A stretch of 64,000 bases of DNA, from contig NZ_CP149940.1 of the NCBI RefSeq assembly GCF_037948395.1, positions 682,001-746,000 on the forward strand. Reading direction: 5' to 3'. Of this stretch, positions 1-64,000 are shown piece after piece; positions within the stretch are counted from its first letter, which is position 1, and every line of letters begins with the position of its first letter. Source of the stretch: Serratia nevei (GTDB lineage Bacteria; Pseudomonadota; Gammaproteobacteria; Enterobacterales; Enterobacteriaceae). The translations under genes were made by a program, and so were the position numbers. The notes under the pieces were generated by a model that saw only the letters and a program-made list of their open reading frames with translations, made no database searches and was not told where the DNA came from.

Positions 1-530
1 GTGATAGCGCCCGGCACCGCCAGCAGCGGCAGGTGGGTGGTCGCCAGCGCCACGCGCAGCTCTTCGGTCGCGAGCATCATCACCACGCGATCGCAGCGGC
101 TGCGATCGGCAAAGAATTCGGTATGGCCGATAAACGGCACGCCGGCGTCGTTGATCACGCCCTTGTTCACCGGGCCGGTGATCAGCGCAGCGAATTCGCC
201 GTTCAGGCAGCCGTCGCAGGCGCGCGCCAGGGTTTCCACCACGTAGGCGCTGTTGCCGACGTTCAACTCCCCGGCGGTGACCGGGTGAGCGAGCGAGACC
301 GGCAGCACGGTCAGCGTGCCGGCGCGTTGCGCTTCGGCCGGCGGCTGCGGCTGGTAGTCGCGCAGCGTCAGCGGCAGGCCCAAACGCTTGGCGCGTTCAA
401 GCAGCAGGGCCGGATCGGCGCACACCACCAGCTCAACAGGCCAATCCTGTTGCGCCAGCGCTGCCACCAAATCCGGCCCTACCCCGGCGGGTTCGCCGGG
501 GGTAATGACGACGCGTTTATTGCTGTGCAT
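1..530 (-). CDS. pdxA: 4-hydroxythreonine-4-phosphate dehydrogenase PdxA (N-terminal part; cut by window start)
   Basis: PdxA oxidises 4-phosphooxy-threonine in the DXP-dependent pyridoxal 5'-phosphate pathway and is cytosolic. Only about the first 176 codons are inside the window; the gene runs off its left edge. The translation begins [16 protein letters not shown], and the [16 protein letters not shown] block matches the E. coli N-terminus with the same number of residues before it, which is why I chose the ATG at 530-528. An in-frame ATG three codons upstream (539-537) is possible but would lengthen the protein. The start overlaps the 3' end of surA, as expected for the lptD-surA-pdxA operon. 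The C-terminal metal-binding part cannot be checked here. Confidence 0.93.
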
Positions 531-1818
531 CGCTGCCATCGAGGATCTTCACGTAAGCCTGGGCGCGCTGTTCCTGCATCCAGGTCTGTGCTTCTTCGGC
601 GAACTTACGGTTGAACAACATGCGGTAAGCGCGATCTTTTTGCGCGGCGTCGGTCTTATCCACCTGGCGGGTATCCAGCAGCTGGATCAGGTGCCAACCG
701 AAGGAAGAGTGGACCGGCGCGCTGATTTCACCCTTGCTCAGCTTCAGCAATGCATCGCGGAAGGCCGGATCGTAGATGTCCGGGGAAGCCCAGCCCAGAT
801 CGCCGCCCTGCATGGCGGAACCCGGATCCTGCGACAGCTGTTTGGCTTCGTCGGCAAACTTGGCGCGGCCGCTCTTGATCGCTTCCGCAACGGATTGCAG
901 CTTGGCGCGCGCCTGATCGTCGGTCAGCACCACCGAAGGTTTCAGCAGGATGTGACGGGCGTGCACTTCGGTAACCGACACCGACTGGCTCGCGCCGCGG
1001 ATGTCGTTCACTTTCAGGATGTGGAAGCCGACGCCGGAGCGGATTGGGCCGACGACGTCGCCTTTCTTGGCGCTCACCAGACGTTCCGCGAACAGGGTCG
1101 GGATCTCTTGCAGCTTGCCCCAGCCCATGTTGCCGCCTTTCAGCGCCTGAGAGTCGGCGGAGTAAGTGATCGCCAGCTTGCCGAAGTCGGCGCCGCTGTT
1201 GATCTCACCCACCAGGCGTTTGGCCAGCTCTTCGGCTTTGTCGACCTGCTGCTGAGACGGGTTCTCCGGCAGCGGGATCAGGATGTGGCTGATGTTCATT
1301 TCGGTGTCGCTGCCGTTCTGCGCGCCCACCTGTTTGGCCAGCGAGTCCACTTCCTGCGGCAGGATGGTGACGCGGCGGCGCACTTCGTTGTTACGCACTT
1401 CGGAGATCAGCATCTCTTTGCGGATCTGCGAACGGTAGGTGTTGTAGTTCAACCCTTCGTACGACAGGCGGCTGCGCAGCTGATCGACGCTCATCTTGTT
1501 TTGTGCGGCGATATTGGCGATCGCTTTATCCAGATCGGCGTCGGACACGGTGATGCCCATTTTCTTGGCCATCTGCAGCTGGATGTTATCCATGATCAGG
1601 CGTTCGATGATCTGATGGCGCAGCGTCTTGTCGTCCGGCAGCTGTTGGCCGGCCTGCTGGGCGTTGAGCTTCACTGACTGCAACAGACCGTTGACGTCGC
1701 TTTCGAGTACCACGCCGTTATCCACGACGGCGGCGACTTTATCCACTTCTTGGGGTGCTGCGAACGCGGCATTGGCGCAAACCACCAATCCGAGAATAAG
1801 CGTTCTCCAGTTCTTCAT
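517..1818 (-). CDS. surA: Periplasmic chaperone and peptidyl-prolyl isomerase SurA
   Basis: SurA escorts unfolded outer-membrane proteins, LptD among them, across the periplasm to the BAM complex. The product is 433 aa (E. coli 428). It begins [20 protein letters not shown], a clear Sec signal peptide cleaved near AFA|APQ. A chaperone N-domain follows, then two parvulin-type PPIase repeats at roughly residues 170-270 and 280-385, each with the parvulin GGxLGW-type block (KGGNMGWG and QGGDLGWAS), then a short C-terminal helix. The open frame extends 17 codons upstream, but the ATG at 1818 gives a proper signal sequence, so I use it. It lies about 65 bp downstream of lptD and overlaps pdxA, consistent with one operon. 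Confidence 0.97.
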
Positions 1819-1883
1819 ACATTTCCCATTATGTAATCCGCAAATGCGGGTGAAAGTTCTCGTTTTCAAAGTGTTGCAAAGCG

Positions 1884-4244
1884 TCAGAATGCGCGCTGAT
1901 ACGGCAGAATGCCGGAGCGCAGCATTTCTGCGGAGCCGAGACTATGATCGCTGCTCAGGCCGCGCAGTTCGACGTTGAACGAAACTCTGTTGTCGTAAAC
2001 GCTGGTATTGTTGCTGTTGTTCCAGTCGGTGATCTTGCGCTCATAGCCCAGGGTCACTGCCCAGCAGCAGGTGTTGTACTTCAGCCCCACCAGCTGATCG
2101 GCGGATTGTTTGGCGCGGGTGTCGTAATAATACGCCCCGACCACCGCCCAACGATCGGCGATCGGCCAGCTGCCGGTGATGCCCACCTGCGAGATGCCGT
2201 CCTGGAAGGCCGGAACCGTTTTGGTGTTCAACGCCGTCTGGATATATTCCGGCGTGGCGTAACGGTAGTTCAGCTGCACCACGCGCTCGGCATCCTGGCG
2301 GTATTCCACCACGCCGTTGCCCAGCGAGACGCTGTTCAGGCGGGTGTCGTACTGCAGGCCGCCGCGCAGGCCCCAACGATCGTCGATTTTCCAGTAGGTA
2401 TCGCCGGCCCAGGCCACGCTGCCGGTATCGTCGTTGTTGTCGTACCCGGTTACCTGGTCGCCGGTGCGCGAACGGCTGAAGTAGTAGATTTGACCCACGG
2501 AAGCGTTAAAACGTTCAACCAGCGCGTCATCATAAATGCGGGTGGTCAAACCGGTGGAGACGCGGTTCTGCGAAGCGATGCGATCCAGGCCGCTGTAGGT
2601 GCGGTCGCGGAACAGGCCGGAGTAGTCGGTCTGCAGCAGCGTGGTGTCGTAGGTGTAGATGTTGCTCTGGTCGCGGTACGGCACGTACAGGTACTGCACG
2701 CGCGGCTCCAGCGTCTGGGTGGCGCCTTCGGCCCAGATCATCGGCCGTTCGAACACCAGCTTGCCGTCGACCTTGAACTGCGGCAATACGCGGTTGGCCG
2801 AGTCATCAAGTTCCGGTGCAGCGACGCCTTTGCGGCTCTGGTAGTTGGCGGCGAAACCGTCAGGAATATCCTGCTGGTAATGGGTCGCCATCACCTTGGC
2901 TTCGGTGTTCAGGCTGGCCCAGCCGTTGGTCAACGGCAGGTTGAGCGTCGGCTCCATGTGCAGACGGGTGGCGTCCGGGCTGTATGGGTTGACGCTGGTG
3001 AACTTGGCCGCCTGACCGTAGATATGGAAGTCGAACGGGCCGAGGTCGTTCTTGTAGTAGTTCAGATCCAGCTGTGGCTGGACTTTATACGAGTCCGACT
3101 GTGAACGATCGGTGTCGTCGTAAATCTGGAACTGTTTGGAGCTCAGCGTGGCGTTCCAGTTCTCGTTGGCATAGCCGAGGCTGAATTTCTGCGTGGCGTA
3201 GCCGTCAGTGGTGGAGCCGTACTTGGAGTCCAGGTCGGTGAAGTATTTAGAGTCGCTGACCTTGGTATAGTCGACGTTGAAGCGCCACACCTGATCCATG
3301 ACGCCGTTGTGGTTCCAGTAGAACAGCCAGCGTTTGTTGTCGTCATGATCTTTGCCGTATTCCTTGTCGTCCGGCAGCCAGTCGAACTCCATCAGGCCGA
3401 GGCCCGGCTGCACCAGATAACGGAACTCGGTCTGCCACTGCAGGCCGCGCTTGGACATATAGTGCGGTGTGATGGTGGCGTCGTAGTTCGGCGCGATGTT
3501 CCAGTAGTACGGCAACATGAACTCGAAGCCGTTGTTGCTGCCGTACTTGGCGTTCGGGATCAGGAAGCCGGAACGGCGCTTGTCGCCGACCGGCAGCTGC
3601 AGGTATGGGCTGTAGAACACCGGCACGCCGCCGATGCGGAAACGGGCGTTCCACACTTCCGCCACCTGCTCTTCGCGATCGTGGATCACTTCGGAGCCGA
3701 CCACGCTCCAGCTGTCGTCGCCCGGCAGACAGGAGGTAAAGGTGCCGTTTTCCAGAATGGTGTAACGGTTGGCGCCGCGCATCTTCATCTTGTCGGCGTC
3801 GCCGCGCCCCTGACGGCCTACCATCTGGTAGTCGCCTTCATAGACGTCGGTATCTTTGGTGTTCAGGTTCGACCAGGCCTTCGGGCCTTTCAGTTTGATC
3901 TGATTGTCGCTGTAGTGCACGTCGCCGGTTGCGGTGACGGTACGCACCGGCTCCGTCTGGCCGGGTTTTTCCGTCTGGTTCAGCTCAACTTCTTTGGCGG
4001 TCAGGGTGCTGTTGCCCTGCTCGACGCGCACGTTGCCGCTGAACAGGGCGCTTTTCGGGTAGTCAGCGCGCGAGTCATCGGCATTGATCGTCACCGGTTG
4101 GCTGTTCGGATCGCCGCTGACCAAAGGCTTGTCGTAAACGGGAACGCCAAGCATGCATTGCTCGGCCAGATCAGCCAGCGCATGCTGACTGTAGAGTGCC
4201 GTCCAAATCATCGTGGCCAGCAGTGTTGGGAAACTTTTTTTCAT
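1884..4244 (-). CDS. lptD: LPS-assembly outer-membrane protein LptD
   Basis: LptD, with lipoprotein LptE, inserts lipopolysaccharide into the outer leaflet of the outer membrane. The 786-aa product (E. coli 784) has a signal peptide ending near residue 24 (SQHALA|DL), an N-terminal OstA/LptA-like jellyroll (about residues 45-200) and a long C-terminal beta-barrel rich in aromatic, alternating strands. The four cysteines that form its essential non-consecutive disulfides are all present: Cys30 (AEQC), one in TSCLPGD, and the adjacent pair in NTCCWAV near the C-terminus. It heads the lptD-surA-pdxA unit and is divergent from djlA. E. coli lptD has a sigma-E promoter; I could not identify a convincing one in the 228-bp spacer. 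Confidence 0.97.
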
Positions 4245-4472
4245 ACGCGGTTTTGGTGTTCCGTCATCAGAGGCGTCATGTCCGGCAAACGGTCAGAGAC
4301 TATATTACTCATCTGCGTTGCGCTAGTGCTAAATCCAGCCGTTTACTTGCGTCGTCGTTAGGCGCAAAGATAAATGACAGGTATGATAATCCAAATTCTA
4401 GGAAAAATCGCCTGCACCCTTTCCTGAAGCGAAGGGGAGTGGGCGGCTTTCGGCATGATAATTGAGGAGTAT

Positions 4473-5294
4473 ATGCAGTATTGGGGAAAACTGCTCGGCG
4501 TCATCGTCGCCATCTGGTCTGGCGCGGGATTCTGGGGTGTAGTTCTGGGGCTGATTATCGGTCATATGATCGATACGGCGCGCAGCAACAAGCGCAGCCG
4601 GGGGTTCTTCACCGACCAGCAAACGCGGCAAACGCTGTTTTTCCGCACCACTTTTCAGGTGATGGGCCACCTGACCAAATCCAAAGGACGCGTTACCGAG
4701 GCGGATATCCAGATCGCCAGCCTGTTCATGGATCGCCTGCAGCTGCACGGCGAAGCGCGCACCGCGGCGCAGCAGGCGTTCCGCGAGGGCAAACAGAGCC
4801 AGTTCCCGCTGCGTGAGACGCTGCAGCAGTTCCGCAGCATCTGTTTTGGCCGCTTCGATTTGATTCGGATGTTTCTGGAAATTCAGATTCAGGCGGCGTT
4901 TGCCGACGGCTCGCTGCACCCGAACGAACGCCAGGTGCTGTACGTCATCGCCGAGGAGCTGGGCATTTCACGCGCGCAGTTCGACCAGTTCCTCAGCATG
5001 ATGGAAGGTGGGCGCCAGTTCGGCGGCGGTCAGCAGGGCGGATATTCGCAGGGCGGCTATCAGCAGGCTCAGCGCGGCCCGACGCTCGACGACGCGTGCA
5101 AGGTGCTCGGCGTGCGCAGCAGCGACGATGCCGCCACCATCAAACGCGCCTACCGCAAACTGATGAGCGAACACCATCCGGATAAGCTGGTGGCGAAAGG
5201 CTTGCCGCCGCAGATGATGGAAATGGCCAAGCAGAAAGCGCAGGAGATTCAGGCGGCGTACGACCTGATCAAACGCGAGAAAGGCTTTAAATAA
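4473..5294 (+). CDS. djlA: DnaJ-like membrane co-chaperone DjlA
   Basis: DjlA is an inner-membrane J-protein that stimulates DnaK and affects capsule regulation through Rcs signalling. The 273-aa product has one N-terminal transmembrane segment (about residues 7-29, glycine-rich, [14 protein letters not shown]), a TerB-like central domain, a Gly/Gln-rich linker (about residues 180-200) and a C-terminal J domain with the HPD tripeptide in SEHHPDKL. An upstream in-frame ATG at 4455 exists, but GAGGAG at 4464-4469 lies just ahead of the ATG at 4473, and [10 protein letters not shown] matches the E. coli N-terminus. It is convergent with rluA. Confidence 0.96.
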
Positions 5295-5304
5295 GCGATG
5301 TAAG

Positions 5305-5335
5305 CGGGCCCGCTATGCCGGGCCCGTTGGGTTTT
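5305..5335 (+). terminator. Terminator between djlA and rluA
   Basis: An 8-bp perfect stem, CGGGCCCG (5305-5312) and CGGGCCCG (5319-5326), encloses the loop CTATGC and is followed by TTGGGTTTT. It lies between the convergent stop codons of djlA and rluA and best serves djlA. Confidence 0.75.
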
Positions 5336-5339
5336 AGCC

Positions 5340-5990
5340 TTAGAAATCCGGCTCGGCGCGAAAGTGCATCGGCGTCTGGAAAGCGGGGTGGGTGATGCGC
5401 AGCTCTTGTGCATGCAGCTGCAGCCGCGGCGCCATCGCCTTGGCCTCCGGCGGGGCATAGAAACCGTCGCCGAGGATCGGATGCCCGAGCGCCAGCATGT
5501 GCACCCGCAGCTGGTGCGAGCGGCCGGTGATCGGCGTTAGCTTCACGCGGGTGCTGCCGTCGGCGTCGCGCGACAGCACCCGATACTCCGTTTGCGCCGC
5601 TTTGCCAGTGTCAAAACACACCTTTTGCAGCGGCCGGTTCGGCCAATCGCAGATCAGCGGCAAATCCACCAACCCCTCGTCATGCTCCATATGCCCCCAA
5701 ACGCGGGCGATATAGGATTTCTTCGGTTCGCGTTCGCGAAACTGACGCTTCAGCTCACGCTCGGCGGCCTTGTTGAGCGCCACCACGATCACCCCGCTGG
5801 TGGCCATGTCCAGCCGGTGCACCGATTCGGCGGCCGGATGATCGGCCTGAATGCGGGTCATCAGGCTGTCTTTGTTTTCCGGCGCGCGGCCGGGCACCGA
5901 CAGCAAGCCGCTGGGCTTGTTGACCACCATGATATGTTCATCCTGATACAGGATGTGCAGCGGGTCCTGCGGGGGATTGTAGGGTTCCAT
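5340..5990 (-). CDS. rluA: Dual-specificity tRNA/23S rRNA pseudouridine synthase RluA
   Basis: RluA makes pseudouridine at position 746 of 23S rRNA and position 32 of several tRNAs. The 216-aa product (E. coli 219) carries the family's catalytic block HRLDMATSGV, with the catalytic Asp at about residue 61. It also has the conserved REPKKSYIARV and TGRSHQLRVHM segments, the latter diagnostic of the RluA family. The translation start MEPYNPPQDP aligns with the E. coli start. It lies 57 bp downstream of rapA on the same strand, the usual enterobacterial rapA-rluA arrangement. Confidence 0.96.
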   Translation of the reverse strand: MEPYNPPQDPLHILYQDEHIMVVNKPSGLLSVPGRAPENKDSLMTRIQADHPAAESVHRLDMATSGVIVVALNKAAERELKRQFREREPKKSYIARVWGHMEHDEGLVDLPLICDWPNRPLQKVCFDTGKAAQTEYRVLSRDADGSTRVKLTPITGRSHQLRVHMLALGHPILGDGFYAPPEAKAMAPRLQLHAQELRITHPAFQTPMHFRAEPDF

Positions 5991-6014
5991 CTTGGCTCCG
6001 CGATAAGGGCCGAA

Positions 6015-6036
6015 CGGGGAGGCACTTGCCTCCCCG
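6015..6036 (-). terminator. Hairpin in the rapA-rluA spacer
   Basis: The stem CGGGGAGGC / GCCTCCCCG is 9 bp and perfect, with a 4-nt loop, in the 57-bp gap between rapA stop and rluA start. Read on the minus strand it has no clear U-tract, so it may be an mRNA-stabilising or attenuating hairpin rather than a true terminator. Confidence 0.4.
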
Positions 6037-6047
6037 CGTCGCGCCGG

Positions 6048-8954
6048 TTACTGGTGGGTGACCACCACCAGACGAATGGCGTCCAGGCGCCAGCCGGCTT
6101 CATTGAGGTTGGCCAGCACCTGACGGCGGTTGAACTCCAGCGCTTCGACTTCGTCGTCGCGGATGTTCGGGTTGACCGCCTTCAGCGCTTCCAGACGCGC
6201 CAGCTCGGTGCTCAGCTTGTCGTCCGCCTCTTGCTTCGCCTGTTCGATAAGCGTGCGCGCCTGCGCTTCCACCAGGCTTTCCGCCTGCTGCAGCATGGCG
6301 TGCACGTCTTGCTGCACGGCGTTGACCAGCTTGCTGGAGGTGTGGCGGTTGACCGCGTTCAGCTGGCGGTTGAAGCTTTCAAACTCGACCTGCGCCGCCA
6401 GGTTGGTGCCCTTGCGGTCCATCAGCATGCGGATCGGCGTCGGCGGCAGGAAGCGGGTCAGCTGCAGGTGCTTCGGCGCCTGGGCTTCTACCACGTAAAC
6501 CAGCTCAACCAGCAGGGTGCCGACCGGCAACGCTTTGTTTTTCAACAGGGACACTGCGCAGCTGCCGGTGTCGCCGGACAGGATCAGATCCAGGCCGTTG
6601 CGGATGATCGGATGCTCCCAGCTGACGAACTGCGCGTCTTCGCGCGACAGCGCCCGATCGCGGTCGAAGGTGACGGTGCAGCCGTCCTGCGGCAGGCCCG
6701 GGAAGTCCGGCACCAGCATATGATCGGACGGCGTCAGCACGATCAGGTTGTCGCTGCGGTCTTCCTGATTGATGCCGACGATGTCGAACAGGTTGAGCGC
6801 GAAGCCCACCAGATTGACGTCGTTATCCTGCTCGGCGATGGCGGCGGCCAGCGCCTGGGCTTTGTCGCCGCCGTTGGAGTGCATCTCCAGCAGGCGGTCG
6901 CGGCCCTGTTCCAGCTGTGCTTTCAACTGATCGTGCTGCTGGCGGCAGGCGTGGATGAATTCGTCGAAGCCTTCCTGTTCGGTCGGCGCGGCCAGATAGC
7001 CGATCAACTGCTCGTAGCAGCTGTCGTAGATGGTGCGGCCGGTCGGGCAGGTGTGTTCGAAGGCATCCAGCCCCTCGTGGAACCAGCGGCCCAGCACCGC
7101 CTGCGCGGTGTGCTCCAGGTAAGGCACCATGATTTGGATATCGTGCATCTGGCCGATACGGTCCAGACGGCCGATACGCTGTTCCAGCAGATCCGGGTTG
7201 AACGGCAGATCGAACATCACCAGCTGGCTGGCGAACTGGAAGTTGCGGCCTTCGGAGCCGATCTCGGAACACAGCAGCACCTGCGCGCCTTCCTCTTCGG
7301 AGGCGAAGTAGGCGGCGGCGCGGTCGCGCTCGATGATCGACAGCCCTTCGTGGAACACCGCGGCGCGGATCGCTTCACGCTCGCGCAGCACCTGCTCCAG
7401 CTGCAGCGCGGTGTCGGCCTTGGCGCAGATCACCAGCACTTTTTCGTTGCGGTTGGCCAGCAGGTAGTCCAGCAGCCACTCGACGCGCGGGTCGAAGTTC
7501 CACCAGGTGGCGTTTTCGCCTTCGAATTCCTGGTAGATCTGCTCCGGGTACAGCATGTCACGCGCGCGCGCTTCGACGGACTTCTTGGCGCCCATGATGC
7601 CGGAGACTTTGATCGCGGTCTGATACTGGGTCGGCAGCGGCAGCTTGATCTGGTGCAGGTTGCGGTGCGGGAAGCCCTTCACGCCGTTACGGGTGTTGCG
7701 GAACAGCACGCGGCTGGTGCCGTGGCGATCCATCAGCATGGAAACCAGCTCCTGACGCGCCTGCTCGGCGTTGTCACCTTCGCTGTTGGCGGCTTTGAGC
7801 AACGGTTCGATGTCCTGCTCGTCGATCAGCTCGCCCAGCAGGTTCAGCTTGTCATCGGCCAGGCGCTCACCGCTCAGCAGCAGGGTGACGGCGTCGGCCA
7901 CCGGACGGTATTTCTGCTGCTCGGCAACGAACTCGCCGTAGTCGTGGAAACGGTTCGGATCGAGCAGGCGCAGGCGCGCGAAGTGGCTCTGTTGGCCCAG
8001 CTGCTCCGGGGTGGCGGTCAGCAGCAGCACGCCGGGGATATGCTCGGCCAGCTGTTCGATCACCTGATATTCGCGGCTAGGCGCTTCTTCGCTCCAGGCC
8101 AGGTGGTGCGCTTCGTCGACCACCAGCAGATCCCACTGGGCGTCTGCCAGCTCTTCCAGGCGCTGCTTGTTGCGGCGCACGAAGTCCAGCGAGCAGATCA
8201 CCAGCTGTTCGGTTTCGAACGGGTTGCTGCTGTCGAGCTTGGCTTCGGCGTAGCGGCTGTCGTCGAACAGCGAGAAGTAGAGGTTGAAGCGGCGCATCAT
8301 CTCCACCAGCCACTGGTGCTGCAGCGTTTCCGGCACCACGATCAGCACGCGCTCGGCGCGGCCCGCCAGCAGCTGCTGGTGGATGATCATGCCGGCTTCG
8401 ATGGTTTTGCCGAGGCCGACTTCGTCCGCCAGCAGGACGCGCGGCGCATGGCGCTGGCCGACTTCATGGGCGATGTGCAACTGGTGCGGGATCAGGCTGG
8501 CGCGCATGCCGCGCAGGCCGGCGAACGGCAGGCGATACTGCTCGCTCTGGTATTTGCGCGCGCGGAAACGCAGCGCGAAACGGTCCATGCGGTCGATCTG
8601 GCCGGCGAACAGACGATCCTGCGGTTTGCTGAAGGTCAGCTTGCTGTCCAGCAGGACTTCGCGCATCGCTACGCCGTTTTCCTGGGTGTCCTGGCGGGTG
8701 CCGATATAGGTCAACAGACCGTTTTCCTCTTTCACCTCTTCCACCTGCAGCTGCCATCCCTCGTGGCTGCTGACGGTATCGCCCGGGTTGAACATCACGC
8801 GGGTGATCGGCGAATCGTTTCTGGCATAGAGGCGGTTTTCACCGGTGGCGGGGAAAAGCAGGGTAATCATGCGCGCGTCCAGCGCCACGACGGTGCCCAG
8901 TCCTAATTCGCTTTCCGTGTCGCTGATCCAGCGTTGACCAAGAGTAAAAGGCAT
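6048..8954 (-). CDS. rapA: RNA polymerase-associated ATPase RapA (HepA), Swi2/Snf2 family
   Basis: RapA binds core RNA polymerase and uses ATP to release stalled or post-termination complexes, promoting polymerase recycling. The 968-aa length equals that of E. coli. The helicase motifs are in order: motif I DEVGLGKT (about residues 177-184), motif II DEAH in [10 protein letters not shown] (about 280), motif III LLTATP, and the C-terminal helicase lobe with [12 protein letters not shown] and the arginine-finger region [12 protein letters not shown]. The start ATG at 8954 gives MPFTLGQRW, as in orthologues. It is expressed toward rluA; the 247-bp gap to the end of polB must hold its promoter, which I did not resolve. 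Confidence 0.97.
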
Positions 8955-9201
8955 ATATTGTCGGCTCGATTCTTTGTAAGTAAGTCTTGTTACCGGGCGG
9001 GAAGGGCCACGGCACCTGTACTGAACGTCTGCTAATCCCGGTTTGTTTTAAATTTGACGGGCAATAGCCGTTCACGCCATGCAGACGTCGCGAGACGGCA
9101 GGGCTAAGCGTGGTTCAGTTTTGGGAAGGGCGCTATGGTAATGGAAGGCGGCGCGTTCGTCACCTGCAAAACCGGATGATTTTTCTTAACCTGGCGCAAT
9201 C

Positions 9202-11568
9202 TCAAAACAGCCCCATCTGCCCGGTGACCAGCGTGGTGAAATCGTCGTGCAAGAAAGGGAGTATAGCGTCTGCCACCGGTTGCAGCTGGCGTTCGAGGTA
9301 ATGCTGATAGTCGATGGGCGAATGGCGCGTTTCCAGCGGCTCCGGCCCGGCGACGGTCATCACATAGCTGATCCAGCCGCCGTTCTGATACTGCAGCGGC
9401 CGCCCCTGGCTGCGGTTGTAGTCGTCGGCGATGCGCGCGGCGCGGGCGTGCGGCGGCACGTTGCGCTGATAGTCGTCGAGCTTTCTGCGCAGGCGCTTGC
9501 GGTACACCAGCTGATCGTCGAAGTCGCCGTTCAGGGTTTTGCCGACGTAGTCGCGCACATAGTCCTGGTAGGGCTGCCGTTTGAAGATGCGCTGATAGAG
9601 CTGCTGCTGGAACTGCTGCGCCAGCGGCGTCCAGTCGGTGCGCACCGTTTCCAGGCCTTTGTACACCATCTCTTCCTCGCCGCCGGCGCGTGCGATCAGG
9701 CCGGCGTAGCGCTTCTTGCTGCCCTGTTCGGCGCCGCGAATGGTCGGCATCAGGAAGCGGGAATAGTGGGTTTCGAACTCCAACTCCAGCGCGTTCTCCA
9801 GCCCGAACTGCTGCTGCAGATGCTGCTGCCACCAGGCGTTGACCCGCTGCACCAGCGCCCGGCCGATCTGCGCCGCCTGCTGCTCGTCATGCGGCTGTTT
9901 CAGCCACACGAAGGTGGAGTCGGTATCGCCGTAAATCACCTGATAGCCTTCGGCTTCGATCAGCTCGCGGGTTTGGCGCATGATCTCGTGGCCGCGCAGG
10001 GTGATAGACGACGCCAGCCGCGGATCGAAGAAGCGGCAGCCGCTCGATCCCAGCACGCCGTACAGCGCGTTCATGATGATCTTTAGCGCCTGCGACAGGG
10101 GCTTGTTGTGCTGGCGCTTGGCGGCTTCGCGCCCCTGCCAGATCTGCTCGACGATCGCCGGCAGGCAGTGTTTGCTGCGCGAGAAGCGGGCGTTGCGAAA
10201 GCCGGGCACCGAATCGGCGTCGCTTGGGTGGCGCATGCCTTCCACCAACCCGACCGGATCGATCAGGAAGGTGCGGATGATCGACGGATACAGGCTTTTA
10301 TAGTCCAGCACCAGCACCGAATCGTACAGACCGGGCTGGGAGTCCATCACGAATCCGCCGGGGCTGTGTTCCTCCGGCTGTTCGCCGAGGTTGGGGGCGA
10401 CAAAGCCCAGTCGGTGCATGCGCGGCATATAGAGGTGGCTGAAGGCCGCGACCGATCCGCCGCTGCGATCGGCCGCCAGCCCGGTGACGGTGGCGCGTTC
10501 CAGCAGGAAGTTGAGCAGATCGGCCTTGGCGAAGATGCGCGTCACCAGCTCGCAGTCCTTCAGGTTGTAGCGGGCCAGCGCCGGCTTGTCTTCGGCGAAG
10601 CGTCGGTCGATCTCCGCCATGCGCTGATAAGGGTTGTCGATCGCCTTGCCTTCACCCAACAGCGCCTGCGAAACGTATTCCAGGCTGAAGGAGGGGAAGT
10701 TCCAGGTGGCGGATTTCAGCGCTTCGATGCCGTCGATGATCAGGCGGCCGGCGGCGGCGGCGAAAAAGTGGTTCTGTTTGAAGCCGTGCTCGCGCCACTC
10801 CAGCAGGTTGCCGCCGCGCCCCAGCCGCAGCGGGATCTGGTAGCGTTCGGCGTGCTTTTGCAGCACCCGCAGATCGAACTGCACCAGGTTCCAGCCGATG
10901 ATGGCGTCAGGATCGTGGCGCTCCAGCCACGCGTTCAACCGTTCCAGCAGCTGGGGGCGGCTGGCGCAGTATTCCAGATCGAAATCCAGCGGCGCATCGC
11001 CGCCGTTGGCCGGCCCCAGCATGTAGACCTGGCGCTGGCCGCAGCCTTCCAGCGCTATGGAGTAAAGTTCGCCGTGGGCGGTGGTTTCGATATCCAGCGA
11101 CACCAGTCTGAGCGTCGGGCGGTAGTCCGGCGCCGGCTTCATCTGGCCATTGAGCAACGGCCCATCGCCGTTGCCCTGGCCGTTGAACCATACCGGCGCG
11201 GTGATGAAGCGTTCCATCAGGTAGCGCTCGGGCGGGCGAATGTCGGCCTCGTAGACCGTAACGCCGCCTTCCCGCAGCAGCTTTTCCAGCTTGATGAGCT
11301 GACGGTGCTGGCGGCAGTACAGCCCCAGCATCGGGCGGTGATGAAAATCCGTCAGCGCCAGCGGTTTCAGTTCGACTTGCCGTTCTTCGCGCAGCAGCTG
11401 TTCCGCGCGCGGCTTTTGTTCGGCGGGGATAAACGCCACCGAGGTTTGCGGCGGTAGACGCAACTGACGCGGGCCCGCGTCGGTCGCCAGCCAAAATTCG
11501 ACCTCGGTGCCGGCGGGCGTATCGCGCCAGTGGCGAGTGAGCAGGAAACCCTGTTGCAGTGCTGTCAT
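9202..11568 (-). CDS. polB: DNA polymerase II PolB (family B)
   Basis: PolB is an SOS-induced replicative-type polymerase used in lesion bypass and replication restart. The 788-aa product (E. coli 783) has an N-terminal domain and a 3'-5' exonuclease with motif LDIETT near residue 155. The polymerase palm follows, with DYKSLYPSI (motif A) and YGDTDSTFV (motif C, catalytic Asp pair). It ends GQMGLF, a beta-clamp-binding peptide typical of this enzyme. The start [14 protein letters not shown] matches orthologues. It is divergent from yabI, with a LexA-like box about 82 bp upstream. In E. coli the ara operon lies between polB and yabI; none is present here. Confidence 0.97.
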
Positions 11569-11649
11569 AACCCCTTCGTCTTCCGCCGGGCGGCGTGCGC
11601 GACATTCAGCGAGATGTCGGTTTTGGCGCTAATATAGATAAATTATAGT

Positions 11650-11665
11650 ATGGGTTTTTATACAG
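11650..11665 (-). promoter_or_regulatory. Probable LexA (SOS) box upstream of polB
   Basis: Read toward polB the site is CTGTATAAAAACCCAT, against the LexA consensus CTG-N10-CAG; only the final base departs from it. The AT-rich centre and the position in the polB/yabI spacer match the known polB SOS operator of E. coli (CTG TATAAAACCA CAG, from memory). Whether the degenerate half-site binds LexA well cannot be judged from sequence alone. Confidence 0.55.
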
Positions 11666-11781
11666 TGATTGTCCATTGCCGTGCGGCGTTGCCAAATACG
11701 CATACAATTCATCGATTGACTCGTCTGCGGCTGCACTGGAAAATCCTTCGCCCGTTTGGCCGAATAATCCGCAGAGGTGTA

Positions 11782-12558
11782 ATGGAAGCCTATTTACAAG
11801 ATTTGATCACCCAGTCACTGGCTTTCACCCTGATGGTCGTCCTGCTGGTCGCTTTTCTCGAGTCGCTGGCGCTGGTAGGGCTGCTGCTGCCCGGCACGGT
11901 GATGATGGCCAGCATCGGCGCCCTGATCGGCAGCGGCAAGGTGGACTTCTACTACGCCTGGGCGGCGGGGATCGTCGGCTGCCTGCTCGGCGACTGGATC
12001 TCCTATTTCGTCGGCCGCGCCTTCAAAGGGCCCTTGCACCGCTGGTCGTTCCTGAAGAAGAACAAAGCGCTGCTCGACAAAACCGAACACGCCTTGCACC
12101 AGCACAGCATGGCGACCGTTCTGATCGGCCGCTTCGTTGGCCCGACGCGCCCGCTGGTGCCGATGGTGGCCGGCATGCTCGATCTGCCGCCGTACAAGTT
12201 TGCCTTGCCGAACATCATCGGCTGCCTGACCTGGCCGCCGGTCTATTTTTTCCCCGGCATCCTGGCGGGCGTGGCGATCGACATTCCCGCCGGCGCCAAC
12301 AGCGCGATGTTCAAGTGGCTGCTGCTCGCCGCGGCGCTCACCCTCTGGCTGGCGGTGTGGCTGAGCTGGCGCTGGTGGCGTGAGGGCAAGCGCAACGCCG
12401 ATCGGCTGAGCCGTTGGCTGACGCCGCTGCGGCTGCGCGTGGTGTGCGCCGTGAGTTGGCTGGCGGCGCTGGCGGTCGGTTATCTGCTGAGCCAGCAGCC
12501 GCTGATGCCGGTGTATCGGCACCTGTTGTGGCAGGTGCTGTCCGGGCAATCATCATAA
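11782..12558 (+). CDS. yabI: DedA-family inner-membrane protein YabI
   Basis: YabI belongs to the DedA/SNARE-associated (VTT) family of inner-membrane proteins, some of which recycle undecaprenyl phosphate or phospholipids; its own substrate is not established. The 258-aa product shows hydrophobic segments at about residues 15-60, 140-190 and 205-240. It has the family signatures FLESLALVGLLLPG and GRFVGPTRPLVPMVAGM with its conserved Arg and Pro residues. The frame is open further upstream, but the ATG at 11782, preceded by AGAGGTG, matches E. coli YabI. It is divergent from polB and convergent with ilvN. Confidence 0.93.
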   Translation: MEAYLQDLITQSLAFTLMVVLLVAFLESLALVGLLLPGTVMMASIGALIGSGKVDFYYAWAAGIVGCLLGDWISYFVGRAFKGPLHRWSFLKKNKALLDKTEHALHQHSMATVLIGRFVGPTRPLVPMVAGMLDLPPYKFALPNIIGCLTWPPVYFFPGILAGVAIDIPAGANSAMFKWLLLAAALTLWLAVWLSWRWWREGKRNADRLSRWLTPLRLRVVCAVSWLAALAVGYLLSQQPLMPVYRHLLWQVLSGQSS

Positions 12559-12564
12559 TGGATA

Positions 12565-12580
12565 GGGGGCGTCAGCCCCC
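12565..12580. terminator. Hairpin between convergent yabI and ilvN
   Basis: The stem GGGGGC / GCCCCC with loop GTCA sits between the yabI and ilvN stop codons. Neither strand has a strong U-tract, so termination strength is uncertain; it could serve both genes. Confidence 0.45.
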
Positions 12581-12587
12581 GTTCGCC

Positions 12588-12881
12588 TTACTGGAAGAAC
12601 GCTTCCAGCTGTTCAAATACCCGCACGTCTTCGCTGTGGCGCTTCACCTGCAGCACGTCCTCCAGCTTTTCCACCTGGCTTATCATCTGCTCCAGCCGTT
12701 GGTCGTCGGCCACCAGTAGCCAAATGCGGCTCTGCTGGCCGTCCTTCAGCGGCAGGCACAGAATGCCTTCGACGTTGAACGCGCGGCGAGCGAACAGCCC
12801 GCAAACGTGCGACATGACGCCGGGATGGTTGCGCACGGCCAGCTCCAGGATCACCTGGGGTTTATCTTGTGGTTGCAGCAT
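12588..12881 (-). CDS. ilvN: Acetolactate synthase isozyme I regulatory subunit IlvN
   Basis: IlvN is the small valine-sensing subunit of acetohydroxyacid synthase I; it activates IlvB and confers feedback inhibition. The 97-aa product (E. coli 96) is a single ACT domain with the effector-binding motif [20 protein letters not shown]. The start [14 protein letters not shown] aligns just before the ACT domain. It follows ilvB by 3 bp and is therefore co-translated with it. Unlike IlvH (163 aa, 34110-34601), it lacks a C-terminal ACT-like extension, which identifies it as the isozyme I type. Confidence 0.96.
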
Positions 12882-12884
12882 GGC

Positions 12885-14579
12885 TTATTCTCCAATCATG
12901 TCGATGTTGGCGGCGCCCGGCGGCACCATCGGGAACACTTTTTCGTTGATGTCGATCAGCGCGTGGATCAGGCAGGGGCCCGGGCGTTGGATCGCTTCGG
13001 CCAGTGCGGCCTGCGGATCTTCCGCGGCGTTCAAATCGCAGGTATCCAGCCCGAATCCGGCGGCGATCTTCAGGAAATCGGTGCGCTTCGGATAGGCGGC
13101 GGCGAAGATGCGCTGCTGGTAGAACAGGGTTTGCTGCTGGTGCACCAGCCCCAGCGCCTGGTTGTTCATCAAAATGATTTTCACGTCCAGATCGTGTTCG
13201 ACCGCGGTGGCCATTTCCTGAATGTTCATCATCAGGCTGCCGTCGCCGGAGAAGCACAGCACTTTACGCTCAGGCTCCGCCAGCGCCGCGCCGATCGCCG
13301 CCGGCAGACCGAAGCCCATGGTGCCCAGGCCGCCCGACGTCAGCCACTGGCGCGGCCGGCTCAGCGGATAGGCCTGCGCCACCCACATCTGATGCTGGCC
13401 CACGTCGGTGGTGATAATGGCGCTGTCGTCCACGCAGCGCGCGGCGGCCAGCACCAGGCCGTAATGGCTCAGCGGATCGTCGGCGTTCGGCATGTTGAAC
13501 GGGAACTCGCGTTTCAGGTCGTTGACGGTGCTCAGCCACGCGCTGCGCGGTTGCGTGTCGATCTGCGGCAGCAGCTGTTGCAGTACCTGGCCGACGTCGG
13601 CATGGATCGCCACGTTGGCCTGTTTGACCTTGCCCAGCTCGGCGCGGTCGATATCCACGTGAATGATGGCGGCGTTAGGGCAGAACTGCTCGGTTTTGCC
13701 GATTGCCCGATCGTCGAAGCGCGCGCCCAGCACGATCAGCAGATCGGCCTCCTGCAGAATGAAGTTGGTGCTGCGCGCCGCGTGCATGCCCAGCATGCCC
13801 AGCGACAGCGGGTGTTCCACCGGCATCGCCCCCAGCGCCATCAGCGTCATGGTGGTAGGCAGACCGGCGCGTTCGGCCAGTTCCAGCGCCTGCCGATGAG
13901 CGTCGGCGCAGATGATGCCGCCGCCCAGGTAGAGGATCGGGCGTTTTGCCTGGTTGATCATCGCGGCGGCCTGCGAAACCAGCGCCGGATCGAAGCTCGG
14001 TGCGGCGTCCGGCACGGCGATCGGCGGCAGCTCCTCCAGGGTGATGGTGGCGGTCTGCACGTCTTTCGGCACATCGATCCAGACCGGGCCGGGGCGGCCG
14101 GACTCGGCGATGCGGAACGCGTCGCCGATCACCTGTGGCAGTTCGCGGATATCGCGTACCAGATGGTTGTGCTTGGTGATCGGAATGGAAATGCCGTAGG
14201 TGTCCACCTCCTGGAAGGCGTCGGTGCCGATCATCGAGGAGGGCACCTGACCGGTGATGCATACCAGCGGAATGGAGTCGAGCTTGGCGTCGGCGATGGC
14301 GGTGACCAGGTTGGTGGCGCCCGGCCCGCTGGAGGCGATGCATACCGCCGCTTTGCCGTTGGCGCGCGCCATGCCCTGCGCCATAAAGCCCGCGCCCTGT
14401 TCGTGGCGCGCCAGCACGTGGTGTATGTGGGTGCTTTGGCTCAGCGCGTCATACAGCGGCAGCGCCGCGCCGCCGGGGATGCCGGCGACGGTGGTGATGC
14501 CCTGCCGCTCCAGCAGATGAACGATCAATTGTGCGCCGGTGAAGCTGGTGCCCGGCTGAGGCGTGCCCGAAGTTGCCAT
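12885..14579 (-). CDS. ilvB: Acetolactate synthase isozyme I catalytic subunit IlvB
   Basis: IlvB is a thiamine-diphosphate enzyme that condenses pyruvate with pyruvate or 2-ketobutyrate, the first common step of valine, leucine and isoleucine synthesis. The 564-aa product has the catalytic Glu in ARHEQGAG (about residue 55-60), the FAD-binding middle domain, and the Mg/ThDP motif GDGSLMMNIQEM...NN. The open frame extends 6 codons upstream, but MATSGTPQ at 14579 matches the family start. It is transcribed behind the ivbL leader and attenuator, so expression should respond to charged tRNA-Val and tRNA-Leu. In E. coli K-12 ilvBN lies far from this region. Confidence 0.96.
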   Translation of the reverse strand: MATSGTPQPGTSFTGAQLIVHLLERQGITTVAGIPGGAALPLYDALSQSTHIHHVLARHEQGAGFMAQGMARANGKAAVCIASSGPGATNLVTAIADAKLDSIPLVCITGQVPSSMIGTDAFQEVDTYGISIPITKHNHLVRDIRELPQVIGDAFRIAESGRPGPVWIDVPKDVQTATITLEELPPIAVPDAAPSFDPALVSQAAAMINQAKRPILYLGGGIICADAHRQALELAERAGLPTTMTLMALGAMPVEHPLSLGMLGMHAARSTNFILQEADLLIVLGARFDDRAIGKTEQFCPNAAIIHVDIDRAELGKVKQANVAIHADVGQVLQQLLPQIDTQPRSAWLSTVNDLKREFPFNMPNADDPLSHYGLVLAAARCVDDSAIITTDVGQHQMWVAQAYPLSRPRQWLTSGGLGTMGFGLPAAIGAALAEPERKVLCFSGDGSLMMNIQEMATAVEHDLDVKIILMNNQALGLVHQQQTLFYQQRIFAAAYPKRTDFLKIAAGFGLDTCDLNAAEDPQAALAEAIQRPGPCLIHALIDINEKVFPMVPPGAANIDMIGE

Positions 14580-14621
14580 GTTCCTGTCCTTTCTCAAGGC
14601 CGGTGAGCTTTTCTGGGCAGG

Positions 14622-14665
14622 GTGCTAAAACAAGAAACCCCGCCCGGTTTGCGCCGGCGGGGTTT
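14622..14665 (-). terminator. ilvB attenuator terminator
   Basis: On the minus strand a GC-rich hairpin (AAACCCCGCC paired with GGCGGGGTTT, one bulge, six-base loop) is followed by CTTGTTTTAG. It lies between the ivbL stop and the ilvB start. It is the expected attenuation terminator: ribosome stalling on Val/Leu codons in ivbL would favour an antiterminator and permit ilvBN transcription. Confidence 0.8.
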
Positions 14666-14690
14666 GGGAATCGATGCGTTGATTCGGACC

Positions 14691-14789
14691 CTACGGCGCA
14701 TTGCCGACGACCACCACCACACGCACGACGACCACCGCGGCTGGTAGCGCGGTAACTAGTAGGGTCGAAGTCAGCGAGGATGCGATCAC
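14691..14789 (-). CDS. ivbL: ilvB operon leader peptide IvbL (GTG start)
   Basis: This short frame encodes 32 aa. Its last sixteen residues, AAVVVVRVVVVVGNAP, are identical to my recollection of E. coli IvbL and contain nine valines in a run broken by one Arg. Total length also equals E. coli's. The start is GTG (14789-14787), preceded by AAGG at a 6-nt spacing. An in-frame ATG five codons further upstream lacks a ribosome-binding site. Valine and upstream leucine codons act as the control codons for attenuation of ilvBN; the peptide itself has no known other role. Confidence 0.88.
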   Translation of the reverse strand: MIASSLTSTLLVTALPAAVVVVRVVVVVGNAP

Positions 14790-14892
14790 AGGGAACCTTA
14801 TCATCAGTAAAAAAAGTCAGGTTTTTATAAAAGCACAGGCGCAAAATTCGCACAACAGGTTTATTGCCGCAGCATAAAAAACGCGCGTCAGA

Positions 14893-15597
14893 TCACGCTT
14901 TACCCGAAATGCCCAGCACGCGCGCTTCGGGCGCGCTGCCGTCCAGTAGGGCCTGCGTCGGGCCGTCGTAGTAGATGCGCCCGTCGACCACCAGCAGCGT
15001 GCGCGGCGCGATGCGCGCGGCGTCGTCGAGGTTGTGCGACACCATCAGCAGCGTCAGGTTGCGCTGTTCGCACACCGTCTGCAGCAGTTGCAGCATCTCG
15101 TTGCGCAGCGCCGGATCGAGCGCCGAGAAGGGCTCGTCGAGCAACAGGATCGGCCGTTGGCGAATCAAACAGCGCGCCAGCGCGGCGCGCTGACGCTGAC
15201 CGCCGGAAAGCTGCGACGGCAGGCGCTCCAGGTGCTCCTCCAGACCGACCTGACGGGCGATATGCGCCCGCTGTTGGCGCTGCTGTTCAGTCAGGCGCAG
15301 ACCGGGATCCAACCCCAGCCCGATGTTCTGCGCCACCGTCAGGTGCGCGAACAGGTTGTTCTCCTGAAACAGCATCGACACCGGCCGTTTGGCCGGCGGC
15401 GTGGCGGTGTGGTCTTCGTCGTTCAGCAGCAGCCGGCCGCTGGCCGCCGGCAGAAAACCGGCGATTAAACTCAGCAGGGTGCTTTTACCGGCGCCGCTGG
15501 GGCCGAGCACCGCGACGCGCTCGCCCGGCTGGATGCGCAGATCAAAGCGCATCGGCAGGTGTTCGTACAGATAGGTCAGTTTTTCAAGCGTCAGCAT
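14893..15597 (-). CDS. thiQ: Thiamine ABC transporter ATP-binding protein ThiQ
   Basis: ThiQ is the ATPase of the ThiBPQ importer for thiamine, thiamine phosphate and thiamine diphosphate. The 234-aa product has Walker [10 protein letters not shown] (about residues 31-39), a Q-loop in [12 protein letters not shown] signature LSGGQRQR, Walker B ILLLDEP and the H-loop MVSHN. The start overlaps the 3' end of thiP by 14 bp, indicating translational coupling. It is the last gene of the riboswitch-controlled thiBPQ operon. Confidence 0.96.
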
Positions 15598-17191
15598 GGC
15601 GCCCCGGTAAGCGTTCGATCAGGGTAAACAGCAGGAAACACAACAGCAGCAACAGCAGCGCGGTCACCGCCCCGTCGTTGCTGCGGTAGGCGCCAATCTG
15701 CTGATACAGGTAAAAAGGCAGGGTACGGAAATGCTCGTTGCCAAACAAGGCGACCACGCCGAAATCGCCGATCGACAGCACGCAGGCGAAGGCCAGCGCC
15801 TGCGCCAGCGGGCGGCGCAGCGCGCGCAGTTCGATCAGCCGCAGCCGTTGCCAGCCGTGGATATCCAGCGACAGGCACAGCGGGTTGTAACGTTCGGCGA
15901 GGTCGCGCATCGGGTTCTCCAACACCTTCAGCGCATAGGGCACCGCCATCAGCGCATTGGTGAGGATCACCAGCGCATAGGGCGACTGCGGCAGCCCGAT
16001 CGTATCGCTCAGCAGCAGGAAGAAGCCGGTGGCCAGCACGATGCCCGGCATCGCCAGGATCACCATGCCGCTCAGCTCCAGCGCCTGGCCGCCGCGCAGG
16101 TGCTGCCGCAGCTTCAGCTCGCGGCTGCTCCACAGCAGCATCATCGTGAGCGCCACGCACAACAGCCCGGCGCCGAGGGCGATGCGCAGCGACGTGAACA
16201 GCGCCTGCCACAGCACCGGCTGGCGCAGCACGCTGACGACGGCCTGATTGGCGCCGTCGGCGATCACCGCCAGCAGAGGCGGCAGCAGCAGCAGCAGCGC
16301 GGCGGCGATCAGCAGAAAATCGCCGACGCGCCGCCACCGGCTGTCTTCCGGGTTGCGCCAGCGCTGGGCGTGGGTATGGCCCACCGGCAGCGCCTGGCTC
16401 AGCCGCTGGCTGATCAACACCAGCCCCAGACAACAGCTTAACTGGATCAGTGCCAGCATGGCGGCGCGGCCCAGATCGTAGTCGTAACTCAGCGCCTGAT
16501 AGATCGCCAGTTCGATGGTGGTGGCCTGCGGCCCGCCGCCCAGCGACAGCACGGTGGCGAAGCTGGCGAAGCACAGCATGAAGATCAACGCGCCGCTCGG
16601 CAGGATCTGGCGGCGCAGCGCCGGCCATTCGACGAAGCGGAACTGCTGCCAGCCATTCATGCCCAGCTGGGCGGCCAACTGGCGCTGCTCCACTGGGATA
16701 TTCTCCAGCGCCTGCAGCAACAGGCGGGTGGCCAGCGGCAGGTTAAAGAACAGGTGCGCCAGCAGAATGCCCTGCAGGCCGTAGGGCGAGAAGCCATACT
16801 CGACGCCCAGCCAGCCGCACAGCGTCGCCAGCCAGCCCTGGCGCCCATAGACGCTGAGCAGGCCGAACACCGCCACCAGCACCGGCAGCACCAGCGTCAT
16901 GGCGCACAGCCGCAGCAGCAGCTGCCGGCCGGGGAAGCGGCGGCGATAGAGCGCGCGCGCCAGCAGAACGGCGGGCAGCACCGAAATCAGCGCCGACAGC
17001 AGCGCCTGCCAAAAGGTGAAGCGCACCACGTGCCACAGGTAGCTGTCCTGCCACAGGCCGCGCCAGTCGCTGTCCGGCGCGTGACGCCACAGCGAGCCCA
17101 TCGCCAGCGCGGCGACCAGCAGGATCACGCCGGCGGCCAGCAGCCCCGGCCAGAGCCAGCGGGGGATCAGCGGCTGACGGCGGTTTGCCAT
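15584..17191 (-). CDS. thiP: Thiamine ABC transporter permease ThiP
   Basis: ThiP is the inner-membrane permease of the thiamine importer. The 535-aa product is a fused permease with two copies of the binding-protein-dependent transport domain, about twelve hydrophobic segments and two EAA-type loops that contact Thi[13 protein letters not shown] at 17191 matches the E. coli start, so I prefer it to an ATG four codons upstream. It overlaps the end of thiB by 25 bp and the start of thiQ by 14 bp. Confidence 0.95.
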
Positions 17192-18153
17192 GCCCGGATC
17201 CAACCGCCGCGTTGTTTGGCCACCTCTTCGGCGCTGTATTGCAACGCGGTATGCGGCACGTTCATCTGCTCAAAGCCGACGGGCAGTGGGGTGTTGATCA
17301 CCGGGTACATCCAGTTGCCGGTCGGGATGGTGTTCTGGAAGGCCGGCGTCACCATGAACTGCATGAAGCGCTCCGCCAGCTCAGGCTGTTTGGCGGCCTT
17401 CAGCTTGCCCGCCACTTCCACCTGCAGGTAGTGCCCTTCGCTGAACGTGGCGGCGGCGTAGAGATCTTTTTTCTCTTCGATCAGGTGATAGGCGGGAGAG
17501 GTGGTGTAGCTGAGCACCAGATCGCCTTCGCCTTTCAGGAACAGGCCGTAGGCTTCGCTCCAGCCTTTGGTGACGGTGACGGTCTTATTCGCCAACTGCT
17601 GCCAGGCGGCCGGCGCCTTGTCGCCATACACTTTTTGCATCCACAGCAGCAGGCCGAGGCCCGGCGTGCTGGTGCGCGGATCTTCGTAGATCACTTTCCA
17701 GTTGCGATCGCTGCTGACCAGCTCCTGCAGGCTTTTTGGCGGGTTCTTCAGTTTTTCTTTGTTGTAGACGAAGGCGAAATACCCGTAGTCGTATGGCACG
17801 AAGGTCGCGTCCTGCCAGCCGCCCGGCACCGTCAGTTTGGCGGTGTCGACGCCGCTCGGCGCGAACAGGCCGGTTTGCTGCGCCGCCTGCAACAGGTTGT
17901 TGTCCAACCCCAGCACCACGTCGGCGGCGCTGTTCTTGCCTTCCATGCGCAGGCGGTTCAGCAGCGAGACGCCGTCTTCCAGCGCGACGAACTTCAGTTC
18001 ACAGTCGCACTCGGCTTCGAAGGCTTTTTTTACCGCCGGGCCTGGGCCCCAGTCGGCGGCGAAGGAATCGTAGGTGTAAACCGTCAGCGTCGGCTTGGCG
18101 AACACCGGCGCGGCACACAGTAGCAATAAGCAGGGCAGATATGTTTTGACCAC
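17167..18153 (-). CDS. thiB: Thiamine-binding periplasmic protein ThiB (GTG start)
   Basis: ThiB captures thiamine and its phosphates in the periplasm and delivers them to ThiPQ. The 328-aa product has a signal peptide (MVKTYLPCLLLLCAAPVFA|KP), then the conserved TVYTYDSFAADWGPGP start of the mature protein. The ligand-pocket segments YDYGYFAF and DPRTSTPGLGLLLWMQ are present. The start codon is GTG, with CAGGAGTG upstream at good spacing. The TPP riboswitch ends about 70 bp ahead of the start codon, so the operon should be off when thiamine diphosphate is abundant. Confidence 0.96.
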   Translation of the reverse strand: MVKTYLPCLLLLCAAPVFAKPTLTVYTYDSFAADWGPGPAVKKAFEAECDCELKFVALEDGVSLLNRLRMEGKNSAADVVLGLDNNLLQAAQQTGLFAPSGVDTAKLTVPGGWQDATFVPYDYGYFAFVYNKEKLKNPPKSLQELVSSDRNWKVIYEDPRTSTPGLGLLLWMQKVYGDKAPAAWQQLANKTVTVTKGWSEAYGLFLKGEGDLVLSYTTSPAYHLIEEKKDLYAAATFSEGHYLQVEVAGKLKAAKQPELAERFMQFMVTPAFQNTIPTGNWMYPVINTPLPVGFEQMNVPHTALQYSAEEVAKQRGGWIRAWQTAVSR

Positions 18154-18222
18154 GTTGCACTCCTGAAAAATAAGGGGGCAAGGGCATCTGAGGGGGCGAG
18201 GCGGCGTCGCCGGTTCGCTGGG

Positions 18223-18324
18223 CTCAAATCCCTCCGCCGGTATTGACCGGATCAGGTTCGACGGGTGTGCTCTCAGCGGAAAATCGGGCTTATCACGCGG
18301 CCCGACTTACCGCACCCCGTTGAG
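18223..18324 (-). ncRNA. TPP (THI-box) riboswitch of thiBPQ
   Basis: Read on the minus strand the element starts CUCAACGGGGUGC, has the CUGAGA core followed by ACCC, then the hallmark CGAACCUGAUCCGGUCA, and closes GGAGGGAUUUGAG. The first and last bases pair as the P1 helix (CUCAA/UUGAG). This is the standard TPP aptamer. The expression platform is probably occlusion of the thiB ribosome-binding site, since I saw no strong terminator between the aptamer and thiB. Confidence 0.95.
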
Positions 18325-18366
18325 ACGGCGCTATTGTAAAGATTAACCGACCCGGGCGAAAGGCGC

Positions 18367-20028
18367 TTATGCCTCCGGCGGGGCAAACCAGGCGGACTTG
18401 AAGTCGAACCAGCCGAGGGTGTTCATCCGCACGCCGCGCATGCTGCGCTGGCCGTGCAGCTGCAGCCAGTGGTGGAACAGCGGGTGCAGCTGGTGGTTGC
18501 TGACCAGACGCTGGCAGAACTCGGCCAACGGCAAACGGTTGGCGCGCCACAGCGCTGCGTCCTGCGCCAGATCTTCGTTCATGCAATGCTGCATCAGCGG
18601 CAGTTCGTACAGCGTGGCGAACAGCGAAAACTCCAGCGGCAGATAGAAGTTGGCGCTGCCGAGCCACAGATCGCTGCGCGCGTCGCCCTGGTGCCAGGTG
18701 GCGTAATCCACGCTTTGCACGATCAGGCGGATGCCGTGCTGCGCCAGCAGCGGTTCGATCGCCTGGCGAATGGCGTGAAACTCCGAATGTTCATTGAAGT
18801 GGGTCATCGTCAGTTCGGTCAGGCCCGCGGGCTTGGGCTGCTGCGCCAGCGTGCGGTTGTGGTGCCAGCGCGGCAGCAGGCCGTACGCCGGCGACCAATA
18901 GCGCTGGTAGAGCGGCCCGGCGTGGCTCAGCAGCGAAATGGGGTTGATCAATTCGCACAGCCAACTGCGAATGGCGGGGTCGGCGGCCAGCGGAGAACGC
19001 TGATCGAACAGCAGGAAATAGCAACCCTCTTCCAGCCGGCTTTCCAGCTCGCTGTTGCCGGTTTCATCGCCCTGCAGCTGCACGCCGGAGTGCACCAGCT
19101 CTTCGGAAAACTCCGGCAGCACCCAGATGTTCACCTCGTCGATCAGCGCCCGGTAGCCAAAATAGTCGTCGAAGGCGTGGATCTTCATCTGGCTGGGATG
19201 GTTGCGCACCATGCGGTAGGGGCCGGTGCCGACCGGATGGCGGGCGAAATCCGGCAGTTCGCGCCATTCGCGCGGCAGGATCATGGCCTGCACGCTGCCC
19301 AGCAGCCAGGGCAGCCAGTGGTCGGGGCTGCGCAGCTGCACGTCGATAACGAACGGCGTCGGCGAGGTGACGCTCTCGATATGCGAGAACAGCGGTTGCG
19401 AGGTCAGTCGCGAAAGGGAAGTGATGACGTCTGCCATCTCCAGCTCGCGGCCGTGATGAAAATGGATCGCCGGGCGCAGGTAAAACCGCCAGTGCAGAGG
19501 CGTCAGCGCCTGCCAATGGTGAGACAGATCGGACTCCAGTTCCCCGTTTTCCTCATTTATGCGCGTCAGGCCGTTGAAGATCTGGCGCGCCAAATGGGTC
19601 TCCGAACGCCGCAGCGCCGAGCCGGGCAGCAGGTTGTACAGCTGCCGGTAGTAGAGCACCCGCAGGATGTGTTTACCCTGGCGGAAGCTGCGCCCCAGCT
19701 GCGACAGCAGCATCTGGCGCACCACGTTTTTGTCGCCCACCAGCTGCACCAACTGATCGATGCGGTCCTGTTCCAGCAGCTCCTCGGCCCGCTGTTGCTG
19801 CAGCGCTAGGCCGGTGTAGTGGAAGGTTAACCGCGAACGCTTGCCGCGCCCCGACTCCGCCTGCCAGGTGAGCCAACCCTCCCGCTGCATGGCGCTCAGC
19901 AGGGAGCGCACGTGGCGCCGCGAACAGCTCAGCACCTCCGCCAGCGCCTGCAGCGTGGTGTCAGTGGTTTCACCGTGGCAACGCTGCCACAGGCGGATGA
20001 ACTGCTGCTGCAATCGGGACGTAGACAT
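18367..20028 (-). CDS. sgrR: Transcriptional regulator SgrR
   Basis: SgrR activates the small RNA gene sgrS during glucose-phosphate stress. The 553-aa product (E. coli 551) has an N-terminal winged-helix DNA-binding domain (about residues 1-115, including [12 protein letters not shown]) and a C-terminal solute-binding-protein-like domain (from about residue 160) that probably senses the sugar-phosphate signal. [15 protein letters not shown] at 20028 matches the family start; an ATG eight codons upstream is less likely. It is divergent from sgrS with about 70 bp between them, the arrangement of the E. coli locus, where SgrR also represses itself. Confidence 0.95.
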
Positions 20029-20118
20029 AAAAGAGGAACGCTCCTGCCTCAACTCGTCAATTTTTCTTTCCCTATATTACGCCGATAATTTTCATCAATG
20101 AAAGGGGAGGGCGTAATC

Positions 20119-20292
20119 ATGAAAGCTTTCTTATCCAGACAGTTCTATCAACGCTATTTCAGCGCGGTGCGCCGCCAGCGTGCCGACTGGCTGAGCGTGG
20201 TGCCCGAACAGGCGCGGCTGGCGATGCTGGCGCACCTGACCCAGTGGGATATCAAAGAGATGACCGATAAGCAGTATCGCGAGCACCTGTAA
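20119..20292 (+). CDS. sgrT: Glucose uptake inhibitor SgrT
   Basis: SgrT is a small protein encoded in SgrS that blocks glucose transport by the PtsG permease. The 57-aa product contains RQFYQRYF near its start and LSVVPEQARLAMLAHLTQWD, matching the core of E. coli SgrT (43 aa). It extends longer at both ends (MKAFLS in front, IKEMTDKQYREHL behind). GGGGAGGG precedes the ATG at 20119. An in-frame ATG at 20098 would fall at the RNA 5' end and is not used. Confidence 0.85.
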   Translation: MKAFLSRQFYQRYFSAVRRQRADWLSVVPEQARLAMLAHLTQWDIKEMTDKQYREHL

Positions 20293-20336
20293 GGGCGGCG
20301 GCAACCAATTTCTGAGTAATGGTGCTGTTTCACCAG

Positions 20337-20363
20337 CCAGTGGGGCGACCCACTGGTTTTTTT
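20337..20363 (+). terminator. SgrS intrinsic terminator
   Basis: An 8-bp perfect stem with loop GCGA is followed by TTTTTTT. It ends SgrS and is also the Hfq poly-U tail site; some read-through would reach setA 84 bp downstream. Confidence 0.9.
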
Positions 20364-20446
20364 ATGCGTGGTCATGGCGATATGCTTGCATTTTTCTCGC
20401 CGTGACCTAAGGTTCATTCTTCTGCTTTAAGGTCAGGGAAGACGAT

Positions 20447-21643
20447 ATGCAACGCCTGAGCCGGTTGTCACTGCGCATCAACCCCATCTTTGCCGCATTC
20501 CTGCTGATCGCTTTTCTCTCCGGCATCGCCGGCGCGTTGCTGACGCCGACGCTCAGCCTGTTTTTGACCTCCGAGGTCAAGGTGCGGCCGCTGTGGGTCG
20601 GCCTGTTTTACACCGCTAACGCCGTGGCCGGCATCGTGGTCAGCTTCCTGCTGGCCAAACGTTCTGACACCCGCGGCGACCGGCGCAGGCTGATCCTGCT
20701 GTGCTGCCTGATGGCGGTCGGCAACTGCCTGCTGTTCGCCTTTAACCGCGATTACCTGACGCTGATCACCGCCGGGGTGTTGATGGCGGCGATCGCCAAC
20801 ACCGCCATGCCGCAGATCTTCGCCCTGGCGCGGGAATACGCCGACAGCGAGGCGCGTGAAGTGGTGATGTTCAGCTCGGTGATGCGCGCCCAGCTTTCGC
20901 TGGCCTGGGTGATCGGCCCGCCGCTGTCGTTTGCGTTGGCGCTGAACTACGGCTTTACCGTGATGTTCCTGATCGCCGCCGCCACCTTCGCGGTTTGCGT
21001 GCTGCTGGTCGGATTCATGCTGCCTTCGGTGCCGCGCGCGGCGGATGGCGAAGGGTTGCGGGAAGGCGCTTCCGCGCCGATTGCGCCCGCCAGTGCCTGG
21101 CGCAATCGCGACGTGCGCTGGCTATTCATTGCCTCAATGCTGATGTGGACCTGCAACACCCTGTACATTATCGACATGCCGCTGTATATCACCGCCGATC
21201 TCGGCCTGCCGGAAGGGCTGGCCGGGGGGCTGATGGGCACCGCCGCCGGGCTGGAGATACCGGCAATGCTGCTGGCCGGTTATTACGTCAAACGCTTCGG
21301 CAAGCGCAACATGATGCTGCTGGCGGTGGCGGCGGGCGTGCTGTTTTATCTCGGGCTGATAGTGCTGGCGGCCAAGCCGGCCCTGATCGCGCTGCAGCTG
21401 CTCAACGCGGTGTTTATCGGCATCGTCGCCGGTATCGGCATGCTCTATTTTCAAGATTTGATGCCGGGCCGACCGGGCGCCGCCACCACGCTGTTCACCA
21501 ACAGTATTTCGACCGGGGTGATCCTGGCCGGGGTGCTGCAGGGGGCGCTGGTGGAGAACTTCGGTCATGGTTCGGTGTATTGGATGGCGGCGCTGTTGGC
21601 GCTGGCAGCGCTCTGGATGAGCGCCAAAGTGCGTGAAGTGTGA
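20447..21643 (+). CDS. setA: Sugar efflux transporter SetA (MFS)
   Basis: SetA exports glucose and lactose analogues by proton antiport. The 398-aa product is a typical 12-helix major facilitator of the SET subfamily. Conserved stretches include LFYTANAVAGIVVSFLLAKRSDTRGDRR (the loop 2-3 motif) and LMWTCNTLYIIDMPL. It lies directly after sgrS, as in E. coli where it is part of the sgrS stress locus. That position supports SetA over the paralogues SetB and SetC. Confidence 0.92.
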   Translation: MQRLSRLSLRINPIFAAFLLIAFLSGIAGALLTPTLSLFLTSEVKVRPLWVGLFYTANAVAGIVVSFLLAKRSDTRGDRRRLILLCCLMAVGNCLLFAFNRDYLTLITAGVLMAAIANTAMPQIFALAREYADSEAREVVMFSSVMRAQLSLAWVIGPPLSFALALNYGFTVMFLIAAATFAVCVLLVGFMLPSVPRAADGEGLREGASAPIAPASAWRNRDVRWLFIASMLMWTCNTLYIIDMPLYITADLGLPEGLAGGLMGTAAGLEIPAMLLAGYYVKRFGKRNMMLLAVAAGVLFYLGLIVLAAKPALIALQLLNAVFIGIVAGIGMLYFQDLMPGRPGAATTLFTNSISTGVILAGVLQGALVENFGHGSVYWMAALLALAALWMSAKVREV

Positions 21644-21787
21644 GGTCAAACGGCGGCATTCTTGATGCAAGTCATTGAGAAGGCTGAAACGGACGCCCAA
21701 GCTGAAGGCATATGGAGCGCGATCGTTGCGCCCACGCCCGTCTCGCTATTGAGACGCCGCCTTGTTGTTTAGAACAGTGGGAACGTT

Positions 21788-23260
21788 ATGGATAAACTCA
21801 CACCGCTCAAACCGCTTCCTTCCCTGTGCGCCCTCGCCGCCACGCTGATTATCTGGTTCCTCATTCCCGTGCCGGAGGGCGTTGCACCCAACGCCTGGCA
21901 GTTGCTGGCGCTGTTTATCGGCACCATCATCGCCATCATCGGCAAGGCGATGCCGATCGGCGCGGTCTCGGTGATCGCCATCGCCCTGGTGGCGGTGACC
22001 GGCGTCACCAACCCCGGCAAGCCGGGCGCCGCGCTGGACGACGCGCTCAGCGGCTTTTCCAACCAGCTGATCTGGCTGATCGGTTTTTCGATCATGATCT
22101 CCCTCAGCCTGAACAAAACCGGGCTGGGCGCGCGCATTGGCTACTACTTCATTTCGCTGTTTGGCAAAAAAACGCTGGGTATCGCCTATGCGCTGACGCT
22201 GGCGGAAACCACGCTGGCGCCGGTGACGCCGAGCAACACCGCACGCGGCGGGGGTATCATTCACCCGATCATGAAGTCGATCGCTGACAGCTTCGGTTCC
22301 AAACCCGAGCTCAATACCTCCGGTAAAATCGGTCGCTATCTGTCGCTGGTGAACTACAACATCAACCCGGTCACTTCGGCGATGTTTATCACCGCCACCG
22401 CGCCTAACCCGCTGATCGTCAGCCTGATTGCCAAAGGCACCCACGGCAGCTTCGAACTGTCCTGGTCGATGTGGGCAGTCGCCGCGCTGGTGCCGGGGCT
22501 GTGCTCGCTGATCGTGATGCCGTTGGTTATCTATCTGCTGTATCCGCCGGAGGTGAAGAGGACCCCGGACGCGCCGCGCTTCGCGCGCGAAAAACTGCAG
22601 GCGCTGGGGCCAGTGACGCTGCCGGAGAAAATCACCCTCGGGGTGTTCTCGCTGTTGCTGGTGCTGTGGGCCGGCATTCCGGCGATGATCTTCGGCCCGG
22701 CGCTGGCGGTCAATCCCACCACCGCGGCGCTGATCGGCCTGGCGGTGCTGTTGGCCACCGGCGTGCTGAGCTGGGAGGATGTGCTCAAGCATAAAGGTGC
22801 CTGGGACACCGTGGTGTGGTTCTCGGCGCTGGTGATGATGGCCAGCTTCCTCGGCAAGCTGGGGCTGATCGGCTGGCTGTCGCAAACCGTGGGCAACGGC
22901 ATCGACCATATGGGCATGAGCTGGGTGGGCGGCACGATCTTGCTGACCCTCATCTATTTGTATTCTCACTATTTCTTCGCCAGTACCACCGCGCACGTGA
23001 CGGCGATGTTCGCCGCCTTCTTCGCCGCCGGCATCGCGCTCGGCGCGCCGCCGGCGCTGCTGGGCCTGATCCTGGCGTTCTCTTCCTCGCTGATGATGTC
23101 GCTGACGCATTACGGCACCGGCACCGCGCCGATCATCTTCGGCTCCGGCTACGTGACGCTGGGGGAATGGTGGAAAGCGGGGCTGGTGATGAGCGTGGTT
23201 AACCTGCTGATTTGGATGCTGATCGGCGGGGCGTGGTGGAAGCTGTTGGGCTACTGGTGA
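21788..23260 (+). CDS. DASS-family (SLC13/CitT-like) anion permease
   Basis: The 490-aa product is a polytopic membrane protein with about 12 hydrophobic segments and two inverted-repeat signature regions: TPSNTARGGGIIHP and, near the C-terminus, SLTHYGTGTAPIIFGSGYV. These identify the divalent-anion:Na+ symporter / citrate-succinate-tartrate antiporter family (E. coli CitT, TtdT, YbhI). Likely substrates are C4-dicarboxylates or citrate, but sequence alone does not say which. It sits alone between setA and the leuD end and is not at this position in E. coli. No metabolic partner gene lies beside it. Confidence 0.85.
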   Translation: MDKLTPLKPLPSLCALAATLIIWFLIPVPEGVAPNAWQLLALFIGTIIAIIGKAMPIGAVSVIAIALVAVTGVTNPGKPGAALDDALSGFSNQLIWLIGFSIMISLSLNKTGLGARIGYYFISLFGKKTLGIAYALTLAETTLAPVTPSNTARGGGIIHPIMKSIADSFGSKPELNTSGKIGRYLSLVNYNINPVTSAMFITATAPNPLIVSLIAKGTHGSFELSWSMWAVAALVPGLCSLIVMPLVIYLLYPPEVKRTPDAPRFAREKLQALGPVTLPEKITLGVFSLLLVLWAGIPAMIFGPALAVNPTTAALIGLAVLLATGVLSWEDVLKHKGAWDTVVWFSALVMMASFLGKLGLIGWLSQTVGNGIDHMGMSWVGGTILLTLIYLYSHYFFASTTAHVTAMFAAFFAAGIALGAPPALLGLILAFSSSLMMSLTHYGTGTAPIIFGSGYVTLGEWWKAGLVMSVVNLLIWMLIGGAWWKLLGYW

Positions 23261-23268
23261 GGAAAATA

Positions 23269-23292
23269 TTCACCCGCCGGGCGGCGGGTGAA
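23269..23292 (-). terminator. leuABCD operon terminator
   Basis: The 10-bp perfect stem TTCACCCGCC/GGCGGGTGAA with a 4-nt loop is followed on the minus strand by ATATTTTCC. It lies just past the leuD stop and just past the stop of the convergent permease gene. Confidence 0.75.
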
Positions 23293-23297
23293 GGGGA

Positions 23298-23900
23298 TTA
23301 ATTCAGAAACGCCGGCTGCTGCGCTTCGTAGCGGGAGATGTCCGCTTCGTGCTGCAGCGTCAGGCCGATGCTGTCCAGCCCGTTGATCATGCAGTGGCGG
23401 CGGAAGCTGTCGATTTCGAACGGATAGCTTTTTCCGCCGGCGTTGACCGTCTGGTTCTCCAGATCCACCACGAACTCCGTCCCTTCGTTGGCGCCGACCA
23501 GGTTGAACAGCTCATCCACCTGCTGCTCGCTCAGCGTCACCGGCAACAGCTGGTTATTGAACGAGTTGCCGTAGAAAATATCGGCGAAGCTCGGCGCGAT
23601 CACCACTTTGAACCCGTAATCGGTCAGCGCCCAGGGCGCGTGTTCGCGCGAGGAACCGCAGCCGAAGTTCTCGCGCGCCAGCAGGATGCTCGCGCCTTTA
23701 TAGCGCGGTTTATTCAGCACGAACTCCGGGTTCGGCTGTTGGCCGGCGTCGTCGAGGAAGCGCCAATCGTTGAACAGGTGCTGGCCGAAGCCGGTACGGG
23801 TCACCTTCTGCAAAAACTGCTTGGGAATAATGGCGTCGGTGTCGACGTTGGCCGCATCCAAAGGCACCACTAAGCCGGTATGTTGAGTAAATTTAGCCAC
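23298..23900 (-). CDS. leuD: 3-isopropylmalate dehydratase small subunit LeuD (GTG start)
   Basis: With LeuC, LeuD isomerises 2-isopropylmalate to 3-isopropylmalate in leucine synthesis. The 200-aa product carries the swivel-domain signature [16 protein letters not shown] and the [12 protein letters not shown] start region. Translation begins at GTG 23900, with AAGGGG upstream; [15 protein letters not shown] aligns with E. coli. It follows leuC by 9 bp and is last in the leuABCD operon. Confidence 0.97.
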
Positions 23901-23909
23901 GTTAGCCCC

Positions 23910-27980
<4,071 letters not shown>

Positions 27981-28017
27981 CGGTGCATTCCTTATCGTGT
28001 TGATTTCACGCTAAGCG

Positions 28018-28050
28018 GGCAAAAAAAAACCCGCGCAGTAGCGCGGGTTT
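28018..28050 (-). terminator. leu operon attenuator terminator
   Basis: On the minus strand the 7-bp stem CCCGCGC/GCGCGGG, extended by three A-T pairs, has a 4-nt loop and runs into nine Us. It lies between the leuL stop and the leuA start and is the expected attenuation terminator. Confidence 0.9.
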
Positions 28051-28070
28051 CTTATGGGTGATCGGCTGAG

Positions 28071-28154
28071 TCAGCTCCGAACTTCGTCCACAGGCATACC
28101 GCGCAAACAAGATGCGTTAAGTAGTAGGCCTAGTAGACGGTGAGTACGGATCAT
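28071..28154 (-). CDS. leuL: leu operon leader peptide LeuL
   Basis: The 27-aa peptide reads MIRTHRLLGLLLNASCLRG then eight more residues. It resembles E. coli LeuL (MTHIVRFIGLLLLNASSLRG) and has five leucines in six positions. Four of the five are the rare codon CTA, the feature that makes ribosome stalling sensitive to charged tRNA-Leu. The attenuator follows at 28018-28050. Confidence 0.88.
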   Translation of the reverse strand: MIRTHRLLGLLLNASCLRGMPVDEVRS

Positions 28155-28852
28155 AAGGGTTCAGCTTCTCTTAAATGGGGTGTCTGCCTAATTTGATACG
28201 TGATTGCCCTGGCGATGTCAACACCTGATTGAATGCGGGGACAATGCATCGGCGAATCGGCCGAACAGAGGATCATGCGGCAAAAAAGCGACGCCCTAGA
28301 GAAAAAACGGGGCCAGTTTGCGTGCTGCTTAGCATAAACGAATCGAATATATACTGCGCTAATTGCTTCTGGATTTCGTTGCGTTAAGATTTGTGATGAA
28401 AAAATAAGAGGAATTAATCACGGGGGGCAATAAAATAACATTTTTAATACAAATGATTTAAATTGAATTCATATGATTAATCGATTGTTTTAGTCATAAT
28501 ATAACAAAATAATGCGTTTTTACACAAAGTGAGCGGTGTTTTTAGATGGTTTGATTGCTTATGATGTGTTTCTATAGTTTGTCTCATACTGTGCGGTTAG
28601 GTTGTTTAATTGTCTTAATCATTGTTGATACCTAATTATTAGTACCACCCAGGTGGCATTCTTCCCGCTGACGGGAGAAGCTGCTGACATGTATTCCACA
28701 TACGACTTATATCGTGACGATAACACGAGGTTTTTTATCGGCTGATGGCGGTAATGGCAGGATTTGTCGTGCAAAGATAAGACAATGCGGCGTTTCATTG
28801 TTTGTCGAGCACAAGGATTAGATTATCTACACAGGATTTAGTGGAGTGAAAT
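28155..28852. other. AT-rich leuL-leuO spacer
   Basis: This roughly 700-bp spacer between the divergent leu leader and leuO is far richer in A and T than the surrounding genes, particularly 28340-28640. In E. coli the equivalent region is bound by H-NS and LeuO. It must hold the leu and leuO promoters, which I did not resolve. Near 28666-28745 there are two short inverted repeats and a possible 18-codon upstream frame (see separate entry). No other gene is visible. Confidence 0.7.
28689..28745 (+). CDS. Possible upstream open frame in the leuO leader
   Basis: An ATG at 28689 opens an 18-codon frame (MYSTYDLYRDDNTRFFIG) ending at TGA 28743-28745, about 107 bp upstream of leuO on the same strand. 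A GGGAG lies ahead, 11-12 nt from the ATG, which is rather far. A hairpin-forming CTTCCCG/CGGGAGAAG overlaps that ribosome-binding site. It could be a leader peptide or chance; I cannot tell from one sequence. Confidence 0.25.
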   Translation: MYSTYDLYRDDNTRFFIG

Positions 28853-29800
28853 ATGGCTGAATATGATTCAGAAATCGCCATGGTCAAAGAGCCGGCGGAG
28901 ATTCATTTGCGCAGCGTCGATCTTAATTTGCTGACGGTGTTTGACGCCGTGATGCAAATGCAAAATATTACGCGAGCCGCTAATTCGTTAGGGATGTCGC
29001 AGCCGGCGGTGAGCAACGCGGTGGCGCGCCTGAAGGTGATGTTCAACGATGAGCTTTTCGTGCGTTGCGGGCGCGGGATCCAGCCCACCATGCGGGCCAG
29101 GCAGCTTTTTGGGCCGGTGCGGCAAGCGCTGCAGCTGGTGCAAAATGAGTTGCCGGGCGCCGAGTTCGAACCGCTGACCAGCACGCGAGCGTTCTCCCTG
29201 TCGCTGTGCAGCCCGCTCGATTTGCGTCTGGGCGCCGGGATAATCAATCACGTCAAACAGATCGCGCCGCAGCTTAACCTGCAAATAAAGTCGTACATCA
29301 ACAATAATATTGAGCATCAATTGCGTTATCAGGACGTCGAGTTTGTCATCGGCTACAGCCGTTTCGAATCGGCGGAGTTTCGCAGCCTGGCGATGTTCGA
29401 CGACGAATTAGTGCTGGCGGTTGCGCAGGCGCATCCGAGAATAGGCGAGGAAGTGACGCCGGAGCACATGCTGGCCGAGCAGCACGCTGCGGTTTCCCTG
29501 GAGAGTTTTGGATCGTTCAGTAAACCTTTTTATTTAGAGGAGCCGATGCTGCGCGCTGTGACGCAACAGTGCACTGATCTCTACAGCGTGTTGAATATGG
29601 TGTCGCAAACGGAAATGGTGGCGATTGCGCCCGCTTGGTTGGTGCGACAGCAGACGGAAGCGTTGAAAATAAAGGCGGTTCCTTTATGTGGCAACGAGAA
29701 TAAAGCCACCTGCTATCTCTCCTGGCATGAATCCTCCGAGCGGGATAAAGGCCACCAGTGGATGAAATCCGTCCTGATTGAGGCGGGTAACCCAAAGTAA
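28853..29800 (+). CDS. leuO: LysR-type transcriptional regulator LeuO
   Basis: LeuO is a global regulator that antagonises H-NS and controls leuABCD among other targets. The 315-aa product has an N-terminal winged helix-turn-helix (about residues 22-85: VDLNLLTVFDAVMQMQNITRAA then QPAVSNAVARLK) and a C-terminal LysR effector-binding domain. The end CYLSWHESSERDKGHQWM matches E. coli LeuO closely, while the middle is more divergent. GTGGAGTG precedes the ATG. It is divergent from leuL-leuABCD, as in E. coli. Confidence 0.95.
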   Translation: MAEYDSEIAMVKEPAEIHLRSVDLNLLTVFDAVMQMQNITRAANSLGMSQPAVSNAVARLKVMFNDELFVRCGRGIQPTMRARQLFGPVRQALQLVQNELPGAEFEPLTSTRAFSLSLCSPLDLRLGAGIINHVKQIAPQLNLQIKSYINNNIEHQLRYQDVEFVIGYSRFESAEFRSLAMFDDELVLAVAQAHPRIGEEVTPEHMLAEQHAAVSLESFGSFSKPFYLEEPMLRAVTQQCTDLYSVLNMVSQTEMVAIAPAWLVRQQTEALKIKAVPLCGNENKATCYLSWHESSERDKGHQWMKSVLIEAGNPK

Positions 29801-30266
29801 AGCGATAAAGAATGGGAGCCACATAAAGATAATATTCAACTGAGCGTTTTTTTCTCATGATAAAAACTAAGAACTATCTGTGTTTTTATTAAGATGTTTC
29901 TTGGTTTTACGGCGATAAAATAACTTATTTTCAGAGTGAGTTTGTTCGTTCAGCAAAAATAATTAATATAAATTAATATTCTGATTTTTACTTTCCGGCT
30001 GGTATTTTAAACTAACTCGATGCGGCGGCCCGGATGGGCCGCGTTTTATTGCCATCAGCAAACCTTTTCCTCCCCGTTTTGTCCAACCAATGAAAGTGCG
30101 GAAGCCGGACTGAGTTTTGGCTCACACTTCTACGCTGAAATCGCTTTTCCCCCTGCCTGAGACTAGGTAGACTGCGCAGAAAAAAGTAAACACGTGTAAG
30201 CTGAGATGAGGGCCGTAAGGCGTCGTTCCGGCTTAACTGTTTGATTCATTTCAGGCTTAGAGCACT
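29801..30266. other. Spacer between leuO and the acyl-CoA ligase gene
   Basis: This 466-bp stretch has no convincing coding frame. Its first half is AT-rich. It contains the terminator-like hairpin at 30025-30050 and must include the promoter of the ligase gene that starts at 30267; no clear sigma-70 hexamers stand out. Confidence 0.6.
30025..30050 (+). terminator. Probable leuO terminator
   Basis: The 7-bp perfect stem GCGGCCC/GGGCCGC with loop GGAT is followed by GTTTTATT. It lies about 225 bp past the leuO stop. Confidence 0.65.
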
Positions 30267-32075
30267 ATGATCACTAATCTGCTGCAATACCATTTGATCC
30301 ATCGTATACAGCATCAAATCATCCACCGCGCCGATCGCACAGCTTTTCGCCAATGGTCGCCCAACGGCGAGTTGCAGCTGACCTGGGGAGAGGCCGCCAC
30401 TCGTATTGATTGCATTGCCGCCGGGTTGCTGGGGCTGGGCGTCGAAGTGCAAGAACGCATCGGTATTTTCGCCAATAACACGATGGCCTGGGCGTTGACC
30501 GATCTCGCTATCCTTCACCTGCGCGGCATCAGCGTTCCGCTCTATTCCACCAATACGCCGGCACAGGCGGCGTTCATCACCAACGACGCCGACATCCGTA
30601 TACTGTTCGTCGGCGAGCAGGCGCAGCTTGACGCCGCCATCGCGCTGCGCGGCGTCTGCCCGCAGCTGCGTCATATTGTCGTCTTCGACGAGGGGGCCGA
30701 TCTGCGCGGCTGCGAGATCGCACAGCATCTGAGCACCTTCGAGCGCGCTGCCGATCCGGCGACTTTTGCCGCTCAACGCCAGCAGCGTATTGAAGAGTGC
30801 GACCTGCAGGATCTCTTCACCCTGATCTATACCTCGGGCACTACCGGCGAGCCGAAAGGAGTGATGCTGGACTACCGCAACCTGGCGGCGCAGCTCTACC
30901 TTCATGATGAAAGGCTGACGGTCGGCGAAGAAGATGTGTCGCTCAGCTTCCTGCCGCTGTCGCACGTTTTTGAGCGGGCCTGGAGCTTCTTTGTGATGCA
31001 TTCCGGCGCGCAGAACGTTTTCCTGCCGAACACCGACTGGGTGCGGGAAGCGATGGGGCAGGTCCGCCCGACGCTGATGTGTGCGGTGCCGCGTTTCTAC
31101 GAGAAGATTTTCAGCGCGGTGCACGAAAAAGTGGCGCGCGCCCCTTGGCTGCGCCGTGCGTTGTTCCACTGGGCGATCGTCTGCGGCGAGCGCAAATTCC
31201 TGCAGGAGCGCGCCGGCAAACCGTTGGGCAAAGTGTTCGACTTCACCCACCGCTGGGCCGATAAGCTGGTGTTGAGCAAGCTGCGCGGTATCCTCGGCGG
31301 CCGGGTGCGCTTTTTGCCGGCGGCGGGCGCCAAGCTGGACGACAATGTGATCCTGTTTTTCCAGGCGATGGGCGTCAACATCAAGTACGGTTACGGCATG
31401 ACCGAAACCTGTGCGACCGTCTCCTGCTGGGAAGAGGGGCATTTCCGCTTCGGCTCCATCGGTAAACCGCTGCCGGAGGTCGAGGTGCGCATTGGCGAGG
31501 AAAATGAAATCCAGGTGCGCGGGCCGATTGTGATGCGCGGCTATTTCAACAAACCTTTGGAAACCGCCGCGACCTTTACCGAGGACGGCTGGCTGAAAAC
31601 CGGCGACGCCGGGGCGATCGATGAAGAGGGCAACCTGTTCATCACCGAACGCCTGAAGGATTTGATGAAAACCTCCGGCGGCAAATATATCGCGCCGCAG
31701 ATGCTGGAAGGCACGCTGGCGCAGGATCGCTTTATCGAGCAGGTGGCGATCATCGCCGATGCGCGTAAATTCGTTTCCGCGCTGATCGTGCCGTGCTTTG
31801 AGTCTTTGGAAGAGTACGCGAAGTCAGTGAACCTGAAATACCAGGATCGCCTGGAACTGCTGCGCAACGGCGAAATCCTCGAGATGTTCGAAAAGCGCCT
31901 GCGCGAGATGCAAAAGGAGCTGGCGCGCTTCGAACAGGTGAAGAAGTTCACGCTGCTGCCGGCGGCCTTTTCGATGGAGCTGGGGGAGTTGACGCCAACG
32001 CTGAAGCTGCGCCGTAAAGTGATCCTGCAGCGCTATCAGCGTGAAATCGACTCGATGTACCAGGAACAGGCCTGA
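30267..32075 (+). CDS. AMP-forming long-chain acyl-CoA synthetase (FadD15-like)
   Basis: The 602-aa product is a full-length member of the ANL adenylating superfamily. It has the AMP/ATP P-loop TLIYTSGTTGEPKGVML (about residues 185-201), FLPLSHVFERAW, the YGYGMTETCATVSCW adenine-binding motif, DGWLKTGDAGAIDEEG and the catalytic-lysine region KTSGGKYIAPQMLE. The pattern fits the long-chain fatty-acid:CoA ligase group (FadD15/ACSL type) rather than acetyl-CoA synthetase. It has no signal or membrane segment. E. coli lacks it at this locus; here it stands alone between leuO and ilvI with its own terminator. Its physiological substrate is not deducible. Confidence 0.85.
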   Translation: MITNLLQYHLIHRIQHQIIHRADRTAFRQWSPNGELQLTWGEAATRIDCIAAGLLGLGVEVQERIGIFANNTMAWALTDLAILHLRGISVPLYSTNTPAQAAFITNDADIRILFVGEQAQLDAAIALRGVCPQLRHIVVFDEGADLRGCEIAQHLSTFERAADPATFAAQRQQRIEECDLQDLFTLIYTSGTTGEPKGVMLDYRNLAAQLYLHDERLTVGEEDVSLSFLPLSHVFERAWSFFVMHSGAQNVFLPNTDWVREAMGQVRPTLMCAVPRFYEKIFSAVHEKVARAPWLRRALFHWAIVCGERKFLQERAGKPLGKVFDFTHRWADKLVLSKLRGILGGRVRFLPAAGAKLDDNVILFFQAMGVNIKYGYGMTETCATVSCWEEGHFRFGSIGKPLPEVEVRIGEENEIQVRGPIVMRGYFNKPLETAATFTEDGWLKTGDAGAIDEEGNLFITERLKDLMKTSGGKYIAPQMLEGTLAQDRFIEQVAIIADARKFVSALIVPCFESLEEYAKSVNLKYQDRLELLRNGEILEMFEKRLREMQKELARFEQVKKFTLLPAAFSMELGELTPTLKLRRKVILQRYQREIDSMYQEQA

Positions 32076-32388
32076 CGCCGCCGGGCCATGTGCCCGGCCA
32101 AAAAAGCGGCATATCCTTCACCTGATTTAGTTCTGTAATTTCCCGCCTGTTCGAAACAATGCCTAGCCTGACAACCCCGAGGCTAGCGCATTGTTTTTAT
32201 AAAGCCGCGATCTCCAGCCGCTTGGCAATAACCCCGCTACCGTTAAGCCATTTTGCCGTTTGCCTGCCCCATATTCTGACGTTATGTTAATTCGATAGCG
32301 ACAACCCATAAAAACTTTGGGGCATTGCCCCGCAGCAGGCGCTACGTTCCGGCGCCAGAGAAGAATAAGCAAGCCTGGAGGCAAACCC
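32076..32388. other. Spacer upstream of ilvI
   Basis: The 313-bp gap contains the long inverted-repeat terminator at 32156-32199, then about 190 bp that should hold the ilvIH promoter. In E. coli this region binds several Lrp dimers. I see no leader peptide with runs of branched-chain codons, consistent with Lrp rather than attenuation control. Confidence 0.6.
32156..32199 (+). terminator. Strong terminator after the acyl-CoA ligase gene
   Basis: AACAATGC-CTAGCCT pairs with AGGCTAG-C-GCATTGTT, a 15-bp stem with one bulged base and a 10-nt loop. It runs directly into TTTTTAT. It should isolate ilvIH from upstream transcription. Confidence 0.8.
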
Positions 32389-34107
32389 ATGGAGATGTTG
32401 TCAGGAGCCGAGATGGTCGTCCGATCGTTGATCGATCAGGGCGTTAAGCATGTATTCGGCTACCCCGGCGGGGCGGTGCTCGATATCTACGACGCCCTGC
32501 ATACGGTAGGAGGGATCGATCATATTCTGGTGCGCCACGAGCAGGGGGCGGTGCACATGGCCGACGGCTACGCGCGCGCCACCGGTGAAGTGGGCGTGGT
32601 GCTGGTGACCTCCGGCCCCGGCGCTACCAACGCCATTACCGGCATCGCCACCGCCTACATGGACTCGATCCCGATGGTGGTGCTGTCGGGGCAGGTGCCC
32701 AGCTCGCTGATCGGCTACGACGCCTTCCAGGAGTGCGATATGGTGGGGATTTCTCGCCCGGTGGTGAAGCACAGCTTCCTGGTAAAACGCACCGAAGACA
32801 TCCCGGCGGTGTTGAAGAAGGCGTTCTACCTGGCTTCCAGCGGCCGCCCCGGCCCGGTGGTGATCGATCTGCCGAAAGATATCGTCGGCCCGGCGGTGCG
32901 GATGCCTTATGCCTACCCGCAGGACGTGAGCATGCGTTCTTATAACCCGACGGTGCAGGGCCACCGCGGGCAGATCAAACGCGCGTTGCAAACCATTCTG
33001 GCGGCCAAAAAGCCGGTGATGTACGTCGGCGGCGGCGCGATCAACGCCGGCTGCGAAGCCGAACTGTTGGCGTTGGCGGAGCAGCTGAACCTGCCGGTGA
33101 CCAGCAGCCTGATGGGATTGGGCGCTTTCCCAGGCACCCATCGCCAGAGCGTCGGCATGCTCGGCATGCACGGCACCTATGAAGCCAACAAAACCATGCA
33201 CCATGCCGACGTGATCTTCGCCGTCGGCGTGCGTTTCGACGATCGCACCACCAATAACCTCGCTAAATACTGCCCGGATGCCACCGTGCTGCACATCGAT
33301 ATCGATCCGACCTCGATTTCCAAAACGGTGGATGCCGATATACCGATCGTCGGCGATGCCAAACAGGTGCTGGTGCAGATGCTGGAGCTGCTGGCGCAGG
33401 ACGAGAAAGCGCAGGATCACGATGCGCTGCGCGATTGGTGGCAGTCTATCGAGCAGTGGCGTGCCCGCGACTGTCTGGGTTACGACAAGCACAGCGGCAC
33501 CATCAAGCCGCAGGCGGTGATCGAAACCCTGCACCGCCTGACCAAAGGCGACGCCTATGTCACCTCGGACGTGGGCCAGCACCAGATGTTCGCCGCGCTC
33601 TATTATCCATTCGACAAACCGCGCCGCTGGATCAACTCCGGCGGCCTCGGCACCATGGGCTTCGGTTTGCCGGCGGCATTGGGCGTCAAGCTGGCGCTGC
33701 CGGAGGAAACCGTGGTGTGCGTGACCGGCGACGGCAGCATTCAGATGAACATTCAGGAGCTGTCCACCGCGCTGCAATATAACCTGCCGGTGGTGGTGGT
33801 GAACCTCAACAACCGCTATCTGGGCATGGTGAAGCAGTGGCAGGACATGATTTATTCCGGCCGTCACTCGCAGTCCTACATGGATTCTCTGCCGGACTTC
33901 GTCAAGTTGGCCGAGGCTTACGGCCATGTCGGTATCGCCATCCGCACGCCGGATGAGCTGGAAAGCAAGCTGGCGCAGGCGCTGGCGGAAAAAGAGCGGC
34001 TGGTGTTCGTCGACGTGACCGTCGATGAAACCGAACATGTTTACCCGATGCAGATCCGCGGTGGAAGCATGGACGAAATGTGGCTTAGCAAAACGGAGAG
34101 GACCTGA
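32389..34107 (+). CDS. ilvI: Acetolactate synthase isozyme III catalytic subunit IlvI
   Basis: IlvI is the ThDP- and FAD-dependent large subunit of AHAS III, acting at the first step of valine/leucine/isoleucine synthesis. The 572-aa product (E. coli 574) starts [20 protein letters not shown] and has the catalytic Glu in [13 protein letters not shown] (about residue 50). It also has [11 protein letters not shown] and the ThDP/Mg motif [12 protein letters not shown]. The open frame extends 24 codons upstream, but CTGGAGG ahead of the ATG at 32389 and family alignment fix the start. It is followed after 2 bp by ilvH. Confidence 0.97.
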
Positions 34108-34109
34108 TC

Positions 34110-34601
34110 ATGCGCCGTATTTTATCTGTCTTGCTGGAAAACGAATCCGGCGCTTTGTCGCGCGTGGTCGGGCTGTTTTCCCAGCGCGGTTATAACATCG
34201 AGAGCCTGACGGTGGCACCGACCGACGATCCGACGCTGTCGCGCATGACTATCCAGACCGTCGGCGACGAGAAAGTGCTGGAGCAGATTGAGAAACAGCT
34301 GCACAAGCTGGTGGATGTGCTGCGCGTCAGCGAGCTGGTGCAGGGCGCCCACGTCGAGCGCGAGATCATGCTGGTGAAGCTGCAGGCCAGCGGCTACGGC
34401 CGTGAAGAGGTGAAGCGCTGCGCCGACATTTTCCGCGGCCAGATCGTCGATGTGACGGCGACGCTGTACACGGTACAGCTGGCCGGCACCAGCGACAAGC
34501 TCGACGCCTTCCTGAGCGCAGTGCGTGAAGTGGCGGAGATCGTGGAAGTGGCCCGTTCCGGCGTGGTTGGCGTGTCGCGCGGCGACAAAATCATGCGCTG
34601 A
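34110..34601 (+). CDS. ilvH: Acetolactate synthase isozyme III regulatory subunit IlvH
   Basis: IlvH is the valine-binding regulatory subunit of AHAS III. The 163-aa product equals E. coli in length, with an N-terminal ACT domain ([27 protein letters not shown]) and a C-terminal ACT-like domain that activates IlvI. The ATG lies 2 bp past the ilvI stop. Confidence 0.97.
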
Positions 34602-34626
34602 GCGCGGTCTGGCGGCGAATAATCGG

Positions 34627-34656
34627 GGGCGCGGCGTGGCTGCGCCCTTTGTTTTT
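34627..34656 (+). terminator. ilvIH terminator
   Basis: A 6-bp GGGCGC/GCGCCC stem with a 9-nt loop is followed by TTTGTTTTT, 25 bp past the ilvH stop. Confidence 0.65.
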
Positions 34657-34819
34657 CGGTATTTTTTGCCCGATTGCTGGCACCTTTCGGCAAAAGCGGT
34701 TGCTAGGCAGTGTTTTCTGCTGTTAGATCGCAGAGGCTGGATTGAATAACCGTACGGGATGTCATGGTTAATCCGAGCACAGCCTTCACTTCTATTTTCA
34801 GCGTCATTAAGGGGTTAAT

Positions 34820-35824
34820 GTGAAACTGGATGAAATCGCGCGTCTCGCGGGCGTTTCGCGCACGACGGCCAGTTACGTCATCAACGGCAAGGCGAAGCAG
34901 TATCGTGTCAGCGATAAAACCGTCGAGAAAGTGATGGCCGTGGTCAGGGAGCATAACTATCACCCGAATGCCGTCGCGGCGGGGCTGCGCGCCGGGCGTA
35001 CCCGTTCTATCGGTCTGGTGATCCCGGATCTGGAAAATACCAGCTATACCCGCATCGCCAACTACCTGGAACGCCAGGCGCGCCAGCGTGGTTACCAATT
35101 GCTGATCGCCTGTTCCGAAGATCAGCCGGACAACGAAATGCGCTGTATCGAGCACCTGCTGCAGCGCCAGGTGGACGCCATCATCGTCTCCACCGCCTTG
35201 CCGCCGGAGCATCCTTTCTATCAACGCTGGGCCAACGATCCGCTGCCGATCATCGCGCTGGACCGCGCGCTGGATCGCGAGCATTTCATCAGCGTCGTCG
35301 GGGCCGATCAGGAAGACGCCTTTGCGCTGGCGCAGGAGCTGCGCACCTTCCCGGCTGAATCGGTGCTGTATCTGGGCGCCTTGCCGGAGCTTTCGGTGAG
35401 CTTCCTGCGTGAGCAGGGCTTCCGTCAGGCCTGGCAAGAAGATCCCCGCCACGTCGATTATCTGTACGCCAACAGCTATGAACGTGAAGCCGCCGGCGCG
35501 CTGTTTGCCGAATGGCTGAAAACGCACCCGATGCCGCAGGCGCTGTTCACCACCTCGTTCTCGTTGTTGCAGGGCGTGATGGACGTGACGCTGAAGCAAC
35601 GTGGCCGTTTGCCGACCGATCTGGCGATTGCCACCTTCGGCGACCATGAACTGTTGGATTTCCTCGAGTGCCCGGTGCTCGCGGTGGCGCAGCGCCATCG
35701 TGACGTAGCCGAACGCGTGCTGGAGCTGGTGTTGGCCAGCCTGGATGAACCGCGTAAACCCAAACCGGGTTTGACGCGTATCCGCCGCAATCTGTTCCGC
35801 CGCGGCAGCCTGAGCCGCAAATAG
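34820..35824 (+). CDS. cra: Catabolite repressor/activator Cra (FruR)
   Basis: Cra is a LacI-family regulator that senses fructose 1-phosphate (and reportedly fructose 1,6-bisphosphate) and switches glycolytic and gluconeogenic genes. The 334-aa product equals E. coli in length. The helix-turn-helix and hinge ([20 protein letters not shown], residues 1-60) are practically identical to E. coli, as is the ligand-binding segment [19 protein letters not shown]. It sits between ilvIH and the mra cluster as in E. coli. Confidence 0.97.
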
Positions 35825-35833
35825 TCCGCTCTA

Positions 35834-35864
35834 CAGGAGCCCGCTATGTCGGGCTCCTGGTTTA
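35834..35864. terminator. Terminator between convergent cra and alaE
   Basis: The 10-bp perfect stem CAGGAGCCCG/CGGGCTCCTG with loop CTATGT is followed by GTTTA on the plus strand. It lies 10 bp past the cra stop and abuts the alaE stop, so it could act for both. Confidence 0.75.
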
Positions 35865-36302
35865 GACGTAGCCCACCACCCGGAACAGCCGCCGGCAATA
35901 TTCCAGGAAATAGCCATACACCACGCCCATCGCCATGGAGACTAGCGCATTGCTGGTGACCGCCGCCAGCATTTGTTGACCGTCGGCGCCTACGCTCCAC
36001 AGAATGGCGGCATAAACCGGCGATTGGAAGCTGACGTAGGCCAGCAGGTCGGCGAGGTTGCGCAGCACGAGCTGGCCGCGTGGACAGCGGCGCGCCGTGC
36101 GGATAAACAGATCGCGATAGCGACCGTAAGGCCAGGCGATCAGGATGTTGACCGGGATCGACAGCAGGCGCGAAGAGAGGGATTGCTGGAAGCTCATGCC
36201 GGAGATCAACACTTCTATCGCCATGCCGGCGATAAAGCAGTACACCACCAGTGCGAACGTATCGGCAGCGGCGCTACGCCAGTGAGCAGCGGGCGAAAGC
36301 AT
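35862..36302 (-). CDS. alaE: L-alanine exporter AlaE
   Basis: AlaE exports L-alanine across the inner membrane, relieving toxic alanine or alanyl-peptide accumulation. The 146-aa product (E. coli 149) has four hydrophobic segments and the conserved stretches [38 protein letters not shown] and [16 protein letters not shown], which match E. coli AlaE (YgaW). In E. coli the gene is elsewhere on the chromosome; here it lies between cra and mraZ, facing cra. Alaninyl-peptides are cell-wall products, but a functional link to the neighbouring mur genes is only a thought. Confidence 0.9.
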
Positions 36303-37074
36303 GTGTTATCTCCATTTGGTTAAAATTCTGTTAATTTATTAATTGTTGGCTGTTAAAGCTGCTTTTTTGCTTTTTATATAGTGTACTAATCTGCATTGTG
36401 TTTTTTAACTAGATTTATATTTTTATTTTTAACATTTGTTCGGTTTTTGTCCCGCAGAACCGGGCGATAGGAGAGGGTAGAGAGATTAAAATCGGCAATT
36501 TAAAATAAATTCATTAAAAACATACGGTTGCGATTTTGGGCGTCGAATGGGGATTTTTTCCGGCAAAAATTGTGGAAATAAAGGTGTAAGAAAATGAAAC
36601 CATAATTGTAAACAGGTATTTTGGGAATAATCTTACCAAATTGATTTAAATCGAAATTACTTCTGCTCGTAATATCCGAACCATTTATTTTTATCGCGGC
36701 CGCATCACGGCCGTGCAAATTGAAGTAAAATAGCGCCCGGTTTTACGGTGAATAACGATTGAGCGTTATTAACTCAAGGAGTTATGGCCTTATTCCGCGA
36801 TCGGTTCGCCCAACGCCGAGCCTTGGCGGGCGCGGCTCGCCAGCGGTTACCGCACTGAGATTGCCGAGCTGAAAAATGAGACATGGCTTGCAGAAGGAAG
36901 TAATGAGTTAATTAATCGCCAGTTCGTCAGGTTTTTAATCAGATTCTTTCCGCTTAGAAAATTCTCTCCGTTTATCATGGTGTTAATTTTTAATCGTCGA
37001 ATAATCAGAGTTTCTTTCGCGAGTCAGCTCCCAAAATGACCAGAGAAATATTGCCAAAGCGCTGGCGCTCTGGC
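36303..37074. other. Long AT-rich spacer upstream of the dcw cluster
   Basis: About 770 bp separate alaE from the mra promoter. The first part (36303-36720) is strongly AT-rich and holds no convincing gene. A G+C-rich island at about 36784-36860 interrupts it and belongs to an 88-codon open frame without an ATG near its start (36773-37039). The alaE promoter must lie near the left end. Confidence 0.7.
36773..37039 (+). other. Unassigned 88-codon open frame upstream of mraZ
   Basis: Between TAA at 36770-36772 and TGA at 37037-37039 one frame stays open. The first half reads like protein (WPYSAIGSPNAEPWRARLA, then SGYRTEIAELKNETWLAEG); the second half is basic and hydrophobic. No ATG, GTG or TTG is available at the left end; the first ATG is at 36977. 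In another frame an ATG at 36784 gives only 24 codons, with AAGGAG too close. It may be a decayed gene, the end of an ancestral coding region, or chance. I do not recognise the family. Confidence 0.3.
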
Positions 37075-37104
37075 TTGACAAGGTTTTCATACCCTCCGTA
37101 AACT
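37075..37104 (+). promoter_or_regulatory. Main promoter of the mra/dcw cluster (Pmra)
   Basis: TTGACA (37075-37080) and TAAACT (37099-37104) are separated by 18 bp. Both hexamers and the spacing match the E. coli Pmra promoter as I remember it. It drives mraZ and much of the downstream division and peptidoglycan gene cluster. Confidence 0.85.
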
Positions 37105-37112
37105 CCATTGTG

Positions 37113-37137
37113 TGGGAATTTGTGGGGTAAAGTGGTG
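37113..37137 (+). promoter_or_regulatory. MraZ operator: three 10-bp-spaced TGGNN repeats
   Basis: TGGGA, TGGGG and TGGTG begin at 37113, 37123 and 37133, exactly one helical turn apart. MraZ is known to bind TGGGN repeats with 5-bp spacers downstream of Pmra and to repress its own operon. The third box departs from TGGGN by one base. Confidence 0.85.
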
Positions 37138-37165
37138 AAAACGGTCTCTAAGGGGTAGCTCAGGA

Positions 37166-37624
37166 ATGTTCCGTGGAGCGACGATGGTCAACCTCGACAG
37201 CAAAGGGCGGCTTGCCGTACCTACCCGATATCGGGAATTGCTCAACGAGGAATCGCAAGGCCAAATGGTCTGTACCATTGACCTCCATCAGCCCTGCCTG
37301 CTGCTTTATCCTTTGCCCGAATGGGAAATTATTGAACAAAAATTATCACGTCTGTCGAGCATGAATCCCGCCGAGCGCCGCGTTCAGCGCCTGCTGCTGG
37401 GGCATGCCAGTGAGTGTCAGATGGATAGTGCCGGTCGTTTGCTGTTAGCCAATACGCTGCGGCAACACGCCGGGCTCACGAAAGAAGTGATGCTGGTCGG
37501 TCAGTTCAACAAGTTTGAACTGTGGGATGAACAGACCTGGTATCAACAAGTCAAGGATGATATTGACGCTGAACAGTCGACTCAGGAACCGTTGTCTGAG
37601 CGGCTACAGGACTTGTCGCTATAA
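37166..37624 (+). CDS. mraZ: Transcriptional regulator MraZ
   Basis: MraZ is a ring-forming DNA-binding protein that represses the dcw cluster from its own promoter. The 152-aa length equals E. coli. It has two SpoVT/AbrB-like (MraZ) domains, each with a DxxxR motif: DSKGR (about residue 11-15) and DSAGR (about 85-90). The start [10 protein letters not shown] is canonical. The rsmH start lies 2 bp past its stop. Confidence 0.97.
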
Positions 37625-37626
37625 GC

Positions 37627-38568
37627 ATGTTGGAAAACTATAAACACACCACCGTCCTGCTGGACGAAGCCGTCAACGGCCTCAACATCCGCAGCAACGG
37701 CATATATATCGACGGTACTTTTGGTCGCGGTGGCCATTCTCGTCTGATTCTGTCCCAGCTGGGGCCGGAAGGGCGCTTGCTGGCGATTGACCGTGACCCT
37801 CAGGCGATTGCAGCCGCCAAATCTATTGAAGATCCTCGTTTTACCATCGTACACGGCCCATTCTCCGAGTTGTCGCACTACGTGCGGGAACGTGAATTGG
37901 TGGGCAAGATCGACGGCGTTCTGCTCGATCTGGGCGTTTCTTCGCCGCAGCTTGACGACGCAGAGCGCGGATTCTCCTTTATGCGCGACGGTCCGCTGGA
38001 CATGCGCATGGATCCGTCCACCGGCCTGTCCGCCGCAGAGTGGCTGATGAAGGCCGAAGCGGACGACATCGCTTGGGTGCTGAAAACCTTTGGCGAAGAG
38101 CGTTTCGCCAAGCGCATCGCACGCGCCATCGTGGAAAGAAACCGCGTGGAGCCGATGACGCGCACCAAAGAGTTGGCGGATCTGATTGCCGATGCCAGTC
38201 CGTTCCGTGAAAAGCACAAGCATCCGGCGACGCGCAGCTTCCAGGCGATTCGTATCTATATCAACAGCGAGCTGGAAGAGATCGAGCGTGCGCTCGACGG
38301 CGCGCTGGAAGTGCTGGCCCCACAGGGCCGTTTGTCGATCATCAGCTTCCACTCGCTGGAAGACCGCATCGTCAAACGCTTTATGCGTCACCATAGCCGC
38401 GGCGCCCAGGTGCCGGCGGGCATTCCGTTGACCGAAGAGCAACTGCGCAGCATGGGCGGGCGAACGCTGAAAGCGCTGGGCAAAATGATGCCTTCGGAAG
38501 CGGAAGTGGCGGACAACCCGCGTGCGCGCAGCTCGGTGCTGCGTATTGCTGAGAGGATGCCCGCGTGA
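37627..38568 (+). CDS. rsmH: 16S rRNA (cytosine-1402-N4) methyltransferase RsmH
   Basis: RsmH methylates C1402 in the decoding centre of 16S rRNA using S-adenosylmethionine. The 313-aa product (E. coli 313) has the SAM-binding [13 protein letters not shown] (about residues 33-45), the [10 protein letters not shown] start and the conserved [11 protein letters not shown]. Its stop overlaps the GTG start of ftsL. Confidence 0.97.
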
Positions 38569-38885
38569 TCGGCAACGAACGCCACGGTTTGGTCGGGGTT
38601 ATTGGCGGCGACCTGCTGCGCAACGCCAAGATCCCCCTGATTTTACTGATTGCGTCACTGGTCTCCGCGATTTTCGTGGTGACCACCGCGCACCGCACCC
38701 GCCTGCTGACCGCCGAGCGCGAACAGCTGGTTCTGGAGCGCGATGCGCTGGATATCGAGTGGCGCAACCTGATTTTAGAAGAGAACGCCCTCGGCGATCA
38801 CAGCCGGGTTGAACGTATCGCGACAGAAAAACTGCAGATGCAACACGTTGATCCATCGCAGGAAAATATCATCGTTAAACAATGA
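38565..38885 (+). CDS. ftsL: Cell division protein FtsL (GTG start)
   Basis: FtsL is a bitopic divisome protein that joins FtsB and FtsQ and helps activate FtsWI. The 106-aa product has a short cytoplasmic segment, one transmembrane helix (about residues 22-42) and a periplasmic leucine-zipper coiled coil. The block [23 protein letters not shown] is essentially that of E. coli. It is shorter than the 121-aa E. coli protein: its GTG start overlaps the rsmH TGA, and the frame closes a few codons upstream, so the missing N-terminal extension is real. Confidence 0.95.
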
Positions 38886-38927
38886 ATGGTTTAACCGGAA
38901 TAATGACACGGAGTAGAAAGGAAACGC

Positions 38928-40691
38928 ATGAAAGCAGCGCGCCCCGGTAAGTTGAGACGCCAGGAAGATCAGGCCAGCTTTGTCAGCTGGCGTTTTGCGT
39001 TGCTGTGCGGCTGCATTTTGCTGGCGATGGTTGGCCTGATGCTGCGCGTCGCGTACCTGCAGGTCATCAACCCCGATCGTCTGGTGAAAGAAGGCGACAT
39101 GCGTTCGCTGCGCGTGCAGGAAGTGCCGACCGCGCGCGGCATGATCAGCGATCGCGCCGGCCGTCCGTTGGCGGTCAGCGTGCCGGTCAATGCGGTGTGG
39201 GCGGATCCGAAAGAGCTGAACGAGCGCGGCGGTATCACGCTGGACAGCCGTTGGAAAGCGCTTTCTGATGCGCTGAACATCCCGCTGGACCAACTCTCCA
39301 ACCGCATCAACGCCAACCCGAAAGGGCGCTTCGTTTATCTGGCGCGCCAGGTGAACCCGGCGATCGGCGACTACATCCACAAGCTCAAGCTGCCGGGGAT
39401 CTACCTGCGGCAGGAGTCGCGCCGGTACTACCCGGCGGGGCAGGTGACGTCGCACATCATCGGCGTGACCAACATCGACGGACAAGGCATTGAAGGCGTC
39501 GAGAAGAGCTTCGACCGCTGGCTGACCGGGCAACCGGGCGAGAGAACGGTGCGTAAGGACCGCTTCGGCCGGGTCATCGAAGATATTTCCTCCGTAGACA
39601 GCCAGGCGGCGCACAACCTGGTGCTGAGCGTCGATGAACGCCTGCAGGCGCTGGTGTATCGCGAGCTGAACAACGCGGTGGCGTTCAACAAGGCCGAGTC
39701 GGGCACTGCGGTGCTGATCGACGTGAACACCGGCGAAGTGCTGGCGATGGCCAACAGCCCGTCTTACAACCCGAACAACATGGCCGGTACGCCGAAAGAG
39801 ACCATGCGTAACCGTGCTATCACCGATATTTTTGAACCCGGTTCAACCGTGAAGCCGATGGTGGTGATGACCGCGCTGCAAAACGGCGTGGTGAGAGAAA
39901 ACAGTGTGTTGAACACCATCCCGTACCGCATTCAGGGCCACGAGATCAAAGACGTGGCGCGGTACTCGGAGCTGTCATTGACCGGGATCTTGCAGAAGTC
40001 GAGTAACGTCGGTGTTTCAAAGCTGGCGTTAGCGATGCCGTCCTCAGCGTTAGTAGATACTTACTCTCGTTTTGGGCTGGGAAAAGCGACCAATTTGGGG
40101 CTGGTCGGAGAAAGCAGTGGCATATACCCAAAAAAACAACGGTGGTCTGACATAGAGAGGGCCACCTTCTCTTTCGGCTACGGGCTGATGGTAACTCCGT
40201 TACAGTTGGCGCGAGTCTATGCAACGATCGGCAGCCTGGGCGTATATCGCCCATTGTCGATCACCAAGGTTGACCCTCCGGTCGCCGGCGAACGCGTTTT
40301 CCCTGAACCTCTGGTGCGCACCGTGGTGCACATGATGGAAAGCGTGGCCTTGCCGGGCGGCGGCGGCGTGAAAGCCGCCATCAAGGGATACCGTATTGCC
40401 ATCAAAACCGGTACCGCGAAAAAAGTGGGCCCGGACGGCAAATACGTCAACCGATACATCGCTTATACCGCCGGCGTCGCGCCGGCAAGTAACCCCCGTT
40501 TTGCCCTGGTGGTCGTCATCAACGACCCTCAGGGGGGGAAATACTATGGTGGCGCAATCTCCGCGCCGGTGTTCGGTGCCATCATGGGCGGCGTATTGCG
40601 CACCATGAACGTCGAGCCTGACGCGTTGCCTACCGGTGACAAAAGCGAATTAGTGATTAACAAGAAAGAGGGTTCAGGTGGCAGATCGTAA
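38928..40691 (+). CDS. ftsI: Septal peptidoglycan transpeptidase FtsI (PBP3)
   Basis: FtsI cross-links septal peptidoglycan as partner of the glycosyltransferase FtsW and is a beta-lactam target. The 587-aa product (E. coli 588) has a short cytoplasmic tail, one transmembrane helix (about residues 20-42), the PBP dimer/pedestal domain, and transpeptidase motifs SxxK (GSTVKPM, about residue 306), SxN (SSNVG) and KTG (IKTGTAKK). Codon use changes abruptly at about 39985-40235, with clusters of codons rare in its neighbours (ATA, AGG, GGA, TTA, CGA). This coincides with a likely internal small RNA (see FtsO). Confidence 0.98.
40090..40175 (+). ncRNA. ftsO: Candidate FtsO: ftsI-internal sRNA sponge of RybB
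   Basis: FtsO is an Hfq-bound RNA inside the E. coli ftsI coding region, reported to sponge the small RNA RybB. Here AAAGCAGTGGC (40111-40121) is perfectly complementary to the first 11 nt of RybB as I recall it (GCCACUGCUUU). At 40141-40166 GGTGGTCT pairs with GGGCCACC (8 bp, some G-U) around a 10-nt loop, followed by TTCTCTTTC, a terminator-like 3' end. Codons across this stretch are atypical, which suggests selection on RNA sequence. The 5' end is an estimate, and RybB itself is outside this window. Confidence 0.65.
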
Positions 40692-42165
40692 TTTGCGCGA
40701 CTTACTCGCCCCGTGGGTGCCGACGGCACCCGGGCGCGCGCTGCGGGAAATGACATTAGACAGCCGTGTGGCGGCTGCCGGGGATCTGTTTGTCGCCGTT
40801 GTCGGCCATCAAACGGATGGACGCCGCTATATTCCGCAGGCCATCGCGCAGGGCGTCTCCGCCGTGATCGCCGAAGCTGACGGTCAGGCCGAAGACGGCG
40901 CCATCATTGAAATGCATGGCGTGCCGGTGATCTACCTGAGCCAACTGAACCAGCGCCTTTCCGCGCTGGCCGGGCGTTTTTACCACCAGCCGGGCGAGCG
41001 TCTGCGTCTGGTCGGCGTGACCGGTACCAACGGCAAAACCACCACCACCCAACTGCTGGCGCAGTGGAGCCAACTGCTGGGCGAAACCAGCGCGGTGATG
41101 GGCACCGTCGGCAACGGCCTGCTGGGCCAGGTGTGCCCGACCGAGAATACCACCGGTTCTGCGGTGGATGTTCAACACGTATTAAACGATTTGGCGGAAC
41201 AGGGCGCGACCTTCGCCGCCATGGAAGTCTCTTCCCACGGTCTGGTGCAACACCGGGTGGCGGCGCTGCCGTTCGCCGCGGCGGTCTTCACCAACCTGAG
41301 CCGCGATCACCTGGATTACCACGGTGACATGGCCAATTACGAGGCGGCCAAATGGTCGCTGTTCGCCGCCCACAGCGTGGGGCAGGCGATCATCAACGCC
41401 GACGATGAAGTCGGTCTGCGCTGGCTGAGCAAGCTGCCGGATGCGGTGGCGGTGACGATGCAGGGTAACCTGCAGCCGGGCGGCCACGGCCGCTGGCTGA
41501 AAACCACGGCGGTCGATTATCACGACAACGGGGCCACCGTTCGTTTCAGCTCCAGCTGGGGCGATGGCGAGATCGAAAGCCGCCTGATGGGCGCTTTCAA
41601 CGTCAGCAACCTGCTGCTGGCCTTGGCGACGCTGCTGTCGCTGGGCTATCCGCTGGAGGCGCTGGTGGAAACCGGCAGCCGCCTGCAGCCGGTCTGTGGC
41701 CGCATGGAAGTGTTTAACGCGCCGGGCAAACCGACGGTAGTGGTGGATTACGCCCACACGCCGGATGCGCTGGAGAAAGCGTTGGAAGCCGCGCGCCTGC
41801 ACTGCCAGGGGCAGCTGTGGTGCGTGTTCGGCTGCGGCGGCGATCGCGACAAGGGCAAGCGTCCGCTGATGGGCGGCATCGCCGAGCAGTTCGCCGATCG
41901 CGTGGTGATCACCGATGACAACCCGCGTACCGAAGAGCCGCGCGCGATTATCAACGATATCCTGACCGGATTGCTGGACGCCGGGCAGGCGCTGGTGATC
42001 CACGGCCGCGCCGAAGCGGTGACCAGCGCCATCATGCAGGCGCAGGAACAGGATGTGGTGTTGGTGGCAGGCAAAGGCCACGAAGATTATCAGTTGGTGG
42101 GCAACCGCCGCCTGGATTACTCCGACCGCACGACGGTCGCCCGACTGCTGGGGGTGCTGGCATGA
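40678..42165 (+). CDS. murE: UDP-MurNAc-tripeptide synthetase MurE (GTG start)
   Basis: MurE adds meso-diaminopimelate to UDP-MurNAc-L-Ala-D-Glu. The 495-aa product (E. coli 495) has the ATP P-loop [13 protein letters not shown] (about residues 113-125) and DNPR, the motif typical of enzymes selecting diaminopimelate. The start is GTG ([13 protein letters not shown]); it overlaps the last codons of ftsI. Confidence 0.97.
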
Positions 42166-43523
42166 TCCCTGTCTCTCTTCAGACACTGGCTGAGGTATTG
42201 AGCGCTGAACTGATCGGCGCCGATTGCCAAATTGTCGAGGTGACGACAGACACCCGCAAGGTGACCGCCGGTTGCCTGTTTGTGGCGCTGAAAGGCGAGC
42301 GTTTCGACGCTCACGACTTTGCGGCGGATGCCGTAGCCGCAGGTGCCGGGGCGCTGCTGGTCAGTAAGCGCTTATTGGTGGACGCGCCGCAGCTGGTGGT
42401 GCAAGACACCCGTCTGGCGCTGGGGCAGCTTGGCGCCTGGGTGCGTCAGCAGGTGCCGGCGCGCGTGGTGGCGCTGACCGGTTCCTCGGGCAAGACCTCG
42501 GTGAAAGAAATGACCGCCGCCATTCTGCGCGAATGCGGCGAAGTGCTGTATACCGCCGGCAACTTCAATAACGACATCGGCGTGCCGCTGACGCTGTTGC
42601 GTCTGGAGCCGCAGCATGATTTTGCCGTGATAGAGCTGGGCGCTAACCATATTGGCGAAATCGCTTACACCACCGCACTGACGCGTCCGCAGACCGCTTT
42701 GGTGAACAACCTGGCGGCGGCGCACCTGGAAGGCTTCGGCTCGCTGGCCGGCGTCGCCCAGGCGAAAGGTGAAATCTTTACCGGCCTGCCGGCCGACGGC
42801 GTGGCGATCATCAACGCCGATAACAACGACTGGCCGCACTGGCAGAGCATGCTGGGCGACAAAACCGTCTGGCGCTTCTCGCCGCAGGCTGCCGAAGGCG
42901 TGGACTTCTTCGCGGATAACGTGCGGGTGAACGGTGCAGGCACGCAGTTCACGCTGCACAGCCCGTTCGGCACCGCCGAGATCGCGCTGCCGCTGCCGGG
43001 GCGCCACAACGTGGCCAATGCGCTGGCGGCGACCGCGCTGGCGACGTCGGTAGGCGCCACCCTCGAAGCGGTGCGTCAGGGGTTGAAACAACTGCAGGCG
43101 GTGCCGGGGCGTCTGTTCCCGGTGGCGCTGGCCGAAGGCAAGCTGCTGCTGGACGACAGCTATAACGCCAACGTCGGGTCGATGACCGCGGCGGCGCAGG
43201 TGCTGGCAGAGATGCCGGGCTACCGCGTGATGGTGGTCGGCGATATGGCCGAGCTGGGCGCGGAAGCGGAAGAGTGCCACCGTCAGGTGGGCGAAGCCGC
43301 CCGTCTGGCCGGCGTCGACAAGGTGATCAGCGTCGGCGGTTTGAGCCGCGTGCTGAGCGAAGCGTCCGGCAACGGCGAACATTATCAAGACAAGACAGCA
43401 GTGATCGCGCGCGTGGCGGAATTACTGTCGGAACATGCGGTCATTACCGTGTTAATCAAAGGTTCACGTAGTGCCGCAATGGAGCAGGTAGTACGCGCGT
43501 TACAGGAGAAAGCACCATGTTAG
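42162..43523 (+). CDS. murF: UDP-MurNAc-tripeptide-D-Ala-D-Ala ligase MurF
   Basis: MurF adds D-Ala-D-Ala to complete the UDP-MurNAc-pentapeptide. The 453-aa product has the Mur ligase P-loop [14 protein letters not shown] (about residues 103-116), the middle domain and a C-terminal Rossmann-like domain. Its ATG overlaps the murE stop by four bases, indicating coupled translation. Confidence 0.97.
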
Positions 43524-44599
43524 TTTGGCTGGCCGAGCATTTGGTCAAGTATTACTCAGGCTTCAACGTCTTTTCTTATCTGACGTTCCGAGCCATTGTC
43601 AGCCTGCTGACCGCACTGTTCCTGTCGCTGTGGATGGGCCCTCGGGTGATCAAGCGCCTGCAAGAAATGTCCTTCGGCCAGGTGGTGCGTAACGACGGCC
43701 CCGAGTCGCACTTCAGCAAGCGCGGCACGCCGACCATGGGCGGCATCATGATCCTGACCTCCATCACCATTTCGGTGCTGATGTGGGCTTACCCGTCCAA
43801 CCCGTATGTCTGGTGCGTGCTGTTCGTGCTGGTGGGTTACGGCATCGTCGGCTTCGTCGACGACTACCGCAAGGTGGTGCGTAAGGACACCAAAGGGCTG
43901 ATCGCCCGCTGGAAGTATTTCTGGCAGTCGGTGATTGCGCTGATTGTCGCATTCGCCATGTACGCCGTAGGAAAAGACACGCCAGCCACCGAGCTGGTTG
44001 TGCCGTTCTTTAAGGACGTGATGCCGCAGCTGGGCCTGCTGTACATCCTGCTGGCCTATTTCGTGATCGTCGGCACCAGCAACGCGGTCAACCTGACCGA
44101 CGGCCTGGACGGCCTGGCTATCATGCCGACGGTATTCGTGGCGGCCGGCTTCGCGCTGGTGGCCTGGGCGACCGGTAACATGAACTTCGCCAACTACCTG
44201 CATATTCCGTATCTGCGTCATGCCGGTGAGTTGGTGATCGTGTGTACCGCCATCGTCGGCGCCGGCCTCGGGTTCCTGTGGTTCAACACTTACCCGGCCC
44301 AGGTGTTTATGGGCGACGTCGGTTCGTTGGCGCTGGGCGGCGCGCTGGGCACCATCGCGGTGCTGCTGCGTCAGGAGTTCTTGTTGGTGATCATGGGCGG
44401 CGTATTCGTGGTAGAGACGCTGTCGGTGATCCTGCAGGTGGGATCGTTCAAGCTGCGCGGGCAACGCATTTTCCGCATGGCGCCGATTCACCACCACTAT
44501 GAATTGAAAGGCTGGCCTGAGCCGCGCGTTATCGTGCGCTTCTGGATCATTTCGCTGATGCTGGTGCTGATTGGCCTGGCAACGCTGAAGGTGCGTTAA
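43517..44599 (+). CDS. mraY: Phospho-MurNAc-pentapeptide translocase MraY
   Basis: MraY transfers phospho-MurNAc-pentapeptide to undecaprenyl phosphate, making lipid I at the inner membrane. The 360-aa product equals E. coli in length and has ten transmembrane segments. The catalytic and Mg-binding motifs are VDDYRK and [10 protein letters not shown], with the [14 protein letters not shown] loop near the C-terminus. It overlaps the murF end by 7 bp. Confidence 0.97.
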
Positions 44600-44601
44600 T
44601 C

Positions 44602-45921
44602 ATGGCAGACTATCAGGGTAGAAAAGTCGTCATCATCGGGTTGGGCCTCACCGGCCTGTCCTGCGTCGATTTCTTCATGGCGCGCGGTGTGACGCCGCGC
44701 GTGATGGATACCCGTATCGCGCCGCCAGGCTTGGACAAACTGCCTGAGAGCGTGGAGCGTCATCTGGGCGATCTGAATCAGGACTGGCTGCTGGCGGCGG
44801 ATCTGATCGTTGCCAGCCCGGGCGTCGCGCTGGCGACCCCGGCATTGAGCGCCGCGGCGGATGCCGGCGTGGAAATCGTCGGCGACGTCGAACTGTTCTG
44901 CCGTGAAGCGCAGGCGCCGATCGTGGCGATCACCGGCTCCAACGGCAAAAGCACCGTCACCACCCTGGTGGGCGAGATGGCGAAAGCCGCCGGTTGGGCG
45001 GTGGGCGTGGGCGGCAATATCGGCCTGCCGGCGCTGAGCCTGCTGCGTCAGGAATGCCAGCTTTACGTGCTGGAGCTGTCCAGCTTCCAGCTGGAAACGA
45101 CGTATAGCCTGCGGGCGGCGGCGGCGACCATCCTGAACGTGACCGAAGATCATATGGATCGCTATCCGTTCGGCCTGCAGCAGTATCGCGGCGCCAAGCT
45201 GCGCGTGTATGAAAACGCCGCCGTGTGCGTGGTGAACGCAGACGATGCACTGACCATGCCGGTGCGCGGCGCCGACGAGCGCTGCGTCAGCTTCGGCGCC
45301 GACGTGGGCGACTATCACCTGAACCGTCAGCAGGGGGAAACCTGGCTGCGGGTGCGCGGTGAGAAAGTGCTGAATACGCGCGAGATGAAACTGACCGGCC
45401 GCCACAACTACACCAACGCCCTGGCAGCGTTGGCGTTGGCGGATGCGGTCAATATCCCGCGCGCGTCCAGCCTGAAGGCGCTGACCACCTTCACCGGCCT
45501 GGCGCACCGCTTCCAGCTGGCCTGGGAGCACAACGGCGTGCGTTGGATCAACGACTCCAAAGCCACCAACGTCGGCAGCACCGAAGCGGCGCTGAACGGC
45601 CTGCAGGTAGACGGCACGTTGCATTTGCTGCTGGGCGGCGACGGCAAGTCCGCCGATTTCTCGCCGCTGGCGCGCTATCTGCAGGGCGACAACGTGCGTC
45701 TGTACTGCTTTGGCCGCGACGGCGCCCAGCTGGCACAGCTGCGGCCGGAGGTGGCGACGCTGACCGAGACCATGGAGCAGGCGATGCGCACCATCGCCGG
45801 CCGCGTACAGCCTGGCGACATGGTATTGCTGTCGCCGGCCTGCGCCAGCCTCGATCAGTTCCGTAATTTTGAAGTGCGCGGCGATGAGTTCGCCCGCCTG
45901 GCGCAGGAGCTTGGCGGATGA
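44602..45921 (+). CDS. murD: UDP-MurNAc-L-Ala-D-Glu synthetase MurD
   Basis: MurD adds D-glutamate to UDP-MurNAc-L-alanine in the cytosol. The 439-aa product (E. coli 438) has an N-terminal Rossmann UDP-binding domain ([13 protein letters not shown]), the ATP P-loop [11 protein letters not shown] (about residues 110-120) and a C-terminal ligase domain with LLLGGDGK. It begins 2 bp after mraY, and its stop overlaps the ftsW start as ATGA. Confidence 0.97.
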
Positions 45922-47120
45922 AACTACGCTTGCCGAACTTCGGGCTGACAGAACGACTGAAAGACTGGGTGACCGGCGCGCGCGACAACGACGCGGTCAA
46001 CATGGTGCTGTACGATCGCACCCTGCTGTGGCTGACCTTCGGGTTGGCGATCATCGGCTTCGTGATGGTGACCTCGGCGTCGATGCCGATCGGCCAACGC
46101 CTGGCGGACGATCCGTTCCTGTTCGCCAAACGCGACGCGCTGTACCTCGGCCTGGCGTTCGGCCTGTCGCTGGTGACGCTGCGCGTCCCGATGGAGATTT
46201 GGCAGCGCTACAGCAACGTGATGCTGCTGATGTCGATCGTGATGCTGCTGATCGTGCTGGTGGTGGGGAGTTCGGTGAACGGGGCCTCGCGCTGGATCGC
46301 GCTCGGCCCGCTGCGTATTCAGCCGGCGGAGCTGTCCAAGCTGTCGCTGTTCTGCTACCTGGCGAGCTATCTGGTGCGCAAGGTGGAAGAGGTACGCAGC
46401 AACTTCTGGGGCTTCTGCAAGCCGATGGGCGTGATGGTGGTGCTGGCAGTGCTGCTGCTGGCGCAGCCGGACCTCGGTACCGTGGTAGTGCTGTTCATCA
46501 CCACGCTGGCGATGCTGTTCCTGGCCGGCGCGAAAATGTGGCAGTTCCTGGCGATCATCGGCTCCGGCGTGTTCGCCGTGGTGCTGCTGATCATCGCGGA
46601 ACCGTACCGTATGCGCCGCGTGACGTCGTTCTGGAACCCGTGGGCCGATCCGTTCGGCAGCGGCTACCAGCTGACCCAGTCGCTGATGGCGTTCGGCCGC
46701 GGCGAGTTCTGGGGACAGGGGCTCGGCAACTCGGTGCAGAAACTGGAGTATTTGCCGGAAGCACACACCGACTTCATCTTCTCCATTTTGGGTGAAGAAC
46801 TGGGCTATATCGGTGTGGTTTTAGCCCTGTTAATGGTATTCTTCGTCGCTTTTCGCGCGATGTCCATCGGGCGCCGCGCGCTGGAGATCGACCAACGCTT
46901 CTCCGGCTTCCTGGCCTGCGCGATCGGCGTATGGTTCAGCTTCCAGGCGCTGGTTAACGTCGGCGCCGCCGCGGGCATGCTGCCGACCAAAGGTCTGACG
47001 CTGCCGCTGATCAGTTACGGCGGCTCGAGCTTGCTGATTATGTCGACGGCCATCGTGCTGTTGCTGCGAATTGATTATGAAACGCGCCTGACCAAGGCTC
47101 AGGCGTTTGTGAAGAGGTAA
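45918..47120 (+). CDS. ftsW: Septal peptidoglycan glycosyltransferase FtsW (SEDS)
   Basis: FtsW polymerises lipid II at the septum with FtsI. The 400-aa product (E. coli 414) is a polytopic SEDS-family protein with about ten transmembrane helices. It has the conserved catalytic-loop region [10 protein letters not shown]...[11 protein letters not shown] and the C-terminal signature [15 protein letters not shown]. Its ATG overlaps the murD TGA. The shorter N-terminus relative to E. coli lies in the cytoplasmic tail. Confidence 0.97.
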
Positions 47121-47123
47121 GGG

Positions 47124-48188
47124 ATGAGCGGGAAACCTAAGCGTTTAATGGTGATGGCAGGCGGTACCGGCGGGCACGTGTTCCCGGGGCTGGCGGTCGC
47201 GCATCATCTGATGGCGCAGGGCTGGCAGGTGCGCTGGCTCGGAACCGCAGACCGAATGGAAGCCGATCTGGTGCCGAAGCACGGGATCGAGATTGATTTT
47301 ATCCGCATCTCCGGCCTGCGCGGCAAAGGCCTGAAGGCCCAGCTGACTGCGCCGCTGCGGATCTGGCAGGCGGTGCGTCAGGCGAAAGCCATCATGCGCA
47401 GCTATCAGCCGGACGTGGTGCTGGGGATGGGCGGTTACGTTTCCGGCCCCGGCGGCCTGGCAGCCTGGCAGTGCGGCATCCCGGTGGTGCTGCACGAGCA
47501 GAACGGCATCGCCGGCTTGACCAACCGCTGGCTGGCGCGCATCGCCGCCAAAGTGATGCAGGCCTTCCCCGGCGCATTCCCGAACGCCGAGGTGGTGGGC
47601 AACCCGGTACGTACCGACGTGTTGGCGCTGCCGTTGCCGGCGGAGCGGTTGCAGGGGCGCGAAGGCCCGATCCGCGTGCTGGTGATTGGCGGAAGTCAGG
47701 GCGCGCGCGTGCTGAATCAGACAGTTCCTGAAGTCGCGGCGCGTTTGGGCGATAGAATTACGCTCTGGCATCAGGTTGGCAAGGGCGCGCTGGAAACGGT
47801 GCTGAGCGACTACGAAAGGGTAGGGCAGACGCAGCACAAGGTGACCGAGTTCATCGACGACATGGCCGCCGCCTACGCCTGGGCCGACGTGGTGGTCTGC
47901 CGCTCCGGCGCGTTGACCGTCAGCGAAATCGCGGCAGCGGGGCTGCCGGCGATCTTCGTGCCGTTCATGCACAAGGACCGTCAGCAGTACTGGAACGCGC
48001 GTCCGCTGGAAGAAGCCGGCGCGGCGAAGATTATCGAACAGCCGCAGTTCAACGCCGATGTGGTGGCTGAACTGCTGGCGAGCTGGGATCGCAAGACGCT
48101 GCTGGCCATGGCCGAGAAAGCGCGCGCGGTCGCCATTCCGGACGCCACCGAGCGCGTGGCGGCGGAGCTGGTGCGGCTCGCCAAGTAA
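47124..48188 (+). CDS. murG: Lipid II synthase MurG
   Basis: MurG adds GlcNAc to lipid I on the cytoplasmic face, yielding lipid II. The 354-aa product (E. coli 355) is a GT-B glycosyltransferase with the three G-loops [12 protein letters not shown] (about residues 14-25), [11 protein letters not shown] and [10 protein letters not shown]. The C-terminal donor site includes [10 protein letters not shown]. It begins 3 bp after ftsW. Confidence 0.97.
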
Positions 48189-48198
48189 CGAGTGCAGG

Positions 48199-48216
48199 GG
48201 TTCGGTGCGCCGAACC
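48199..48216 (+). repeat. Hairpin in the murG-murC spacer
   Basis: GGTTCGG/CCGAACC with loop TGCG sits 10 bp past the murG stop, in the longest gap of the mur block (84 bp). There is no U-tract, so it is more likely an mRNA-processing or stability hairpin than a terminator. Confidence 0.45.
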
Positions 48217-48272
48217 TGAATAAAAGCAATGTGATGTAGGGCCGGGGTACCGGATCCGGATTAGAGAGAGTG

Positions 48273-49748
48273 ATGAATACACAACAACTGGCGAAACTAC
48301 GTACTATCGTGCCCGAGATGCGTCGCGTCCGGCACATTCACTTTGTCGGCATCGGTGGCGCCGGCATGGGTGGTATCGCCGAAGTGTTGGCAAACGAAGG
48401 GTATCAGATCAGCGGCTCCGACCTGGCGCCGAATCCGGTCACCCAACAGTTGAGCGCGCTCGGGGCGACGATTTATTTCAATCACCGTCCGGAAAACGTG
48501 CTGGATGCGAGCGTAGTGGTGGTGTCTACCGCCATCTCCGCCGACAACCCGGAGATCGTCGCCGCCCGTGAAGCGCGCATCCCGGTGATCCGCCGCGCAG
48601 AAATGCTGGCGGAGCTGATGCGTTTTCGCCACGGCATCGCTATCGCCGGCACGCACGGCAAAACCACCACCACGGCGATGGTTTCGAGCATTTACGCCGA
48701 AGCCCGCCTGGACCCGACCTTCGTCAACGGCGGGCTGGTGAAGGCGGCGGGCACCCACGCGCGACTGGGGTCCAGCCGTTATCTGATCGCGGAAGCGGAT
48801 GAGAGCGATGCGTCGTTCCTGCATCTGCAGCCGATGGTGGCCGTGGTCACCAACATCGAAGCCGACCATATGGACACTTACCAGGGCGACTTCGAGAACC
48901 TGAAGCAGACGTTTATCAATTTCTTGCACAACCTGCCGTTCTACGGCCGTGCGGTGATGTGCATCGACGATCCGGTCGTGCGCGAGCTGTTGCCGCGCGT
49001 GGGTCGCCACATCACCACCTATGGCTTCAGTGAAGATGCCGATGTGCGCATCGAAGACTACCGGCAGATTGGGCCGCAGGGGCACTTTACCCTGAGCCGT
49101 CAGGACAAACCGTTGCTGACGGTGACGCTGAACGCGCCGGGCCGCCACAATGCGTTGAACGCGGCGGCGGCGGTGGCGGTGGCAACCGAAGAAGGCATCG
49201 ACGACGAAGATATCCTGCGCGCGCTGGCGGGCTTCCAGGGCACCGGGCGTCGCTTCGATTTCCTCGGCGAGTTCCCGCTGGAGCCGGTCAACGGCAAAGC
49301 GGGCAGCGCGATGCTGGTGGACGACTACGGCCACCATCCGACCGAGGTGGACGCCACGCTGAAAGCGGCGCGCGCCGGCTGGCCAGACAAGCGTTTGGTG
49401 ATGATCTTCCAGCCGCACCGTTATACGCGCACCCGCGATCTGTACGACGATTTCGCCAACGTGCTGTCGCAGGTGGATGTGCTGCTGATGCTCGACGTGT
49501 ACGCCGCTGGCGAAGCGCCGATCCCGGGCGCGGACAGCCGTTCGCTGTGCCGCACCATCCGCAGCCGCGGCAAGCTGGATCCGATACTGGTTTCCGATGC
49601 CGATACCGTGCCGGAAACCCTGGCGCAGCTGCTGCAGGATGAAGACTTGGTGCTGGTGCAAGGCGCCGGCAACGTGGGCAAAATCGCCCGTAAACTGGCC
49701 GAGCTGAAGCTGCAGCCGCCGAAGAAAGAGGAGGAGCACCATGGCTGA
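48273..49748 (+). CDS. murC: UDP-N-acetylmuramate-L-alanine ligase MurC
   Basis: MurC adds the first amino acid, L-alanine, to UDP-MurNAc. The 491-aa product (E. coli 491) has the UDP-binding [14 protein letters not shown] (about residues 24-37), the P-loop [12 protein letters not shown] (about 122-133) and the conserved [16 protein letters not shown] immediately before the ATG is in frame; I use the ATG at 48273 ([10 protein letters not shown]). Its end overlaps the ddlB start by 8 bp. Confidence 0.97.
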
Positions 49749-50661
49749 TAAAGTTGCAGTTCTGCTGGGCGGCACCTCCGCTGAACGTGAAGTCTCTCTG
49801 CAATCCGGTGCCGCGGTGCTGGCCGGGTTGCGCGAAGCCGGTATCGATGCGCACGGCGTCGATACCCGCGATTTCCCGGTGACCCAGCTGAAAGAGCAGG
49901 GGTTCACCAAAGTGTTTATCGCGCTGCATGGCCGCGGCGGCGAGGACGGCACCCTGCAGGGGCTGCTGGAGTTCCTCGAACTGCCTTATACCGGCAGCGG
50001 TGTGATGGCCTCGGCGCTGACCATGGACAAATGGCGCACCAAAATGGTGTGGCAGTCGATGGGTTTGCCGGTGGCGCCTTACGTGGCGCTGAATCGCCAG
50101 CTGTACCTCAGCGGCGAAAAAGCGGCGCTGCTGGCGCGCGTGGCGGAGCTCGGCCTGCCGCTGATCGTCAAGCCGAGCCGTGAAGGTTCCAGCGTCGGCA
50201 TGAGCAAGGTCACCGAAAGCGCCGCGTTGGAAGCCGCGTTGGAAGAGGCCTTCCGCCATGATGACGACGTATTGGTGGAGAAGTGGCTGAGCGGCCCGGA
50301 ATATACCGTGGCGATGCTGGGCGACCAGGTTCTGCCGTCGATCCGCATCCAGCCGGCCGGCGTGTTTTACGACTACCAGGCCAAGTACATTTCGGACGAC
50401 ACGCAGTACTTCTGCCCGAGCGGTTTGAGCGCCGAGCAGGAAGCCGAGATGGCGGCGTTGGCGCTGCGCGCCTATCGCGGCCTGGACTGCAGCGGCTGGG
50501 GCCGCGTCGACGTGATGCAAGACAGCGATGGCAGCTTCTATCTGCTTGAGGTGAACACCTCTCCGGGCATGACCAGTCATAGCCTGGTGCCGATGGCGGC
50601 GCGCCAGTTTGGATTAAGCTTCTCGCAGTTGGTGGCGAGAATTTTGGAGTTGGCCGACTGA
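49741..50661 (+). CDS. ddlB: D-alanine-D-alanine ligase DdlB
   Basis: DdlB makes the D-Ala-D-Ala dipeptide used by MurF. The 306-aa product (E. coli 306) is an ATP-grasp enzyme with [13 protein letters not shown] at the N-terminus, [26 protein letters not shown] and the metal-binding [17 protein letters not shown] near the C-terminus. It overlaps murC, and ftsQ starts 1 bp after its stop. Confidence 0.97.
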
Positions 50662-50662
50662 T

Positions 50663-51514
50663 ATGTCGCAAGCTGCCCTGAATGCGCGCGATCGCGAGGT
50701 GGATAACGGCCCGCGCCGCAGCAATGGAACCCAGTTGGCGGGAATGATTTTCCTGCTGATGGTGTTGGGAACGGTCGTGTGGAGCGGTTGGGCGGTGCTT
50801 GGCTGGATGAAAGACGCCAGTCGCCTGCCGCTCTCAAGGCTGGTGGTGACCGGCGAACGCCACTACACCACCAACGATGATATTCGTCAGGCGATCCTGG
50901 CGCTGGGCGCGCCCGGCACCTTTATGACGCAGGATGTGGACGTCATCCAGCAGCAGATCGAACGTCTGCCGTGGATCAAGCAGGCCAGCGTGCGCAAACA
51001 ATGGCCGGATGAGCTGAAGATCCATCTGGTGGAGTACGTCCCGGTGGCGCGCTGGAACGATTTGCACATGGTGGACGCCGAAGGCAAAGCGTTCAGCGTG
51101 CCGGCGGAGCGGGCGGGCAAACAGAAGTTGCCGCTGCTCTACGGGCCGGAAGGGAGCGAGCAGGATGTGCTGGAAGGCTATCGGGCGATGAGCGCCACGT
51201 TGGCGGCCAGCAAATATACGCTGAAAATGGCGGCGATGACCGCGCGCCATTCCTGGCAGCTGGCGCTGGACAACGATGTCCGGCTTGAGCTGGGGCGAGA
51301 TGACCGCAACGGGCGTTTGCAGCGGTTTATCGAGCTTTACCCGGTATTGCAGCAGCAGGGCCAGGCGGAGAGCAAGCGTGTCAGCTATGTCGATCTGCGC
51401 TACGAGTCCGGCGCTTCGGTAGGGTGGGCTCCGGTGTTGGTCGATCCGCAGGCGCTTGGCGGTCAGCAAAACAGTAATCAGCAACAGAATCAGGCACAGG
51501 CAAAACAACAATGA
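50663..51514 (+). CDS. ftsQ: Cell division protein FtsQ
   Basis: FtsQ is a bitopic divisome protein that recruits FtsL-FtsB. The 283-aa product (E. coli 276) has a cytoplasmic N-terminus, one transmembrane helix (about residues 27-49), a POTRA domain beginning [15 protein letters not shown] and a periplasmic beta domain. The C-terminus is a Gln-rich tail ([16 protein letters not shown]), slightly longer than in E. coli. Its end overlaps the ftsA start. Confidence 0.96.
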
Positions 51515-52767
51515 TCAAGTCGACGGACAGAAAACTGGTAGTTGGACTGGAGATCGGTACTGCAAAAGTCTCCGCGTTGGTAGGGGAAGTTCTGCCCGAT
51601 GGCATGGTCAACATTATCGGGGTGGGCAGCTGCCCGTCTCGCGGCATGGATAAGGGTGGCGTAAACGACCTGGAGTCGGTGGTGAAGTGCGTACAGCGCG
51701 CCATCGATCAGGCCGAGCTGATGGCGGACTGCCAGATCTCCTCGGTGTACCTGGCGCTGTCGGGCAAACACATCAGCTGCCAGAACGAAATCGGCATGGT
51801 GCCGATCTCGGAAGAGGAAGTGACGCAGGACGACGTGGAGAACGTGGTGCACACCGCCAAATCGGTGCGCGTGCGCGACGAACACCGCATTCTGCACGTG
51901 ATTCCTCAGGAATACGCCATCGATTATCAGGAAGGCATCAAAAACCCGGTTGGGCTGTCCGGCGTGCGTATGCAGGCCAAGGTGCATCTGATTACCTGCC
52001 ATAACGATATGGCGAAGAACATCGTCAAGGCCGTGGAACGTTGCGGCCTGAAAGTTGACCAACTTATTTTCGCCGGTCTGGCCGCGAGCTACGCGGTGCT
52101 GACTGAAGATGAACGCGAACTCGGCGTTTGCGTGGTGGATATCGGCGGCGGCACCATGGATATGGCGGTGTACACCGGCGGTGCGCTGCGCCACACCAAA
52201 GTGATCCCTTATGCCGGGAACGTGGTCACCAGCGATATCGCCTACGCCTTCGGCACGCCGCCGACCGACGCGGAAGCGATTAAAGTTCGACACGGCTGTG
52301 CGCTTGGGTCGATTGTTAGCAAGGATGAGAATGTAGAGGTGCCTAGCGTCGGGGGACGTCCTCCGCGCAGTCTGCAAAGACAGACGCTGGCTGAAGTCAT
52401 TGAGCCACGCTACACCGAACTGTTGAATCTGGTTAACGATGAAATTTTGCAATTGCAGGAGCAACTGCGTCAGCAAGGGGTGAAGCATCATCTGGCAGCC
52501 GGTATCGTGCTGACCGGTGGCGCCGCCCAGATTGATGGCCTGGCAGCCTGTGCGCAACGGGTGTTCCACACCCAGGTACGCATCGGCCAACCCTTGAACA
52601 TCACGGGTCTGACGGATTATGCGCAGGAGCCTTACTACTCGACAGCGGTAGGTCTGCTGCACTATGGAAAAGAGTCTCACCTGAGCGGTGAGACGGAAGT
52701 AGAAAAACGCGCCTCGGTGGGCAATTGGTTTAAACGCATCAATAGCTGGCTGAGAAAAGAGTTTTAA
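51511..52767 (+). CDS. ftsA: Cell division protein FtsA
   Basis: FtsA is an actin-like ATPase that tethers FtsZ filaments to the inner membrane. The 418-aa product (E. coli 420) has the N-terminal GLEIGTAKV phosphate loop, the 1C domain, [27 protein letters not shown] and a C-terminal amphipathic membrane-targeting helix ([14 protein letters not shown]). From about 52280 the codon mix becomes less G/C-biased, in the part that in E. coli carries internal ftsZ promoters. Confidence 0.97.
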
Positions 52768-52841
52768 TGTTTCAACAAAGAGATCATGCTGAGTAATCTT
52801 TTTATGATCTCGCAGCGACAGGCACAAAACGGAGAGAAACT

Positions 52842-53996
52842 ATGTTTGAACCAATGGAACTAACCAATGACGCGGTGATTAAAGTCATCGGCGTCGGCGG
52901 CGGCGGTGGCAATGCCGTTGAACACATGGTGCGCGAGCGCATCGAAGGTGTTGAATTCTTCGCTGTGAACACGGACGCCCAGGCGCTCCGCAAAACGGCG
53001 GTTGGCCAAACCATCCAGATCGGTAGCGGTATTACCAAAGGTCTGGGTGCGGGCGCGAACCCGGAAGTGGGTCGCAATTCAGCGGAAGAAGACCGCGAAG
53101 CCCTGCGCGCAGCGCTGGACGGCGCAGACATGGTCTTCATCGCGGCCGGCATGGGCGGCGGTACCGGTACCGGTGCGGCACCAGTGGTGGCTGAAGTGGC
53201 TAAAGATTTGGGTATTCTGACCGTGGCCGTGGTGACCAAGCCTTTTAACTTCGAAGGCAAGAAGCGCATGGCATTCGCGGAGCAGGGTATCGCTGAGCTG
53301 TCCAAACACGTGGACTCGCTGATCACCATCCCGAACGATAAATTGCTGAAAGTTCTGGGTCGCGGCATCTCTCTGCTGGACGCGTTCGGCGCGGCCAACG
53401 ACGTGCTGAAAGGCGCGGTGCAGGGTATCGCCGAGCTGATCACCCGTCCGGGCCTGATGAACGTCGACTTCGCCGACGTGCGCACCGTGATGTCCGAAAT
53501 GGGCTACGCGATGATGGGTTCCGGCGTGGCTTGCGGTGAAGACCGTGCCGAAGAAGCGGCCGAAATGGCGATCTCCAGCCCACTGCTGGAAGACATCGAC
53601 CTGTCCGGCGCGCGCGGCGTGCTGGTCAACATCACCGCCGGCTTCGACCTGCGTCTGGATGAGTTCGAAACCGTGGGTAACACCATCCGTGCGTTCGCGT
53701 CCGACAACGCTACCGTGGTTATCGGTACCTCGCTGGATCCGGAAATGAACGACGAACTGCGCGTAACCGTGGTTGCAACCGGTATCGGTATGGACAAACG
53801 TCCTGAAATCACCCTGGTGACCAATAAGCAGGCCAGCCAGCCGGTGATGGATCACCGTTATCAGCAGCACGGCATGTCGCCTCTGCCGCAGGAAGTGAAA
53901 CCTGCCGCCAAGGTGGTCAACGACCAAGCTGCGCAGCCGAATAAAGAGCCCGACTATCTTGATATTCCAGCCTTCCTGCGTAAACAGGCAGACTAA
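52842..53996 (+). CDS. ftsZ: Cell division GTPase FtsZ
   Basis: FtsZ is the tubulin homologue that forms the Z ring. The 384-aa product (E. coli 383) has the G-box [11 protein letters not shown] (about residues 106-116), the T7 synergy loop with NVDFADV (about 207-213) and a variable linker. The C-terminal peptide [14 protein letters not shown] binds FtsA, ZipA and ZapD (encoded at 59753-60505). GGAGAG precedes the ATG. It follows ftsA by 74 bp. Confidence 0.98.
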
Positions 53997-54011
53997 GAAT
54001 ATCCTGAGAAT

Positions 54012-55017
<1,006 letters not shown>

Positions 55018-55030
55018 GGTCTGAATTCCT

Positions 55031-55085
55031 CGCCTGCTGCGAATAACGGCAGGCGCATCCTCTGAGAGCCTGAGAATTCAGGCTC
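55031..55085. terminator. Two hairpins after lpxC
   Basis: CGCCTGC/GCAGGCG (55031-55055) and GAGCCTGA/TCAGGCTC (55066-55085) lie between lpxC and the end of the convergent dciA. Neither strand has a U-tract, so they may act with Rho or as RNA-stability elements. Confidence 0.4.
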
Positions 55086-55121
55086 GTGATGCCGTCTGAT
55101 GTTTTGCAGCTGTGTCGCTGA

Positions 55122-55637
55122 TTACTTATCACGACTGGTTGTGTTGGTACCCTCTCCGGCCAATGCAGCCAGCCGTTCCAATATCTTGCGCAGTTTCTCC
55201 GGGCTACGGCTCGCCAATCCTCTCAGTTCTTCCGCACTTTCCAGACTCAAATGCCGCATCGGCACGGGTTTTTCCGGCGCTTTCTCTGCGTTTTGCACCT
55301 GGTGGCTGCCTTTCGCCATCAAGGCCGGATTAATCCTGATGTCGATCGACGACAATGATGGTAGAATTTGCGCTCGTAGTGCAGACAGCAAAGCGGGTTG
55401 TTCGTAGCGCAAGCGCATCATCCAACTGGCATTTGCCGTTTCGAGCACTAAAATACCCTGTCGGAAATTCGCGACGCGGCACCAGGGATGCAGGGGAGCA
55501 GGCAACAGGCCCTTCACTGCACGGTTAAGCTTGAGCAGCGCCACCGCGCGTTGCTGGACGTTATGCAGCGGCCCTTTGCTGCCGGCAGACGCGTCGTCGA
55601 ACAGGACATCTAATAATTGTGGACGGCTATCGCGCAT
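55122..55637 (-). CDS. dciA: DciA-like (DUF721) protein, putative replicative helicase loader
   Basis: DciA proteins assist loading of the replicative helicase DnaB in bacteria that lack DnaC. The 171-aa product has the N-terminal DUF721 fold with AVALLKLNRAVKGLLPAPLHPWCRVANFRQGILVLETANASWMMRLR in segments, and an Arg/Glu-rich helical C-terminus. I chose the ATG at 55637 (MRDSRPQLLDVLF); the frame is open a further 52 codons, but that stretch overlaps secM and is not family-like. It is antisense to and 26 bp from the secM start. E. coli has no dciA here. Whether it still works alongside DnaC is unknown. Confidence 0.8.
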   Translation of the reverse strand: MRDSRPQLLDVLFDDASAGSKGPLHNVQQRAVALLKLNRAVKGLLPAPLHPWCRVANFRQGILVLETANASWMMRLRYEQPALLSALRAQILPSLSSIDIRINPALMAKGSHQVQNAEKAPEKPVPMRHLSLESAEELRGLASRSPEKLRKILERLAALAGEGTNTTSRDK

Positions 55638-55663
55638 AATGGGCTCCGGCGGATTATAAACTC

Positions 55664-56194
55664 GTGATCGGTATTCTAAATCGTTGGCGACAATTTGGCA
55701 GACGTTATTTCTGGCCCCATCTCCTGTTAGGGATGGTTGCGGCCACGCTTGGCGCGTCTTCCAATTTGCCCGGCGCCCCCGATCAGGCCGCACTGCCGAA
55801 TACGTCGTCCAGCCTTAACCGGCAAAATTCGGCCAACGGCACCTTCAACAGCCTGGCCCTGCTGCAGGACGCGCACCGTCGTCCTACCTTCAGCGTAGAT
55901 TACTGGCAGCAACATGCGCTGCGCACCGTCATTCGTCACCTCTCTTTCGCGCTGGCGCCGCAGGCGGTTTATGCGCGGGTGCAGGAGAGCGAAGCCGAAG
56001 CCGAACCGCCTTTGCAGGTAGCGCAACTGGCGCTGCTTTCTACCCTCAACGCGCTGCTGACGCACGAGCCGAAGCCGCCGACCATCATTCGCCATACCCA
56101 CCTTGAGGTGCTGCCAACGCTGGCACGGCACCAGACCGGCCTGTGGGTGGCGCAGGTACAGGGCATTCGCGCCGGGCCTGCCGCGCTCGTCTGA
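55664..56194 (+). CDS. secM: Secretion monitor SecM (GTG start)
   Basis: SecM is a secreted arrest peptide: when Sec export is slow, its C-terminus stalls the ribosome and exposes the secA ribosome-binding site. The 176-aa product (E. coli 170) starts at GTG and has a long signal region with [21 protein letters not shown], and the middle [23 protein letters not shown]. The arrest end is [13 protein letters not shown]. Compared with the E. coli arrest motif, the Phe five residues before the Trp is His here, and the Ile after the Trp is Val; Gly-Ile-Arg-Ala-Gly-Pro is intact. It is followed after 82 bp by secA. Confidence 0.92.
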
Positions 56195-56276
56195 CTCCGC
56201 CCTCAGGGCACAAAAACCATAAATAATAGCAAGTTGACTGCCGTATTCGGCCGTCATGACAGAGATATCAAACATC

Positions 56277-58985
56277 ATGTTAGTGAAATTATTAACCAAA
56301 GTTTTTGGCAGCCGTAACGATCGTACCCTGCGCCGCATGCGCAAAGTGGTTGAGCAGATCAACCGCATGGAACCGGACATGGAAAAACTGTCCGATGACG
56401 AACTGAAAGCGAAAACCAACGAGTTCCGTGCGCGCCTGGAGAAAGGTGAGTCGCTGGAAAGCCTGATCCCGGAAGCCTTCGCCGTAGTGCGTGAGGCGAG
56501 CAAGCGCGTGTTTGGCATGCGTCACTTCGACGTGCAACTGCTGGGCGGCATGGTGCTGAACGACCGCTGCATCGCCGAGATGCGTACCGGTGAAGGTAAA
56601 ACCCTGACCGCGACGCTGCCGGCCTACCTGAACGCCCTGAGCGGCCGCGGCGTGCACGTCGTGACCGTCAACGACTATCTGGCGCAGCGTGACGCCGAAA
56701 ACAACCGTCCGCTGTTCGAGTTCCTCGGCCTGAGCATCGGCATCAACCTGCCGGGCATGCCGGCGCCGGCCAAGCGTGAAGCTTACGCCGCTGACATCAC
56801 CTACGGCACCAACAACGAATACGGCTTCGACTACCTGCGCGACAACATGGCGTTCAGCCCGGAAGAGCGTGTGCAGCGCAAACTGCACTATGCGTTGGTG
56901 GATGAGGTGGACTCCATCCTGATCGATGAAGCGCGTACGCCACTGATCATCTCCGGCCCGGCCGAAGACAGCTCCGAGATGTACATCAAGGTCAACAAGC
57001 TGATCCCTAAACTGATCCGCCAGGAGAAAGAAGACTCCGACACCTTCAAGGGTGAAGGGCACTTCTCGGTGGATGAGAAGGCGCGTCAGGTCCACCTGAC
57101 CGAACGCGGCCTGATCCTGATCGAAGAGATGCTGGTGGAAGCCGGCATCATGGATGAGGGCGAATCGCTGTACTCGCCGACCAACATCATGCTGATGCAC
57201 CACGTTACCGCCGCGCTGCGCGCCCACGTGCTGTTCACCCGCGACGTTGACTACATCGTGAAAGACGGCGAAGTGATCATCGTCGACGAGCACACCGGGC
57301 GTACCATGCAGGGCCGCCGCTGGTCCGACGGCCTGCACCAGGCGGTGGAAGCCAAAGAAGGCGTGGAGATCCAGAACGAGAACCAGACGCTGGCTTCGAT
57401 CACCTTCCAGAACTACTTCCGTCTGTACGAGAAGCTGGCCGGGATGACCGGTACCGCCGATACCGAAGCCTTCGAATTCAGCTCGATCTACAAGCTGGAC
57501 ACCATCGTGGTGCCAACCAACCGTCCGATGATCCGTAAGGACATGCCGGATCTGGTGTACATGACCGAGAAAGAGAAGATCGGCGCCATCATCGAAGACA
57601 TCCGCGAGCGTACCGCCAAAGGCCAGCCGGTGCTGGTGGGTACCATCTCAATCGAGAAATCCGAAGTGGTTTCCCATGAGCTGACCAAAGCGGGCATCGA
57701 GCACAAGGTGCTGAACGCCAAATTCCACGCCATGGAGGCGGACATCGTCGCCCAGGCCGGCCAGAGCGGTGCGGTAACCATCGCCACCAACATGGCGGGC
57801 CGTGGTACCGATATCGTGCTGGGTGGCAGCTGGCAGGCCGAAGTGGCGTTGTTGGAAGAGCCGACCGAAGAGCAGATCGAGGCCATCAAAGCGGCCTGGA
57901 AAGTGCGCCATGACGCGGTGCTGGCGGCGGGCGGCCTGCATATCATCGGCACCGAGCGCCATGAATCGCGCCGTATCGATAATCAGCTGCGCGGCCGTTC
58001 CGGTCGTCAGGGCGATGCCGGTTCATCCCGCTTCTACCTGTCGATGGAAGATGCCCTGATGCGTATCTTCGCGTCGGATCGCGTGTCCGGCATGATGCGC
58101 AAACTGGGTATGAAAGAAGGCGAAGCGATTGAGCACCCGTGGGTGACCAAGGCGATCGCCAACGCCCAGCGCAAGGTAGAGAGCCGCAACTTCGACATCC
58201 GTAAGCAGCTGCTGGAATACGACGACGTCGCTAACGATCAGCGCCGCGCCATCTACAGCCAGCGTAACGAATTGCTGGACGTGTCCGACGTGAGCGAAAC
58301 CATCGCCAGCATCCGCGAGGACGTGTTCAAGAGCACCATCGACAACTACATTACGCCGCAGTCGCTGGAAGAAGAGTGGGACATTCAGGGGTTGGAAGAG
58401 CGCCTGAAGAACGACTTCGATCTGGAGATGCCGATCGCACAATGGCTGGACAAAGAGCCGGAGCTGCACGAAGAGACGCTGCGCGAACGCATTCTGGAGA
58501 ACGCCAAAGAGCAGTACCAGCGTAAGGAAGAAGTGGTCGGCAGCGAAATGATGCGCAACTTCGAGAAGGGCGTGATGCTGCAGACGCTGGATTCCCTGTG
58601 GAAAGAGCACCTGGCGGCGATGGACTACCTGCGTCAGGGTATTCACCTGCGCGGCTATGCGCAGAAGGATCCTAAGCAGGAGTACAAGCGTGAATCCTTC
58701 AACATGTTCGCCACTATGCTGGAATCGCTGAAATATGAAGTGATCAGCGTGCTGAGCAAGGTTCAGGTGCGGATGCCGGAAGAGGTGGAAGCGCTGGAAC
58801 AGCAGCGCCGTGAAGAGGCCGAGCGCCTGGCGCAGCACCAACAGCTGAGCCACCACGACGAGAACGCGCTGGTGACCGAAGATCCGAACGCGCCGGCGAC
58901 CGCCGAGCGTAAAGTGGGCCGCAACGATCCGTGCCCATGCGGTTCCGGCAAGAAATACAAGCAGTGCCACGGCCGCCTGCAGTAA
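56277..58985 (+). CDS. secA: Preprotein translocase ATPase SecA
   Basis: SecA drives post-translational export through SecYEG. The 902-aa product (E. coli 901) has Walker A in EMRTGEGKT (about residues 102-110), [11 protein letters not shown] (Walker B), the preprotein cross-linking domain and the second nucleotide-binding fold with [10 protein letters not shown] and [14 protein letters not shown]. It ends in the C-terminal zinc-binding [14 protein letters not shown] that contacts SecB. The frame is open 7 codons upstream; the ATG at 56277 ([15 protein letters not shown]) matches E. coli. Translation should be regulated by SecM stalling. Confidence 0.98.
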
Positions 58986-59012
58986 TGCCGGCTGCGATTA
59001 ATCGATAATACC

Positions 59013-59044
59013 CAGGGGTTCAGCTTGCTGAGCCCCTGTTTTTT
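59013..59044 (+). terminator. secA terminator ahead of mutT
   Basis: CAGGGGTTCAG pairs with CTGAGCCCCTG around a short loop and is followed by six Ts, 27 bp past the secA stop and only 21 bp before mutT. It would reduce, not necessarily abolish, read-through into mutT. Confidence 0.8.
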
Positions 59045-59065
59045 GACACCCATCAGGAGGGTGAG

Positions 59066-59470
59066 ATGAAACATCTAAATATCGCCGTGGGCATCATCCG
59101 TAATGCGCAACGGGAGATCTTTATTACCCGCCGCGCCGCCGACGCGCACATGGCCGGATTCTGGGAGTTCCCCGGCGGCAAGATCGAACAGGGCGAAACG
59201 CCGAAGCAGGCGCTAAGTCGCGAACTGCGGGAAGAGACCGGTATCGAAGCCGAACGTGCCGAACTGTTGGAGGTGGTGGAGCACCGCTTCAGCGATCGCA
59301 TCGTGACGCTGAATTTTTATCTGGTGGAAGCCTGGGCGGGCGAGCCGTTCGGCCGCGAGGGGCAACCGATGCGCTGGGTTAAACAGGCGGAGCTGCGTGA
59401 AGACGAGTTCCCGGAAGCCAACGCCGGCATTATTCAGCTGCTGGTGGCGCAGGCGAACGCTGCGCAATAA
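59066..59470 (+). CDS. mutT: 8-oxo-dGTP diphosphatase MutT
   Basis: MutT removes 8-oxo-dGTP from the nucleotide pool and so prevents A:T to C:G transversions. The 134-aa product (E. coli 129) has a canonical Nudix box beginning GGKIEQGETPKQAL and ending RELREETGIE (about residues 37-60), and KHLNIAVGIIRN at the N-terminus. GGAGGGTGAG precedes the ATG. It follows secA, as in E. coli. Confidence 0.96.
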   Translation: MKHLNIAVGIIRNAQREIFITRRAADAHMAGFWEFPGGKIEQGETPKQALSRELREETGIEAERAELLEVVEHRFSDRIVTLNFYLVEAWAGEPFGREGQPMRWVKQAELREDEFPEANAGIIQLLVAQANAAQ

Positions 59471-59475
59471 CAAGG

Positions 59476-59499
59476 TTGGCCTGGCGGGCGCCAGGCCAA
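59476..59499. terminator. Hairpin between convergent mutT and yacG
   Basis: The 10-bp perfect stem TTGGCCTGGC/GCCAGGCCAA with loop GGGC lies between the two stop codons. There is no U-tract on either side. Confidence 0.5.
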
Positions 59500-59509
59500 T
59501 CGTGGACGA

Positions 59510-59701
59510 TCAACGATCGTCCATTTCACTCCAGTCTTCGCTTTCCGACAGATCGCTGTTGCTCGGAATACGCTTCTCTTCATCGGCCCACTCGCCGAGA
59601 TCGATCAGCTGGCAGCGCTTGCTGCAAAACGGCCGGAACGGGCTAACTTCACCCCAAACCACGCCGGTGCCACAGGTTGGGCATTTTACTACGGTCGTCA
59701 T
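59510..59701 (-). CDS. yacG: DNA gyrase inhibitor YacG
   Basis: YacG is a small zinc-finger protein that binds GyrB and inhibits DNA binding by gyrase. The 63-aa product has two Cys pairs (CPTCG and [14 protein letters not shown]) that bind zinc and an acidic C-terminal tail ([14 protein letters not shown]). It lies 51 bp downstream of zapD on the minus strand, in the E. coli order coaE-zapD-yacG. Confidence 0.94.
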
Positions 59702-59752
59702 AACGGTTCCTTACGCCTTCTGTCAGTGCTGGGAAGGCTTTCTTTCACAAGT

Positions 59753-60505
59753 TCAACAACAGGCCAGTTCGAACGTCAGGCGTTCAGGCACCACGCCATT
59801 TTCGCTATCCAGCGGTAGGAAACGAATGGCATAGCGGGTCTTGTGGCCGGAAATCTGCGGATAAAGCTGCGGCGCCAGATGGAGGCGCAGGCGCAGCAGA
59901 TCCGCCCCTTCGGCGTTGTCCTGGAAAAAGCCGTTCAGGCTGATTTGATTGCGGAACGGCCCGGATTGGCGGATCAGATCCAGCACCATGATCAGCGCCT
60001 GGTTCAGCGGATCCAGCGACTGCAGCCAGGTGGCGACGTCGGCATCGCGATCCTGCTGCGGCGCGTGCATCCACATGTGCAGGGTCGGCAGATCGAAGCT
60101 GCAGCAGCCGCCGGGAATGTTCAGCCGCTGGCGCACCAGGCCGATCAGCCGATCTTCGCGCAGCGCCTGGCCGAGGCGTGGCGCCGCCATCAGCGCCGAT
60201 GAGCGCGATTTCAACTGGCCGCGCAGCTGGTCGATCAGCGCCATATCCACGCCCGGCACATCGGCCCAGGCCAACAGTTTCTGCTGCTGGCGCTCCAGCT
60301 CTTTGAGGAGTTCGGTGCGCACTTCGCCGCGCTCCAGCACGTCCAGCAAGTCGGAGACGGTGCGAAAGAAGGTGAGGGCGATGGCGGTTTCACTCAGGGC
60401 GCGTTGGCCGTGCAGCTGTTGCAGCAGAAATTCGATGCGTAGCCAGGTACGCATTTTTTCGTTCAGCGGGTGTTCAAAGAGAACGGTTGGGGAAACATCA
60501 CTCAT
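59753..60505 (-). CDS. zapD: Cell division protein ZapD
   Basis: ZapD binds the FtsZ C-terminal peptide and bundles FtsZ filaments. The 250-aa product (E. coli 247) has the conserved start [34 protein letters not shown] in the middle and the end [12 protein letters not shown]. It begins 6 bp before, and is read in the same direction as, coaE's downstream neighbour, so it is probably translated from a common mRNA with coaE. Its target FtsZ is encoded 6 kb away. Confidence 0.96.
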
Positions 60506-60510
60506 GCAGT

Positions 60511-61125
60511 TTAATCCTGTTGGGGCGCTGTTGCCGCCAGTTCAAGGTAGCGACGATGCAGTGCGGCGACCTGTGGCTCTATCCCTTGAGCGGCGCCGCT
60601 GTTGTCAATAATGTCATCCGCCACGGCGAGGCGCTGCCGGCGCGTGGCCTGGGCGGCGAGAATGCTCTGCGCTTGCTCACGGCTGACGCCGTCGCGCGCG
60701 ATGGTGCGAACCAGCTGGGTTTCGGCGTCGACGTCGATCACCAGCACCCGATCGGCGCGATCCTGCAGACCGTTTTCCACCAGCAGCGGCACCACCCACA
60801 GCGCGTACGGGCTGGTGGCCTGCGCCAGTTGGCGCTGGGTTTCACGGTGTATCAGCGGATGCAGCAGCTGGTTCAGCCAGGTTTTGTCATCGGGATGGCT
60901 AAAGATGCGCTGACGCAGCGCAGCGCGGTTCAATGCGCCGTCCGGCAGCAACATTTCATTACCAAATCGCTCGGCGATCGCGGCCAAAGCAGGGGTGCCC
61001 GGCTCGACGACCTGACGGGCGATCACGTCGGCATCGACGAGGGTTGCGCCGTGGCGCGCAAAGGCGTTCGCGACGGTCGTCTTGCCGCTGCCTATGCCCC
61101 CGGTCAACGCAACAATGTAGGCCAT
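60511..61125 (-). CDS. coaE: Dephospho-CoA kinase CoaE
   Basis: CoaE phosphorylates dephospho-CoA, the last step of coenzyme A synthesis. The 204-aa product (E. coli 206) has the P-loop [11 protein letters not shown] (about residues 8-18), the conserved [13 protein letters not shown] and a P-loop kinase lid region [13 protein letters not shown]. The start [10 protein letters not shown] is canonical. zapD follows after about 5 bp. Confidence 0.96.
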
Positions 61126-61487
61126 GGTGTTAGGTGCATCCGATGTTCATAAAAAAATAATAGTCGAATCATAAAGCGATCGCGCAGAAGTGCAAGTCGG
61201 CAGGCGGCGCTTGCGCATCGGCACCGATCGGACGGCGAGAAAAAGCGCAGCGGCACGGCAAAAATGAGCGGGCAATCACACTGCGGTTATGCAGGTAAAT
61301 TTGTCGGATTGTAGCGTAAATAAAGGCGAATTCGCAGTCTTGTTCGGCGATTATTAGCGCGTATTATAACGTCACTGGAACTGGCATTAATCTCGCCGCC
61401 GTCTTTTTGCGCCACTGGAAAGCCGTCGGGCAGAGGTTCGAATATCCTCCTTGCGATCCGTCGCCATTAACCAGGAAATCATAAGTC
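61126..61487. other. Spacer between divergent coaE and guaC
   Basis: The 362-bp spacer contains no plausible gene. It must hold the promoters for coaE-zapD-yacG and for guaC. A -10-like TATTATAAC lies near 61362-61370 on the plus strand, about 120 bp from guaC, implying a long guaC leader. A GGTTCGAATA near 61433 resembles a tRNA T-loop by chance only. Confidence 0.5.
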
Positions 61488-62531
61488 ATGCGTATTGAAG
61501 AAGATTTGAAGTTGGGCTTTAAAGACGTGTTGATCCGCCCTAAGCGCTCCACGCTGAAAAGCCGCTCCGAGGTTGAACTGGAACGTCAGTTTACCTTCAA
61601 GCATTCAGGTTGCAGCTGGTCCGGCGTGCCGATTATCGCCGCTAACATGGACACGGTGGGCACCTTCCGCATGGCCGAGGCCCTGGCTTCTTTCGACGTT
61701 CTCACCGCCGTACACAAACATTACAGCGTCGAGCAATGGGCTGACTTCGTGCAGCGCATGCCGGAATCGGTGCTGCGCCACGTCATGGTGTCCACCGGTA
61801 CTTCCGAAGCCGACTTCGCCAAAATGCAGCAGATCCTGGCCCTGTCTCCGGCGCTGAAATTCATCTGCATCGACGTGGCCAACGGCTACTCTGAACATTT
61901 CGTCGCCTTCCTGCAGAAAGCGCGCGAAGCCTGCCCGAATCACGTGATCTGCGCCGGCAACGTAGTGACCGGCGAGATGGTGGAGGAGCTTATCCTATCC
62001 GGCGCCGACATCGTTAAGGTCGGCATCGGCCCGGGTTCAGTCTGTACCACCCGCGTGAAGACCGGCGTGGGCTACCCGCAGCTGTCGGCGGTGATCGAAT
62101 GCGCCGATGCGGCCCACGGGCTGGGCGGCCAAATCGTCAGCGACGGCGGCTGCTCGGTGCCGGGCGACGTTGCCAAAGCCTTCGGCGGCGGTGCTGACTT
62201 CGTGATGCTGGGCGGCATGCTGGCCGGCCACGACGAGTGCGAAGGCACCGTGGTGGAAGAGAACGGCGAGAAGTTCATGCTGTTCTACGGTATGAGCTCC
62301 GAGTCGGCGATGAAACGCCACGTCGGCGGCGTGGCGGAGTATCGTGCGGCCGAAGGCAAAACCGTCAAGCTGCCGCTGCGTGGCGAGGTGGAGTTTACCG
62401 TGCGCGATATCCTCGGCGGCCTGCGCTCCGCCTGCACCTACGTCGGTGCCGAGCGCCTGAAAGAGTTGACCAAGCGCACCACCTTTATCCGCGTGGCGGA
62501 GCAGGAAAACCGCGTCTTCGGCAGCAAATAA
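61488..62531 (+). CDS. guaC: GMP reductase GuaC
   Basis: GuaC reductively deaminates GMP to IMP with NADPH, returning guanine nucleotides to the adenine branch. The 347-aa product (E. coli 347) is an IMPDH/GMPR TIM barrel. The catalytic cysteine lies in the loop [12 protein letters not shown] (about residues 180-191), and the phosphate-binding [27 protein letters not shown] is intact in segments. The start [19 protein letters not shown] is canonical. Confidence 0.97.
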
Positions 62532-62545
62532 GCCGTACCTTGCAT

Positions 62546-62570
62546 CGGGCGCAGCGCACAGCGGCGCCCG
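62546..62570. terminator. Hairpin between convergent guaC and hofC
   Basis: The 7-bp stem CGGGCGC/GCGCCCG with an 11-nt loop follows the guaC stop; the plus side continues CTATCCTCTCTTT. Moderate evidence for termination of guaC. Confidence 0.5.
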
Positions 62571-62581
62571 CTATCCTCTCT

Positions 62582-63781
62582 TTATCCCAGTACGCTGCCC
62601 AGTTGAAAGATAGGCAGGTACATGGCGATCACCAAAGCGCCGACAATCCCGCCCACCACCAGCATCAGCAGCGGCTCCAGCGTTTGCGCCAGCGTATCGG
62701 CCAGCTCGTGCGTCTGCCGTTCGTACCACTGCGCCAATTTATCCAGCAAGGCGTCCAGCGAACCGGATTCTTCGCCCACCCGCGCCAGCTGCCGGCACAG
62801 CGGCGGAAACAGCGGTTGCAGGCCCAGGGCATGATGAAACGCCTCGCCTTCGGCGATCTGCCGCTGCACCTGCTCCAGCGCCTGTCGGTACAGCAGATGA
62901 TCCGCCGCCAGTGCCGCCGCGTTCAACCCTTCCACCAGCGTCAGCCCCGCGCGTTGGGTCATGGTCAGAATACGAAAGGTTTGGCTCAGCGCGCCGCCGC
63001 TCACCAGCCGGGCGATCAGCGGCAGGCGCAGCAAGGCGGCCTGTTCACGTCGGCGCCATGGCGGGCGTGGATGCAGCCAGCGGCAATAGCCGAGCAGCAA
63101 TGCGCCGAGCAGCAGCGCCAAATAGGGGCCAACGGCGATCAGCAGCGCGGACACCCCCAATAACCCTTGGGTAAACCAGGGCAGCGGCGCATCGAACGAC
63201 TGATAAACCTTGGCGAATTCCGGCAGCACCATCACCAGCATCAGCACGCTGACCAGCAGCGCCACCGCACAGATGAAGAGGGGATACCGCAGCGCTTTGG
63301 TCACTTTGCGGCGCAGCATCAGCTGGGCTTCCTGTTGTTGTGCCAGCTGCAGGCAGCAGCGATCGAGGTTGCCGGTCAGTTCGCCGATGGCGATCAGTTG
63401 GCGATAGATAAGTGGAAAAACGCCTGGCTGCGCGGCAAGGGTTTCGGAGAGCGGCTGCCCTTCGCGCACCTGTTCTGCCAACTGGCGCAACAGGCAACGC
63501 CAGGCTGCCGAAGGGTGCTCTGCCGCCAGCAGCTGCAACGTATTGACCAGCGGCAACCCGGCCTGCAACAGGGTGGCGAGTTGGCGGGTGAAGTGGATTA
63601 AGGGTTCTCCGCGCCACTGGCCGGGCGTGATGCGTTTGCCGTGCCCAATCCGCCAAGGTTGCAGGCCTTGTTCGATCAGCAACCGACTCACCTGCCGCTT
63701 TTCATCGCTCATCAGTTCGCCGCGGCGCAAGGCGCCCTGGGCGTCGAAAGCCTGCCAAAGGAACAGCCGGCGCGCTTTCAT
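62582..63781 (-). CDS. hofC: Type IV pilus/secretion inner-membrane platform protein HofC (GspF/PilC family)
   Basis: HofC is the polytopic platform protein of a type IV pilus-like system. The 399-aa product has two GspF domains (about residues 65-190 and 270-390) and three strong hydrophobic segments (about 165-190, 215-235, 370-392). Conserved motifs include FTRQLATLLQAGLPL and the second-repeat RVGEESGSLDALLDKLAQWYE. Its ATG overlaps the hofB stop (ATGA), so translation is coupled. The E. coli order is ppdD-hofB-hofC. The rest of an assembly system is not in the window. Confidence 0.93.
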   Translation of the reverse strand: MKARRLFLWQAFDAQGALRRGELMSDEKRQVSRLLIEQGLQPWRIGHGKRITPGQWRGEPLIHFTRQLATLLQAGLPLVNTLQLLAAEHPSAAWRCLLRQLAEQVREGQPLSETLAAQPGVFPLIYRQLIAIGELTGNLDRCCLQLAQQQEAQLMLRRKVTKALRYPLFICAVALLVSVLMLVMVLPEFAKVYQSFDAPLPWFTQGLLGVSALLIAVGPYLALLLGALLLGYCRWLHPRPPWRRREQAALLRLPLIARLVSGGALSQTFRILTMTQRAGLTLVEGLNAAALAADHLLYRQALEQVQRQIAEGEAFHHALGLQPLFPPLCRQLARVGEESGSLDALLDKLAQWYERQTHELADTLAQTLEPLLMLVVGGIVGALVIAMYLPIFQLGSVLG

Positions 63782-64000
63782 GGCGCGGTTACGCCGAGCT
63801 GGACGACGTCGATCACGCGGTACAGTTCTTCCAGCGAGGTCGTGCCTTCGCTGGCCAGCGCCAGCCCGGCCTGCAGCAACGAAAGCTGCCCCTGCTCGCG
63901 GGCGACATCCGCCAGCAGGCTAGGCGCGGCGTTCGCCAGCAACGCCGCCTGTATTTCCGGCGTAATGGCCAACAGCTCATACACGCCGATGCGCCCATAG
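63778..64000 (-). CDS. hofB: Type IV pilus assembly ATPase HofB (C-terminal end; cut by window end)
   Basis: Only the last 74 codons are visible, reading YGRIGVYELLAITPEIQ and ending VIDVVQLGVTAP. The GRIGVYELL block is the conserved C-terminal segment of GspE/PilB secretion ATPases that follows the tetracysteine zinc motif. It precedes hofC with a four-base overlap. The Walker motifs lie outside the window. Confidence 0.85.
   Translation of the reverse strand, partial: YGRIGVYELLAITPEIQAALLANAAPSLLADVAREQGQLSLLQAGLALASEGTTSLEELYRVIDVVQLGVTAP

Follow-up and report, generated by a model that had tools for sequence, protein, structure and literature searches.

The window, i.e., the whole stretch of DNA analysed here (64,000 nt), corresponds to positions 682001-746000 of contig 1 in the 5.46-Mb, two-contig genome of Serratia nevei. 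It contains the following gene and internal elements:

38928..40691, plus strand: ftsI (PBP3), the host gene, a 587-aa ORF with 85% identity to K-12 FtsI
39997..40170, plus strand: probable FtsO orthologue, projected from K-12 RefSeq ftsO (92485-92658) via the codon alignment
39999..40235, plus strand: strong synonymous-constraint block, codons 358-436, measured in 90 RybB-bearing genomes plus K-12

A second ftsI-like gene of the same genome (L039; G000:C1:2489011-2490675) is 51% identical and lacks the FtsO pattern. The genome also carries a single-copy rybB (107.4 bits), which starts GCCACTGCTTT / GCCACTGCTTTTC, and one hfq match (E 2.9e-29). An Rfam scan of 38700-40800 with E values up to 1 returned nothing beyond one chance-level match. 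Over the whole window, the same database yielded two ordinary elements above the cut-off, namely, a leu operon leader (28023-28170, minus strand) and a TPP riboswitch (18211-18329, minus strand).

Synonymous constraint was quantified as the per-codon identity excess above the expectation derived from each genome's own codon usage. The survey took in roughly one genome for each genus of the GTDB family, 149 in all; an ftsI match at the cut-off was present in 116, and 113 were codon-aligned, leaving out G065 and G086 (internal stops) and G060. The first-pass annotation had pointed to an abrupt switch in codon choice at about residues 353-436, and the counts agree. The codons ATA, AGG, GGA, TTA, CGA, and TCA total 11 of 84 inside this segment versus 7 of 503 outside (Fisher p = 3.8e-6, a value that flatters the difference because the codon list was chosen after viewing the region). 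Individually, the inside and outside frequencies are 2/4 Ile codons versus 0/30 for ATA, 1/4 Arg codons versus 0/39 for AGG, 2/10 versus 2/47 for GGA, 3/10 versus 1/41 for TTA, 1/4 versus 1/39 for CGA, and 2/11 versus 3/29 for TCA. The measured block (39999-40235) is in close agreement with the region first proposed on these grounds (39985-40235). Across the 90 genomes and K-12, synonymous divergence in the segment is unequal to that in the rest of ftsI, with identity exceeding expectation by 0.25 to 0.39 per ten-codon window over codons 351-430. Wobble identity to K-12 at shared residues follows the same profile, with 49 of 54 codons in 358-416 and 13 of 19 in 417-436, as opposed to 133 of 226 in codons 60-340 and 65 of 121 in 441-580. 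Within the window's genus (30 rows), codons varying at an unchanged residue number 15/51 in 358-416 and 9/19 in 417-436, compared with 191/218 in 60-340 and 85/105 in 441-580. It is extremely improbable that this pattern arises without any RNA, from ordinary translation-level codon selection or from conservation of the protein alone. The encoded stretch is indeed highly conserved, and some codon sharing is expected; however, codon identity over codons 361-420 reaches 0.63 to 0.77 against an expected 0.31 to 0.45, and seven genomes of at least 3.3 Mb contradict the explanation by keeping the FtsI protein while losing the codon pattern. Furthermore, no excess over codons 358-416 was seen in five paralogues (L037-L040 and L052) or in the 11 matches belonging to other families of this order (z, -1.5 to 1.9).

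Weaker synonymous-constraint peaks were observed in ftsL (38745-38789; excess, 0.24) and murE (41563-41622; excess, 0.27), two genes in which decRNAs have been reported (PMC6156199). Constraint at 40653-40707 is expected because the end of ftsI and the start of murE overlap there. The strongest covariation in ftsI involves the column pair 39547/39594 (CG, 0.49; TA, 0.45); no helix containing that pair was seen, and the signal may reflect protein covariation or clade structure.

The segment 39997-40170 is, with high probability, the orthologue of FtsO, an RNA probably cut by RNases from the ftsI mRNA that, aided by Hfq, sponges RybB. We thus regard it as an already known RNA in a new genome, a well-supported orthologue as judged from its sequence. 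It shares with FtsO (ftsI-decRNA) of E. coli K-12 the host gene, the codons, the RybB-complementary core GCAGTGGC, and the hairpins. The two differ in the contiguous match to RybB (11 nt in the window, 8 nt in K-12) and in residue 396, which is Ser (AGC) in the window and Arg (CGC) in K-12; moreover, K-12 FtsO is a detected RNA and its counterpart in the window a predicted one. The initial proposal that the sponge is conserved in this genome is supported by the K-12 ftsO codons, the match to the genome's own RybB, and the wobble constraint.

Previous work provides the frame for this assignment. In E. coli, FtsO is described as an Hfq-associated RybB sponge that lowers RybB, as backed by compensatory mutations, and its wobble identity among 18 gammaproteobacteria is given as 91% versus 67% (PMC7815308). 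The same report names the Salmonella homologue STnc475, suggests that FtsO connects to the sigma-E response in E. coli, presents it as the first CDS-internal bacterial RNA with a documented regulatory role, and leaves open its timing and mode of production (PMC7815308). RbsZ and the 3'ETS of leuZ of E. coli likewise titrate RybB; the likeness is one of description, and FtsO differs from both in being CDS internal (PMC7815308). As ftsI-decRNA, the molecule was reported to be 173 nt long, to outnumber ftsI mRNA about 45-fold, and to be more conserved at synonymous positions than the remainder of the gene; ftsL-, mraZ-, and murE-decRNAs are further stable fragments of the same operon transcript (PMC6156199). 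FtsO half-life in E. coli is reported as 12.8 min versus 0.6 min for ftsI mRNA (PMC10349824), and in Salmonella FtsO is said to be cut out of the ftsI mRNA (PMC10998600). An ftsI 3' end at the same position has been described for Klebsiella pneumoniae, Salmonella enterica, ETEC, and Shigella flexneri (PMC10687069). Our literature search found no paper combining FtsO, sRNA, and Serratia.

Consensus and single-sequence folds were combined into a five-stem model, which was tested on 100 sequences and arranges the segment as follows:

39998..40036, plus strand: stem-loop 1 (98.1% of cells paired; double changes in 2 of 14 pairs)
40041..40076, plus strand: stem-loop 2 (94.7% of cells paired; pair 40050/40067 is UA in 55, CG in 29, UG in 4, and unpaired in 12 of 100)
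40087..40107, plus strand: stem-loop 3 (99.0% of cells paired; double changes in 2 of 6 pairs)
40111..40121, plus strand: predicted RybB-pairing site, AAAGCAGTGGC, 11 nt against RybB nt 1-11
40122..40140, plus strand: A-rich linker, read from the sequence and unpaired in the model
40141..40166, plus strand: stem-loop 4, the hairpin of the first-pass annotation (99.1% of cells paired; zero double changes)
40167..40183, plus strand: pyrimidine-rich linker with the projected FtsO 3' end (~40170), from the sequence and the K-12 annotation
40184..40210, plus strand: stem 5, a hairpin just 3' of the FtsO end (96.9% of cells paired; double change in 1 of 11 pairs)

Overall, 97.3% of cells are paired, and 46 double-change cells were counted, compared with 14.9 in shuffles and 5 to 24 in slid controls; seven pairs showed double changes (shuffles, 3.8; one slid control, 9). 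With no double change in stem 4 and one in stem 5, covariation says little about either. Wobble excess is higher in stems (0.39; n = 36) than at the other positions (0.27; n = 31; p = 0.012), which drop to 0.22 when the seed, linker, and tail are excluded (n = 17; p = 0.0025), and the freest wobble codons (423, 386, 371, 401, 385, and 364) all lie outside stems. The most structured 60-nt windows of ftsI fall at 40128-40223, with mean z values down to -2.2 in 24 FtsO-bearing genomes versus +0.8 to -0.6 in 7 FtsO-less genomes. RNAalifold alone recovered stems 1, 3, and 4 and part of stem 2. It also placed an extra helix at 40108-40112/40167-40171 and formed two weak pairs within the RybB site; in all, 6 of the 11 site nucleotides are weakly paired (40111-40112 with the tail; 40114-40115 with 40120-40121). 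Stem 5 appears when the window and K-12 sequences are folded singly; RNAalifold pairs this stretch in another register.

An opposite-strand gene, i.e., a 102-aa frame at 39946-40254 on the minus strand, could also impose wobble constraint. Within 39985-40235, 51 of 91 genomes have no stop in that frame; synonymous shuffles made separately for each genome predict 6.7. The 16 tiled windows wholly upstream of the block are open in 0 or 1 of 91 genomes and those downstream in 0, and 58 of 78 FtsO-bearing genomes retain a TTG at 40222. However, the genomes share one conserved RNA sequence, so the expectation amounts to little more than one draw (the open-frame probability of the window's own sequence is 0.10). 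Stops interrupt the frame in 40 of 91 genomes, K-12 included, and one at 40018 occurs in 17 of 78 FtsO-bearing genomes; no ATG start is conserved in relatives. Free variation outside stems, double changes that preserve sense-strand stems, and the known RNA on the sense strand also speak against such a gene, which we consider very unlikely and rejected as a candidate on account of the stops, the lack of a conserved ATG, and the variation outside stems. The other two plus frames and two other minus frames contain stops in most of the 91 genomes.

The site postulated at 40111-40121, AAAGCAGTGGC, is a perfect 11-nt reverse complement of the 5' end of the rybB from the same genome; a mismatch at this RybB end had been singled out beforehand as a possible refutation, and the end matches. 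This 11-mer occurs four times in the 5.46-Mb genome (13 times for a backward control pattern): in ftsI, opposite rybB, in a phage-like gene, and in an integrative/conjugative-element-like gene, the last two being labelled from their translations. It makes the best predicted duplex with RybB in the window's ftsI (-22.4 versus -17.6 kcal/mol), and the site likewise ranks first within ftsI for predicted RybB pairing in 37 of the 47 genomes compared, an uneven sample because 20 of the 49 rybB sequences compared were picked for odd FtsO sites (the rybB locus L161 was left out). Seed codons 395-398 have a wobble excess of 0.41 to 0.70 though unpaired in the five-stem model, and folding in windows that span the site is weaker than in synonymous shuffles (mean z, +1.3 and +1.4; these windows cut stem 4). 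By itself, the 11-mer is weak proof, since the paralogue L040 also carries it, without the FtsO constraint pattern, presumably by chance because Glu-Ser-Ser-Gly is common there.

The pairing had further been claimed to be longer than in E. coli. The 8 nt quoted for the latter are correct for K-12 ftsI (GAACGCAGTGGC), as compared with a RybB seed taken from other family members (first 16 nt identical in 42 of 49), but the 11-mer is found in 32 of the 90 RybB-bearing genomes and gains only about 1 kcal/mol: RybB nt 1-16 and the site give -22.4 kcal/mol here versus -21.4 in most genomes with CGC at codon 396. Among the remainder of the 90, 39 match over the 8-mer or a little beyond it, 6 retain the core with a single G-U pair, and 13 fall into none of these groups. 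CGC stands at codon 396 in 38 of the RybB-bearing genomes, which together with K-12 make 39 rows that form one clade with top SH-aLRT support. The shorter match thus fits a single change to Arg396 in the E. coli clade (rows and clade were compared by hand, the root was not inferred, and direction is by parsimony), and the 11-mer is common outside it.

Comparison across relatives relates FtsO to RybB by count. With an FtsO cut at a z of 5.5, 118 rows split into 81 with RybB and FtsO, 22 with neither, 13 with RybB only, and 2 with FtsO only. RybB is thus a strong predictor of FtsO by count, but not a significant one once relatedness is included (independent pairs favour the association 4 to 0, with 3 ties; median p, 0.125). 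Six genomes of 3.3 to 5.0 Mb (G149, G067, G109, G165, G180, and G200) have RybB with an unchanged seed plus hfq and show an FtsO pattern that is faint or missing; in G169, RybB and FtsO are both absent. Of the named loci, Lonsdalea quercina has neither the site nor the hairpin, and Pectobacterium aroidearum has both. The hfq gene was found in 37 of 40 genomes checked, and a search of 28 RybB-less or reduced genomes with laxer filters placed rybB above the cut-off in 3, all from the window's genus. In L128 (G158) and L142 (G098) the RybB site is broken, yet the FtsO pattern is largely retained; RybB is therefore not the sole cause of the constraint, and FtsO probably has a function beyond RybB binding. 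CpxQ was considered as a second partner; the best duplexes of K-12 CpxQ fall at ~40073 in K-12 versus ~40179 in the window, with no consistent site.

Three reduced relatives, L210 (G006), L211 (G009), and L212 (G091), have changed RybB seeds or a degenerate rybB remnant and a mostly intact FtsO. Seed co-evolution was considered for the reduced genomes G107 and G089, whose altered RybB seeds initially seemed to be matched by compensatory changes in FtsO, and was rejected. Duplex energies gave the idea no backing: they are -10.6 and -14.7 kcal/mol, respectively, for their own RybB with their own FtsO, -12.9 and -12.9 for consensus RybB with their own FtsO, and -12.6 and -19.6 for their own RybB with the window's FtsO.

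At the FtsO 3' end, the hairpin and tail described in the first-pass annotation are in place, with eight pairs (40141-40148/40159-40166) located 20 nt past the site and followed by TTCTCTTTC at 40167-40175, but they did not match a simple terminator pattern. Our scan (a stem, a loop of 3 to 8 nt, and then at least 5 T in 8) flagged three sites in the region, and the 40141-40166 hairpin was not among them. Constraint extends 65 nt past the projected 3' end, over stem 5. The median z of codons 417-436 is 0.9 in 7 FtsO-less large genomes versus 5.4 in 77 FtsO-bearing genomes (p = 1.8e-9), with the gene background somewhat lower in the former (3.4 versus 5.3; p = 0.0008) and the score of a separate 5' hairpin (see below) unaffected (2.5 versus 3.0; p = 0.73). 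Over 113 genomes, FtsO correlates with the downstream stretch at 0.88 (0.75 after subtracting background) and with the 5' hairpin at 0.33 (0.23). These comparisons and correlations ignore relatedness. The FtsO cut (z of 5.5 or more) and the set of seven FtsO-less genomes were chosen after seeing the scores, so a comparison of FtsO itself is circular and only the downstream stretch and the 5' hairpin are informative. Since the downstream stretch is kept or lost with FtsO, it would serve FtsO, most likely in 3'-end formation.

Intrinsic termination at 40141-40166, that is, attenuation within ftsI rather than cleavage, is an unlikely origin of this end. A stem-loop followed by a pyrimidine tract, nearly invariant, is what termination would call for, but the scan missed this hairpin, and termination alone needs no constraint 65 nt beyond the end that is lost together with FtsO. 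Adams et al. favoured RNase processing for the FtsO 3' end (PMC7815308), and most members of the excised-RNA set of Dar and Sorek are reported to drop upon RNase E inactivation (PMC6156199). Constraint past the end rather fits, we infer, cleavage between two hairpins.

A separate element, distinct from FtsO, lies near the start of ftsI:

38973..38991, plus strand: 7-bp hairpin at codons 16-22, GCCAGCT-TTGTC-AGCTGGC (96.6% of cells paired, 110 sequences)
38992..39002, plus strand: conserved U-rich tail of that hairpin, GTTTTGCGTTG (CGT in 89/91, TTT in 84/91, and TTG, codon 25, in 88/91; aligned with nt 68-78 of K-12 ftsI)

Among 294 ten-codon windows across rsmH-ftsL-ftsI-murE, the one holding this element shows the strongest wobble constraint, with an excess of 0.51 versus 0.46 for the best FtsO window (57 genomes). 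The 110 sequences contain 44 double-change cells against 18.7 in shuffles; just two pairs have double changes (shuffles, 1.1; 28 of the 500 shuffles reached two), and 17 sequences do not form the outermost pair. Pair 38977/38987 is GC in 63, AU in 43, GU in 3, and broken in 1, the change replacing Ser17 by Asn17 in one arm and being synonymous in the other. In covariation, this pair is 7th among the 128,402 ftsI column pairs, the higher ranks lying in no visible helix. On a 123-row tree of RybB-bearing genomes and named loci, the two sides co-changed in six of six independent cases (median p, 0.031; range, 0.031 to 0.0625), and on an earlier tree with reduced genomes the tally was 4 to 0 (p = 0.125). 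On visual inspection, two Proteus loci have a disrupted hairpin, and sequences from outside the family have none. It was flagged by the terminator scan, a pattern that is weak alone because the region has three such sites versus 2.2 (sd, 1.4) in shuffles. We saw no mention of the hairpin in the passages and sections consulted from papers on ftsI mRNA or ftsI-ftsL attenuation, and the word ftsL is absent from the main text of PMC7815308. At the level of a guess, it might belong to the ftsL-decRNA (PMC6156199); its function is likewise a matter of guesswork.

Taken as a whole, the observation that opened this work is confirmed, and its interpretation is partly supported. In the proposed mechanism, RNases would cut the ftsI mRNA and leave a stable folded RNA of ~174 nt (39997-40170) comprising four stem-loops, with the RybB-complementary site between stem-loops 3 and 4. 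Hfq-aided pairing with the RybB seed would lower RybB and thereby relieve repression of outer-membrane protein mRNAs, and the conserved hairpin at 40184-40210, after the 3' end, probably helps to form that end. Constraint, the match to the genome's own RybB, the hfq gene, and double changes in stems 1 to 3 are all present in these sequences, from which we infer that FtsO works in this way in Serratia nevei.

A broader reading, which we hold tentatively and at somewhat less than even chances, is that ftsI has two separately maintained RNA elements, the codon 16-22 hairpin ending a short RNA and FtsO freed by a cut in the linker. The hairpin would be kept by compensatory change even where FtsO is lost and would mark where a short RNA arising at the ftsL-ftsI junction has its 3' end. 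That RNA would be the published ftsL-decRNA or else would be produced by a translation-coupled attenuator limiting ftsI and the genes behind it; in the attenuator version, a ribosome on codons 10-20 would melt the hairpin. The cut for FtsO would then take place in the pyrimidine-rich linker, with 40184-40210, outside the mature RNA, as the processing signal.

These results make two additions to the known FtsO, namely, a linked stretch behind its 3' end and a separate 5' hairpin. The conserved hairpin stretch outside the mature RNA, kept or lost with FtsO, offers one handle on FtsO, and the natural losses, in genomes with RybB and Hfq but without FtsO, offer a second. PBP3, the product of ftsI, is a beta-lactam target. 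If the codon 16-22 hairpin ends an RNA, it would constitute a further control point at the start of this essential gene.
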